Below, one piece after another: positions 1 to 47,333 of a stretch of 47,333 bases of DNA (the stretch's first letter is position 1; each line of letters opens with the position of its first letter). The notes under the pieces are model-generated. The model was not told where the DNA came from. It did not search any database and worked only from the letters and a program-made list of their open reading frames with translations. This DNA comes from Alphaproteobacteria bacterium (lineage in GTDB: Bacteria; Pseudomonadota; Alphaproteobacteria; UBA9219). Both the position numbers and the translations under genes were made by a program. The stretch covers positions 1 through 47,333 of the forward strand of contig JAQUYN010000002.1 in the NCBI GenBank assembly GCA_028691835.1. The letters run 5' to 3'.

Positions 1-1
1 A

Positions 2-253
2 GACGAAATGCCAGTGCTTCTGCCGAGCTATCAGTTCAAAACCGTTTCTAAAAGCAACATGAGCGCCGTTCCATATTTTGTGTATGGAGGAAAGCAGGTC
101 ATCGTCATTCCCGAAGGAAGGGAACACTTCTCATATTACCTGTTCAATAAAGCAACAATGGCTCAGAAATATAAGGCGCAGTTTCTTGATCTTTGGGAGG
201 ATGCTATTCCCCTCGTGATCCACACGACGGAGAAAAGTGTTTGCCTGCGCTAA
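2..253 (+). CDS. C-terminal end of a sensor/effector-domain regulator (5' truncated)
   Basis: The frame is open to the window edge, so the start is missing. The visible 83 residues match the C-terminal end of the nine XRE-type regulators further right. They show the same succession: a Y-[QR]-[FW] strand, a PYFVYGGK segment equivalent to PFYxYGDK, and a closing Fxx(L/M)WxxA helix (AQFLDLWEDAIPL). By analogy the missing part would hold an N-terminal XRE helix-turn-helix and the first half of the effector domain. A rho-independent terminator follows 30 bp after the stop. It is probably another member of the paralogous array, extending the array beyond the left edge. The ligand is unknown. Confidence 0.7.
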   Translation, partial: DEMPVLLPSYQFKTVSKSNMSAVPYFVYGGKQVIVIPEGREHFSYYLFNKATMAQKYKAQFLDLWEDAIPLVIHTTEKSVCLR

Positions 254-282
254 CAGTTGAAACGGCAAAAACAAATACCAAG

Positions 283-314
283 GGGCTTTGATGGATAATC
301 GAAGCCCTTTTTTT
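283..314 (+). terminator. Rho-independent terminator
   Basis: A GGGCTT arm pairs with AAGCCC at 302-307, extended inward by a wobble pair and GAT/ATC, and is followed by seven T residues. It lies 30 bp downstream of the truncated regulator and closes that transcription unit. Confidence 0.85.
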
Positions 315-386
315 GTTGCTACAGAAAAATTCCCACAGAAATAGAAAGATAAAGTGTCGATTATCCGCTGCTTCATAAGGTTCTTT

Positions 387-417
387 GTATATTCGTCACT
401 TAAAGGGACGAATATAC
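387..417. promoter_or_regulatory. Perfect 11-bp inverted repeat, candidate operator
   Basis: The arms GTATATTCGTC (387-397) and GACGAATATAC (407-417) are perfect and separated by 9 nt. There is no T-tract, so it is not a terminator. It sits about 80 bp upstream of the first gene of the 494-2083 operon, where a dimeric regulator such as the XRE protein of that operon could bind. The operator role is inference. Confidence 0.5.
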
Positions 418-462
418 GTGGAAATAGCAGTACTTTTCTCCTTTAAAGATCGCGCATGGTGC

Positions 463-486
463 CCTTGTTGATAGTGAACAAGGAGA
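463..486 (+). promoter_or_regulatory. Hairpin overlapping the ribosome binding site
   Basis: CCTTGTT (463-469) and AACAAGG (477-483) form a perfect 7-bp stem. The second arm contains the start of the AAGGAG Shine-Dalgarno (481-486) for the gene starting at 494. The hairpin could mask the ribosome binding site, or the palindrome could be an operator half-site pair. The pairing is seen; the function is inferred. Confidence 0.4.
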
Positions 487-493
487 TTTTGAC

Positions 494-964
494 ATGGCGA
501 TAGATGAAAAAACATTTCAAAGCACCCAGCCATTGGACGACGAGCACATTCCCGAACTGCTCGACAGTTTGATCGAGCGGCTCAAATACAGCCTTGAGTC
601 TTCTCACCACGCGGAACTGCCCAGCGACCTCGGCGTTCTCCACGGCCTTTATGAACGGCTGATTGTTCGGTATCGCTGGTACGCGACCGAAGATTTAGTC
701 GCGGACACAGTGCTTTATCTTTTGGAAGAGGAAAACAGAAACAAAAACGAGGCTCATATGGAAGTCGTACGTATTGCCGGAAACGAGGACATTTTCAGCC
801 AGTGCCTGAGCATGGCAACGGCCATTGTCGAAATGCTGAAAGCCAAGGGCGAATGCCTCCCCACCGATATTACGGCGAAAGGATTCTCGCACGACGATAT
901 CAAACGCCACTGGGCCATGTCTTATGCCCTCGCAAGAGTTGAACTCAATTGGATGGATACGTAG
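494..964 (+). CDS. Unknown 156 aa protein with a domain repeated in the gene at 1811
   Basis: I do not recognise the family. The start has a good AAGGAG site 8 nt upstream. The N-terminal half is acidic and predicted helical. The C-terminal 55 residues (about 100-155) follow the pattern F..x.sMA..IVE....kGeC...di.aKGFs...I...wa.A.AlA.vEL. The same pattern makes up most of the 90 aa protein at 1811-2083. This is the first gene of a tight operon with a Nudix-like protein (2 bp gap), a short XRE protein and the second copy of the domain. No signal peptide or membrane segment is visible. A helical partner protein of the regulator is possible, but nothing in the sequence proves it. Confidence 0.6.
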   Translation: MAIDEKTFQSTQPLDDEHIPELLDSLIERLKYSLESSHHAELPSDLGVLHGLYERLIVRYRWYATEDLVADTVLYLLEEENRNKNEAHMEVVRIAGNEDIFSQCLSMATAIVEMLKAKGECLPTDITAKGFSHDDIKRHWAMSYALARVELNWMDT

Positions 965-966
965 CC

Positions 967-1482
967 ATGACAAACGAACACGCCATCCACATAATCCATG
1001 AACCCCTTTTCACCTTCGCATGGGATCGCGCCGAAAGCGTCAATCTCATCCTTTTCAGCGAGGATGGAAAGCAAATTCTCGCCGTCAAAAAAGGTGAAGG
1101 TTTCGACATTCTGCGCGGTTGCCCCGATTGGGATGATGACACGCTGGAGGACACCGCACGGCGTGAAGCTCGCGATCAAGCCAGCGCCACGCTTAACGCG
1201 GTGACCATCTGCGCCGTTCTCGCAACGCCGGGCGAGCTGTTATCAGAGGTCACTTACGAACTTGTCATGACCGCCTATGTCACAAGCCAGGAGCCACGCC
1301 GGACTTGGCAAGAAGCCGAAAGCACTTTCATCGACAAGAAAACATTCTTGACCCGCTACGCCTCCGGCGACCGCGAGGAAATAGAAGTCCTGATCGGTAT
1401 GGCCGAGGATTTTCGGGTACGTCGTAGCACAGGAAAAGGAAACAGCAAGACATTTCAAACACAACTTTTTCAAACAGCATAG
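967..1482 (+). CDS. Degenerate Nudix-like protein
   Basis: The start at 967 follows the previous stop directly; an in-frame ATG at 949 overlapping the upstream gene is the alternative. A Nudix-box-like segment lies near residues 51-76: a G, an acidic position, then R-R-E-A-R-D-Q. In the canonical box (GX5EX7REUXEEXGU) the two metal-binding glutamates after REU are replaced here by D and Q, the spacing after the G is one residue too long, and the final G is S. The overall layout (strand, box, strands, C-terminal helix) still fits Nudix. It may be a catalytically weak or ligand-sensing Nudix protein. In bacteria, Nudix-fold domains next to helix-turn-helix regulators sometimes sense nucleotide-like effectors. 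It is encoded 9 bp before the short XRE gene. Confidence 0.5.
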   Translation: MTNEHAIHIIHEPLFTFAWDRAESVNLILFSEDGKQILAVKKGEGFDILRGCPDWDDDTLEDTARREARDQASATLNAVTICAVLATPGELLSEVTYELVMTAYVTSQEPRRTWQEAESTFIDKKTFLTRYASGDREEIEVLIGMAEDFRVRRSTGKGNSKTFQTQLFQTA

Positions 1483-1491
1483 GAGCATCGC

Positions 1492-1818
1492 ATGGTTATT
1501 CACCTATTAAGCGCAAGACAGATTAAAGCCGCACGGGCGTTGCTAAGTTGGACTCGCAAAGATCTTGGCAACAAGTCCGGAATGTCAGCGGAGACAATCA
1601 AGAATATCGAGCACGGCGTATATTTTCCGAAGAAAGAAACGCTCACAGCCCTTGTCGATACCTTTGCCCTTCATGGCGTTCAGTTTGTTCACTATGAGAC
1701 ACTTATCGGCGGTTCAACAGAGAGCAGCCCTAAATGCTCCCTGAAAGTGATTTCCTATGCTGGCGCGGTGCATGTGACAGCCTTCACTCCGGAAATCGGG
1801 GAGGAAGGCTATGACTAA
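1492..1818 (+). CDS. Short XRE-family helix-turn-helix regulator
   Basis: The 108 aa protein begins with the same block as the long regulators downstream (LSARQIKAARALLSW, then a Cro/CI-type helix-turn-helix with MSAETIKNIEHG as recognition helix). It stops after about 35 further residues, so it lacks the 150-residue effector domain. An AGGAG site precedes the ATG. Its stop lies 8 bp inside the next gene, which implies translational coupling with the 90 aa protein at 1811. In this operon the effector function may be carried in trans by the Nudix-like or small-domain proteins. Alternatively it represses the operon through the palindrome at 387-417. DNA binding is well supported; the target is not known. 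Confidence 0.8.
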   Translation: MVIHLLSARQIKAARALLSWTRKDLGNKSGMSAETIKNIEHGVYFPKKETLTALVDTFALHGVQFVHYETLIGGSTESSPKCSLKVISYAGAVHVTAFTPEIGEEGYD

Positions 1819-2083
1819 AACCATCCGCTTTCATCGCATTGTCGAGCAGATTACAACCGATACGGACAAAAGATTCGAAATGGTCGCACGCATGGCCGAC
1901 ACAATAGTCGAAGCAACCTTGGAAACCGGCGATTGCGTGCAGAAAGACTTCCTTGCCAAAGGATTCGCGCAGCAGGAGATATCCGCCCTCTGGCACTTCG
2001 CCAACGCGCTAGCCGCCATCGAACTTAAGTCCTGCCAACACAACATCAACTCCGTTTTTGTTAGAGATGTCCGTCATGCCTAA
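1811..2083 (+). CDS. Unknown 90 aa protein, second copy of the small domain
   Basis: This is a paralogue of the C-terminal part of the protein at 494-964. Both share a MA..IVE core, a G(E/D)C turn, a AKGF(S/A) motif and an (A)xALAxxEL helix. It overlaps the short XRE gene by 8 bp, so the two are probably translated together. That layout resembles regulator/partner and toxin-antitoxin pairs, but no known toxin or antitoxin motif is visible. A 78-bp AT-rich gap without a clear terminator separates it from the next regulator. Confidence 0.55.
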   Translation: MTKTIRFHRIVEQITTDTDKRFEMVARMADTIVEATLETGDCVQKDFLAKGFAQQEISALWHFANALAAIELKSCQHNINSVFVRDVRHA

Positions 2084-2161
2084 AGCAAAACATAAAAAGC
2101 ATCGCTCACAATAAGCAAAAGACAACGCTCATTGTATTAACCTAGTGGATTGGTAAAGAAA

Positions 2162-2851
2162 ATGATTGCACACTCACTCAGCGCGGGACAAATTAAAGCA
2201 GCAAGAGCTTTGCTGGACTGGTCTCAGGAATCATTATCTCAAGCGACGAGCCTTTCGATTGCGACAGTGCGGAAGCTGGAATGCGGCAGTATATCCCCCA
2301 GACAAACGACTATGTTCGTTATTCGAAACGCACTTGAAGAAGCGGGAATAGAGTTTATCGACGCCGATGGTGTGCGCCGCCGTACCGAGGAAGTGTCGGT
2401 ATACAGGGGCGTTTCGGGAAGAAAGAACTTCTTCGCCGATCTTTACGAGACGGCCAGAAAGGCAGGAAGCGACATTGCGCTTATCGACACCCCCGACGGA
2501 AGCTTAACAAACGGCGAAGAAGCCATCGCCTTGTTCAAGATGATAGAAGAAAACACAGCCTCTTTTGTTAAATGCCTGTTGACGTCTCCCATCAATCCCG
2601 TTCTTGAAAGTGCTCAAGTCGAATGGAGGCTGATTTCTCGCAATTACATCGACCCAATGCCGATTTGCATTTGCGGAGATATTTTTGCAATGATTTCGGG
2701 AGCAAAGGGAGAAGATGTCAAAATCGTAACCATGCGCTCGCTCGGTGCCGCGCATGCCTCACGAAAACAATTCTTTTCCATATGGGAGAAAGCGACACAA
2801 ATTCAAGCGCAAGGGAACACCGAGCGAGCGTTGAGGTGCGTCTCTTCATAA
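2162..2851 (+). CDS. XRE regulator with C-terminal effector domain (array member 1)
   Basis: The helix-turn-helix (residues about 5-65: SAGQIKAARALLDWSQ, then SIATVRKLECGSISP) is followed by the linker FIDADGVRRR and an effector domain of about 150 residues. That domain ends in ISRNYIDPMPICICGD and a FFSIWEKA helix. I chose the ATG at 2162; a TTG at 2150 would add four residues. The effector domain resembles the phospholipase-D-like domain found behind helix-turn-helix modules such as TrmB-type regulators, but lacks a recognisable HKD motif, so it probably binds a ligand. It is closest to the member at 5021 and converges on the - strand operon 4894-2855 with only 3 bp between stops. Confidence 0.85.
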   Translation: MIAHSLSAGQIKAARALLDWSQESLSQATSLSIATVRKLECGSISPRQTTMFVIRNALEEAGIEFIDADGVRRRTEEVSVYRGVSGRKNFFADLYETARKAGSDIALIDTPDGSLTNGEEAIALFKMIEENTASFVKCLLTSPINPVLESAQVEWRLISRNYIDPMPICICGDIFAMISGAKGEDVKIVTMRSLGAAHASRKQFFSIWEKATQIQAQGNTERALRCVSS

Positions 2852-2854
2852 TCA

Positions 2855-3535
2855 TCAATTTTGTCGTACATCATCGTACTTTTTGTCGGCAACAGATAGC
2901 GCGGGAGGCTTCGATATGCTCCAGATAAGTTCAAAGAGATTTCGTTGCGCCGCAGCTACATGCTGGTTTTTAACAATGACTGCACTTGCATCTGCGCCCG
3001 TCAATGGATCCAGTATCATCGTTGCGACTTTGTTGTCATAAATAACGATGGTGTTGTTATGAAAAAATTGGTTCGGCAAGCAGCGGTACTCATTAAGGTT
3101 GCCCATAAGATAGCTGTCTTTCTCATGAACAAGCGAGCGCATACGAATGCCCTGCTTTCTTAAGCGGTTGTACATTTCAACAACGGGCGGGGGAGAGACT
3201 TTGTCTCGCACACACGCAAAAAGAGCTTCACTTTTCTTTGTTCCTTGAAGAGATGTGATAATGTCCTCGAGAACGCGCACAAAGACGAGGTCTCCGGTGA
3301 TTGTTCTGACCACATCTTTTTGTAGAACAACGCCATTGTTTCCGATAAGCTCTATTCCAGCACGAACTAAAACATCATGTATTTTTGTTATAGTACGCTC
3401 TTCTGGAAATGTGATCTCATTTTCAAAACGATGTATGGTATGCTCGCTAACGCCCGCATAACCGGAAAGATCGGCGCGAGACCAGTTCAGGAGTGCTCGA
3501 GCAGCGCGCAGTTGCGATGGAGAAAGAAGAAGCAT
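2855..3535 (-). CDS. XRE regulator with effector domain (array member 2)
   Basis: The 226 aa protein has an N-terminal LSPSQLRAARALLNWSRADL block and a helix-turn-helix with recognition helix VSEHTIHRFENE. The effector domain shows NEYRCLPNQF, IVIYDNKVATMILD and a closing LFELIW helix. It belongs to the LSPSQLRAARALLNWSRADL subgroup with the genes at 3551 and 4226. Its middle part (RMRSLVHEKDSYL) instead resembles the members at 5735 and 6437 (FRFLVEEGDTFL), which suggests mixing of halves between subgroups. It is the last gene of a three-gene operon, 15 bp after the gene at 3551. Confidence 0.85.
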   Translation of the reverse strand: MLLLSPSQLRAARALLNWSRADLSGYAGVSEHTIHRFENEITFPEERTITKIHDVLVRAGIELIGNNGVVLQKDVVRTITGDLVFVRVLEDIITSLQGTKKSEALFACVRDKVSPPPVVEMYNRLRKQGIRMRSLVHEKDSYLMGNLNEYRCLPNQFFHNNTIVIYDNKVATMILDPLTGADASAVIVKNQHVAAAQRNLFELIWSISKPPALSVADKKYDDVRQN

Positions 3536-3550
3536 TCAGTGGTTCCTGCT

Positions 3551-4216
3551 CTATTTTGCGAAATTGCTTTTTGAAGGAGGTTTCGCTTGTTTCCACGCAA
3601 CATCGAAGCTTTTCCGATAACCTTCTGCCATAGGTGCTGATCTAATAACAACAATATGAGGTGAAGCTTCGTCCACATAAGAAACGAGTGCTAAAGAATC
3701 ACCAAACACATAAAAGCCTATCGATGAATCAGGCTGCAGTAACGGGCATCTGAATTGTATATAGCCGTATGTGTTGAAATCGCATTTGGTCGTCAGAACC
3801 CGAACAGTTATTAAACCACGATCGAATAATTCCTTCATACGCTTGCGGTGCATGTCGGGATTTTTGCGAAGCTTTCGCAACACAGTTTCGTCATAAATGT
3901 TAGCACACACATCTCCGCCGCAACGAAGTAGCTCCTCATAATTATAATCATAGAAAGCATCAACGCGTTCGGCCCCATCAAACACCATAATATCATCCGG
4001 CTTGAACCGCACCCCATCATGATCGGTAAAATCAATCCCAGCTGCTTCAAGTGCTGTTAATAATCTATGTGTTGTCTGTGTTTCAGGCTTATGAGTGCCA
4101 TTCTCAAAACGATGAATAGTTTGTTCACTGACGCCTGTCCTCTTCGATAGATCGGCCCTAGACCAGTTCAGAAGAGCTCGTGCAGCGCGAAGTTGGGATG
4201 GGGATATTTGCGTCAT
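3551..4216 (-). CDS. XRE regulator with effector domain (array member 3)
   Basis: The 221 aa protein has the LRAARALLNWSRADLS helix-turn-helix with VSEQTIHRFENGTHKP as recognition region, and the linker DFTDHDGVRFKPDD. Its effector domain contains YIQFRCPLLQ, GFYVFGDSLALVSYVDE and a closing FDVAWKQ helix. The YGDK element of other members is FGDS here, so a putative active-site lysine is absent. It is very similar to the neighbour at 4226 over its whole length, so the two are recent tandem duplicates. It is the middle gene of the - strand operon, 9 bp after the gene at 4226. An AGGAAA site precedes the start. Confidence 0.85.
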   Translation of the reverse strand: MTQISPSQLRAARALLNWSRADLSKRTGVSEQTIHRFENGTHKPETQTTHRLLTALEAAGIDFTDHDGVRFKPDDIMVFDGAERVDAFYDYNYEELLRCGGDVCANIYDETVLRKLRKNPDMHRKRMKELFDRGLITVRVLTTKCDFNTYGYIQFRCPLLQPDSSIGFYVFGDSLALVSYVDEASPHIVVIRSAPMAEGYRKSFDVAWKQAKPPSKSNFAK

Positions 4217-4225
4217 ATTATTTTC

Positions 4226-4894
4226 CTACGTCTTCCTAATACGTTTGGCGGGAGGGGGCTCACCGTGTTTCCAAGCGATTTTGAATCCTTGACGATATGC
4301 CTCAGACATAGGGCCCGATTGAAGAACAACAACGTATGGTGAGAGAGGATTCACAAAAGATACCAGCGCCAAACAATCTCCGAACGCATAGAACCCCGTC
4401 GGTAAAAGTTGTTGATTAGGCATCCACTTAAACTGGATATATCCGCGCGTATTCCAGCTACTTTTTGTCGTTAGAATTTTGAACGTGACTCTCCCGCTAC
4501 CGACCAATTCTCTCATGCGGCTGCGATGTATTTCCGGATCTTTGCGGTATTTGGCAAGTAAGGGCTCATCATAAATGCTGAGGCAAACTTCACCGCCGTT
4601 CTGCTTCAAGTGAAGATACAGAAATTCATGGAAATCTTCGAAGGCAGCCACGCCATCATATACGGTAACACCTGTAGGCTTAAATCGGACCCCCTGATTT
4701 TCAGTAAAATCGACACCGGCGTCTTCAAACGTCCTTGCCAATTTTTGCCTCGTTTGCGGCGAGGACTCGTGCGTGCCATTTTCAAACCTATGAATGGTTT
4801 GTTCACTAACTTTTGCCTTTGATGCAAGATCTGCACGCGACCAATTTAGCAAGGCTCGAGCGGCGCGGAGTTGGGAGGGGGAGAGGTTCGACAT
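4226..4894 (-). CDS. XRE regulator with effector domain (array member 4)
   Basis: First gene of the operon 4894-2855. It has the same architecture as the gene at 3551: a helix-turn-helix with VSEQTIHRFENGTHES, linker FTENQGVRFKPTG, and an effector domain with YIQFKWMPNQ, GFYAFGDCLALVSFVN and a terminal FKIAWKHG helix. FGDC replaces the usual YGDK. It is divergent from the regulator at 5021 across a 126-bp AT-rich region that must hold both promoters. Autoregulation or cross-regulation from that shared region is likely for XRE proteins, but no clean operator could be picked out. Confidence 0.85.
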   Translation of the reverse strand: MSNLSPSQLRAARALLNWSRADLASKAKVSEQTIHRFENGTHESSPQTRQKLARTFEDAGVDFTENQGVRFKPTGVTVYDGVAAFEDFHEFLYLHLKQNGGEVCLSIYDEPLLAKYRKDPEIHRSRMRELVGSGRVTFKILTTKSSWNTRGYIQFKWMPNQQLLPTGFYAFGDCLALVSFVNPLSPYVVVLQSGPMSEAYRQGFKIAWKHGEPPPAKRIRKT

Positions 4895-4953
4895 GGCATA
4901 TGCTAAAAAAATGATCAGGAGATGAGTGAAAAACTATCATCTAAATATATGAT

Positions 4954-4983
4954 TTGACAATATTTTTATCAAGCATCTATTTT
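4954..4983 (+). promoter_or_regulatory. Sigma-70-like promoter for the regulator at 5021
   Basis: A perfect TTGACA (4954-4959) and a TATTTT (4978-4983) are separated by 18 bp, and the ATG lies 37 bp further on. The surrounding 126 bp between the divergent regulators are strongly AT-rich. Confidence 0.55.
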
Positions 4984-5020
4984 GGGCAATCTGAATGGTT
5001 ATTTTTGATGGGGATCCGCT

Positions 5021-5731
5021 ATGAATATGGAGAATATAGGATCAAGGCAGATTAAAGCAGCCCGAGCCCTGCTCGATTGGTCACAAGATGATTTGGCCAG
5101 TGCCACAAAACTTTCCATTGCCACCGTCCGCAAGCTGGAACTTGGCTACATCTCACCTCGATCCTCGACTACGGACGTTTTACGCCACACTTTGGAAGAA
5201 GCGGGCATTGAGTTTACCGATGCTGACGGCGTCAGGCGTCGACAGGAGGAAGTTCGCATATATCAAGGCGCTCACGGATGTTTAAGCTTCTTAGAGGATG
5301 TGATCTCAACAGCGAAAAAGGATGGAAGCGAGTTGTTCGCCGTCGCTTCGTCAGATTTGGCGTTGGCCTATCTGTTCGGGGCTGAGGCAGGGATATGCCT
5401 TGAGAGAGCAATAGCCTCTCAAGACATTTCCTCAGCCAAGATCATTTTAACCGACACGCTTGACTTGCCTCTTTCCACGCCTCGGCTGGAGTATAGGTCT
5501 ATTTCTTCCAACTACGTTGATCCGATGCCTTTCTGCGTTTACGGGGACAAATATGCTCTCGTCGCCGCGAGTGACAGTCGTGTCAGCAAGATAATCGTGG
5601 TGCAATCGTCTGCCGCAGCCAGATCGTCAAAACGACAATTCGAATCCATGTGGGAGAAAGCCATTTGTTCGTTGGCTGTGGCAACAGAGAAAAACGTTGA
5701 TTACCTACCCTCACGGCGGGCAGTGAGATAG
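5021..5731 (+). CDS. XRE regulator with effector domain (array member 5)
   Basis: The 236 aa protein has an N-terminal SRQIKAARALLDWSQDDLA helix-turn-helix with SIATVRKLELGYISP, then FTDADGVRRRQEEVRIYQG. The effector domain carries LEYRSISSNYVDPMPFCVYGDKYALV and a terminal FESMWEKA helix. It is the closest relative of the member at 2162 in sequence, orientation and position: each is a single + strand gene that converges, with 3 bp between stops, on a - strand regulator operon. Promoter elements lie at 4954-4983. The ligand and targets are unknown. Confidence 0.87.
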   Translation: MNMENIGSRQIKAARALLDWSQDDLASATKLSIATVRKLELGYISPRSSTTDVLRHTLEEAGIEFTDADGVRRRQEEVRIYQGAHGCLSFLEDVISTAKKDGSELFAVASSDLALAYLFGAEAGICLERAIASQDISSAKIILTDTLDLPLSTPRLEYRSISSNYVDPMPFCVYGDKYALVAASDSRVSKIIVVQSSAAARSSKRQFESMWEKAICSLAVATEKNVDYLPSRRAVR

Positions 5732-5734
5732 CAA

Positions 5735-6415
5735 TCACTTAAAAACCTGCGGCGCGGTTGTCAACGTCGGTTTCCTGCAGTTTTCCCACATGAAATTGAA
5801 AGCATTGCGCATGGCTTCGGCAAGAGCAGGATTCTCGATAATGATTACATTGCTAATGTGTTGGGTCGAAAGATTGGGGTATATGTTAAGGGCTACCTTG
5901 TCGGCATAAATCTCTATCACTGCGTTTCTAAAATACTTTTTGGGTATCCATCGATACTCTCCCAAAGGGAAATACAGAAATGTGTCCCCTTCCTCTACAA
6001 GAAAGCGAAAACGGATGCCCTGTTTTCTCATTCTTTCTTCACTGTCAACAACAGCTTGCGGAGAAACGGAATTGTCAGCATACCAAATAAGAACCTCTCC
6101 GCCTTTATCTTTTAAGTTGTGAAAGACATCATCTAAAAGACGTAAATAGCTATCTTGGCCTTCCAATACGGTTACCATATTGGACCTGACCCTAACCCCT
6201 GTAGAATCCGTAAATTCTATATTCGCTTCTTCAAGCGCAGAAACGATGGCGCCCATCGTTTTGTCGCGCGGCGATAGTGCGCCAGACTCGATCTTGCGGA
6301 TAGTAGCAATCGAAAGGCCTGACGCGCTGGCAAGGTCCTCTTGCGACCAATCCAGCAAAGCTCTGGCGGCTTTGATCTGACGTGCATTGATGTTGTTTCG
6401 TTTTTCGACCGGCAT
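5735..6415 (-). CDS. XRE regulator with effector domain (array member 6)
   Basis: The 226 aa protein has an INARQIKAARALLDWSQEDLA helix-turn-helix with SIATIRKIESGALSP. The effector domain contains FRFLVEEGDTFLYFPLGEYRWIPKKYF, an IEIYADKVALNIY strand and a terminal FNFMWENC helix. It is the last gene of the four-gene - strand operon 8587-5735, 21 bp after its close paralogue at 6437. The two share a nearly identical DNA stretch across the helix-turn-helix start, which points to recent duplication or gene conversion. Confidence 0.86.
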   Translation of the reverse strand: MPVEKRNNINARQIKAARALLDWSQEDLASASGLSIATIRKIESGALSPRDKTMGAIVSALEEANIEFTDSTGVRVRSNMVTVLEGQDSYLRLLDDVFHNLKDKGGEVLIWYADNSVSPQAVVDSEERMRKQGIRFRFLVEEGDTFLYFPLGEYRWIPKKYFRNAVIEIYADKVALNIYPNLSTQHISNVIIIENPALAEAMRNAFNFMWENCRKPTLTTAPQVFK

Positions 6416-6436
6416 TTGAACCCCAATGGATTGTGC

Positions 6437-7117
6437 TCAGGTGTAGATTTCTTTGGCCGTCGTTATGGACGGCTTGCGGCAATTGTCCCACATAAAATTG
6501 AAGGCGTTCTTCATCGCTTCTGCATGCAAGGCGTTTCTTACGATCAGTATCTTGGCTACACGCGACAAGCTTATGTCCCAAAAAAAACAGGTTGCGACAT
6601 AATCGCCGTAGACAATCTGAAGATTAGAGCGAAAATACTTTGTTGGAATCCACCGAACTTCTTCAAGGGGGAACGGAATGAACGTGTCTCCTTCCTCAAT
6701 AAGAAACCGCATCTTGATGTTATCTTTCCTCATGCGTGAAAGAGACTGATATTCCTGTTCGTCGGCCCGTTTATAGTCGGCATAAAAATGCAGCATCTCT
6801 CCGCCGGTTTTGCGAAGAGCGTGATAAACCTCATCAAGAAAACGCAGAAAACATCCATCTCCTTCTATGGTCACAGTGTCATTGTCCCGAAGCCTGACGC
6901 CACTAGTGCCGAAAAACTCTGCACCTGTGTCTTCAAGCGCAGTAACGATAGCCCCCATCGTCTTGTCTCGAGGAGAGATGCTACCAGACTCGATCTTGCG
7001 AATGGTAGCTATCGAAAGATCAGACGCACCCGCAAGGTCTTCTTGCGACCAATCCAGCAAAGCTCTGGCGGCTTTGATCTGTCTAGCGTTAATGGATGTG
7101 TACTTGTTCGCGGTCAT
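6437..7117 (-). CDS. XRE regulator with effector domain (array member 7)
   Basis: The reading frame is open to 7369, but the true start is the ATG at 7117: from there the protein (MTANKYTSINARQ) matches the N-termini of its paralogues, and the extra upstream residues overlap the gene at 7125. The product is 226 aa, with recognition helix SIATIRKIESGSISP and effector elements KMRFLIEEGDTFIPF, VRWIPTKYF and QIVYGDYVAT, and a closing FNFMWDNC helix. YGDY replaces YGDK. It is third in the - strand operon, 7 bp after the gene at 7125. Confidence 0.84.
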   Translation of the reverse strand: MTANKYTSINARQIKAARALLDWSQEDLAGASDLSIATIRKIESGSISPRDKTMGAIVTALEDTGAEFFGTSGVRLRDNDTVTIEGDGCFLRFLDEVYHALRKTGGEMLHFYADYKRADEQEYQSLSRMRKDNIKMRFLIEEGDTFIPFPLEEVRWIPTKYFRSNLQIVYGDYVATCFFWDISLSRVAKILIVRNALHAEAMKNAFNFMWDNCRKPSITTAKEIYT

Positions 7118-7124
7118 GGCGGCT

Positions 7125-7844
7125 CTATCTTTTTCGTTTCTTTTGGGATTTAAAATCGCTTGATGTTTTTGCCTGCATAGGATTGAGTGGCGTTGCCTTA
7201 TCCCACATAGAGTAGAATTGGCGTCGAAAAGCTGATGCAACCACAGGGGATTGGAGCACAGTGATTTTTGGAGAGGGATCGGAATCGAAAACAATGATGG
7301 CGTATTTATCGCCGTAGATATAAAAAGGAACAGAATCCACATAGTGCTTAGACAACCAGCGATACTCACAATATGTTGCAGGCAAATGATCTTTGTCTTC
7401 AGTCAAGATGCACTTCACGGATATCCTATCGCGAGCAGCCGTCATTCTCTGAATATGTTTTCTTTCCCCATAATTATTCAATGTTCTGTCAAAATCATGC
7501 TCGTTTGCGCAAACCACAACGACTTCTGTTCCCCCCTTTATCGCAGACGAGTAAACATCATCAAAGAAACTAACAATTCCTTCATGCCCCTCATATACCG
7601 TTATCTCCTCCGGCCTTTGCCGGACACCATTTGGTTGCCAAAATTCTAGCCCGGCAACTTCAAAGGCTCTTTCGATACTTCCCATCGTTGAGCCTCGAGG
7701 GGAAATATTTCCCGCCTCAATCTTTCTGATTGTCGCAATCGAAAGCCCACATGCTTCAGCGAGTTGTTCTTGCGACCAGTCCAAAAGAGCGCGAGCCGCC
7801 TTAATTTGCCTGGCGTTGATTGATGTGTGCTTGTTGATGGTCAT
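7125..7844 (-). CDS. XRE regulator with effector domain (array member 8)
   Basis: The 239 aa protein has an INARQIKAARALLDWSQEQLA helix-turn-helix with SIATIRKIEAGNISP, and the linker WQPNGVRQRPEEITVYEG. The effector domain has ATYCEYRWLSKHYVDSVPFYIYGDKYAIIVF (shown here as adjoining elements at about residues 160-190) and a terminal FYSMWDKA helix. It overlaps the preceding gene at 7841 by 4 bp, so translation is probably coupled. The lysine-rich C-terminal tail (KSQKKRKR) is unusual for the family. Confidence 0.86.
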   Translation of the reverse strand: MTINKHTSINARQIKAARALLDWSQEQLAEACGLSIATIRKIEAGNISPRGSTMGSIERAFEVAGLEFWQPNGVRQRPEEITVYEGHEGIVSFFDDVYSSAIKGGTEVVVVCANEHDFDRTLNNYGERKHIQRMTAARDRISVKCILTEDKDHLPATYCEYRWLSKHYVDSVPFYIYGDKYAIIVFDSDPSPKITVLQSPVVASAFRRQFYSMWDKATPLNPMQAKTSSDFKSQKKRKR

Positions 7845-8587
7845 GGTGTTTCTATCTTTCTCGTTTCTTCTAAGATTTCAAATTGATCTGTGTTTTTCTT
7901 GCTTATTACGAGTGAAGGAAGGCTAATAGGTAACGCACGCCCCCACATTGACTCGAATTGTTTGCGGAAAGTGCGGGCGAGTTCGTATGATTCAATAACT
8001 ATAATTTTGGAAAGGCGGCTTCCGCTAAACAGGCGAAAAGATATTTTGTTGCCGTAAACATAAAACGGAGAGACATCCATCATTTGACTGGGAAGATATC
8101 TATACTCACAATAAGATTGAGCCGGCAGGGATGTTTTGCTTTCTGTCAATATACACTTTACACATACTTTGTCTGAAATCGCTGCCATGCGTTTGATGTG
8201 TATATGACGATACTCTTTCAAAATATCCGTATATACGGTGTTAGCGTTTGGACAAACAACGATAACATCCCCGCCCACCTTGCTGACCGTGTGATATACG
8301 TCATCAAAGAAAGCGACAACACTCTCTTCCCCATTAAAAACAGAAATGTCTTCAGGCCTTTGCCTAACGCCGTTTGACTCTAAAAATTCAAGGCCCGCAT
8401 TTTCGAATGAGTGCTGTATTCCTCCCATCGTCGAATTGCGTGGAGAAATGTGGCCGGATTCGACTTTGCGGATTGTAGCAATAGACAAGTTGCAAGCTTC
8501 AGCTAGGTGTTCCTGAGACCAATCCAAAAGAGCGCGAGCCGCCTTAATTTGTCTGGCGTTGATGATGTTTCGTGTCTTCCCGCTCAT
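7841..8587 (-). CDS. XRE regulator with effector domain (array member 9, operon head)
   Basis: The 248 aa protein has an INARQIKAARALLDWSQEHLA helix-turn-helix with SIATIRKVESGHISP, and the linker FLESNGVRQRPEDISVFNG. The effector domain contains YCEYRYLPSQ, FYVYGNKISFRLFS and a terminal FESMWGRA helix. YGNK replaces YGDK. It heads the operon 8587-5735 and is divergent from metK. Its start is only 14 bp from the start of the open frame at 8602, so its promoter probably lies inside the 8602-8904 segment. It is most similar to the member at 7125. Confidence 0.86.
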   Translation of the reverse strand: MSGKTRNIINARQIKAARALLDWSQEHLAEACNLSIATIRKVESGHISPRNSTMGGIQHSFENAGLEFLESNGVRQRPEDISVFNGEESVVAFFDDVYHTVSKVGGDVIVVCPNANTVYTDILKEYRHIHIKRMAAISDKVCVKCILTESKTSLPAQSYCEYRYLPSQMMDVSPFYVYGNKISFRLFSGSRLSKIIVIESYELARTFRKQFESMWGRALPISLPSLVISKKNTDQFEILEETRKIETP

Positions 8588-8601
8588 AAGATTGACCCTT
8601 A

Positions 8602-8904
8602 ATGCGTCAGTTGCACGCGCACAGCACGTTTTTGCCTGTTGAATACCAATGGCTTATGTCCCCTGTTCTACCAGATGAAGGCAAATTCCAACAAGTCTTA
8701 TATGGAATACATACTCTAAATATCGATTTTGGTTCTTTTGCTCTATTTGTCGCAAAAGACAGCATCAGCATACCCAAAACCATTGAATATACGCGTTGTT
8801 TTAGCCCGCATAAATATATCCAATTCAATTGGTTAGCAGATGCTGCAGGTGGATATCCCTGCTCCATCAAAGCATACCATTTCAAGCCAAACGTGGGGGT
8901 AATT
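8602..8904 (+). pseudogene. Effector-domain-like fragment in frame with metK
   Basis: This stretch is open and in frame with metK but lies upstream of the normal MetK start. Its translation shows VEYQWL, then FQQVLYG, then a [10 protein letters not shown] end. That is the same order as the C-terminal end of the array regulators (EYRWL, FYxYGDK, FxxMWxKA). It looks like a leftover or domain fragment of that family, without a helix-turn-helix. It may also carry the metK promoter and leader. No known SAM riboswitch class could be recognised in it. The similarity is by eye and moderate. Confidence 0.42.
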
Positions 8905-10086
8905 ATGGATTCCAAGGGCGACTTCTACTTTACATCCGAGTCTGTTGGAGACGGCCATCCCGATAAGGTTGCGGATCAAATCTCCGATGCATTGGTAGAT
9001 CGTTTTCTAAGCGAAGATCCTGTGAGCCGCGTTGCTGCTGAAACGATTGTCACAACAAATTGGGTTGCCATTTGTGGTGAGGTGCGAGGCCCAGACAGTA
9101 TAGACGCTAAAGAAATTGAACGACTCACCCGTGAAACTATCCGCAATATCGGATACGAACAGGAAGGATTCCACTGGGCGAAGGCTGAGATCGTCGTTCG
9201 GCTTCATAAGCAGTCGCTGGATATTGCCCAAGGTGTCGATGAAGCAGCAGACAAAGCCGAAGGCGCAGGAGATCAGGGATTGATGTTCGGCTATGCAGTT
9301 AACGAAACCCCTTCATTCATGCCCGCGCCCATTATGTTTGCTCACACGATCCTACGAAAGATTTCTGAAGATCGTCGCGCAGGTAAACTCCCGCTTTTGG
9401 GGCCAGACGCCAAGAGTCAGGTTACGCTGCAGTATGTCAACGGAAAGCCAGTCCAAGCCGATAGAATTGTTGTTTCAATCCAACACAACGAGAAGATCGA
9501 TCAGGCAGCCGTTCGCGAACTTGTCCGCCCATATGTAAAGGCCGCCCTGCCTGAAGGCTGGTTGCCGGAAGAAAAACATTTCTACGTTAATCCGACTGGG
9601 CGCTTTGTCATTGGTGGCCCTGACGGCGATGCAGGCCTTACTGGACGCAAGATCATTGTCGATACTTACGGCGGTGCTGCGCCGCATGGTGGGGGTGCCT
9701 TTTCAGGCAAGGATCCAACAAAGGTTGATCGTTCAGCCGCCTACGCCGCTAGATACTTGGCAAAGAATGTCGTGGCCTCCGGTATTTCAGACAAATGCAC
9801 CATACAACTTTCATATGCGATTGGTGTTTCAGAACCTCTGTCTTTCTACATCAACACACACTGCACTAATAAAGTCGATGTTGTGAAGCTCCCTCGCCTT
9901 TTACGCGAGCTGGTGAATCTCTCGCCGCGCGGCATTCGTGAGCACTTACAACTCAATCGACCAATTTACCAGAAAACGGCAGCTTTTGGCCATTTCGGAC
10001 GCAACCCAGAAAGCGATGGATCGTTTTCTTGGGAACGCACTGATTTGGTTCCGGCGATTAGGTCTGCCTTCAACTTGAAACTGTAA
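8905..10086 (+). CDS. metK: S-adenosylmethionine synthetase
   Basis: It makes SAM from methionine and ATP. The 393 aa length and start ([21 protein letters not shown]) match the family; the ATG at 8905 follows a G-rich ribosome binding site, so the longer frame from 8602 is not used as the start. Both signatures are present: [12 protein letters not shown] near residue 114 and [20 protein letters not shown] in the second half. The N-terminal [16 protein letters not shown]-binding segment is intact, as is the C-terminal FGHFGR. It is the first gene of a five-gene operon with homoserine kinase, an unknown protein, metG and a GNAT. Whether it is the only metK of the genome or a second copy cannot be told from the window. 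Confidence 0.95.
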
Positions 10087-10112
10087 CAAACGACTTCTGT
10101 GGGGGGTTCTAT

Positions 10113-11123
10113 ATGACTGTATGGACGCAGATCTCTTTAAACGAAGCAAATGCTTGGTTGGACGAGCAGTACAGGCTAAAGGCCACTCAAATTAGCCCTA
10201 TCGCAGAAGGCGTTGAAGACAGTGTTTTCAAACTGGACATCGGAGAGACTAAAGCCGTGTTTCTTCGCCTTTTCGAGCGCACAGAGCCTTTGGGGCCATT
10301 GAGCATTGCCGCAAGTTTGGCAAAGGCTGGACTTCAGACTTGCCCGCCGATGAAGGACATAAATGGCAATTTATTTTCGGAGCTTAAAGGAAAACCCGCG
10401 TCTTTGTTTCCTTGGGTGGAGGGAGCGTGGGTAGAACGCCCTTCTCTAGATCAGGTCTGCGCCATTGGATCTTTTTTAGGACAAATGGCAAAGGAAGGAA
10501 TCCGGCACTGTCAAAACTGGAAAAGAGAAAATCCACGAGGTTTGCCTTGGTTTGAACAAACGACGGCAGCGCTTCTACCTGTCCTCCCTCCCGTCGAGCG
10601 GCGAAGCCTTAAAGATGAAATGTCCATGCAAGGACGTTTTTGGAAGGCGGTTAACCAGAAAGAGATTCTGCATGGGCCTATCCACGCTGACATGTTTCGC
10701 AACAATGTCATGTTCCAAAAAGATGGGCGGCTTGCAGCGGTGATTGATTGGGGGTTTTGTGCCAGCGACAGCCCGCTCATTTATGATCTGGCGATTGTGG
10801 CTAACGATTGGTGTCTGAAAGAAAACACCATAGAGCTAGACGGAAAACGGGTGCAAGCGCTCATGTGCGGGCGTGAGGGTGTTTTGCCACTGACTGCTGC
10901 AGAGAAAGTTGCTTGGCCTATGGCTCTGCGATTAGGGGCGCTGCGCTTCTATCTCTCTCGTCAATATGACTTTTCGTTTCCCCGCGACACAAATGGCAAA
11001 GCCTTAGACCCTGCGCACTTCCGTGATCTTTTGAAGGCTCACCGCAAGGAAGCCCCAGACAAACCGATACCCGGACAACGCTGTGCAAACACAGCTTTTG
11101 GGAGCCAATCACCAACATTTTAA
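10113..11123 (+). CDS. thrB: Homoserine kinase, aminoglycoside-phosphotransferase type
   Basis: It phosphorylates homoserine on the way to threonine. The order of motifs is that of the APH-type ThrB of alpha- and gammaproteobacteria: an N-terminal WTQISLNEANAWL, the IAEGVEDSVFKL nucleotide-binding strand pair, FPWVEG, the catalytic HGPIHADMFRNNVM loop and DWGFCASDSPLIYDLA. The C-terminal PLTAAEK...RLGALRFYLSR...D segment is typical of ThrB rather than of antibiotic kinases. The length of 336 aa is normal. It lies 26 bp after metK and 34 bp before the 819 aa gene. An antibiotic or other small-molecule kinase is the less likely alternative. It draws on the same homoserine pool as MetA at 20496. 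Confidence 0.85.
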   Translation: MTVWTQISLNEANAWLDEQYRLKATQISPIAEGVEDSVFKLDIGETKAVFLRLFERTEPLGPLSIAASLAKAGLQTCPPMKDINGNLFSELKGKPASLFPWVEGAWVERPSLDQVCAIGSFLGQMAKEGIRHCQNWKRENPRGLPWFEQTTAALLPVLPPVERRSLKDEMSMQGRFWKAVNQKEILHGPIHADMFRNNVMFQKDGRLAAVIDWGFCASDSPLIYDLAIVANDWCLKENTIELDGKRVQALMCGREGVLPLTAAEKVAWPMALRLGALRFYLSRQYDFSFPRDTNGKALDPAHFRDLLKAHRKEAPDKPIPGQRCANTAFGSQSPTF

Positions 11124-11157
11124 TGAGTTTTTTATTAACCAACAGGAGGAAGTGATA

Positions 11158-13617
11158 ATGAACGCAGGCATTAGCAAAGATCAAAATATCTTTGATCGCC
11201 CTCATATTCTTTTAGATTCCGATCATGCTCATTTGATGCCGGAGGGTGCAAGCGACTTGACCGTTCGAGAAATGGTTAACCTGTTTGGCAGTTCTACCAT
11301 CGGCAATTACATCAAGGCGCAGGAGCAGAAAAACAGCCCCTCTTACAGAGCCGATGCGCGCATCATTTATCAGAGGCTGAAACGCGTAAGATTTTTGTGG
11401 AGCCGGTTAGACGCACATCTGTCAGACCTGAAGAAAGTCGCATATAACGGAGAATACTTCAGGGATTTTGTGATGAGCGCCTACGCGTTCAGGACACTGC
11501 GCACGGATATTGTAGAGCCGAACCTACCCGCGAGCCTAGCGGCTGCTATACAATCCTGCGCCGAACAGAGAAAAGCGCCTGAAGAAGAATATAAAAAGTC
11601 CATTAATGCAATTGAGCGCCAGATTGTCGAAGAGCTGAACTCTTCGACATATCCAACGAAAAACAGCGGCAACACAAAAAAGAAGACTCAAAGCCTTGCC
11701 GAAAGGCAGGCGAAAAAGGATGAAGCAACCAAGGCTTTCGAAGCGAGCCGCGCACTCAAGAAAGTCGAAAACACACTTATAGAGCTTTCGGAGAACGCCC
11801 ACTTTTTCAAAAAGTATAAAGACGATCCGATTTATCCCGTGTTGGAAGTCGTCGAAACGAAAAACAGCTTCCATGTGATTGGGAAAGATGTTGGCCAAGA
11901 CGAGCTTGTCGCCCATCACTTGTCTTGCGCCAAACGTTTATTGGAAACAGGACTTTTTGACAGGGAAACTGTCATCCGCGAAGCTGTGGGTGGTGTTTCG
12001 TTCGAACGGGGGCTTAAGAAAAGAAAAAGCGCTATTGCAAAGGCGAACCTGAAGAAAGGTGGGAGTTTTTATCAAAAGCCTAAGAAAGCTGGAGGCGTGT
12101 ATCAAGATTATTACGCCCTTGTCACGCGGAAGGAGTTCGATCCGTTCATTTCCAAAACGCTTGGGCTCGCGCTTTTCGCCGCACCAAAGGACGAGAGTTT
12201 AGATAGATGGACGGTTCAAGATGTAAAAGATGTTCGTGATTTCGTCACGTCGCGCTATGATCTCGTCCACAAAGTTTTGGAAGGGGTGGCCAACCGCAAC
12301 AAGAATCCTCTGGGCGCTCCACTTTCTAAGGAACAAGGCGTAGCATTTTTGCATGAGGCCCTGAAATCGAGCCTGTATCCTGAGCACCGCACGAACATCC
12401 GTATCGGTATTGGGGGCACGAACGTAGATGATATTCGCGTTAGGTTTGCATCATATGCCATGAATGCGCTGGATATTATGGCTGTTTTTCGTCGCGCTTC
12501 CGTTGAAACGTGTACAGGACAACAGAGTATTAACGTCCCGACTTTGTCGTTGGTCAGTGGTGCTGCTATGGCGACCAAGGTAAACGGCCTCGACAAATCC
12601 GAAGCTGAGACGAATCAGAATCGGATGTTTTTCTTCCTAGGGCGTTTTGTTGAAACCTATTATCCTGAATTGAAGGAAGCCGTTTCCTTCGAACGTCCGA
12701 CAGAAAGAGAAATTTTCGACAACGAACTCTTTGGAACCGTTTTTTCGGAAGCGAAGAAAATCGTATCTTTATGGGACAAACACCAAGAGCTGAAAAAATG
12801 CGAACGTGAACTCGCAGAGCGCGGGAAATGCGTAGATTCTAACTTAAATAGCCAGCCCATAAAATACATTTCGAACGAAACGCCTTATAAACAGTTGGGG
12901 ATGGCATTAAGGCAACTGGCTAAATTCAGTCAGAAGAAAAATCCTGATATAAGTGAACAAGAAGCGCGTCAGCGCGCATTGATTTATGGTGTTGCCCACG
13001 TCATGCCAGCTGTTTTCCGCAGCATCATGCCGGATGGAAAATATGCTGGCTCCGTTTGGAAAATCGGAGGGAAAAGCGAACAGTATTTCGATCAATTTGG
13101 TGAAGCACTGTCAACTCTTATTCAGCACAATACGCGCGTTTCTCTTCCTAACGCATCTGGTGCGCCATTTTTGGCGGGCCTTTGCACAACGACGGTTGTC
13201 GGAGGTAATCCGCCCCCATATTACAAAGGCGGTGAAGGCTCCTTTGATCCAGGCGTAATCGAATACCTCAATAACGCTGGTAAGGAAGATTTTTCGGATG
13301 AAAAGCTTTTGTCGATCTTCAAGGAGAGTTTGAAATATGGGCCTGATCCAAAAACGACAAGTGAACGACAAAAGCTTTTGGACTCTCTTAAGGCTGTAGT
13401 CGGTGGAGAGGAAAAATTACCAGCCTCACCAGACTCAAATGTCAACACTTTGCCAGACGCAAAAGAAACGGAAAGAGCCTTCCAGATGGAGGTCACCAAA
13501 AAAGGGCCATCGCGAGATATAGCTCTGCTCCTTAAACATCGTCGATTGGGGCATGGGAACCTTAAGCGAGGCTGGCAGAGCTATAAGGTTTTTCTTGAAC
13601 AGTTCAGACCGGCGTAA
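11158..13617 (+). CDS. Unknown 819 aa protein in the metK-metG operon
   Basis: I do not recognise this protein. The start is fixed by a strong AGGAGGA site before the ATG at 11158. The N-terminal third contains a charged, coiled-coil-prone stretch (about residues 150-220, rich in K, E and A). The middle has RIGIGGTNVDDIRVRFASYAM and a TCTGQQS segment. The C-terminal part has a proline- and glycine-rich loop (VVGGNPPPYYKGGEGS), a flexible DSNVNTLPDAKETE linker and a basic RRLGHGNLKRGWQ end. There are no transmembrane segments, signal peptide, Walker motif or nuclease motif that I can name. It lies between homoserine kinase and methionyl-tRNA synthetase in a close-packed operon, so its role is probably tied to those enzymes. 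It could be a structural, scaffold or novel enzymatic protein. Confidence 0.7.
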   Translation: MNAGISKDQNIFDRPHILLDSDHAHLMPEGASDLTVREMVNLFGSSTIGNYIKAQEQKNSPSYRADARIIYQRLKRVRFLWSRLDAHLSDLKKVAYNGEYFRDFVMSAYAFRTLRTDIVEPNLPASLAAAIQSCAEQRKAPEEEYKKSINAIERQIVEELNSSTYPTKNSGNTKKKTQSLAERQAKKDEATKAFEASRALKKVENTLIELSENAHFFKKYKDDPIYPVLEVVETKNSFHVIGKDVGQDELVAHHLSCAKRLLETGLFDRETVIREAVGGVSFERGLKKRKSAIAKANLKKGGSFYQKPKKAGGVYQDYYALVTRKEFDPFISKTLGLALFAAPKDESLDRWTVQDVKDVRDFVTSRYDLVHKVLEGVANRNKNPLGAPLSKEQGVAFLHEALKSSLYPEHRTNIRIGIGGTNVDDIRVRFASYAMNALDIMAVFRRASVETCTGQQSINVPTLSLVSGAAMATKVNGLDKSEAETNQNRMFFFLGRFVETYYPELKEAVSFERPTEREIFDNELFGTVFSEAKKIVSLWDKHQELKKCERELAERGKCVDSNLNSQPIKYISNETPYKQLGMALRQLAKFSQKKNPDISEQEARQRALIYGVAHVMPAVFRSIMPDGKYAGSVWKIGGKSEQYFDQFGEALSTLIQHNTRVSLPNASGAPFLAGLCTTTVVGGNPPPYYKGGEGSFDPGVIEYLNNAGKEDFSDEKLLSIFKESLKYGPDPKTTSERQKLLDSLKAVVGGEEKLPASPDSNVNTLPDAKETERAFQMEVTKKGPSRDIALLLKHRRLGHGNLKRGWQSYKVFLEQFRPA

Positions 13618-13644
13618 CTATCAATTTTAAGAAAGGACAACGCG

Positions 13645-15276
13645 ATGACAAAATCATATTATATTACTACACCCATCTACTACGTTAATGCCCCCCCCCA
13701 TTTGGGAAGCGCCTACACAACGCTTGCCTGCGATGTTATCGCAAGGTTTAAAAGATTAGATGGGTTTGACGTCACCTTCTTGACTGGGACTGATGAACAC
13801 GGCAAGAAAGTTGCAGACTCTGCGAAAGAAGAGGGTTTAACTCCTGAGGCATTTACAGACAAATATTCACAGATTTTTCGTGATCTCACAAAAGCTCTCA
13901 ACATATCTAACGATGACTTTATTCGCACTACGGAAGAAAGACACCATAAAGCATGCGAAGCCATGTGGAATAAATTAGAAGAAAACAATCAAATATATCT
14001 TGGTGTTTATAAAGGGTGGTATGCCAAAAGCGACGAGGCATATTATACGGATGACGAAGTGGAAGTTCGTGCAGACAATAAGGTCATTTGCAAAGCAAGT
14101 GGAAAAGAGTGTGTTTGGGAAGAAGAGCCCTGTTACTTTTTTCCGTTATCAAAATGGAAGGATCGACTTTTACAGTTCTTTGATGAGAAACCTGACTTTA
14201 TCTTCCCTCGTTCAAGGAGAGAGGAAGTTATAAATATGGCAAAGGCCCTTGATGAAAAGAAGCCGACCGGAGAACCTAAATATGATATTCCAATCTCTCG
14301 TTCAAAATTTAAATGGGGCATACCGGTTCCGGGGCATCCCGATCATGTCATGTATGTTTGGATTGACGCCCTCGCCAATTACATAACAGGTGTTGGCTAT
14401 CCAGATGTCGAGTCAGAGTCGTTCAAAAATAAGTGGCCTGCAGATGTGCATATGATCGGCAAGGATATATTGAAGTTTCATACGATCTACTGGCCCGCAT
14501 TCTTAATGGCAGCCAATCTGGAGCCGCCCAAGCGGGTTTTCGCGCACGGCTGGTGGACGAATGAAGGGCAAAAAATGTCCAAGTCCCTCGGCAACACGAT
14601 TAGTCCCTACGATCTGATTCAAACTTACGGGCTTGATCAAACGCGCTTCTTTCTTATGCGAGCCTTTCCGTTCGGCAAGGATGGGGATTTTTCGGAGAAA
14701 GCGATTTTCGAGCGCGTCAATACGTGTCTTGCGAACGGCCTCGGTAATTTAGCTCTCAGATCTCTGACTATGCTGCAAAAGAGTTTTGACGGAAAAATGC
14801 CAGTGCCAGACGATTTGACAAGCAACGATCAGAAGCAACTTGAAAAAATGCACGGGCTCGTAGACGACGTACGCAAGTCCATTGATAAGCAAGCGATTCA
14901 TAGCGCACTGGATGAGATATGGGACGGGGTTTCAGCAACGAGCAAATATTTTACCAACCAGAGCCCGTGGAAGCTAGCAGAGACTGATCCGAAGAGGATG
15001 GGGACAATTCTTTATGTCACAGCGGAATCGCTAAGACATATAGCCGTACTTGCCCAGCCATTTATGCCCGACTCCATGAATAAGATGTTGGATCAACTTG
15101 GGGCACCAAGTGACAAGCGCACGATAGCGTCTCTGACATGGGAAGGTGCGCTGAAGCCAGACACGGCCTTGCCGCTCCCGACGGTGATCTTCCCGCGTTA
15201 CGAGATGAAGGAGCTTGTACCGCAGGAGCCGAAGAAGAGAGCGCGGGTGGGGAACAGTCGAATGCCAGGCTTCTGA
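13645..15276 (+). CDS. metG: Methionyl-tRNA synthetase
   Basis: A class I synthetase that charges tRNA-Met. The 543 aa protein opens with YYITTPIYYVNAPPHLGSAY, where HLGS stands in place of HIGH, as in some cyanobacterial and plant-organelle enzymes. It then has FLTGTDEHGKK, the WYAKSDEAYY knuckle without zinc cysteines, the methionine-pocket YVWIDALANY, and QKMSKSLGN as the KMSKS loop. The helical anticodon-binding domain fills the C-terminal third, and there is no appended tRNA-binding domain. A run of nine C residues (13691-13699) encodes the APPH start of the HLGS motif and could be prone to slippage. It is fourth in the operon, 27 bp after the unknown gene. Confidence 0.95.
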   Translation: MTKSYYITTPIYYVNAPPHLGSAYTTLACDVIARFKRLDGFDVTFLTGTDEHGKKVADSAKEEGLTPEAFTDKYSQIFRDLTKALNISNDDFIRTTEERHHKACEAMWNKLEENNQIYLGVYKGWYAKSDEAYYTDDEVEVRADNKVICKASGKECVWEEEPCYFFPLSKWKDRLLQFFDEKPDFIFPRSRREEVINMAKALDEKKPTGEPKYDIPISRSKFKWGIPVPGHPDHVMYVWIDALANYITGVGYPDVESESFKNKWPADVHMIGKDILKFHTIYWPAFLMAANLEPPKRVFAHGWWTNEGQKMSKSLGNTISPYDLIQTYGLDQTRFFLMRAFPFGKDGDFSEKAIFERVNTCLANGLGNLALRSLTMLQKSFDGKMPVPDDLTSNDQKQLEKMHGLVDDVRKSIDKQAIHSALDEIWDGVSATSKYFTNQSPWKLAETDPKRMGTILYVTAESLRHIAVLAQPFMPDSMNKMLDQLGAPSDKRTIASLTWEGALKPDTALPLPTVIFPRYEMKELVPQEPKKRARVGNSRMPGF

Positions 15277-15297
15277 GCATGAGAAAGGGGACAGAAA

Positions 15298-16029
15298 ATG
15301 ACACAAGATAATAGTTCGGCCAACGACAAGCCTGTGTCGGAAACAGTCTGGAAATGTCCAGTTATCATAACAGACCGTCTCTATATCAGGCCAGCACGTT
15401 ATTGCGATGCGGAAGCGCTTACGGACATTCTAAAAGACCCAGACGTTTCCGGAAAGATTGCTATCTTTCGCCAGCCATATCAACACGAAGACTCGATAAA
15501 CTTGTGTCGGCTTTCGGAAGAAAATGCGGATGGAAGCAAGGGCTGGTTTATGTCCATTTTTCTTCGCGGAATAGAGCGGCAAATCGGCTATATTCTCCTG
15601 CCTATGGATGCATCTGGTGACGCTGGATTTTTAATGGAACCTTGCAGTTCTTCGGGCGAAGACTGCAAGTTTCAACCAAAATCAGCGGAGGTTGGTTATT
15701 GGCTTGGAAAGGACCACTGGGGGCAAGGCTACGCATCTGAAGCGCTTAAAGCGCTTTTGTCTACGGCGTTCGACACTCTGCCCCTCGATTACATCCATGC
15801 ATCGACGGCAACATATAACGAGCCGTCGAAGATGGTTTTGTCGCGGCATGGTTTCGTTCAGGAGCCGCAAGTCTTCATGCGCCAGACTGTAACGGGCGAA
15901 GACAGGCCGTCAAATAATTTCAAAATTACTGCGGAACAATGGAGGAAGAGAAACGTCCCTTGCGCCCAAAGACCTGCGGCATATAGACAAACCGCTTATG
16001 CTGGGGTGCTTCGACACGAGGCGACGTAA
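15298..16029 (+). CDS. GNAT-family acetyltransferase (RimJ/RimL-like)
   Basis: It transfers an acyl group from acyl-CoA to an amine. The 243 aa protein opens the domain with TDRLYIRPARYCDAEAL, typical of the RimJ/RimL branch. The acyl-CoA pyrophosphate loop is around YWLGKDHWGQGYASEAL, and the C-terminal strand-helix has NEPSKMVLSRHGF. It is the last gene of the metK operon, 21 bp after metG, with an AAGGGG site. The substrate cannot be read from sequence. A free amino acid or protein N-terminus is possible, and the N-acylamino-acid racemase and deacylase encoded next door make an amino acid attractive. After its TAA stop the same frame stays open for 79 codons. Confidence 0.85.
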   Translation: MTQDNSSANDKPVSETVWKCPVIITDRLYIRPARYCDAEALTDILKDPDVSGKIAIFRQPYQHEDSINLCRLSEENADGSKGWFMSIFLRGIERQIGYILLPMDASGDAGFLMEPCSSSGEDCKFQPKSAEVGYWLGKDHWGQGYASEALKALLSTAFDTLPLDYIHASTATYNEPSKMVLSRHGFVQEPQVFMRQTVTGEDRPSNNFKITAEQWRKRNVPCAQRPAAYRQTAYAGVLRHEAT

Positions 16030-16352
16030 AAAGAACAAAAAACGGCGAACAAGTATATTGAAAAGCCACTTATTCAGGCGTATAGTGCAGCCATACGGTC
16101 GGCCTTTCCGGTAATAAGGCTCGCGGGATTTGACAAAGAGCAGCTTGCTGCCGCGTTAACAACAGCTAAAGCGCCACAGAAGCGAAAAAGCCCTTCGGCC
16201 TCCGCACTGTGGTCCTTGAAAAAGGAATGCCATGAGTGCGTCGAGGCCTTATTTGTTGGCTTCGCCTAAACTTCTTGGCTTTCCTAAAGAAATGAATATC
16301 TGCGGATCGTGCAAAGATTCGTAAGATCGGGGAATCGCGAAGGAGAATTGTT
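16030..16352 (+). other. Gap with a start-less open frame after the GNAT stop
   Basis: The GNAT frame continues open from 16030 to a TAA at 16267-16269. It encodes a protein-like stretch (for example IRSAFPVIRLAGFDKEQLAA) without a good start codon. This may be a remnant gene end, or a C-terminal extension lost by a stop mutation. The remaining 80 bp lead into the GTG start of the next gene; no clear promoter or terminator was found. Confidence 0.35.
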
Positions 16353-17786
16353 GTGGTGTCGTCTAGTGTCAATATCTTGTTCAGAAAAGCCGAAATTCTC
16401 GACGGCACGGGCGCGCAGCCGTTTGTGGCCGATGTCGCCATAGCTGGAAAACGCATCGCCGCGATTGGACCAGACCTTGATTGCGCAGCAGAGCAAATCC
16501 TCGATTGCGAGGGCTTGACGCTTGCACCCGGCTTTATCGACACGCACACGCACGATGACGCCGCGCTTTTGAACGACAGGGGGCTGGAATGCAAAATCAG
16601 CCAAGGCGTCACTTCGGTCGTTCTTGGCAATTGCGGGATCAGCTTGGCTCCCTATGCGGGGCGAGCCGAGGGATTGCCGGACCCTTTTCGTTTGATCGCC
16701 GAAGAAAGCGGGGATTTCTTGGCAACAATAGGCGCGTATTTCAGCCGATTGGCGACGAAGCACCCCGCCGTCAATTACGCCGCTCTTGTCGGGCATAGCA
16801 CTTTGCGCCTCGGCGCGGGCGTAGCGCCGGATCAGGCAGCTTGCGAGGCGAAACGGGTCGCCATGGCCTCGGTGCTTGATCGCGCTCTTTGCGAGGGGGC
16901 CAAGGGATTAAGTCTTGGCCTTGAATATCCCGCCGCCAGCGCGGCGGACAAGGAAGAGATCGCAGCCCTGCTTCCGTTGCTCAAGAAGCACGGTGCCGTT
17001 CTTGCGGCGCACATACGCTCCGAGTCGGACGAGATTGTCGCCGCCATCGACGAAGTCGCAACTCTGGCTAGGCTGGCGGACGTCTCGCTTGTACTCTCTC
17101 ATCATAAATGTTCAGGAAAACACAACTTCGGGCGGTCGATAGAAACCCTGGCTCTAATCGAAAAGGCGGCTGAAAAGCAAAAAATCGTTTTTGACGCCTA
17201 TCCTTACAACGTCGGCATGAGCGTTCTTTTGGCACCGTTCGTCGAAATGGCCGAGAAGACAATCCTATCTTCCTCAAAGCCGCATCCGGAACTTAACGGT
17301 AAAGGTATTCGGGCTGTCGCAAAACACTTTGACTGTACGGCGGAAGAAGCCATACGCCGTGTTTCTCCGGCAACGGCGCTCTATCATATTATGGACGAAG
17401 GCGATGTGAGAAGGATTCTAGCGCATCCGCTCGGCATGATCGGTTCTGACGGCTTGCACGATGCAAGGCCCCATCCGCGCCTATGGGGGACCTTCCCACG
17501 TTTTCTTGGTCGTTATGCGCGCGATTTGGGTCTTCTCAGCTGGCCGGAGGCGATCCGAAAAATCACGAGCCTACCCGCGAAAACGTTTGTCCTTTCGCAG
17601 CGTGGCGAATTAAAGGAAGGCTATTACGCAGACCTTGTTCTTTTTGACAAAGCGAAAATACGGGACGCAGCCACGTTTGAAAATCCGACTCAAAAGTCGG
17701 AAGGCATAGAGAGCGTCTTTGTAAGCGGCCTTCTGGCTTGGAATAAAGGGCAAAGTACGGGAAAATACGCAGGGGAACGATTATGA
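16353..17786 (+). CDS. N-acyl-D-amino-acid deacylase (D-aminoacylase)
   Basis: An amidohydrolase that removes the acyl group from N-acyl-D-amino acids. The 477 aa protein starts with GTG at 16353, with an AAGGAG site 8 nt upstream. It shows the N-terminal beta-sandwich (ILFRKAEILDGTG), then APGFIDTHTHDD with the metal-binding HxH, and the GNCGIS segment typical of D-aminoacylase. Further on come LEYPAAS, the AHIRSESD metal ligand region, LSHHKCSG and MIGSDGLHDARPHPR near the C-terminus. These are the family hallmarks and are intact. It heads a three-gene operon with an unknown protein and an N-acylamino-acid racemase-like enzyme. Together, racemase and D-specific deacylase would release free D-amino acids from N-acyl-L-amino acids. 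Confidence 0.88.
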   Translation: MVSSSVNILFRKAEILDGTGAQPFVADVAIAGKRIAAIGPDLDCAAEQILDCEGLTLAPGFIDTHTHDDAALLNDRGLECKISQGVTSVVLGNCGISLAPYAGRAEGLPDPFRLIAEESGDFLATIGAYFSRLATKHPAVNYAALVGHSTLRLGAGVAPDQAACEAKRVAMASVLDRALCEGAKGLSLGLEYPAASAADKEEIAALLPLLKKHGAVLAAHIRSESDEIVAAIDEVATLARLADVSLVLSHHKCSGKHNFGRSIETLALIEKAAEKQKIVFDAYPYNVGMSVLLAPFVEMAEKTILSSSKPHPELNGKGIRAVAKHFDCTAEEAIRRVSPATALYHIMDEGDVRRILAHPLGMIGSDGLHDARPHPRLWGTFPRFLGRYARDLGLLSWPEAIRKITSLPAKTFVLSQRGELKEGYYADLVLFDKAKIRDAATFENPTQKSEGIESVFVSGLLAWNKGQSTGKYAGERL

Positions 17787-17799
17787 GGGATAGCGCGAG

Positions 17800-19209
17800 A
17801 TGACACCTATGCTCGATAATTTGTTAAGGCAGAGGCCGACGCTTAGGCCACTCAAGAACGCGAAGAATCTTGGAGACTATCTTGCGCCCATTTTGGCGTG
17901 GGAATGTCGGCCCGATGTGTTTCCGTACGCGACGCTGTTTTTGGATCTCGTCCAAAAGGAAGTCGCGCAAGGCTATGGCGATGCCACGGCCACAAAGGTC
18001 GTTGCACAGCTTAAGAAGAATTTCACTGTCGAGACAGGCGTTCATCTCTCTTTGCCGCGCCTTTATGATCGGGCAACGGTTCATTCGATACCACTAAATA
18101 ACGTCAACACGCTCGTTTTTCAGGCGACGCTTTATTCGGCAGCGGCGCGGCTTGGCGCGGGACAGGAATTTCATATCAGTTGTTCAAGCGGGCACGTCTT
18201 CCTCAGCAATATCAATAGCGGCGCTTATTTTCAGGCGGACATTGACCATTGCTTGAGGCTTTTGCCGAACAAGCTCGATAAAACGACACAAACCTACCTG
18301 CCTGCCGTGACGCAGGAGGCGTTCGACAAGATATTACGCGGAAAAAACCTGTCGCAGACAGGTCAAAAACGCGCCGAGACGATCCGGCAAACATTTGCGG
18401 CGCAGCAGGAACATTTTTCCCGCCAAATTGGCACAGCCCATGCGGCGCTCTATAACGAAGTTCTCCCGCCTAGCGTGCGACAAATCACCTTTGATTTCGA
18501 AGCGATCATTCCAACCTTTCTGTCGGCGCTATTAAAAGACCCGCGATCACTGACCTATCGGCTTTTTGCCACGGAAAGCGGGCGCGATTTTCTGTTGAAC
18601 GATTTTTCGGAAGTCATGACAGCATGGAAAAAAGGTTCGGCTCCCTTCGATCCTTTAGAAAATCGTCATGGGCTTTTGTGCATGGCCTCCTCCCCCTATG
18701 CGGGCGATCTTTTACCGGACGTTCTTTGCGAGGCGTTGAAGAACAGAACGCTTATGCCCAAAACAGCCCTCAGCTTCATTCTATTTCTTCTCGAAGCCGG
18801 ACTTGCACCGACAGGCGGCATGCGACAGACGCATTATGCGACCGAGATCAGGGACAAACTGGTCGCTTGGCTGCGCCGCGACTGTCCCGACGATCCAAGG
18901 ATTGCGGCGCTTACGGTCCTGCCGACGGATCGCGCGATTTTATCGCCCCTGTGGGGCGTCAATGCGGCGCACCCCGAACATCCTGTCAGCTATAGGGAGG
19001 CGCTGAACGGCTGGCGCTTGTCCGAGGAGTTAGCACGGGGCATTTTAAATGTATCGGGAGAGGCAGCGTTAGCGGCAGGCGCGGTCTTAATGGATGATTC
19101 CTTCTTCGGGGAAGAGAAGATTCCCGATGAAAAGCGGCAGGCTTTACTGCGGGAGATTGCCTTAGAAACAGACATCCTTAAATGTGCGGAGGGGTTTTAT
19201 GAGTCTTGA
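17800..19209 (+). CDS. Unknown 469 aa protein between deacylase and racemase
   Basis: I do not recognise the family. The protein is rich in alanine and leucine and predicted mostly helical. It has a segment FHISCSSGHVFLSNINSGAYFQ near residues 125-145 (a cysteine, a histidine and a serine in a glycine-rich context), a TYLPAVTQEAF segment and a long C-terminal helical region. There is no signal peptide or clear membrane span. It starts 13 bp after the deacylase and overlaps the racemase gene by 11 bp, so all three are co-translated and it probably acts on the same substrate. An acyl-transfer or peptide-bond enzyme is possible, but no catalytic motif can be named with confidence. Confidence 0.65.
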   Translation: MTPMLDNLLRQRPTLRPLKNAKNLGDYLAPILAWECRPDVFPYATLFLDLVQKEVAQGYGDATATKVVAQLKKNFTVETGVHLSLPRLYDRATVHSIPLNNVNTLVFQATLYSAAARLGAGQEFHISCSSGHVFLSNINSGAYFQADIDHCLRLLPNKLDKTTQTYLPAVTQEAFDKILRGKNLSQTGQKRAETIRQTFAAQQEHFSRQIGTAHAALYNEVLPPSVRQITFDFEAIIPTFLSALLKDPRSLTYRLFATESGRDFLLNDFSEVMTAWKKGSAPFDPLENRHGLLCMASSPYAGDLLPDVLCEALKNRTLMPKTALSFILFLLEAGLAPTGGMRQTHYATEIRDKLVAWLRRDCPDDPRIAALTVLPTDRAILSPLWGVNAAHPEHPVSYREALNGWRLSEELARGILNVSGEAALAAGAVLMDDSFFGEEKIPDEKRQALLREIALETDILKCAEGFYES

Positions 19210-20335
19210 TATCGAACGTATCGAACTTTTCGTCGTCGAACTGCCGTTGCTGCAACCCTTTACGGTGAGCTTTGGAACCGTCCGTTCCCGCCGTCTTATT
19301 CTCGTCAAGATGACGGACAGTCAAGGCGTAGTCGGCTGGGGCGAGGCCACAACACTCGACGCGCCGATTTATAAACCCGATTATTTTGGCTCAACGCTCG
19401 ACGTTTTGCAGAAAATTCTCGCTCCTTCGATCCTCAAAAAACGCGCTTATGCAGGGCCGGAAGATTTGGACGATTCTCTTGCCTTCGTACGCGGCCATTA
19501 TTTTGCAAAGGCGGCTCTATCGATCGCTGCCTATGACATCGCCGCGCAGAAGGAAAATAAGAGCCTCGCGGCTTTTCTCGGCGCGACGAAGACGGAAATC
19601 CCACTTTCGCACACGATTGCGATCACAGAGCATCCGCAAGAAATGCTTGATGAAGCGGCGAAAGCATTTGAAGCCGGGTTTAAAGACATCAAACTGAAAA
19701 TCGCGCCGCAAGCCGACTTGCCGTTCGCTCGCGCCTTACGACAGGCCTATCCAGATTTGCCGCTGATGGTCGATGCTAATGCGGCCTACCGTTATAATGA
19801 TGAGACGCTCAAATTGTTTAAGGAAGTCGACGAACTTGGGTTCTTCAGCATCGAACAGCCCTTGGATTGGAACGACCTTTACGATCACGCGCGGTTGCAA
19901 AAACAGCTGAAAACGCCACTCGCGCTTGATGAAAGCATAGATTGCGCCCATGATTTTGAACAGGCGCTAGCCTTACAAAGTTGCCGCATGCTGAACATCA
20001 AGCTCTCGCGCGTTGGCGGGCTGACAGAGTCGCTGCGTCTCTACGGCCTGGCGCAACAGAGCAAGATTGGCCTTTGGGTCGGAGGCATGATCGAAGGACC
20101 CACCGGCCTCATGGCCGTAATCGCCTTCAGCGCTTTGTCGGGCTTTGACTATCCAGCGGACTTTATCGACTCGCACTATCTCATCGAAGGGTTCTCGGAC
20201 TATTTTGACGAGGAGCCGTATACCCTTGCCAAAGGCAAGTTGACTCCTTGCTTTTCCAAACCAGGGCTTGGCGCTGCCATAAATTATGGCCGTCTCTGCC
20301 AGCATGCGCCCTCACCCATAATACTGACTGCATGA
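19199..20335 (+). CDS. Enolase-superfamily N-acylamino-acid racemase / o-succinylbenzoate synthase-like
   Basis: The 378 aa protein belongs to the muconate-lactonizing subgroup. The N-terminal capping domain (IERIELFVVELPL, VGWGEATTL) is followed by the barrel. There the acid/base lysine sits in KLKIAP (KxK), the three metal ligands in VDANAAY, SIEQPL and ALDESI, and the second lysine in NIKLSRVGGL. The NIKxxRVGG and GGMIE motifs favour the OSBS/NSAR branch over dipeptide epimerases. I chose the ATG at 19199, which has a GGAGGGG site; the frame is open from 19184. With the D-aminoacylase two genes upstream, N-acylamino-acid racemisation is the likelier role. Menaquinone synthesis is unlikely because no other men gene is present. 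Confidence 0.82.
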   Translation: MSLDIERIELFVVELPLLQPFTVSFGTVRSRRLILVKMTDSQGVVGWGEATTLDAPIYKPDYFGSTLDVLQKILAPSILKKRAYAGPEDLDDSLAFVRGHYFAKAALSIAAYDIAAQKENKSLAAFLGATKTEIPLSHTIAITEHPQEMLDEAAKAFEAGFKDIKLKIAPQADLPFARALRQAYPDLPLMVDANAAYRYNDETLKLFKEVDELGFFSIEQPLDWNDLYDHARLQKQLKTPLALDESIDCAHDFEQALALQSCRMLNIKLSRVGGLTESLRLYGLAQQSKIGLWVGGMIEGPTGLMAVIAFSALSGFDYPADFIDSHYLIEGFSDYFDEEPYTLAKGKLTPCFSKPGLGAAINYGRLCQHAPSPIILTA

Positions 20336-20495
20336 GGAAAATGATGAGTACATTTCTACCCTCCTCCTATATTTGCATGCAGCTACTGTTGAAAACATCG
20401 CACATCTTCGCTCGCATCCGAATGTGCTGATGATCTGACATCCACAACGCATCATGACCGCTAAACAACTTCGTAAAAATGAGGGAGGGGTAACT
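20336..20495 (+). promoter_or_regulatory. metA leader with possible RNA structure
   Basis: This 160-bp gap precedes metA. GCACAT (about 20399) and ATGTGC (about 20422) form a 6-bp stem, followed by a weaker TGATG/CATCA pairing and a CGCTAAA stretch about 35 nt before the start. SAM-II riboswitches occur before metA in alphaproteobacteria and end in a similar CUAAA element. The rest of that consensus could not be matched here, so this is only a candidate leader. Confidence 0.25.
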
Positions 20496-21503
20496 ATGCC
20501 CATTATCGTCAATTCCGAAAACGTCCATCCGTTTTTGCCGTCTCTTGGTTCTCTGTCCGCCATAGAAAAACGACTTGCCGAAAGACAAGAAATCAGGCCG
20601 TTGGAGATAGCTATTCTCAATCTTATGGCGGACAAAAGAACGACCGAGAGGCAACTTGCTTCTTGGCTGGGGCGAACGCCTTTACAGGTAAGACTAACCT
20701 TTGCAACAACGGACTCCTATATCCGTCCTATTCAAAATGGTCGGGAAGCAAAAAACACACCATCGGAACATATTCGGGATTTTTACAGCGCATGGAGCGA
20801 TATAAAAGACAGAAAGTTTGATGGCCTTGTCATTACAGGCGTGAACGCGCTTTGTGACCGTGTTGAGCAAGAGAAAATATGGGGAGAAGTCGGAAAGATT
20901 CTTGAATGGTCAACGACAAACGTCCTTTCTTCCCTGTTCTTGTGCTGGGGAGCCAAGGCGGCGTTAAAGTATTTCCACGACATCGACAGCATCAAACAAC
21001 CTCAAAAAATCTGGGGCGTATACAAGCACCATGTCTGCTCGGATAGAACGGATTTGCTTTCTGGTTTTTCGGATGTTTTCGATCTTCCAGTCTCTCGCTG
21101 GAAAACTCCTTTGCGCAAGGATATCGAAGCACATAAAAATATCGAAATCATTGCAGACTCAAAAGAGGCTGGTCCGAACATTCTCGCCGAAATCGAGCCG
21201 ACTGAAGGGGCCGTCAATTTCTTCCCAAGAATGGTGTATGTTCTAGCTCACCCTGAATACGACACGGACACTTTGTGCGGGGAATATGAACGGGATAAAA
21301 AACTGACATCAACCCATCGTGTGCCAGACAACTATTTTCCTGACAACGACCCGTCCAAAAGGACGCTCAACACATGGAGACCTTGTGCTCATCTTTATAC
21401 AAATTGGGTGCATGCTGTTTACGATGCAACTCCCTATGACTTAAATCAGATTCCCAAACCTCATCGAGCGAATGAGATGGGTAAAGATTTACGTTGTCAC
21501 TGA
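20496..21503 (+). CDS. metA: Homoserine O-succinyl/acetyltransferase
   Basis: It acylates homoserine in the first committed step of methionine synthesis. The 335 aa protein starts at the ATG at 20496 after a GAGGGAGGGG site. Family landmarks are intact: IRPLEIAILNLMADKRTTE, GRTPLQV, KNTPSEHIRDFY, IKDRKFDGLVITG, and the nucleophile cysteine in LFLCWGAKAAL. The catalytic His and Glu lie in AHPEYDTDTL, followed by VPDNYFPDNDPSKRTLNTWR and ETPYDL-like ATPYDL. The first 30 residues diverge from the usual N-terminus. Whether it uses succinyl- or acetyl-CoA cannot be read reliably. The last about 18 residues beyond ATPYDL overlap the end of the prophage Rz1 gene. It competes with the homoserine kinase at 10113. 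Confidence 0.92.
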   Translation: MPIIVNSENVHPFLPSLGSLSAIEKRLAERQEIRPLEIAILNLMADKRTTERQLASWLGRTPLQVRLTFATTDSYIRPIQNGREAKNTPSEHIRDFYSAWSDIKDRKFDGLVITGVNALCDRVEQEKIWGEVGKILEWSTTNVLSSLFLCWGAKAALKYFHDIDSIKQPQKIWGVYKHHVCSDRTDLLSGFSDVFDLPVSRWKTPLRKDIEAHKNIEIIADSKEAGPNILAEIEPTEGAVNFFPRMVYVLAHPEYDTDTLCGEYERDKKLTSTHRVPDNYFPDNDPSKRTLNTWRPCAHLYTNWVHAVYDATPYDLNQIPKPHRANEMGKDLRCH

Positions 21504-21730
21504 CATGTGCGAATCTGAGCGCGGAGCTCGGCATAATCCTGCAACGCTTCAGGAAATGCCGAGCCATCCGGCGCGGTTTCGATCTCGACGGCCAGTTTGC
21601 GCTGAAACTCACGGCTGTATTCCTTTGTCGGTGGGCAGACGGAAGGCGTGTTAAAATTTGTCGTCCCGCAGGCGCTTAACGAGGTCAGCGCGAGTGCGAG
21701 GAGCGTCCAGCGTTGCACGGAGTTGGGCAT
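21497..21730 (-). CDS. Rz1-like outer-membrane spanin lipoprotein
   Basis: The 77 aa protein from the ATG at 21730 has a lipoprotein signal ending in LTSLSAC and a short exported domain ending in DYAELRAQIRTC, which is usual for alphaproteophage Rz1 proteins. It is largely nested in another frame inside the Rz-like gene (21651-21890), the classical Rz/Rz1 arrangement. It would join the inner-membrane spanin to disrupt the outer membrane at lysis. An in-frame ATG at 21763 is the alternative start. Its 3' end overlaps metA convergently by 7 bp. Confidence 0.7.
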   Translation of the reverse strand: MPNSVQRWTLLALALTSLSACGTTNFNTPSVCPPTKEYSREFQRKLAVEIETAPDGSAFPEALQDYAELRAQIRTCQ

Positions 21731-21890
21731 CTTTGATCTCCACGATTTTCTTGAGTTGGTCATAGCGTTCTGCGGTGCGGCCTGATTGCTTTGCGCCGAG
21801 CAGAGTGGCGGCCACAGACGCTGCAATCGCGCCCCAGCCGATGATTTTGATGATGTTGCTGGAAAACCAGCTTGTGAGGATTGTCCACAT
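21651..21890 (-). CDS. Rz-like inner-membrane spanin
   Basis: The 79 aa protein has one N-terminal membrane span (IIKIIGWGAIAASVAATLLGA) followed by a helical, charged periplasmic segment (ERYDQLKKIVEIKDAQLRATL), as expected for a spanin. The ATG at 21890 overlaps the endolysin stop as TGATG, so the lysis genes are translationally coupled. The longer upstream frame is a shadow of the endolysin gene. Confidence 0.65.
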   Translation of the reverse strand: MWTILTSWFSSNIIKIIGWGAIAASVAATLLGAKQSGRTAERYDQLKKIVEIKDAQLRATLDAPRTRADLVKRLRDDKF

Positions 21891-22552
21891 CAGCGCAGGC
21901 CTTTCCGATTGTCGTCGATCCGAGCCCAGATCATGTTCCCGACGCCGATCAGCGTGATAACCAAAAGCAGCCATTTAGCCACGTCCAAATACGGCACAAG
22001 CATTTGGAGGCTATCGCGGACGGGTGCCATGCCATCCTGCACCGCTTGCAGCGCCCCAAGGCCAACGGTTGCCGCCGTGGCGGCCTGTCCGCCCCTTACG
22101 GTGCGTGTGTGTTGCAAGTTCTTAGGTGGAGGCTCTACACCTGCCAGAATCAACGCCTTGTCGACCTGTGCGCCCGTGTAGGGCTGCTGGCCGTTCTCGT
22201 GCTGGATGATGGCTGTGACCAAGGCTTTCAACTGCTCATATTTGTGCATGTCCAACGCAACGTCCGGCGCAAAACCCGTCTCGTCCGAAACGGCCTTGGC
22301 ATAGGCCACGGTGTCGTTTTCGACGCTAGGTGCCCAACGTCCGATAATCTGCCGAATTGTGCGCAGGCCGTGCTTGTCCTGATATTTGATCAGCGTTCGT
22401 GCCAGCGCGCGGATCCCATAGATCGGGCTTTGGAACACGAAAAACTCCGTATCCGTTTGGGTTTCGGCCAAACCCTGCCACGGGTCTTTGGTTAGGCGCA
22501 AATTGCCGGGGTTATTGTTGCGGATGCCACGCGGCTCTGGTTTCACTGTCAT
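21890..22552 (-). CDS. Phage peptidoglycan-degrading protein with C-terminal membrane anchor
   Basis: The 220 aa protein begins with GIRNNNPGNLR, the signature of phage structural/lysozyme-like proteins often annotated as P5-type or virion-associated lysins. It continues with FFVFQSPIYGIRALARTLIKYQ. A membrane span near the C-terminus (VAKWLLLVITLIGVGNMIW) is unusual for a plain endolysin and may tether it to the inner membrane. An AAGGA site precedes the ATG. It lies between the holin candidate and the spanins, so it is the muralytic member of the lysis cassette. Confidence 0.7.
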   Translation of the reverse strand: MTVKPEPRGIRNNNPGNLRLTKDPWQGLAETQTDTEFFVFQSPIYGIRALARTLIKYQDKHGLRTIRQIIGRWAPSVENDTVAYAKAVSDETGFAPDVALDMHKYEQLKALVTAIIQHENGQQPYTGAQVDKALILAGVEPPPKNLQHTRTVRGGQAATAATVGLGALQAVQDGMAPVRDSLQMLVPYLDVAKWLLLVITLIGVGNMIWARIDDNRKGLR

Positions 22553-22575
22553 GATGTTTCCTTTCGTTTGGGCAA

Positions 22576-22599
22576 AGAAAAAGCCGCTCGAAAGCGGCT
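22576..22599 (-). terminator. Rho-independent terminator on the - strand
   Basis: Read on the - strand, AGCCGCT pairs with AGCGGCT around a 4-nt loop and is followed by TTTTTC. It lies between the holin candidate and the endolysin, so it would reduce read-through into the lysis genes. Confidence 0.65.
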
Positions 22600-22621
22600 G
22601 GGGGGATAAGTGAGCAAGGGT

Positions 22622-22867
22622 TTATGACCCTTTGGCCGACCACCAGCGCAGGACGTTATCGAGAATGAATCCGGCTATAGCACCGAGAGTCAGGATCACG
22701 GCGAAGCCGCCTTTCCATCGGTTTGCCAGACGGTCAAGCTGGTCGAGGCGCGTGTCGATCCCATCCACCTTGGTTTTGAGTTCGGACACGGCGGCAATGA
22801 GGCTGGCAACTTGCGCCTCCAACCGCCCGATGGAGCGGAAGTATTCGATTTGTTCGTTGGGACTCAT
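22622..22867 (-). CDS. Putative holin-like phage membrane protein
   Basis: The 81 aa protein from the ATG at 22867 (AGGAGA site about 8 nt upstream) has a coiled-coil segment (IGRLEAQVASLIAAVSELK followed by further heptads) and one C-terminal membrane span (GGFAVILTLGAIAGFILDNVL). The layout resembles XhlA/DUF1515-type phage proteins that accompany endolysins. The position directly upstream of the lysin supports a holin or holin-accessory role. A longer frame from 22924 is open but lacks a better start. Confidence 0.55.
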   Translation of the reverse strand: MSPNEQIEYFRSIGRLEAQVASLIAAVSELKTKVDGIDTRLDQLDRLANRWKGGFAVILTLGAIAGFILDNVLRWWSAKGS

Positions 22868-22930
22868 GGATGTGTTCTCCTGTTCCCGCTCTTGAGGAGC
22901 GGATTGTGTTTGAAGGTTGGGCATGTGGCG

Positions 22931-23140
22931 CTATCCCGCGATGATGATGACGAGCGGTTGTTGGGCGCTTCCTGTTGGCGGGGCAGCGTTCAAACGTAGA
23001 ACCTCGATAGCGGTTTGTGTGATCCGTCCGCGCCGAGAAGCCGGACGTCGGGCAATCTCCACCGCCATTTGCGATACACGCAAGTCAGCGTTTGAGGGGC
23101 GGCGAACGACCTCAACGGCATGCTGGGTAACGCGCAACAT
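22931..23140 (-). CDS. Small phage protein with three internal repeats
   Basis: The 69 aa protein contains three copies of an 18-residue unit with consensus (L)R(V/I)(T/S)Q.A(V/I)E(V/I).RRP, then a short hydrophobic tail (QPLVIIIAG). It overlaps the stop of the tail gene at 23140. Small repeat proteins of this sort occur in alphaproteobacterial tail modules. The function is unknown; a tail-tip accessory or fibre-chaperone role is a guess from position. Confidence 0.5.
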   Translation of the reverse strand: MLRVTQHAVEVVRRPSNADLRVSQMAVEIARRPASRRGRITQTAIEVLRLNAAPPTGSAQQPLVIIIAG

Positions 23141-24165
23141 TACGCTTGCACCTTATAGCCGAACTCGGCGGCATTGATCTCGGCTTCTGTCCATGCGGCA
23201 GTGGTCGCAGGGTTATGGTTCCAGATAGTACGATGATCAATATAGGAGTCGGTCAACGTCAGGTCGGTCCCTTCGTAATTTGTGCTGCCAACACGGGCGA
23301 CAGCGCGAAGGAGCCGCGTCACCGCATCGTCTTTTCGGGCGAGGATGTTGGCTTGAACACCCATGATCGTGGCATTCAGCGTTGTAAGATCGGCAAAGGG
23401 AAAACTATCTATATGCCCAGCCGTCTCGCTGGCGTTGTAACTTGTGTCCTCATCCGGCGAGGCATCGTCGGCGTTCTCCCAATTGTTCGCGCTTCCCGTT
23501 GGCGCAAATTGCGCCGAAGCCCCCACGCCGGAGGGATAGATCGCGTCCACGCGCACGTCGCCGAGGTATCCATTGTTCACCGTGCCTGTTGCATCGCAGA
23601 TATAAAAATCATCATACCAAACTTGGATCGTTGAGGGGAATCCACTGAGACGGATCGAGTTCGCCGTAGTCAATGTTGAGGAGTATTTTGTATCGCCCGT
23701 GTAGGTGGCCCAGACCTCGCCATTGACGCGGACTTCAAACAAGCCGCCGCTATCGGCAATGGTGAGCTTGGCTTCGATAAAGTTCCATGAATTGCCGATG
23801 ATGGCGTTGGCCGAAGTTGCCAATACCGTGCCGCTTGTTGTTCCTCGAACGAGAGCCAAGGCTCCTGTGGGGGTGACACACAAGCTGCACTGCGAGTTCC
23901 CCAAATTGTCCCGAAACTGGAAGATGACCCCATTACCCGAAGGTATGGCGGCGATCTTGACGGCAGCCCCGACAATCCATGTGGCTTGCTCATCCAAGGT
24001 TTTTGTGATGTAGCCAGAAGCTGTGTATAGACGCAAGGCGTTGCTGCCAGACCGCCGCCCTGCATCCAACGCGACGTAGCTGCTTGCTGCAATCTCGTTG
24101 TACTTATAGAGCAGCTGGGCAATGGTCGTAAAATGGTCAAAGCCATCGATAAAGCGCAAGGTCAT
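23140..24165 (-). CDS. Phage tail fibre/appendage protein
   Basis: The 341 aa protein starts at the ATG at 24165 (GGGAGAAA site); the longer frame to 24246 overlaps the next gene. It begins FIDGFDHF and has a beta-rich domain with FEVRVNGEVWATYTG and VWYDDFYICDATG. These resemble concanavalin/LamG-like lectin domains of phage appendages. The C-terminal part ends in WTEAEINAAEFGYKV, typical of tail proteins of this group. It lies between the DUF2793-like protein and the repeat protein. It probably sits at the tail tip and contacts the host surface. Confidence 0.65.
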   Translation of the reverse strand: MTLRFIDGFDHFTTIAQLLYKYNEIAASSYVALDAGRRSGSNALRLYTASGYITKTLDEQATWIVGAAVKIAAIPSGNGVIFQFRDNLGNSQCSLCVTPTGALALVRGTTSGTVLATSANAIIGNSWNFIEAKLTIADSGGLFEVRVNGEVWATYTGDTKYSSTLTTANSIRLSGFPSTIQVWYDDFYICDATGTVNNGYLGDVRVDAIYPSGVGASAQFAPTGSANNWENADDASPDEDTSYNASETAGHIDSFPFADLTTLNATIMGVQANILARKDDAVTRLLRAVARVGSTNYEGTDLTLTDSYIDHRTIWNHNPATTAAWTEAEINAAEFGYKVQA

Positions 24166-24178
24166 GTGGTTTTCTCCC

Positions 24179-24904
24179 TTAAATGCGAAGGCCAGCCAAC
24201 GCGAAGCCAATGTCGGCCAGCGTGTCGTCAGGCGTGGATGGGGCAACCAGCGTTAGAACGTCGCCAACCGCAAAGTCGGTATTGCTGGCGCAAGTGAAGG
24301 TCGCGGTTGTGGCCGCAGCCGCAAAATCCATCGTGGCAAACTGCGCGCCGTTCTTGCGAAGCAGGAAGGACACCGCGCTGGTCGGAGCCGTGGCCGCCAC
24401 GCCCTTACTCGGAGCCAACCCAGCCAGAAACCGCACAGGGCGGGGCATGGGGAAGCGAAGGATCACGCTTCCCGCACTTGGCTTGCCGACGAAAGAGCCG
24501 CCAATGTCATAGGGCGCGGCCACACCAGCCTCAGCCACCACCGAGAAATCCGACCCGTTGCAATAAAGGAGTTTCCGCTCACCACTCCCCACAATAATGG
24601 CGGTGCCGGATGGAGTCTTGATCGAAAGAGAGAACCCTCCCGTCGTGCCGTTTTCGACGAAGAGCATCTTTGCCCGCGCGGGAAACGTGATGATCCGCGC
24701 TGCTGCGAGAGCACCCGTGAATTTGAGGGCCATGTTGCCGAGCATTTGCGCGTCGGTCAGCGTCAGATTTGCGTCCGATAGCGCGATGTTCGTGAACTGA
24801 CACAGGGCCTTGTCTAGCGCATCAAAAGCCGTGTTCGCCGTGACCTCCTTTTGCGCTTGGGCGGCGGCTATGTGGTCAATCAAAAGATTGGGCGTTGTCG
24901 TCAT
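24179..24904 (-). CDS. DUF2793-like phage tail protein
   Basis: The 241 aa protein opens with LLIDHIAAAQAQKEVTANTA, close to the AQAQKEVT motif of DUF2793 proteins in alphaproteophages and gene transfer agents. A beta-rich C-terminal half follows (receptor-binding-like, with repeated Ala/Thr strands). It starts 3 bp after the last codon of the interrupted hub gene. A tail-tip or host-recognition role is inferred from family position. Confidence 0.65.
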   Translation of the reverse strand: MTTTPNLLIDHIAAAQAQKEVTANTAFDALDKALCQFTNIALSDANLTLTDAQMLGNMALKFTGALAAARIITFPARAKMLFVENGTTGGFSLSIKTPSGTAIIVGSGERKLLYCNGSDFSVVAEAGVAAPYDIGGSFVGKPSAGSVILRFPMPRPVRFLAGLAPSKGVAATAPTSAVSFLLRKNGAQFATMDFAAAATTATFTCASNTDFAVGDVLTLVAPSTPDDTLADIGFALAGLRI

Positions 24905-24907
24905 GGC

Positions 24908-25315
24908 TTAAACCGTGGCCTTTCCGGCGTAACCACGCCCGATGGTGCTGTTGATTTGATAGACGGCTATGGACAGGACGCTTTGCGCCGCGCCAAAGTC
25001 AGTTACTTGATCGACGGCGGTGTAACTTGCCGTTGTGGTGGTCGCGGTAATTGTCCGCATCACCGCGCTTCCGTTCAAAATGTCGATCTCATAGGCTTCC
25101 GCATCTTCAAACTGGGGTACGTCAATGTTGTCGAGCCATTCACCGTGCCAGCGTGGGCGGCGCACCCAATTCAGGGTTAGATTGCCGGAGCCATCGCGGG
25201 TTCCTTTAATGTGAACGGGGGAGAAGCACCGCAGGCTGGCCGCATTGAACTTCTGGCTCGTCTGCGCCGCATCGTCCCAATCGCCGCCAGAGGGGATCGC
25301 TTTGTAATAGGAAAG
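24908..25315 (-). pseudogene. C-terminal part of the tail hub gene, downstream of an in-frame amber codon
   Basis: Directly after the TAG at 25316-25318 the same frame stays open for 135 codons. It encodes the normal C-terminal end of this tail-hub family: YYKAIPSGGDW, FSPVHIKGTRDGSGNLTLNW, AYEIDILNG and an end at GRGYAGKATV. In relatives this part is continuous with the upstream part (ATEIGLxRYYKAV-like). It is therefore either lost by a nonsense mutation, made by read-through, or the result of a sequencing error. There is no strong independent start. Confidence 0.75.
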
Positions 25316-28117
25316 CTACCTGATCTCTGTCGCTGCCATCGCCATGCGATAAAAGCCATCCGTGGCCAGCACAACAAAGCGCTCGCCGAGCTTGTGCGTC
25401 CCCGTGGCCCATTCCGTGCCCCGTCGCCCACGCAAGAGGCCGGAGAGTTCGTAAAGGTTTTCGGCCAAGAGCGTGGCGTTACGCCATTGGATCAGCTCTT
25501 CGCCCAAAACGCCGACATTGTTCCAGTTCAAGACTTCCAGCGCGGTCTTGCTGTCTAGAGTCCCGTGGCTTAAGGCAATCTGAACCTTGTTTGTCTCATC
25601 CCATGACCATGAGCTTAAGGGACTGGCCAGAACGCTTGAAGCCCAGCCGAACGCCGGAGCCGCCGAGCCTGTTCCGACGATGCTCCATGTCAAAGCGTCC
25701 GGTGAACGATAGAGGCTCGCGCTGCCATCGTTTTTGAGCGCCAACGCGTAATAGAGGCCCAGCCCATCATCTTCAGCGCGTAGCATAGGCAGATCCATCA
25801 CGAAGGCCGAGATGGGCGTTGAGATAGGAATGATCGTCGATGGTATGGCCACGCTGGTTCCTTTGGCCGATGAGCTATATGCGATTTCATCCTCAGCCAC
25901 CGCCTTGCAGGCCACGATATTGTTACCGCCAAAATCCACCTGCGTCAGGCGCAAGGCCAACGTCGCATCGGGCAAGACCACTTCAATCACGTCCGTTGGA
26001 TCAAGGCGGAGCCATTTAGGGGGCAGGTTAAAAGTAAAGGCGTTCCGCTCTATCCATGCACTGGTCAATGTTTTATCCGCCACCTGTGCCGCTTCATCCG
26101 CCGATAGGGCAATCGAAAGCTCCACCGTCTGTTGATCCTTGGTCGTGACGGCATTGCTGTTGCGCGAGGCATTTTGCGTGTTGCTTTGATAATCGCGGGC
26201 GGGGTCGTAATGCGTCAGATCAATGCGTTGTGGCAATTCCAGTTCTTGGGTGCGCGTCTCAGTCACGCGCAAAGGTTCATCGCTCGAAGCGCCTTCCACT
26301 GCGCCTAGATCGTCATAGGGCACAACCGCCACATTTGATCCACCGCGCGGGGTAAAACGCAGCACCCCGTCCGTTTCTACGGCGTCGATAAAGAACGCAC
26401 CGAGCAAAGGTTCAATGGCATCTCGCGCCGAGGCGCGGCGGCTCATGACGTAACCCCGCACCGATTGGCTGACCTCGTTGGTCAAGATGTCCGTTTGCGA
26501 AAGTCCAGCCCTATGGCACAGGTCGGAAAGGATCGAAGATAAAGCCACCTGATCCGAGCCGTAGCGTTCAAGAGGATATTTGATCTCGCCATCGTTGGTC
26601 ATGATGACCGCACTATGCGTAAACTTCTCATAGCAGCCGGAGAAATGCGTGGCTGCCGTCGGCATAAGGGGCATAAGGTTGATCGTTTTCTCGATCCGCA
26701 TACTGACCAGATCGACCAGCGTTGCCGAAAGATCATTGACCGCCCAAAGCCGTCCCTTTTGCGGAAAGGCATAATCTGATTGCAACGTATAGCCTGCGGG
26801 CAACGCCACATTGTCTACAAACCCAGCAAAGCCGTTATCGGGATGCCATTTAACGATCCGCTTGAGCAGGTTCATCTTGAAAAACAGGTGCCCCGTCGTG
26901 TTGTCCCAAAAGAGGACATTGGGTGTCTGTCCAGATGTCCAAGCCGCTACATCCCATTCCGCCACGTCGCCATTGCCAAGAATGTCCACGCTCACACGCC
27001 GAATTTTATCGGAGGCCGCTTGCCAGTAACGTCCATCGGCATCGGCGCATAGAGGCGCTTCGTCGTTGCTCGGAAACCACGGCGACAGGTCAACGATCAG
27101 ATTAAAATCTAAATTGTACACACACCGCGAACGGTGCGCGAATATCTTATCGCCCAGCACAAAGCCCGTCACGCTAAGGTCTACGCGCTTGGTGCTCTTG
27201 GCTACCATCGCCAGCGTATCGGGATGCCGCTTGCAAAGGTGCATCCCCACGCCATAGGCATCCGTGGCATGATACAGATACCCCTCGCTGTCCAAGCCGC
27301 GCAAATCGCCATAAGCGTCGTTTACCAGCGGCGTATTGAGCGCCAGCGTGTTGTTGACAAGATCGTATTTAAAGATGCGCGTTGAGTTCATACCAATAAG
27401 ATGCCCACGCGCGGGATCGATCACGCCACCCTCGCGGAACATGCCGGAGATCTTCGGCAAGATCACGGCATCGCAAGCCATCGCGCCGGAAGCCACGACC
27501 TCCGCGCTGATATTGGGAATGCGGTTGGCAAAGTCGACCAACTGCAAATCTGTAAAGGACAAATAGCAAAGCCCCCGATAGGCGGGCACATTGCCCGTGC
27601 CAAGGTGCATTTCTATTGTGCTGTCGGGCTGTTGGTCTTCGCCGCCTGTATGGATACGAACAACGCCCGGATACTTCTCGGTTGCCTGTGTGTTGCTGGC
27701 TGTCGCATCGTAAATGAGTTTTGTATCCGCCCACACGCGCCGCACCGTTGCCGCTGGCCCTGCGCAAAGCCCTACCGCGAACGAGACTGAATAAGTATAG
27801 CTCGTTTGTGTCGAGCTACCCCCGCCGCCACCTTTGCCACCGCTTTGGCGCGTGACGTGGCGCGTCTCTTTGAGCGGCGTTGCCCAGATAATGTTACCGG
27901 ACACCCGCATGGTGCCATAAACCAGCTGGATTGTGCCACCATAGGTGGAGGTCTGAACGGATAGATCGCTTATGCGCGATCCCTCGACGTTTGATCCCTT
28001 GTTGCTGCCGAACAGCAGATTACCCAGAACAACACCAGCCATCCAGCCGATGGACGCGCCGATCCCAGCGGCAGAAGTCAAACCAGCGCCAACGAGACCT
28101 AAAGCAAGAACGGCCAT
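25316..28117 (-). CDS. Phage tail-tip hub / host-specificity protein (interrupted by amber stop)
   Basis: The 933 aa protein begins with a hydrophobic glycine-rich stretch (LGLVGAGLTSAAGIGASIG), then GTIQLVYGTMRVSGNIIW and a GGKGGGGGSSTQTSYTYSVS loop. This is typical of the gp15/TipJ-like hub of alphaproteobacterial siphophages and gene transfer agents. The middle part includes NGEIKYPLERYGSDQVALSS and RASARDAIEPLLGAFFIDAV. It ends at LRGRRGTEWATGTHKLGERF...ATEIR followed by TAG, about 135 residues short of the family end, which continues in frame. It is preceded by the frameshifted NlpC/P60 gene, as in the gp13-gp14-gp15 order. Confidence 0.85.
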   Translation of the reverse strand: MAVLALGLVGAGLTSAAGIGASIGWMAGVVLGNLLFGSNKGSNVEGSRISDLSVQTSTYGGTIQLVYGTMRVSGNIIWATPLKETRHVTRQSGGKGGGGGSSTQTSYTYSVSFAVGLCAGPAATVRRVWADTKLIYDATASNTQATEKYPGVVRIHTGGEDQQPDSTIEMHLGTGNVPAYRGLCYLSFTDLQLVDFANRIPNISAEVVASGAMACDAVILPKISGMFREGGVIDPARGHLIGMNSTRIFKYDLVNNTLALNTPLVNDAYGDLRGLDSEGYLYHATDAYGVGMHLCKRHPDTLAMVAKSTKRVDLSVTGFVLGDKIFAHRSRCVYNLDFNLIVDLSPWFPSNDEAPLCADADGRYWQAASDKIRRVSVDILGNGDVAEWDVAAWTSGQTPNVLFWDNTTGHLFFKMNLLKRIVKWHPDNGFAGFVDNVALPAGYTLQSDYAFPQKGRLWAVNDLSATLVDLVSMRIEKTINLMPLMPTAATHFSGCYEKFTHSAVIMTNDGEIKYPLERYGSDQVALSSILSDLCHRAGLSQTDILTNEVSQSVRGYVMSRRASARDAIEPLLGAFFIDAVETDGVLRFTPRGGSNVAVVPYDDLGAVEGASSDEPLRVTETRTQELELPQRIDLTHYDPARDYQSNTQNASRNSNAVTTKDQQTVELSIALSADEAAQVADKTLTSAWIERNAFTFNLPPKWLRLDPTDVIEVVLPDATLALRLTQVDFGGNNIVACKAVAEDEIAYSSSAKGTSVAIPSTIIPISTPISAFVMDLPMLRAEDDGLGLYYALALKNDGSASLYRSPDALTWSIVGTGSAAPAFGWASSVLASPLSSWSWDETNKVQIALSHGTLDSKTALEVLNWNNVGVLGEELIQWRNATLLAENLYELSGLLRGRRGTEWATGTHKLGERFVVLATDGFYRMAMAATEIR

Positions 28118-28568
28118 CAGGATTTCTCTGTGAAGTATGGGTAACGATAGGCCGCAACGATCCGCCGTTGCCAGCTTTCATCCAACGCATGTTCGACCAC
28201 TTTGCCGACACCCGAATAGCTGTGGATGATGCCTTTGTCCGTAATCAGCGCGACATGCTGCGGCTCACGGCCCCACGCCATAAACAGAATATCGGCCAGC
28301 GTTGCATCGGCAACAGGGATAGGAACGAGCCATGTCGCCAGCCCCTCGCGCATGCGGCGGCTGTTGGGCAGCATAGAGTAATTGGCGAAGGATTGCGCCT
28401 GTGGCGAAGCTGGGTCATAGTCCACAAGCTTCAACGCAACGCCGACCCCTTAATCAAACCAATGCAATCACAACCCGCGCCCTTAACTGAGGCTTGATAA
28501 TGAAAGGGAGTGCCCAGCCATGCGCGGGCTTCGGTTACCGCGTCCATGCGAGAGAGATTATTTGCCAT
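28117..28568 (-). pseudogene. NlpC/P60 phage peptidase split by a one-base frameshift
   Basis: The first 45 codons from the ATG at 28568 (MANNLSRMDAVTEARAWLG) carry the catalytic cysteine in GCDCIGL, then run into TGA at 28431-28433. The rest of the domain continues in the -1 frame to 28117, with ADILFMAWGREPQHVALITD holding the catalytic histidine, and VEHALDESWQRRIVAAYRY. The frames join at a run of four G residues (C run at 28446-28449 on the + strand). One more G, or a -1 slip on AAGGGG, restores a continuous protein. Without it the peptidase is inactive. It would cut cell-wall peptides during DNA entry. Confidence 0.75.
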
Positions 28569-29400
28569 CGGGATAACTCAAAACAGCGTCCGCGCCGGGG
28601 ACATGGGGTTCACCGCGAAAGTTCACGGCATTGTTAAAACGCGAGCAGCACATTGAAAACGACTTATCGCAGCCGGGCTGAACGGCGTACCCATCACCAA
28701 CAGCAATATCGGAAGGCATGGGCAAAAAGAGCGCAATCGTGCCGGAAGCAAAACAGCGGATTTCCATCTTACGGCCAACATTCGCGCCGCTTGTCCATGT
28801 GATAAGCCCGCCGCTCCAATACCCATCGGCCTCCGTGCGGGCGGTGTCGGTAAAGCCGTAACGATCTTCTGCCGTCGTGACCGTACTGGCCACCGTCAAA
28901 GCAGCCAGATCAATCTTGCAGCAGCTATCGCCTAAATCGGCGCGGCAACTGGGTGTATAAAGCTCGCCGATTTGTTGTGAAAGTGCTTGTGTCAAACCAC
29001 GCAGCTCGGCTTTAAAGATTGTGTCTTTGAGTTCAATTTGACCGACAGTGCCGCGCTTGAGGATGATCTTGCCCTGCGAGAGCGCAGCCCAATTGACGAG
29101 AAAGATCAGCACCTCGGCGTTATCCCAAATGCCAGCCCGCAGGTCGGGCGCAGCCAAGGCTTCGCTGTCTAGCGCGCTTTCAATATCAAGATTATCGACG
29201 GACAAATCAGAAATCGTATGGATGGCCGAGCGCGTGTAGCCCGTCCGCGCTTCATACACGACATTGTCGATAGTCAAATCCCGATCAAAGTCCGTAAAGC
29301 CGAACACTTCACCATCTTTGCGCGTGACCTTCCAACAGGTCGCAAGGGTGGTGGTCTCTCCCGCTATATGCGCAGCAAGTTGGGTGGTGGTTGATTTCAT
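28558..29400 (-). CDS. DUF2163 / BR0599-family phage tail protein
   Basis: The 280 aa protein opens with LAAHIAGETTTLATCWKVTRKDG, then FTDFDRDLTI, and contains the QALSQQIGELYTPSCRADLGD segment. The C-terminal region is cysteine-rich (PGCDKSFSMCCSRF, then NFRGEPHVPG). These are the hallmarks of the gp13-like tail component of gene transfer agents and related siphophages; the cysteines may bind an iron-sulphur cluster. Its stop overlaps the start of the NlpC/P60 gene by 11 bp. It is the expected neighbour of DUF2460. Confidence 0.88.
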   Translation of the reverse strand: MKSTTTQLAAHIAGETTTLATCWKVTRKDGEVFGFTDFDRDLTIDNVVYEARTGYTRSAIHTISDLSVDNLDIESALDSEALAAPDLRAGIWDNAEVLIFLVNWAALSQGKIILKRGTVGQIELKDTIFKAELRGLTQALSQQIGELYTPSCRADLGDSCCKIDLAALTVASTVTTAEDRYGFTDTARTEADGYWSGGLITWTSGANVGRKMEIRCFASGTIALFLPMPSDIAVGDGYAVQPGCDKSFSMCCSRFNNAVNFRGEPHVPGADAVLSYPDGK

Positions 29401-29404
29401 GGGA

Positions 29405-30004
29405 TCACACGCGAATTTCTATGATGGAAATATCAGACCATTGGTGCAAATCAATCTGCTCGATGGTTACGGCCATGCTGTCGGTGTCGAAGCGCACGGG
29501 CACATCAAAATCAAAGTCAACGGTGACGGCAACGCCCTGAGCTGGAGCGACCGTAAATGTCAAAACGCCCGTCGCCGTGTTGATTGACCAGCCGGAGGGT
29601 TGCAAAACGCCGGCAAGGTACGGCTTTACCGTTCCAAGAACGGGCTTCGTAATTGTCCTCGTTTCATTGCCAGCGCCAGAAGTATACGTTTTGACAAGCT
29701 GAAAAGTTTTGTTCGCTCCATCGCCCACGCCGATGGGCTGGGCTGTAGCGCGGTAATCCGTCCAATCCTTAAACCTGAAGCCAAAGGCGCGGCCTTTGCG
29801 TGCCCGAAAGAAGGCAATCAAGATATTGAGCTGTGCTTGGTGCTTAAGGCCAGAGGCTACGTTCCACTTGCCACGCGCTGTCGACCAATTTGCGTTGCGT
29901 TGCTCATGCCCCGACGCCATCGAGACAACGGTCGTCAGATATTCCGGCCCGCCCGTTGCCCCATAGGCAATGTCGTCCGGAAAGCGGATTTCGTGAAAGG
30001 TCAT
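29405..30004 (-). CDS. DUF2460 phage distal tail protein
   Basis: The 199 aa protein starts FHEIRFPDDIAYGATGGPEYLTTV and has the NANWSTARGKWNVASG and FFRARKGRAFGFRFKDWTDY motifs characteristic of DUF2460, the gp12 position of gene transfer agents. It ends in a beta-rich FDVPVRFDTD region. It lies 3 bp downstream of the tape measure gene and 4 bp upstream of the DUF2163 gene. It forms the ring between tail tube and hub. Confidence 0.9.
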   Translation of the reverse strand: MTFHEIRFPDDIAYGATGGPEYLTTVVSMASGHEQRNANWSTARGKWNVASGLKHQAQLNILIAFFRARKGRAFGFRFKDWTDYRATAQPIGVGDGANKTFQLVKTYTSGAGNETRTITKPVLGTVKPYLAGVLQPSGWSINTATGVLTFTVAPAQGVAVTVDFDFDVPVRFDTDSMAVTIEQIDLHQWSDISIIEIRV

Positions 30005-30007
30005 GGC

Positions 30008-32548
30008 TTATAGATTCCTTCGCGCACGATTAATCCCTCGCGCGGCTTCCGCTGAAACCTGTGCTTGGCTGGCACGGAAACTATTCGCATCTGGCGTGGA
30101 GATGTTCATCACAAGGTTGATCGGGGAGCTTCTGCGGCTGTTTTTAGACAATACCTCTTCACCGCGCTCAAGAATGGCGGGAACCTCATTCGGTCGAAAT
30201 CCAGCGATGCCTCCGCTGTGATAGCGTGGCGCTCCGGCGAAGACATAAGATGGGACTTGCCGCGCGGGAGCCGTTTCTCCCGCTACGCCGCCTTCGTGGA
30301 AGATCGAGCCGAACACGCTGTCCAAAAACCCGCCGCTTTCCATACTGCCGCCGATCATCTTGGCCAGAGGTCCCGTGATGGATTGCTGCACGACCATGCG
30401 CGTGATGTCGGCGACGATACTGTTGGCCAGATCATTGAGGCTGTTCAAGCTAATTTCACCGGAGGTCACCATGTTTACGATGGCGTCTTCGGTCGCCTTC
30501 ATCGCTTCCGAAAAGGCTTTCTCGACGGCATCGGCTGTGTTTTCTCCTTCCTTCTGGTAGGCGCGGAAGGCCCGAATGGCTCCGGCCTGCGCGTCCGTGC
30601 GCCCGCCCAGTTGCTCGTCGTAGGCTTTGTCTTTTGCCTTGTTGAAGACCTCTTGGCTGATCGCGCCGATGCGTAGCATCTCTGTCAACCGCGCAATCTG
30701 GTCGGCGTAGGCTTCCGTCGCAGTCCGGGATTGTTCGGTCAGCTCCTTGCCGTCCTGCTTGAGCTCGTCGAGTTTCTCTTGCGCTTCCTTTTGATCGAAC
30801 AGCGCGGCGGAAAGTTGCCGTGTGCGCTCGGCCTGTTCCTGCGTGGCAGTGATCGGCAGCTTTGAAAGCGCGTCCTGAACGAAAGCCTGCTTGGCGGTCA
30901 CGCCGAACTTGGCCATTTCTTTGTTCAGGTCGTCGATGATTTTATGCGCGTCTTTGAACGCTTTTTCATCAAACAGTTGCCCAGCGAGATTGCGGGTCGT
31001 GCTCTTGTCCGCATCCGTCGCCTTGGCCGACAAGCGCGAGACAGCCTGATCAATGAACGCCTGCCGCTCGTTGCTGATGCCAAGCAGCTTCTGTTTCAGA
31101 TCGTCGATGACCTTCTGATTGGCGTCCGTTTCCTTTTGCGCGGCTTCCGCGATCGGCTTCTGAATGGCTTCGATTTGGCGTTTGGCAAGCTCTTCGGCTT
31201 GTTTGATCGCGTCATTGACTGCGCCTGTATTGCTGCCGTCCGTTTCGCGCAAGGCGTTCAGGTTCGCCTTCGTCTTTTCAAGTTCATCGTTGATCTTGGC
31301 GATCTTCTCGGCGGGATCATCCACGAGTTTGGCCAGCGCATCGTCAATGCCTTTGCGCGTAGAAAGAAGAAGATCGGCGCGTCCTTCCTTAGCTGCGGCG
31401 GCCTGTCCGGCCTCAGCCTTTGCTTTTTCCACAGCGGCGGCATCCGCTTCCTTTTTGGCCTCCGCCGTCAACTTTTCGATCTCGGCGCGCAGGCTCGCGA
31501 TTTTTTCCTTTTGCTCCTCGATCAGGGGCGAGATGTCCATCATCAGCTGGGGATCGAACTTATTCAGCTTTTCGAGCGTTTCCTGCGCTTCGGACAGTTC
31601 CTTTTGCGCGTCACGGATTTTGACGGCGATGGGCGTCTTGCTGACCCAGCCAATGGTAGTCTCGAAAGTCGAAGCAAGCGTGTGCAGGACGCTTTGCACA
31701 GCGCCGCCCACAGTTTCTGTCTGGCCGATGGCCTTGAGCATATCGCCCCACGCAACAGAAAGGCGGTGCGCCGCGCCTGTTAGTCCTTGCGTTTCTGCCC
31801 GCGAAGCGCCGCCGACTTGCTGCTCCAGCGCGGCGAGGATCAGCTTTTGCGCCTCGGCCTTCTTGCCCGTCTCGACCAGCTTGGCGATGACGTCCTTTTG
31901 GGACTCTGTGAAGCTAACGCCCACGCGCTTTAGAGCCGTGATGCCCGTAATGGGGTCTTCCAGCGCCTTGCCAAGCTGCGTGACGGACGAGCGCAAATCC
32001 TGCCCGAACACGGCGGCCATATCCTGCGCGAGGTGAATGGACTGTTTGAACGTGTCGCCGGACACGGAACGGAATGTCGCCATGATAGCGGCAGCGCCCT
32101 TAACGTCTTCGGCGCTGGTCAGCGCCGAAGGCACCATCTCCTCAGCCATGTCGGCGATTTCGCTGCCCGTCAGCCCCGCTGCGTAGCCCGTGGCTTTGAG
32201 CACGCCTTGCGGACGGTTTTGCGCCTGTTCGGCCAGCGCCGCTTCCTCGAAACTCTTCTTAATGCCTATGGCCAAAACGGCAAGCCCGGCGGCAGCCGCA
32301 AGTCCAGCTGGCCCCAACGCCGCCAGCCCTGCGCCGAGCGGCCCCATCTGGCTCGACAGGCCAATAGCCGCGCCCTTCATATCATTGGCGGCGGCGTTCA
32401 GGGCGATCAGGCTTTTAGAGGCAGGTTTTCCGGCAAGTTCGATCTTCTTGAGCGACTTTTCGCCGCACTCCCCGATCTCCTTTAGCTCGGCCTTGACCTT
32501 GCCGCCGTCCATAACGGCAAGCCGGATCGAGAGATTGCGTTCAGCCAT
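30008..32548 (-). CDS. Phage tail tape measure protein
   Basis: The 846 aa protein begins with a typical tape-measure start (LSIRLAVMDGGKVKAELKEIGE). A hydrophobic Ala/Gly stretch follows (GPLGAGLAALGPAGLAAAAG), then long coiled-coil repeats rich in Ala, Glu and Lys, and a C-terminal INLVMNISTPDANSFRASQAQVSAEAARG segment typical of tape measure ends. Length sets tail length, so a full gene would give a tail of about 120-130 nm by the usual rule. It is the outermost phage gene in the window: upstream of it lies the opposite-strand kinase, not tail-tube or head genes. Confidence 0.88.
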   Translation of the reverse strand: MAERNLSIRLAVMDGGKVKAELKEIGECGEKSLKKIELAGKPASKSLIALNAAANDMKGAAIGLSSQMGPLGAGLAALGPAGLAAAAGLAVLAIGIKKSFEEAALAEQAQNRPQGVLKATGYAAGLTGSEIADMAEEMVPSALTSAEDVKGAAAIMATFRSVSGDTFKQSIHLAQDMAAVFGQDLRSSVTQLGKALEDPITGITALKRVGVSFTESQKDVIAKLVETGKKAEAQKLILAALEQQVGGASRAETQGLTGAAHRLSVAWGDMLKAIGQTETVGGAVQSVLHTLASTFETTIGWVSKTPIAVKIRDAQKELSEAQETLEKLNKFDPQLMMDISPLIEEQKEKIASLRAEIEKLTAEAKKEADAAAVEKAKAEAGQAAAAKEGRADLLLSTRKGIDDALAKLVDDPAEKIAKINDELEKTKANLNALRETDGSNTGAVNDAIKQAEELAKRQIEAIQKPIAEAAQKETDANQKVIDDLKQKLLGISNERQAFIDQAVSRLSAKATDADKSTTRNLAGQLFDEKAFKDAHKIIDDLNKEMAKFGVTAKQAFVQDALSKLPITATQEQAERTRQLSAALFDQKEAQEKLDELKQDGKELTEQSRTATEAYADQIARLTEMLRIGAISQEVFNKAKDKAYDEQLGGRTDAQAGAIRAFRAYQKEGENTADAVEKAFSEAMKATEDAIVNMVTSGEISLNSLNDLANSIVADITRMVVQQSITGPLAKMIGGSMESGGFLDSVFGSIFHEGGVAGETAPARQVPSYVFAGAPRYHSGGIAGFRPNEVPAILERGEEVLSKNSRRSSPINLVMNISTPDANSFRASQAQVSAEAARGINRARRNL

Positions 32549-32568
32549 AAGTCGTGTATCCTTTATGG

Positions 32569-33195
32569 ATGCAAATAAAGAGTTCTAAAACAGCGCCTTA
32601 CCTCATTGCTGTCGGCGGTCACACCGGAACCGGCAAAGCCACGCTCGCCTATGCGTTGCGCGAAGAGTTGCCGATCCTGCGCGAGGCCATCGTTCTTGAA
32701 GACGATTTGGTCCGCCGCGAACTGCTCGGCGCTTCGCTTGCCGATACGCTTGATAATAAGGCCTATACGGATGATGTCTCTGCGCGTGTCAGCGCGTCGA
32801 TCAGGCAAAGTACCGTCGAGGCGCTTGCCCAAGGAACTAGCGTCATCAACGCCTCAGGCTTTTTCTCCGAAGCCGCTCGTCCGGCCATTGCAAAACTTGC
32901 TGCGGATCATGATGCGGCATTCATCGGTTTGTGGCTCATTGCCCCTCGCGCCGTTATGGAAGAGCGGATCAATCGACGTTTGATCGAACGAGAAAAAGGC
33001 GTTGGCCTGAAAGTTGAAGACGGTCATGCCTCAGACGCATGCGTTGCTGTCATCGACAAATTCGGCGATATCGGCGTGCCGAACGACGCGCAATGGCGCA
33101 AAATTGACGCAGGGCGACCGAAGGACGAAGTCCTCGCCGAAGCCTTAAAGATCATAGATGGCAACACGGCTGCGCGTGGGCGTTTCAATCCCTGA
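32569..33195 (+). CDS. P-loop kinase domain protein (AAA_33/zeta-like)
   Basis: The 208 aa protein has a Walker A motif GHTGTGKAT near residues 15-23, VLEDDLVRRELLG as the lid/base region, and GLWLIAPRAVMEERINRR. It ends with SDACVAVIDKF and WRKIDAGRPKDEVLAEAL. This pattern matches the small kinase domains often fused behind aminoglycoside-phosphotransferase-like domains; zeta-toxin kinases are more distant. A GTG at 32554 is an alternative start. No antitoxin gene is adjacent. Its 3' end overlaps the opposite-strand phosphatase by 51 bp. The substrate is unknown, probably a small molecule. Confidence 0.7.
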   Translation: MQIKSSKTAPYLIAVGGHTGTGKATLAYALREELPILREAIVLEDDLVRRELLGASLADTLDNKAYTDDVSARVSASIRQSTVEALAQGTSVINASGFFSEAARPAIAKLAADHDAAFIGLWLIAPRAVMEERINRRLIEREKGVGLKVEDGHASDACVAVIDKFGDIGVPNDAQWRKIDAGRPKDEVLAEALKIIDGNTAARGRFNP

Positions 33196-33765
33196 CAGAT
33201 CGTGGTGCCAGATTTCCCAAGGAAATGCTGCATCTGGGTGGCTCGGTGCGAACTCGTAGAGATGGCAGTTTTTCACATCGTCAAGTTTGCATCCGAAATG
33301 CCAGAGCAGCGCGTCAAACACGCCGCCATGCGTTGCGATAAGGATCGGTTCCTCCGGCATGGATAAGATGTCCGAAAGCCCCGCGATAACTCGATCCGTC
33401 AGCATCTCCATCGACTCGCCGTTCGGCGGCGTTTCACCGGCCATGATGCGCTCATGGATCGTTGACCAAGAAAGTCCTTTCCAATCGCCGAAACATTGCT
33501 CGGCCATTGAGGCTTTTTCGATCATCGGGATTTGAAGCCGTTCATTGATGATCGACGCCGTTTCTCTGGCGCGGGAAAGATTGGAATGAACGATAAGCGC
33601 AGGACGCGGCGACAACGCCTCAAAACCGTCACGAGCGGCCAAGGCTTGCGCCCGCCCTTTCTCGGTCAGAGGCGTGTCAAAAGACCCGGCGGCGTAGCCC
33701 TCGGCGTTGGCCACGGTCTCGCCGTGTCGCATCATGTAAAAAGGCTTGTTCGGAAGCGTTGTCAT
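33145..33765 (-). CDS. Histidine phosphatase (phosphoglycerate mutase-like)
   Basis: The 206 aa protein has the N-terminal MRHGET motif with the phosphorylated histidine, TPLTEKGRAQA, the SNLSRARETA basic patch, EQCFGDWKGLSW, and the second catalytic histidine in IATHGGVFDALLW. The length is normal for the superfamily. The ATG at 33765 is preferred over a GTG two codons earlier. It lies 9 bp after the ABC-F remnant on the same strand and overlaps the kinase gene convergently. The substrate is unknown; alpha-ribazole phosphatase and phosphoglycerate mutase paralogues cannot be separated by eye. Confidence 0.85.
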   Translation of the reverse strand: MTTLPNKPFYMMRHGETVANAEGYAAGSFDTPLTEKGRAQALAARDGFEALSPRPALIVHSNLSRARETASIINERLQIPMIEKASMAEQCFGDWKGLSWSTIHERIMAGETPPNGESMEMLTDRVIAGLSDILSMPEEPILIATHGGVFDALLWHFGCKLDDVKNCHLYEFAPSHPDAAFPWEIWHHDLSGIETPTRSRVAIYDL

Positions 33766-33774
33766 GGCCACTTT

Positions 33775-34851
33775 CTACACGTTTTCGGGCTTTTCCGAAA
33801 GCTTTCCCTTCTCAATTCGCAAAAAGCGCGCGCCGATTGCGTTCACAAAGCTACGGTCATGCGAGACGAGCAAGCATGTTGCGTTTTGCGCCAAGATTTC
33901 GGTTTCCAGCTTTTCCTGTCCCGGAATATCGACGTGGTTAGTCGGTTCATCCAGCAGATAGAAGTTCGGCTCCGTCAATCGCAAGACCAACAGGCCAAGC
34001 CGCGCTTTCTGGCCGAGCGAGAAAGCCTTAATCGGACAGCTTTGCCGGCCAACGGGAAACCCCGCGCCAGCCAAAAGCGTTCGGCTGCGCTGATCGCCCA
34101 AACGGAAACAGTTTGTAATGATGTCGAACGGCGTTTCATGGTCGGGCAATTGCGACATTTTCTGATCGGCATAGCCGACAACGACCGTAGGGCTGACCTG
34201 TGCGCTTTCGGCATTTGCGGGATCGGTAAAAGCGCGATGGATCAATTTGACTAATTGCGATTTTCCTGCCCCGTTCGCGCCGAGCAGGACGATACGGTCG
34301 CCCTGAAAGACCTTCAGTTTGCCAGTCTTAAAGAGCGCCTTGCCGTCAGGTGTGCGCACGATCACATCATCCAAAGACAGCAAGACCCGCGCATGCGTGT
34401 CGCGGCTGCTCAGCCGGATTTGCCCCGTGCGTTCCTTGTGCGGCTCCTTCAGATTGTTTTTGATCTCGGCGGCACGAGCGGCAACTTGCTTCGCTTTCTT
34501 AAGCACGTTGTCGCATCCGCTGTTGATGCCGATGTTTTTCAGTTCATTGGCGCTGCGGCGCAAACGGTTGGCTTCCTTAAGGTCTTGTTCCAGTCTCGTT
34601 TGATCTGCCGCATCGTCTTCCGTCAAAAGTCCCTTGGCGATACTGTAGGCATGCGCGTACAGCTTTGAGACTTTCGGCCTCAAAAACAGCGTGTGCGTCG
34701 TGCAGGCGTCCAAAAACCGCCTGTCATGGCTAACAATCACCACCGGCATTCGTCCGGCGTTCTCGCCAAGCCAGCGTTCGAGAAACTGGATTTTGGACAA
34801 ATCCAGATGGTTCGTCGGCTCGTCCAGAAGCAAGGCATCGTGCGTCAGCTT
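33775..34851 (-). pseudogene. ABC-F ATPase lacking its N-terminal half
   Basis: ABC-F proteins are soluble ATPases with two ABC domains that act on ribosomes, some giving antibiotic resistance. Here the homology starts within the first ABC domain at LLLDEPTNHLDL. It continues through the linker and a complete second domain (P-loop GANGAGKSQ, signature SLGQKARLGL, YLLDEPTNHVD, LVSHDRSF). The first P-loop and signature are missing. Upstream of about 34851 the frame remains open to 35100, but only as the antisense of a recombinase. The gene was therefore truncated by the rearrangement that brought in the serine-recombinase remnant. Confidence 0.8.
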
Positions 34852-35607
34852 GGTACTGCCGGACGCACGACAAAGGCTTGGACGACACAAGATGGTCGCC
34901 AACACGAAGGAAAGCCCATCGACAAGCAGTACATTTATCGGATCCTGCACAATCGTGTGTATCTGGGCGAAGCCGTCCATAAAGGAAAGTCCTTTCCTGG
35001 CGAACACAAGGCGATCATCGATCCCCCGCTTTGGGACGAGACACACAGAATTCTTGCGCGCGCGCCACAGACGCGCGGCAATATCAGCCGCACGCGCCAA
35101 CCGTCGCTCCTGCGCGGCCTTGTGTGGTGCAAATGCTGCGGCTCGGCCATGACGCCGTCTTCCACGAGCATTCGCGCGCGTGGCGCGTCCTACCGCTATT
35201 ACGTTTGCGTCAAATCGCTTAGAAATGGGCGCGAGGCTTGCCCCATTCGTTCACTTCCCGCGCATGAACTGGAAAGCGCCGTTCTCTACCAAATCAAAGC
35301 GGCATTCAAAACACCGGAACTGATTGCAATGATCAGTCATTGCTTAAGCAAGAGAGATCAAGAAATGGCTTTCGTTACAAAAGGGGAGCGCGAGCGGCTT
35401 GTGCGAAAGGAACTCAGGAATTTTGACGCTCTATGGGAGGAACTCTTTATACCGGAGCAACGCAAGCTGCTCATGCAGCTCCTTGACCGGATCGAGGTTT
35501 CGGAGAACAGCGTAAAACTGCACCTTAAGAAAAATATTCTGACCCAATGGGTCGAGGAAGCGCAGCAACATGGAAACGGACACGATTGTCATTCACCTGT
35601 CGCTTAA
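34852..35607 (+). pseudogene. C-terminal remnant of a large serine recombinase
   Basis: Homology begins at about KAWTTQDGRQHEGKPIDKQY, then YRILHNRVYLGEAVHKG, the zinc-ribbon CKCCGSAMTP...YYVCVKSLRNGREACP, and the coiled-coil tail ending near 35607. The catalytic N-terminal domain with the active-site serine is missing. The junction with the truncated ABC-F gene is at about 34850. The open frame extends to 34693 only as the antisense of ABC-F. The remnant cannot recombine by itself. It is followed by the small helix-turn-helix gene that usually accompanies such recombinases. Confidence 0.8.
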
Positions 35608-35959
35608 GCCAAGGCGTCGCGCAGGCCGGAAGTACCTTATCGCTCCCGACGGTGCTACAACGCCTGCGATGGGTGAAACACCACAGCTGCAAACAATGCA
35701 AAAAGCTCTCGTGAGGGCACACCGATGGCGGCAAGAAATTGAAAGCGGCTCTTATGACAGCATTACTGATTTTGCGCGCAGGAGCCGCCAAGACGAGGCC
35801 TACGTGCTGAGGCAGCTTTCGCTGACGTTTTTAGCTCCGACAATTGTCGAGGCCATCCTCAATAATGCCCAACCGCGTTATCTTACGCTTCAGCATCTAT
35901 ATAATCTGACAACCTTGATCTGGGGGGAGCAGGAGACAAATCTTTTGCTTCATGAATAA
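35570..35959 (+). CDS. Recombinase-associated small helix-turn-helix protein
   Basis: The 129 aa protein overlaps the recombinase end. It has RAHRWRQEIESGSYDSITDFARRS, then DEAYVLRQLSLTFLAPTIVEAILN, a ParB/KorB-like helix-turn-helix arrangement. This small gene type is found directly downstream of large serine recombinases in alphaproteobacteria. The protein itself looks intact although its recombinase is truncated. A role in controlling recombination direction or binding the attachment site is inferred from context. Confidence 0.65.
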   Translation: METDTIVIHLSLKPRRRAGRKYLIAPDGATTPAMGETPQLQTMQKALVRAHRWRQEIESGSYDSITDFARRSRQDEAYVLRQLSLTFLAPTIVEAILNNAQPRYLTLQHLYNLTTLIWGEQETNLLLHE

Positions 35960-35963
35960 TGAT

Positions 35964-37877
35964 TCAAGAAAAGATTTTTAACGTAGGATCATCTCGCGTT
36001 GATGCTTTTCCAACTGTGTATTTGTCCGTATCAAGGTCAGTCGCCACCATAGCAGTCGCAAATATGATCTGGTGCTCAACATCAGTGGAATCTGAAATAT
36101 TTACCATCAAATGCTGAAAGTTCTGGCTTCTGACAGCCTCCATCCCTTTGTCTTCAATAGTATCAATAAGACAGAAGCGAGGATGGCGAAAGAACGGTTC
36201 TTTGAGAGCAGCAGCCAACATGCCAACAAAAAAACTACTTTTCAAAATAGCTCGAGAACTCGCGGAAAAATATGGTTGCCCATCAACGGTTATGTTGTTA
36301 GCCGCAAAATCAAATTGGATGTTTTGGGCATGCTCGAAACTATCCTGTCGGCGTAAATCTTTGTGCAATAGATCCCGAATTTCGTCCGATACTAGAGTAT
36401 ATGCACGAGATAAACGCTTTTGTTGTTCTGCGTTGCGAATATCATTGTCGGCACGCAATCTGGTCATCTCTGCGTTAAACTCCACCTTTTTCTTTGACAG
36501 GGCATCAATAAGCTGGATGATCGAAGCCTTGTTCTCTAAATCTTCAATCTCTCGGTCAAGGTATCCCGCCTGTCTATGCAATTCCCTCAAAATATCTTGA
36601 GCTTCGCTTGTTGGCAGTTTTCTTGTATCAACCAAGCGAATTGATGCGGATTTCCATAGCTCCGTTGTTGTCCGTATTACTTCGAGCAGCCTGCCAGCTT
36701 CAGCCTGCCTGCGCTCCTGTAGGGTCTTGGATTGACGAAGCTGAAGTGCGATATCATTTATCAACGCAACAATTCGCCCTTTGGTTCGCTCAGAATCGAA
36801 AGGGGTTTTACACAAGTGGCAAGCATGATCTGTTGTTTCTGCATCAATGGGAGCGAAACAAGCCGGGCAGGAAAGAAAACGCATCTCACCAATGTGATCG
36901 GCAACCATGCCCGCATCGTTTAATGCTTTAAGCTTCTGCTCGTGACTTGCAATGAATGCGTTAGAGTCTGCAATTGCAAAGGCAATAGAATCATACTCCT
37001 CTTGCAATTTTCCAAGACTTTCCTGAAGAACTTGCACTTCCTTGTAGATGTCATCCTGGGCTTTAAGTGTCAAAGGATCTGTAGTCGGGCTAGAGAATGA
37101 TTGTTTTTCTGCGTCTTCTATTTCTTTTCTCAGTGCATTCCGGCGATCAGTGAGGGACAAGCGTTCCCCCGCCACCCAATCGAGTGTCATCGCGTCTTGA
37201 GTTTTTCCTAACACTGCGATTAAACTGCGAAGCTCTGCACTGACCGACTCGAACTGTTTGTTGACTTCTCTTATTCGTAATTCATTCTCGTAGAGTTGAT
37301 TATCATAAACCCCACACACAAGACGCCCAAGGGCTTCGCGAAGAGAGGGGGGATCAAACCGCTCAAACTTGAAAATATGTTCAATGGGACTTAGCTGGTC
37401 TGCGTACAACAAACGCAACAGCTGATGCATCGTTATGTTGGCCGAAGAATCATTTTTTACTTCGGGCATCTGATATAGTCGAAACAATGCCTGTGAAAAA
37501 CTCTCTTTGCCGTTGGATCGTTTGTAAGGATAGCGGCTCCATTCAGCCATGGGGGCTCTTAAAGCATCGTCAATCGCGCCACCAAATATATCCATAGGTT
37601 GACCCGTTTGCGAAGATATTTCTCTGCTTAATGTGGCAGGCTTGCCATTGATGAGCACCTCCACCATTACGCGCGAGCAAAGAAGAGCAACCTCGCTCCA
37701 GTCGGCAAGATCCCCACCGAGGGCATAAAACAAAAAGTTAAGGATAGTGGATTTTCCAGAAGAATTTTCCCCGCGAATTATATTCACACCGCGATGAAAA
37801 CGCTCATCATAAACAGCGGATTTATCCCGTTCAATTAGCATTCGCGTCACAATGAGTGATGGATCAAGCCGCGTCAT
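35964..37877 (-). CDS. ABC-three-component (ABC-3C) system ATPase, SMC/Rad50-like
   Basis: The 637 aa protein has a Walker A GENSSGKST near residue 36, a long coiled-coil middle (about residues 200-470) interrupted by a zinc-hook-like pair (CPAC near 336, CHLC about 17 residues later), and a C-terminal Walker B region LIDTIEDKGME. This is the organisation of the SMC-like ATPases of predicted ABC-3C conflict systems. It is the last gene of a four-gene - strand operon and overlaps the middle-component gene by 14 bp. The ATPase is thought to sense or transduce an invasion signal to the effector component. It was identified from motifs and operon context. A general Rad50-like repair ATPase is less likely given the neighbours. 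Confidence 0.75.
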   Translation of the reverse strand: MTRLDPSLIVTRMLIERDKSAVYDERFHRGVNIIRGENSSGKSTILNFLFYALGGDLADWSEVALLCSRVMVEVLINGKPATLSREISSQTGQPMDIFGGAIDDALRAPMAEWSRYPYKRSNGKESFSQALFRLYQMPEVKNDSSANITMHQLLRLLYADQLSPIEHIFKFERFDPPSLREALGRLVCGVYDNQLYENELRIREVNKQFESVSAELRSLIAVLGKTQDAMTLDWVAGERLSLTDRRNALRKEIEDAEKQSFSSPTTDPLTLKAQDDIYKEVQVLQESLGKLQEEYDSIAFAIADSNAFIASHEQKLKALNDAGMVADHIGEMRFLSCPACFAPIDAETTDHACHLCKTPFDSERTKGRIVALINDIALQLRQSKTLQERRQAEAGRLLEVIRTTTELWKSASIRLVDTRKLPTSEAQDILRELHRQAGYLDREIEDLENKASIIQLIDALSKKKVEFNAEMTRLRADNDIRNAEQQKRLSRAYTLVSDEIRDLLHKDLRRQDSFEHAQNIQFDFAANNITVDGQPYFSASSRAILKSSFFVGMLAAALKEPFFRHPRFCLIDTIEDKGMEAVRSQNFQHLMVNISDSTDVEHQIIFATAMVATDLDTDKYTVGKASTRDDPTLKIFS

Positions 37878-38385
37878 AAAAGAACTCCATCAGGCCTGAA
37901 CGACCCTTTAATCCATTTGCTCCCAATAATTCATATTGCGTGCCCAGAATCTGCAAAAAATCCATAAGATCAAACTGGTTCGTATTATCTTCGGCAACCC
38001 GAAGTGCAAGGTCGTTAGGTAAATCCTTCAACGTGGCCGCAACAATCCCAATGTCATATTTCTCACGAGAAATAAGGCCTGTTTTCGCCAGTGTTTCTAG
38101 CGCAGCAGTTTGAATGGAGGACATGCGATTGAAAAGGATGCGATCCTCTGGGATCTCACCATATGGCCGTGCGTAAGCATAACTGTCAGAAAGTTTTCGA
38201 TATTTCCGATGCTGCTGCTGAAGTCGAATACTATCAATTCTAAACGGGAGCAAGAGATAGTAGTCCAGTATGCGCAGATGATCCTTGGGTAAGGACACAA
38301 AGCGAAGAACACTTTCTCTCAAACGCAATAAACGATAGGTTGCGTGAAACGGATCAAATGCGGGCTGATAAGAAAGCTGCGTCAT
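37864..38385 (-). CDS. ABC-3C system middle component
   Basis: The 173 aa protein starts at the ATG at 38385, which overlaps the upstream stop as ATGA; the longer frame to 38475 is a shadow. It opens with YQPAFDPFHATYRLLRLRES, then LPKDHLRILDYYLLLPFRID, and continues helical. This resembles the middle-component proteins of ABC-3C systems, which bridge the ATPase and the effector. The exact middle-component subclass (MC5 fits best by eye) is not certain. The 4-bp overlap upstream and 14-bp overlap downstream indicate strict co-translation with its partners. Confidence 0.65.
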   Translation of the reverse strand: MTQLSYQPAFDPFHATYRLLRLRESVLRFVSLPKDHLRILDYYLLLPFRIDSIRLQQQHRKYRKLSDSYAYARPYGEIPEDRILFNRMSSIQTAALETLAKTGLISREKYDIGIVAATLKDLPNDLALRVAEDNTNQFDLMDFLQILGTQYELLGANGLKGRSGLMEFFYDAA

Positions 38386-38945
38386 TTGTGCCACCTGACA
38401 AAACATTGCTCGGCTAGCCAATAGACCATCCCCATTGCCATGCCGTGATGCATCTTCAACGTCGTCGCGCCACACTCTGCAACTATAGGTTCAACGATTT
38501 TTTGACTTACCATCTCATTAATCTCACTTTCACGTAAATTCCCAATTTGAGGCAACACGTGATATGAAAACTCATGCTCGGCCTTGGCCAGAAGATAAAC
38601 AAAGATCTCTTGAGCTGAAGAGTAAAGAGACCATTTATCCAACATCTTGACGAACATCTCTTTCTTTTCAAGTGCCAACAGCACTTCGTGTTCGCGCCCA
38701 CCTTTCTTCAATTTAGCCTCAAGTCCCGTTATGCCATCCGTTGCTTTTTGTTCGTAATAATAGCGCAACCTGTCAATCATCGCGCGAACTTGTGCGCTAT
38801 CTTCAATTTCCTGCTGTAATTTGACAAGTAACTGTTCAATAACTGTGGCAGTTGGCGATGGGGGCAGATGATAATGCATATCTCCTGCAATGATATCACG
38901 GCCAGCAGTAGCATTCCTCTGATCTACGTTTTGTGGATGCGACAT
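38382..38945 (-). CDS. ABC-3C system protein with GRDI motif and helical C-terminal domain
   Basis: The 187 aa protein has a short N-terminal tag VDQRNATAGRDIIAGD, then a linker with HYHLPPSP. A mainly helical body follows (coiled-coil prone, about residues 45-100) with a C-terminal domain that includes EIFVYLLAKAEHEFSYH and HHGMAMGMVYWLAEQCF. The tag and a helical C-terminal domain are typical of the third, effector/scaffold component of ABC-3C systems. The same tag ends the small membrane protein encoded 21 bp upstream. No nuclease or other catalytic motif is visible, so how it harms an invader or cell is open. Confidence 0.65.
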   Translation of the reverse strand: MSHPQNVDQRNATAGRDIIAGDMHYHLPPSPTATVIEQLLVKLQQEIEDSAQVRAMIDRLRYYYEQKATDGITGLEAKLKKGGREHEVLLALEKKEMFVKMLDKWSLYSSAQEIFVYLLAKAEHEFSYHVLPQIGNLRESEINEMVSQKIVEPIVAECGATTLKMHHGMAMGMVYWLAEQCFVRWHK

Positions 38946-38966
38946 TCAAACCAATCTTGTTAGATG

Positions 38967-39137
38967 CTATTTGTTTTTATTGCCGCCCACGATATCTCTT
39001 CCGGCGTGGGCACCACTTTGATCAACGATTCTTGATTTTCCGGACGCGGTAACATTTTTTTTAAATTGCAAAGTCAGTAACGAGCCTCCAGCAAGGCCCA
39101 CTATAAAACTCACAAGATGGCTTATAATACTGTCCAT
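38967..39137 (-). CDS. Small membrane protein of the ABC-3C operon (56 aa)
   Basis: This short gene encodes MDSIISHLVSF, one membrane span (IVGLAGGSLLTLQF), a basic stretch, and the tail VDQSGAHAGRDIVGGNKNK. The tail repeats the GRDI(V/I)xG tag of the next protein. An AAGGAG site lies 5 nt before the ATG at 39137, and the stop is 21 bp before the next start. Shared motif, strand and spacing make it a real operon member. It may anchor the complex at the membrane or be the membrane-active effector. It would be missed by length cut-offs of 60 residues. Confidence 0.7.
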   Translation of the reverse strand: MDSIISHLVSFIVGLAGGSLLTLQFKKNVTASGKSRIVDQSGAHAGRDIVGGNKNK

Positions 39138-39468
39138 GAGTGCTCCTTGAACAAATACAAAATGCCCACGATGAATGTGCGCATGCTGAGTTGATAAACT
39201 TCACGCCTTTGGCACGAAGTACCGTAGGCAGAAGAACGCCCAGACTTTCCTAGGGTAATGAGTTTACATGGTCGCCACAAGACCCTGAAAAGAAAAATAA
39301 GACCACGCACTACTGTTTTTTGCTTTTACCGACTGTATGTTGGTGAAATTTAAACCACCCAATCAAATGGACATCGGTCACCATTTTGCAATGCGAATGT
39401 ATGATAAAATCATCCGCCTACCATTTAAGCGAAAACGAAAAAGTGGGCTAAGTCATTGATGGATTAGG

Positions 39469-39496
39469 AACTGGACTTTTCTCCAAAAGTCCAGTT
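39469..39496. repeat. Perfect 12-bp inverted repeat with 4-nt loop
   Basis: AACTGGACTTTT (39469-39480) and AAAAGTCCAGTT (39485-39496) are exact reverse complements. The stem is very stable, has no T-tract, and shares AGTCCAGTT with a copy at about 39564-39572. It may be a recombination or protein-binding site. Confidence 0.7.
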
Positions 39497-39569
39497 ACCA
39501 CAGAGAGAAGTGGCCAAGAGAGAGGGCAAAAAGGGTATTTTGCGGTGAATTTGGGGCGCGCGGAGTCCA

Positions 39570-39646
39570 GTTACAAAATGCGAAAACGCCGCATTTCCTT
39601 GCGTTTTCGTGCCACGATGACAAAACGGAGAATCCCGTTTTGTAAC
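39570..39646. repeat. Nested palindromes (three stems)
   Basis: An outer 9-bp pair GTTACAAAA/TTTTGTAAC (39570-39578, 39638-39646) encloses CGAAAACGC/GCGTTTTCG (39581-39589, 39601-39609). CAAAACGG/CCGTTTTG (39621-39628, 39635-39642) is an alternative stem that shares bases with the outer arm. It could fold as a multi-branched RNA or mark a mobile-element end. Confidence 0.6.
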
Positions 39647-39652
39647 AGTAAT

Positions 39653-39706
39653 TGGCGGGGCAGGCGTTACTCGGGGAGAACATGCTCCTTGTTATCTTAT
39701 TGATTA
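39653..39706. repeat. TGGCGG intergenic repeat, copy 1
   Basis: It begins TGGCGGGG and ends in GAACATGCTCC followed by an AT-rich TTGATTAT-like tail. It matches the copies at 43075-43130 and 45617-45673 imperfectly but along its full length. Confidence 0.6.
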
Positions 39707-39863
39707 TATTACATCTTTTGTTTTGGCCGTTTTTTCTATCCATTTGATAATGCTGGAATTCATCATGTAGACCCCATTTTTCTTCGCTCCACGCCGTTCG
39801 ATCAAATTGAGTTTGATCATCTCCGCAATGTCGCGTCGTGCCGTCCTCTCCGTGACGCGCCAT
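39704..39863 (-). pseudogene. Truncated copy of the C-terminal domain of the regulator at 45780
   Basis: The segment 39765-39863 encodes WRVTERTARRDIAEMIKLNL and the following residues to GVY. It is identical, but for one base, to the C-terminal winged-helix end of the regulator at 45780-46373. Upstream sequence is unrelated, so the N-terminal domain is missing and the short open frame there is probably not expressed. Downstream the frame continues 20 codons with unrelated sequence. Confidence 0.65.
39765..39863. repeat. 99-bp direct repeat, left copy
   Basis: Its 99 bp equal those at 45790-45888 with one visible mismatch (GTCGCGTCG against GTCGCGCCG). The two copies are 6,025 bp apart and flank the binding protein and chemoreceptor genes. 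Confidence 0.85.
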
Positions 39864-40153
39864 TTCTTCCGCCTCCTATGCGAAAGCCCTCTTGGCGGCA
39901 ACACCGAAGGATCAACTTATTGATCCAGGCAAACCCAAGAACATCAGCCGTGGATCATGTTTCACGGCTCGACGCTCCCGGGTTCGATGACCAAAAGGCA
40001 TTTTGAAGTGTTACGCGCAGCATTAAAAGGACCTCAACGTCAATGATTTTCTTGACTTTGCTTAAGCGCATGATAATTTTTTGGCTAAGCGGAATCTTCC
40101 TCTGCTTTTGTTGTCCTTGATGAAGTCCTCCCCTGACTGAAAGGCGCCTCCCC

Positions 40154-40906
40154 ATGAAAAAAATAGTTGGTCTTGCCTTCCTTTGCTTCGTGACGTTGTT
40201 CACGACCGCAGCCTTTGCAGAGACGGTTTCCGTCCATGGATCAACCGTATTGCTAACCTCTCTTCTTGAGCCGAACAAAGAAGCCATTCAAAAGGATTCA
40301 GGTCTGACCCTGGATATTGTTGGAAACAGCGCAGGAAATGGATTGGTCGATTTGGTACAAGGCAAGGCCGATGTGGCCATGATCGCCAGCAGCCTGGCGG
40401 ACGTTGCGTCGAAGGTTAATGCGAAAACGCCCGGAACAGTTGATGTTGCCGCTCTTAAAGCTTTTGAGGTTGGTAAAACGCGGATCGCTTTTGCCGTTCA
40501 TCCTTCAAACCCGGTGAAGGCGCTCACGCAAACCCAGATCTCCGACATTCTGAAGGGCAAGATCGTAAATTGGAAAGAAGTGGGAGGCGAGGACAAGGTT
40601 ATCCTCGTTGCCACGGGCGCTCCTTTAACCGGTCTGCGCACGACCGTGGAAAAGGACTTTACTGGAGGCGAACCCATTGCGGCCAACAAGCGCGAGCTGA
40701 GCAACACTTCTATGATCGGTAAGCTCGTTTCGCAGTTGCCGGATGTTCTTGGCGTTGTGACGGACGATCTGATCAATCCGTCCATTCGCGAACTCACGCT
40801 CGACAAGAAAAACGAAATCACTCTCTACTACGTTACGAAGGGGGAGCCCTCTCCCGCTGCCAAGAAACTTATCGATGCAACCTTGAAATATGCGAAGAAA
40901 AAGTAA
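40154..40906 (+). CDS. PstS-like periplasmic substrate-binding protein
   Basis: The 250 aa protein has a signal peptide (MKKIVGLAFLCFVTLFTTAAFA, cleaved before ETVSV). The mature N-terminus VSVHGSTVLLTSLLEP is typical of the phosphate-binding PstS/PBP-like-2 family. It also has LVQGKADVAMIASSL, VHPSNPVKALTQTQISDILKGKIVNWKEVGG and the anion-site loop TGAPLTGLRTTVEKDF. No pstC, pstA or pstB gene is nearby. The neighbour, 147 bp downstream on the same strand, is a chemoreceptor, so the protein may deliver a ligand to it. Phosphate as ligand is not proven; related anions are possible. The 249 bp upstream (39905-40153) show no gene and no clear promoter boxes. Confidence 0.8.
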   Translation: MKKIVGLAFLCFVTLFTTAAFAETVSVHGSTVLLTSLLEPNKEAIQKDSGLTLDIVGNSAGNGLVDLVQGKADVAMIASSLADVASKVNAKTPGTVDVAALKAFEVGKTRIAFAVHPSNPVKALTQTQISDILKGKIVNWKEVGGEDKVILVATGAPLTGLRTTVEKDFTGGEPIAANKRELSNTSMIGKLVSQLPDVLGVVTDDLINPSIRELTLDKKNEITLYYVTKGEPSPAAKKLIDATLKYAKKK

Positions 40907-40927
40907 GCTTGGCCCCCTACAGCCTGT

Positions 40928-40968
40928 CATCGTGGGCGGGCGCGATACGATACTGCCCGCCCCCGATG
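40928..40968 (+). terminator. Strong GC hairpin after the binding-protein gene
   Basis: CATCGTGGGCGGGC (40928-40941) pairs with GCCCGCCCCCGATG (40955-40968) with one mismatch. No poly-T follows, so it may protect the 3' end or attenuate transcription rather than terminate it fully. Confidence 0.55.
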
Positions 40969-41053
40969 TTTCCGTCGCCGTCGCCTGTTTGAATCCCCCT
41001 CTCTCGTTTCCATCCGCCAGTGTCTTCCCCATCACATCGCATGAGGGCTTCCC

Positions 41054-42736
41054 GTGCCAAAGCTTGGCTGTAGTATTTCGTCAAAGCTGTACTTGATCGT
41101 TGCCATGGGCATCGCGTGTTCCGCGCTCCCCATGATCTCCTCATACAGAGGCTCGCAAACGATCACGACCGCCAGCAACGCCGTTTATGAAATCGGCATG
41201 AATGGCTCTGAACAGGCCTTCAACTACAAGCTCGATTTTGAAAAAGCGCGGGCCTTGATCTCCAATAGCGTATCCGAAATGGATTTGGATAAGCAGAAGA
41301 TATTTAAACAAAGCTATTCCGACATTATCAAGCAAATGGGCGCCCAACTGAAGAACAGCGCCAAAGAAGGGGCGGTCGGGGCAAAAGAGGCGGCCAATAT
41401 CGAAAAGGGCCTGATCTCCTTTGATAAAACAGCCGCCAAGATCTTTGATCTGGCTTCCGTTCTGGCTCAGGAGCAGGCCAACCAGCTTGTCAATGATGAA
41501 CTTACGCCCAGAGAAAAGGCAACGAGGGAAGCTATCGATGCCTATGCCGTTGTGCAAAAAGAACAAGCCCTTTCCAGCGTGGCGGAGCTGAAAGACGTTA
41601 GCCACTCCATGTTTCTTTTCTCTCTCTTTGTTGGGGGGCTGTCGGGGGGCGTTCTTGCTTTCGTTGGCATTACCCTTGCGCTTGGCATTTCGCGCCGCGT
41701 TCAAGGGCTGACCGCCTCTATGAAGGGGCTTGCCGAAGGGAAACTGGATACGCGCGTCCCAGATGTGGATCGGTTTGATGAAATTGGAAACATGGCGAAA
41801 TCCGTTGAGGTTTTCAAAAAAAGCGCCATCGACAAAAAACGCATCGAATCCGAGCTTGAAGACAATAAGCGCCGCACAGAGGAAGAACGTCGCGCCGTGA
41901 TGATGGGCATGGCTAATGACTTTGAGCAAAGCGTTGGGCAAATCGTCGACATTGTTGCGACTTCGGCGAGCGAGCTTCAAACAAACGCCAAACATTTGTC
42001 GGAGATGGCGGATCAGTCCAGCCAGCAATCGGCTGCGGTCGCGTCTGCGACAGAAGAAGCTTCTGTCAGCGTTCAAACCGTGGCTTCCGCCGCCGAAGAA
42101 CTCTCGGCGTCAATCGGCGAAATCAACCGCCAGGTTGCGGAATCCTCCCGCGTCGCGCAGGAGGCTGTCGAAGAAATCAAGCACACGAACACCACCGTCG
42201 CGACTTTGTCGGAAGCGGCGACCCAAATCGGGGATGTCGTCAAATTGATTCAAGACATTGCCGAGCAAACGAACCTTCTGGCGCTTAACGCGACCATTGA
42301 GGCCGCGCGCGCCGGGGAGGCCGGAAAGGGCTTTGCCGTTGTCGCCTCCGAGGTCAAGAACCTCGCGAACCAGACGGCGCGGGCGACCGAAGAGATCGCG
42401 CAAAAGATTGTAACCGTTCAAAGCGTTTCGGATGCGGCGGTCAAGGCAATCAAGGGCATCGGCGTGACCATCGATAAGATCGATGAGATCTCAGGCGTTA
42501 TCGCAAACGCGATCCGGCAACAGACGGCCGCAACGCAAGAGATATCCAATAACGTTCAGCAAGCCTCGGCCGGAACCAGCGAAGTGTCGAGCAGCATTAT
42601 AACGGTGACAAGCGCGGCCACAGAATCTCGAAGCGCCGCAGATTCCGTGTTCAAGGCCTCGGGCGATCTCTTCAAGCAGTCCGAACGGCTGCGCGGCGAA
42701 GTGTATGGCTTCCTCAATAAAGTCAGACAGGGGTAA
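41054..42736 (+). CDS. Methyl-accepting chemotaxis protein with four-helix-type sensor
   Basis: The 560 aa receptor starts with GTG (GAGGG site 6 nt upstream). It has a first membrane span ([20 protein letters not shown]), a mostly helical periplasmic domain (about residues 33-180) that fits a four-helix-bundle sensor, and a second span ([19 protein letters not shown]). A HAMP domain follows ([17 protein letters not shown]), and the signalling tip [34 protein letters not shown] is intact. No CheR-binding pentapeptide is present at the C-terminus. The orphan PstS-like gene just upstream may supply its ligand. It converges on the second receptor gene across a 542-bp repeat-rich gap. Confidence 0.93.
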
Positions 42737-42763
42737 TTCGCCACAGACCCGCTAATAAAAAAA

Positions 42764-42785
42764 GCCCCCAAGTGGGGGCCCTTTT
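42764..42785 (+). terminator. Rho-independent terminator of the first receptor gene
   Basis: GCCCCC and GGGGGC form a 6-bp stem around AAGT, followed by CCTTTT. It lies 28 bp after the stop at 42736 and is followed directly by TGGCGGAG. Confidence 0.8.
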
Positions 42786-42895
42786 AATGGCGGAGAGGAT
42801 GAGATGTGCTCGCTGCGGCCTTACGGCCTTGCTGCGCGGCAAACGCTAAGCTCGACCTTCGCCTACGGCTTGGTCTTGCTAAGCTTTTTGTGATC

Positions 42896-42920
42896 AAAAA
42901 CGTGCTTGGGGCACGTTTTT
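42896..42920. terminator. Perfect 10-bp hairpin with A- and T-tracts
   Basis: AAAAACGTGC (42896-42905) pairs with GCACGTTTTT (42911-42920). The A/T ends allow termination on both strands between the convergent receptor genes. Confidence 0.55.
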
Positions 42921-42958
42921 GCCCCTTCGGGCGCCCGCGCCGTTGGCGCGATGCGTCC

Positions 42959-43001
42959 AAATCCGCTTACTTATTCTTGCGCTTCGCGCAAACGCGGATT
43001 T
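42959..43001. repeat. Two-tier palindrome
   Basis: AAATCCGC (42959-42966) pairs with GCGGATTT (42994-43001) and encloses TTGCGC/GCGCAA (42977-42982, 42986-42991). The shape resembles repetitive intergenic palindromic elements. Confidence 0.5.
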
Positions 43002-43044
43002 GTCGAACTTGGTGTGGTCCGTTCACAGCACCCATTCCGCCATT

Positions 43045-43072
43045 AAAAAAGGGCCCGATTGGGCCCATTTTT
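43045..43072. terminator. Bidirectional GGGCCC hairpin
   Basis: Two GGGCCC blocks around GATT form a stem bounded by AAAAAA and TTTTT. It can terminate from either side and is followed by TGGCGGAG, as at 42788 and 45617. Confidence 0.7.
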
Positions 43073-43074
43073 AA

Positions 43075-43130
43075 TGGCGGAGCGGACGTTACGTGGCAGC
43101 GAACATGCTCCAAATTAACTCGTTGATTGT
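43075..43130. repeat. TGGCGG intergenic repeat, copy 2
   Basis: TGGCGGAGCGGACGTTAC continues to GCAGCGAACATGCTCC and a TTGATTGT tail. It is most like copy 3; the similarity to copy 3 continues beyond the unit through CAAGCC(G/A)TTGATGGTTAATTT. Confidence 0.65.
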
Positions 43131-43278
43131 AAGCAGCTTTATTTTCTTCCGCAAGCCGTTGATGGTTAATTTTAACGTGTCGACTCCCAGTTTTATAACC
43201 CCTTCATAAAGATTAGGCAGGAATCCATCGACATCTTTTCGCAACCTCTTTGTGCGCCATATTATGGTTTCACGACCC

Positions 43279-45258
43279 TCAGATTGATTGGATGCGCGAA
43301 ATAAAGGCCTCCACCTCTTGCTTCAAATCACCTGACTGTGTTGCCAGATTTTTAGCGGCATTTAAAGTTTCTTGGGCTAGGGTTCCCGTCTCCGATGAAG
43401 CTTGCGTAATTTTCACGATACTTGAGGAAACGTCTTGAGTGCCGTGTGATGCCTCATTTATGCTGCGCGAGATTTCTTGAGTTGCAGCGCGCTGTTCCTC
43501 AACTGCAGAGGACGAGCTAACCATATACTCATTTATGTTGGAAATGACCTTGCTTATCTGGTCAATGTCTTTGCTTGTGCCGTTCGTTATTTGTTGAATG
43601 TTTGCCACTTGAAGAGAAATCTCCTCGGTCGCCTTGGCTGTCTGATTTGCAAGATTTTTGACTTCCGAAGCAACAACGGCAAAACCCTTGCCTGCTTCAC
43701 CGGCACGTGCGGCTTCAATTGTGGCGTTTAAGGCCAACAGATTTGTTTGGCTTGCTATTTGTTGCACAAGTTCGATGACGGAACCGATTTTCTCCGCTTC
43801 CTGAGAAAGGTTTTTTACTGTTTCGTTGGTTTGGTTGGCTTGCTGGACAGCTTTATCCGCCTCCTTTAGAACAACGGTTACGTGATTGCTGACTTCACTT
43901 ATCGATGCCGTCAATTCCTCTGCCGATGAAGCTACCGTCTGAACGTTTGCGCTTGCCTGCTCCGCGCCCGCCGCTACGGAGGTCGCTTGCTCGCTTGTAT
44001 TTGTGGCATTCTTCGACAAGGTTTCTGACATGGTGTGGAGCTGGTCGGCGGCAGAGGCCACACCGGACACAATCAACGATACGGATTTTTGGAAGGCTTT
44101 TACTTCTTCTTCCAGCTTCTGGGCGCGGGCACCCTGTTTATACTGTTCTGCTTTTTGTTCCTCTGCGAGTTGCTTTCCTTTTATCACGCTCTCTTTAAAT
44201 CGCTCCGCCGCTTGCACCAGATGCCCGATTTCATCTTTTCTTTTTATCGAGGGAATGGTCACAGACAGATCGTTCTGGGCCAGACAATTCATGACATTCG
44301 TGATGCTGGTGATCGGCTTAACGATCGAACGGTTGATAACTGCAATCATGGCAAAAGAGGCCAAGAAGGAAAGAATGCTGATAAATAGAGATATGTAAAT
44401 GGTTTCGCGGAAAGCGGACTCAAACGTGCCGATATCCTGAACAATCTCAATTGCACCGATGGCCTTTCCGGCATAGTCCTTTATCGGCGCAACAAGCACC
44501 GCAACAGCGGTCCCTTCCAAAGAAGTTGTGGAATAAAGACGCTTGCCTGTCATGGCCTCGCTTATATCCTGCGAACTTGCAAGGCCTTGCCCCTTAAGCG
44601 TGGAAGCGAACGATTTAATCGTGTTGTCTTTCTTGTTTTGAAGATAAAACGTAACATCGCACCCATAGGTCGCTTTGATTTTTTCAAAAAAGCTTGATCC
44701 GAAAGAAACGCCAAACTCGACGGATCCAAGATGCTCTTGACCATCCGCGATTGGCTCGATTCCACGAATGCCGAGGCCTGAAACACCGTTTTCTAATCCC
44801 TTGATGGCTTTCTTGCTTGCATTCGTTTCAACGACGGTGGAGCGAAAAGAAGAAAGATCATCGCCAAACTTGTCCTTTTTATTCACACGCAAAAAGGAAG
44901 TGGCCGGAGGTTTATGAAAATGTATCACTTCAAGCGATAGGGGCTTTTCTGTCTTGCTCCATACAGGCCCGAAGGCTGCATATAGCTTTTCCCTATCCGA
45001 CAGTTTCATGGCCTCTATCGCCAGAGGGGAAGCGGCAACGATTGCGGCCATTGATTCAGCGCGTACTGCCTCTGCGTCAAGGGCGATCTCAATAGCCGTC
45101 AAGTTTTTATCGAGCGTTTCGTGAATAGACGATTCTTTTAGTCTTGCCTGAATAACTATATTGCTGGCAGTAAACAGTCCCGAGGCAACCACTATCAATG
45201 CAATGATGTAGAAACCGATACGCTTTCCGATACCGAAGTTATTGAACATAGGTTCCAC
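43279..45258 (-). CDS. Methyl-accepting chemotaxis protein with double-Cache sensor
   Basis: The 659 aa receptor has a first span ([19 protein letters not shown]) and a large periplasmic domain (about residues 40-285). That domain contains [19 protein letters not shown] and [18 protein letters not shown], typical of a dCache_3 module. A second span ([20 protein letters not shown]), a HAMP domain and an intact signalling tip ([30 protein letters not shown]) follow. The small-molecule ligand is unknown. An 11-nt homopolymer lies 60 bp upstream of the start and could switch expression. An alternative start is the ATG three codons in. The gene converges on the other receptor, and the two share only the signalling half. 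Confidence 0.93.
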
Positions 45259-45317
45259 CGCCCGTGAACGTTTTTTTGATGGGACGTGCCGAATCGTCCC
45301 CGTTAACCATACTTAAT

Positions 45318-45328
45318 GGGGGGGGGGG
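45318..45328. repeat. G11 homopolymer upstream of the chemoreceptor
   Basis: Eleven consecutive G on the + strand (C on the coding strand) lie 60 bp upstream of the start at 45258. The place is right to alter promoter spacing or the 5' leader by slippage. The run length is seen; phase variation is inference. Confidence 0.7.
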
Positions 45329-45616
45329 TAAACAAGTGGTAAATCACACAACACCATCCTGTTCTGGGGGACCAAGACATTCGCCTAAGCGGGTGTCTAA
45401 CGAAGTTGCTCCTACTTCTCTCTACTGAAAAGTAGGGTTCCGTAGAGAGTTTTTGCATCTCTAACCGTTAATAACCATATTTTTAGAACCCGACTCGAGG
45501 CATTTTTTCCTTATCCAATTCGGATAAATGTCCCCCTTGGTGCAGAATTTTCAATCACTTATAACTTGTTGAAATTGCTAGTATAATTTGACCTTCACCC
45601 ATCCAATTTGGATGGG

Positions 45617-45673
45617 TGGCGGAGGGAATGATACTTGGCAGCGAACATGCTCCAAGTTATCCAATTGATTATG
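45617..45673. repeat. TGGCGG intergenic repeat, copy 3
   Basis: TGGCGGAGGG continues to GGCAGCGAACATGCTCC and an ATTGATTAT tail. It follows a hairpin, as copy 2 does. Like copy 1, it precedes a copy of the 99-bp repeat. Confidence 0.65.
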
Positions 45674-45779
45674 AGCGTTTTTTCTTTATTCCACAAGCCA
45701 TTGATGGTTAATTTGGGTGCGTCCCGATTGTCTTAAAGGAGGGAACTAAAGCCCCCTCCTTCTCTTGTCAAAGGCGTTG

Positions 45780-46373
45780 TCACAAAGGGATGTAGACCCC
45801 ATTTTTCTTCGCTCCACGCCGTTCGATCAAATTGAGTTTGATCATCTCCGCAATGTCGCGCCGTGCCGTCCTCTCCGTGACGCGCCATCTCTTTCTGAGA
45901 CTTTCCGCAGTAGGCGCAAACCCGTCGCGAATCTCAGCTAGAAACCAGCTTTGGCGTTCATTCAAATCATCGGGCCACGGATTTATTGTGACATTTGATG
46001 TGACATCGCTTCCGCCACTTCGGCCAGCTATAGCGCCGTTGTGCGCCTGATTGCCTCCCCCGTTGCGCGCTCTTTCAGAAAGAAAAAACGGGGCCAAGGA
46101 CGCGCACCCAACCTCGACTAAGAAAGCCTCGAACAAGGAAGGAGAAATGCGCACAAGAACAAGAAAATGCGCTGAACTTGGAGTGTTTTGACCATTGTAC
46201 CATTTCTTGACCGCTTCCAGATTGACGTCGATTTCACGACTGATGGCGCGGGCTACAAGCTTCACTTTCGGGAAGTCTTTGCGCAACGCCGTTCTTACCA
46301 TATTGGCAATTTCTTGATCCAAAACGCGAGACGATTTCTTGGGTAAAACTTTACCCATCTTCGAGAAGGACAT
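45780..46373 (-). CDS. Two-domain helix-turn-helix regulator
   Basis: In the 197 aa protein the N-terminal half has a Cro-like helix-turn-helix (KLVARAISREIDVNLEAVKKWYNG, then TPSSAHFLVLVRISP). The linker is glycine/asparagine-rich (residues about 105-130). The C-terminal part is a DeoR-like winged helix (WFLAEIRDGFAPTAESLRKRW followed by RVTERTARRDIAEMIKLNLI). A GGAGAG site precedes the ATG at 46373. It is divergent from the serine recombinase, with an 8-bp palindrome between them, so it may repress the recombinase and itself. The last 33 codons are duplicated at 39765-39863. Confidence 0.75.
   Translation of the reverse strand: MSFSKMGKVLPKKSSRVLDQEIANMVRTALRKDFPKVKLVARAISREIDVNLEAVKKWYNGQNTPSSAHFLVLVRISPSLFEAFLVEVGCASLAPFFLSERARNGGGNQAHNGAIAGRSGGSDVTSNVTINPWPDDLNERQSWFLAEIRDGFAPTAESLRKRWRVTERTARRDIAEMIKLNLIERRGAKKNGVYIPL
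45790..45888. repeat. 99-bp direct repeat, right copy
   Basis: This is the counterpart of 39765-39863 with one mismatch. It lies inside the intact regulator gene, so it is probably the source copy and the left one the derivative. Confidence 0.85.
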
Positions 46374-46406
46374 CTTTTCTCTCCATGTTTAAGTTGACAT
46401 GGAGCA

Positions 46407-46429
46407 ATCGTGCGATGAGTGCGCACGAT
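46407..46429. promoter_or_regulatory. Palindromic operator candidate between regulator and recombinase
   Basis: ATCGTGCG (46407-46414) and CGCACGAT (46422-46429) are perfect arms with a 7-nt spacer. A related CGTGCGCAC follows at about 46457-46465, and a TTGACA box lies at 46394-46399. The arrangement suits repression by the divergent regulator. Confidence 0.5.
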
Positions 46430-46457
46430 CATGTATTCACTATGTTCAGGTTTTCTC

Positions 46458-47333
46458 GTGCGCACAAATGAACATCCCTATGACAATGCTGGGCAAAGCG
46501 AACAGGATGCGCCTGCGTCCCAAGCAGCGATGTATGTCCGCATGTCCACTGATCACCAGAAATACTCGACCGAGAACCAGGCTGATGCGATCAGGGAATA
46601 TGCCGTTCGCCGAAAAATGGAGATCGTCAAGATCTATACGGACTCTGGAAAGAGCGGCCTGAAGCTTGAAGGCCGGGATGCTCTTCAGCAGATGATTGCC
46701 GACGTCCAATCAGGCAATGCGGGCTTTCAGGTCATTCTGGTTTTGGACGTGACGCGCTGGGGACGGTTCCAGGATGCTGACGAAAGCGCCTATTACGAAT
46801 ATATCTGCCGCCGCGCGGGGATTGACGTCCAGTATGTGGCCGAACAGTTTGAAAACGATGGGAGCCCCGTCTCCACCATCGTCAAAGGCGTCAAGCGCGC
46901 TATGGCTGGGGAATATAGCCGTGAGCTGTCCTGCAAGGTGTTTGCTGGCCAATGCCGCCTGATTGAACTTGGTTTTCGACAAGGCGGACCTGCCGGTTAT
47001 GGCCTCCGGCGCGTGCTTGTGGACGAACACAAAAGCCCCAAGAGCGAGCTGAAACGCGGTGAGCACAAGTCTTTGCAAACGGATCGAGTGATCCTTGTCC
47101 CCGGCCCAAAAGAGGAAGTTGAGAACGTCCGGTGGATCTATCGGGCATTTACCGAAGAAGGCCTGCAGGAGAGCGAGATTGCGGCGCGGCTTAATGCTCG
47201 AGGCGTTTTGACGGATCTGGGCCGACCTTGGACACGCGGGACAATCCATGAGGTTCTGATCAACGAGAAATACATCGGCAATAACGTATTCAATCGCAAA
47301 TCCTTCAAGCTGAAAAAACGTCGTGTCACAAAC
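46458..47333 (+). CDS. Large serine recombinase (3' end outside the window)
   Basis: The frame runs off the right edge. Visible are the catalytic domain with the serine in YVRMSTDHQ and ENQADAIREYA. The domain continues with SGKSGLKLEGRDALQQMI, LDVTRWGRFQDADESAYYEY, the ENDGSPVSTIVKGVKRAMAGEYSREL helix region, and the start of the recombinase domain (RLIELGFRQGGPAGYGLRR, then IYRAFTEEGLQESEIAARLN). The GTG at 46458 is preferred over the ATG at 46431, which abuts the palindrome, and the ATG at 46530, which would cut the usual short N-terminal extension. It is a site-specific integrase/invertase type and a likely mobiliser of this island. It belongs to a different subfamily from the remnant at 34852. 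Confidence 0.85.
   Translation, partial: MRTNEHPYDNAGQSEQDAPASQAAMYVRMSTDHQKYSTENQADAIREYAVRRKMEIVKIYTDSGKSGLKLEGRDALQQMIADVQSGNAGFQVILVLDVTRWGRFQDADESAYYEYICRRAGIDVQYVAEQFENDGSPVSTIVKGVKRAMAGEYSRELSCKVFAGQCRLIELGFRQGGPAGYGLRRVLVDEHKSPKSELKRGEHKSLQTDRVILVPGPKEEVENVRWIYRAFTEEGLQESEIAARLNARGVLTDLGRPWTRGTIHEVLINEKYIGNNVFNRKSFKLKKRRVTN

Follow-up and report, generated by a model that had tools for sequence, protein, structure and literature searches.

Four intact genes lie on the minus strand between positions 39137 and 35964 of the window, by which we mean the whole 47,333-nucleotide stretch analyzed here (alphaproteobacterial contig JAQUYN010000002.1, assembly GCA_028691835.1). In the order of transcription they encode a tiny protein of 56 aa that is the predicted membrane effector (38967..39137), a CTD9/GRDI protein of 187 aa in which an N-terminal tag precedes the helical CTD9 region at residues 74-185 (38382..38945), a middle component of 173 aa, MC5, in the position of LmuC (37864..38385), and a Rad50/SMC-like ABC ATPase of 637 aa that resembles LmuB and carries Walker A and a CPAC...CHLC zinc module (35964..37877). 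A gap of 21 bp separates the first two genes and the remaining junctions are overlaps of 4 bp (ATGA) and 14 bp, which agrees to the base with the layout described in the first-pass annotation. The membrane gene has AAGGAG, similar to a ribosome-binding site, 5' of its ATG. The length of the middle component assumes a start at the ATG overlapping the stop codon of CTD9; an alternative GTG start at 38475 would yield 203 aa, and the Pfam MC5 match begins at residue 35 of this longer form. The same motif of about 17 residues is found, again on the minus strand, at the C-terminus of the membrane protein (38973..39026, VDQSGAHAGRDIVGGNKN) and in the disordered N-terminus of the CTD9 protein (38877..38927, VDQRNATAGRDIIAGDM).

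On its profile matches the cluster is an ABC-3C system, because they name an ABC/LmuB-type ATPase, MC5 and CTD9, the last two being named ABC-3C families (Pfam PF20291 and PF20285, as a pair). The middle component matched MC5 at 2.4e-45 (154.8 bits against a cut-off of 25), the second gene matched CTD9 at 6.8e-34 (117.2 bits against 27.9), and the ATPase matched Pfam AAA_23 at 4.3e-11 and PADLOC LmuB at 7e-40 over residues 9-610 of 637. The membrane gene stayed below every family cut-off in the Pfam and PADLOC profile searches. The first-pass annotation had filed the cluster under ABC-3C, rightly, and had proposed a search with the middle-component and C-terminal-domain families, both of which matched. 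The class, whose name was reportedly given in one earlier paper, is predicted to stop phages and plasmids.

The CxxC pair described earlier in the ATPase is real (CPAC and CHLC), and every one of the 42 aligned ATPases has retained the four cysteines. Walker A is kept in all 41 of those that have the stretch, which is missing from the L061 sequence. In the window the residue after the Walker B aspartate is threonine, not glutamate; in the 42 aligned sequences it is Thr (17), Ile (17), Asn (5) or Ser (3), but never Glu. LmuB has a Glu-to-Gln change in Walker B, from which a section of one review infers little ATP hydrolysis (PMC10586767). Because no glutamate follows the aspartate here and LmuB is read in this way in that section, it is likely that the ATPase in the window also binds ATP with little turnover.

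The cluster sits in a stretch of low GC (0.43-0.46 in 1-kb windows) compared to 0.55-0.61 at 30-35.5 kb. To its right the GC content rises to 0.51-0.58 at 40-43 kb and then drops again to 0.47-0.48 at 43-46 kb, which leaves a clear contrast with the left flank alone. The left edge, outside the system, is marked by a plus-strand serine recombinase remnant that lacks its N-terminal part, together with a small partner gene (34873..35959, the partner at 35570-35959). The recombinase was identified by Pfam Recombinase and Zn_ribbon_recom and by PHROG recombinase (1.3e-26), and from about 34873 it abuts a truncated ABC-F gene that runs to about 34835. The island had been called recombinase-bounded, which holds for this edge; no recombinase was seen at the other side. 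A phage tape-measure gene lies beside the island. Neighbors of CTD9 named in plasmid records include DarT, SIR2 and HNH genes, and elsewhere a type II restriction set and, further off, an antitoxin; these fit a location in defense islands.

The AlphaFold2 model of the CTD9 protein (mean pLDDT 85.7) is helical, as had been claimed. Residues 1-33 are predicted to be disordered and the motif within them has a pLDDT of about 50. An enzyme hidden in this protein was considered and rejected, as there is no further Pfam domain and the best six structural matches are all Lamassu entries aligned over LmuA C-termini. The fold is thus predicted to resemble the C-terminus of LmuA, and the statement that no catalytic effector domain is visible agrees with the Pfam result for CTD9. 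A loose pattern for the tag fits 115 of the 120 CTD9 proteins listed, the window's included (462 were found), and the typical tag among these listed matches reads VNQxGAxAGGDIVGGDK. The exceptions are P0008, P0019, P0033, P0074 and P0094, two of which begin inside the tag.

A search with the membrane protein found 587 relatives, and none of the 120 matches listed has a Pfam domain. The AlphaFold2 model places a helix at residues 2-33, followed by the C-terminal tag. Within the helix of the window protein S10, G14 and G18 form a small-xxx-Gly-xxx-Gly zipper. Among aligned relatives the pattern is GxxxGxxxG, with glycine at position 10 in 48 of 50, at 14 in 50 of 51 and at 18 in 48 of 52; a more divergent set of 26 gave 17/25, 24/26 and 21/26, respectively. 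This pattern is seen in oligomerizing membrane proteins. The mean net charge is -1.3 before the helix and +2.1 after it. Under the positive-inside rule the positively charged side faces the cytoplasm, and the tag on the membrane protein is therefore predicted to be cytoplasmic.

To place the motif pair in context, loci were collected by CTD9 and not by motif: 33 from genome contigs, 7 from viral contigs, and others from plasmid records and further genomes. Removal of duplicates and of one sub-threshold match left 57 locus rows, the window included, which divide into 50 stand-alone CTD9 genes and 7 fusions. The former consist of 44 with an intact start, three that are cut short (L033, L034 and L041), two with a broken frame that have both motif and membrane gene (L025 and L043), and L045. 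Taken out beforehand were L036 (the same locus as L024), L001/L046 (the window) and L050 (below the Pfam cut-off). Two more Dinoroseobacter plasmid matches (H14 and H15) are outside the set, and L084, L095 and L099, which carry the motif on both genes (in L099 in copies only loosely alike), were found via the motif and so are excluded from all counts. The titled loci on genome contigs belong, by genus, to what we take to be Alphaproteobacteria and Gammaproteobacteria. CTD9 scored above the cut-off in 5 of 398 genomes of a phylum sample and in 4 of 385 of an overlapping class sample, each count including the window's genome; no match was found in named phages. Consistent with the overlapping genes in the window, MC5 is present in 52 and the ATPase in 53 of the 57 rows.

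A small ORF with a hydrophobic helix and the C-terminal motif lies directly upstream of CTD9 in 43 of the 44 intact loci. In the remaining one (L066) the membrane gene is frame-broken, MC5 and the ATPase are missing and Mu/TniB/TniQ transposition genes follow downstream. L045 is the sole locus with neither motif nor membrane gene and no fused enzyme. Plasmid records annotate the upstream gene merely as "hypothetical protein" (L042, L043 and L063). Where more than one candidate ORF was present (L008, L017, L027 and L035) the best-scoring one was used; the divergent loci had one candidate each. Another flanking gene as a general effector was also considered. An all-against-all comparison of 1709 ORFs of at least 60 aa, taken from up to 4 kb on each side where the sequence extended, gave no such conserved candidate within these limits: recurrence in at least four loci was limited to a small gene of the DCL family (10 loci) and one resembling an integrase (4 loci).

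The seven fusions differ from this arrangement. In L057-L061, L064 and L065 CTD9 is joined to an N-terminal alpha/beta-hydrolase (the gene in L058 is frame-broken). DUF676 was above the cut-off in all four intact fusions given to Pfam, and L057, L058 and L064 were recognized as hydrolase fusions by sequence likeness. The motif is absent from all seven fusions and from every plus-strand ORF of their loci, and none has a motif-bearing membrane gene upstream (L057 is covered for 498 bases upstream). Hydrophobic small ORFs do occur upstream in L059, L064 and L065, none with the motif. The ATPase is kept in all seven loci and MC5 in six by search and in the seventh (L065) by annotation. Since L058, L060 and L065 are close relatives, the fusions represent fewer than seven independent cases. 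Because motif and membrane gene are both absent where a hydrolase is fused, the tag with its membrane gene and the fused enzyme count as alternatives for one slot, an either/or that is plain from the gene content of these loci. The suggestion that the system acts through its membrane protein gains support from the presence of the upstream gene in 43 of 44 loci together with its absence from 7 of 7 fusions.

The same comparison bears on two other roles for the membrane protein. It might be a non-toxic anchor whose tag does no more than hold the ABC-3C complex at the inner membrane, where invading DNA would enter or another partner would act. One short helix with a cytoplasmic tag is what an anchor typically looks like, and docking would account for the motif pairing equally well. 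However, anchoring is not required in general, since the hydrolase-fused sister loci manage without a membrane gene that bears the motif; the flanks showed no other conserved effector candidate of at least 60 aa, and a simple anchor would not need a glycine zipper this close to invariant. We regard this role as unlikely. It is very improbable that the membrane protein is a guard or antitoxin holding CTD9 in check at the membrane, with CTD9 or the ATPase itself as the toxic component. Antitoxin genes are often small, first in the operon and next to their partner, and the membrane gene is a small first gene adjoining its partner, but Pfam finds no enzyme domain in the CTD9 protein and the fusion loci join an effector to CTD9 without any motif-bearing guard.

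Rare variants of the motif occur on both partners in L047, L062, L039, L048 and L049, and in L047 the membrane protein is longer and its tag differs considerably. Over the 44 loci (a set that includes the broken L066, and L031 with its N-region set by hand) the own-partner score was higher than in all 20,000 permutations, as it was in representative sets of 37, 27 and 14 loci. A hand-picked set of ten loci gave 0 of 20,000 permutations reaching the observed pairing, and seven very distant loci alone gave 6 of 20,000. By these permutation counts the motif copies of the two proteins co-vary from locus to locus, as would be expected if the tags pair. Over the full set, however, the own partner ranks below others (medians of 13.5 and 10.5 among 44) and the pairing in L031 is weak, so that cross-reaction between close relatives is expected. 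Identical short motifs on two proteins can also reflect one shared binder, and the two tags might instead take turns in a single pocket on MC5 or the ATPase, the membrane protein competing as an inhibitor or release factor without touching the CTD9 tag. This we consider quite unlikely, as the rare variants in L039, L047 and L062 would require a third co-varying partner and the fusion loci keep the ATPase (7/7) and MC5 (6/7, the seventh by annotation) in the absence of the motif.

Chance matching as the source of the motif was rejected by scanning a viral collection of 2.9 million contigs with DNA patterns. The strict pattern found three contigs, all of them CTD9 loci already in the set. Looser patterns found 6 contigs (four CTD9 loci and two with one phage-like protein reading GDIVGSDK), 14 contigs (three CTD9 loci, one other motif pair and ten others without a CTD9 match, seven of which share one sequence) and 9 contigs (two CTD9 loci, six small phage proteins and one gene in a packaging region). 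The six small proteins, found on six viral contigs by the GDIVGG[DN]K scan, start with MFGW, end in a Ser-rich tail and carry the whole motif, including QxGAxA outside the search seed. A protein search extended this family to 46 members, of which 44 have the motif region by eye; a core pattern of 8 residues fits 37 members and one of 17 residues fits 25, and the motif ranks with the best-conserved stretches. Among seven viral contigs that carry the gene, four span 116 to 283 kb, and the protein has no match in named phages. Two viral loci examined in full contain, by eye, many small phage-like genes. Animal viruses use RHIM decoys, and the small viral proteins may be decoys as well, which we offer as a lead only. 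The motif strings did not occur in the literature text searched.

Taken together, we favor, with a probability of roughly 0.57, an ABC-3C (Lamassu-like) system in which the missing fused enzyme is replaced by the tiny glycine-zipper protein, recruited in trans via the common motif. The zinc-hook ATPase, as a dimer that probably binds but hardly hydrolyzes ATP, would keep CTD9 silent together with MC5. A DNA structure of the invader would trigger the release or clustering of CTD9, and the clustered tags would seed a homotypic, perhaps amyloid-like, assembly that takes in the membrane protein's tags on the cytoplasmic side. Packed by their glycine zippers, the helices thus gathered would breach the membrane, and the outcome would be death or a halt of the infected cell (abortive infection). 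The release-and-oligomerize step is plausible because the PDB titles among the structural matches include LmuACB bound to DNA and an LmuA tetramer. The first-pass reading of the identity of the system is supported, and its idea of a membrane effector gains support, but it overlooked the paired, co-varying motif and the relation to Lamassu.

If correct, the model would explain how ABC-3C systems without an enzyme can act and would mean that an exchangeable effector can serve Lamassu-like sensors in trans and not just in cis. It would also bear on a question posed in part of the amyloid signaling literature, whether bacteria have NLR-independent signaling amyloids (PMC7889193). The paired-tag idea lends itself to direct testing, since the tag has few residues, co-varying copies and natural variants, and phages would be attacking the system at its tag if their small proteins are decoys. 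A bolder version, which we find doubtful, is that a Rad50-like DNA sensor kills by prion-like templating, CTD9, once let go by the ABC-3C complex, seeding the motif of about 17 residues onto a glycine-zipper peptide that forms a pore. This would parallel the RHIM necrosome in bacteria, with no NLR involved, and large phages would answer it with motif decoys (44 of 46 members).

Compared to ABC-3C systems with MC5 and CTD9, the name used in the plasmid records, the window has the same ATPase, MC5, CTD9 and gene order, but CTD9 carries no enzyme and the proposed effector acts in trans through the paired tag. The hydrolase-CTD9 fusions likewise share CTD9, the ATPase and MC5 (by annotation in L065), whereas their DUF676-like effector is in cis and they have no motif and no motif-bearing membrane gene. 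Lamassu (LmuA-LmuC-LmuB) and DdmABC are alike in the LmuB-like ATPase, the zinc module and the altered Walker B, and CTD9 is modelled like the LmuA C-terminus. The same review, in the sections that treat these systems, places ABC-3C within the Lamassu superfamily and gives LmuA an N-terminal enzyme such as the Cap4 nuclease (PMC10586767), in contrast to the disordered tag of about 33 residues here. We do not file the window as a canonical Lamassu because no Pfam domain precedes CTD9 and residues 1-33 are disordered. In NLR/Bell amyloid signaling (BASS motifs), as set out in parts of PMC7889193, the motif is shared by adjacent genes, standing C-terminally in a small membrane-active effector and N-terminally in a sensor-side protein. 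Gene adjacency and motif placement are alike here (43 of 44 loci), as they are in fungal HET-S/HELLP, but the sensor is Rad50/SMC-like and no Bell domain was named. Since Pfam found no NLR (NACHT/NB-ARC) in the four proteins, the cluster is not a member of that group. On our best reading of the comparison, a membrane effector probably stands in for a covalent one, recruited by a homotypic tag in a way akin to NLR/Bell with a Rad50-like sensor.

The motif of about 17 residues that tags the CTD9 protein and the membrane protein of the ABC-3C system varies among the related loci fetched for comparison. In L031, the tag of the membrane protein (7666-7866) has grown to about five GGDK-like units in a run, and this period of five residues hints at a solenoid-like stack. 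The CTD9 protein of L045 (1366-1848) stands alone, with no motif, membrane gene or fused enzyme. Directly 3' of the ATPase gene, ten loci (L063 and nine others) carry a small gene of the DCL family (7957-8268 in L063), possibly a regulator or accessory.

At one edge of the island that holds the ABC-3C genes of the window, a truncated ABC-F gene adjoins a recombinase gene that lacks its N-terminal part (33775-35607). Contig C84, which belongs to the same bin, carries an uninterrupted ABC-F homologue (91% protein identity) that adjoins a relative of the tape-measure gene found beside the island. A direct repeat of 104 nt (39765-39868 and 45790-45893, 98% identical) duplicates the end of a winged-helix-like gene (45780-46373) at the far edge of the island.

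The same motif also occurs in a family of small proteins centred on VNQxGAxASGDIVGGNK (46 matches in a protein search; loci L097, L098, L100, L101, L103 and L104, also L105-L111), with MFGW at the start and a Ser-rich tail. Some members are carried by large viral contigs. These proteins are possible decoys of the ABC-3C tag. A second motif-bearing gene pair was found in L096 (minus strand, 2525-2905 and 3366-3743), where the motif is C-terminal in a 125-residue protein and N-terminal in a 126-residue protein two genes away. This locus contained no ABC-3C match; the tag may also serve other systems.
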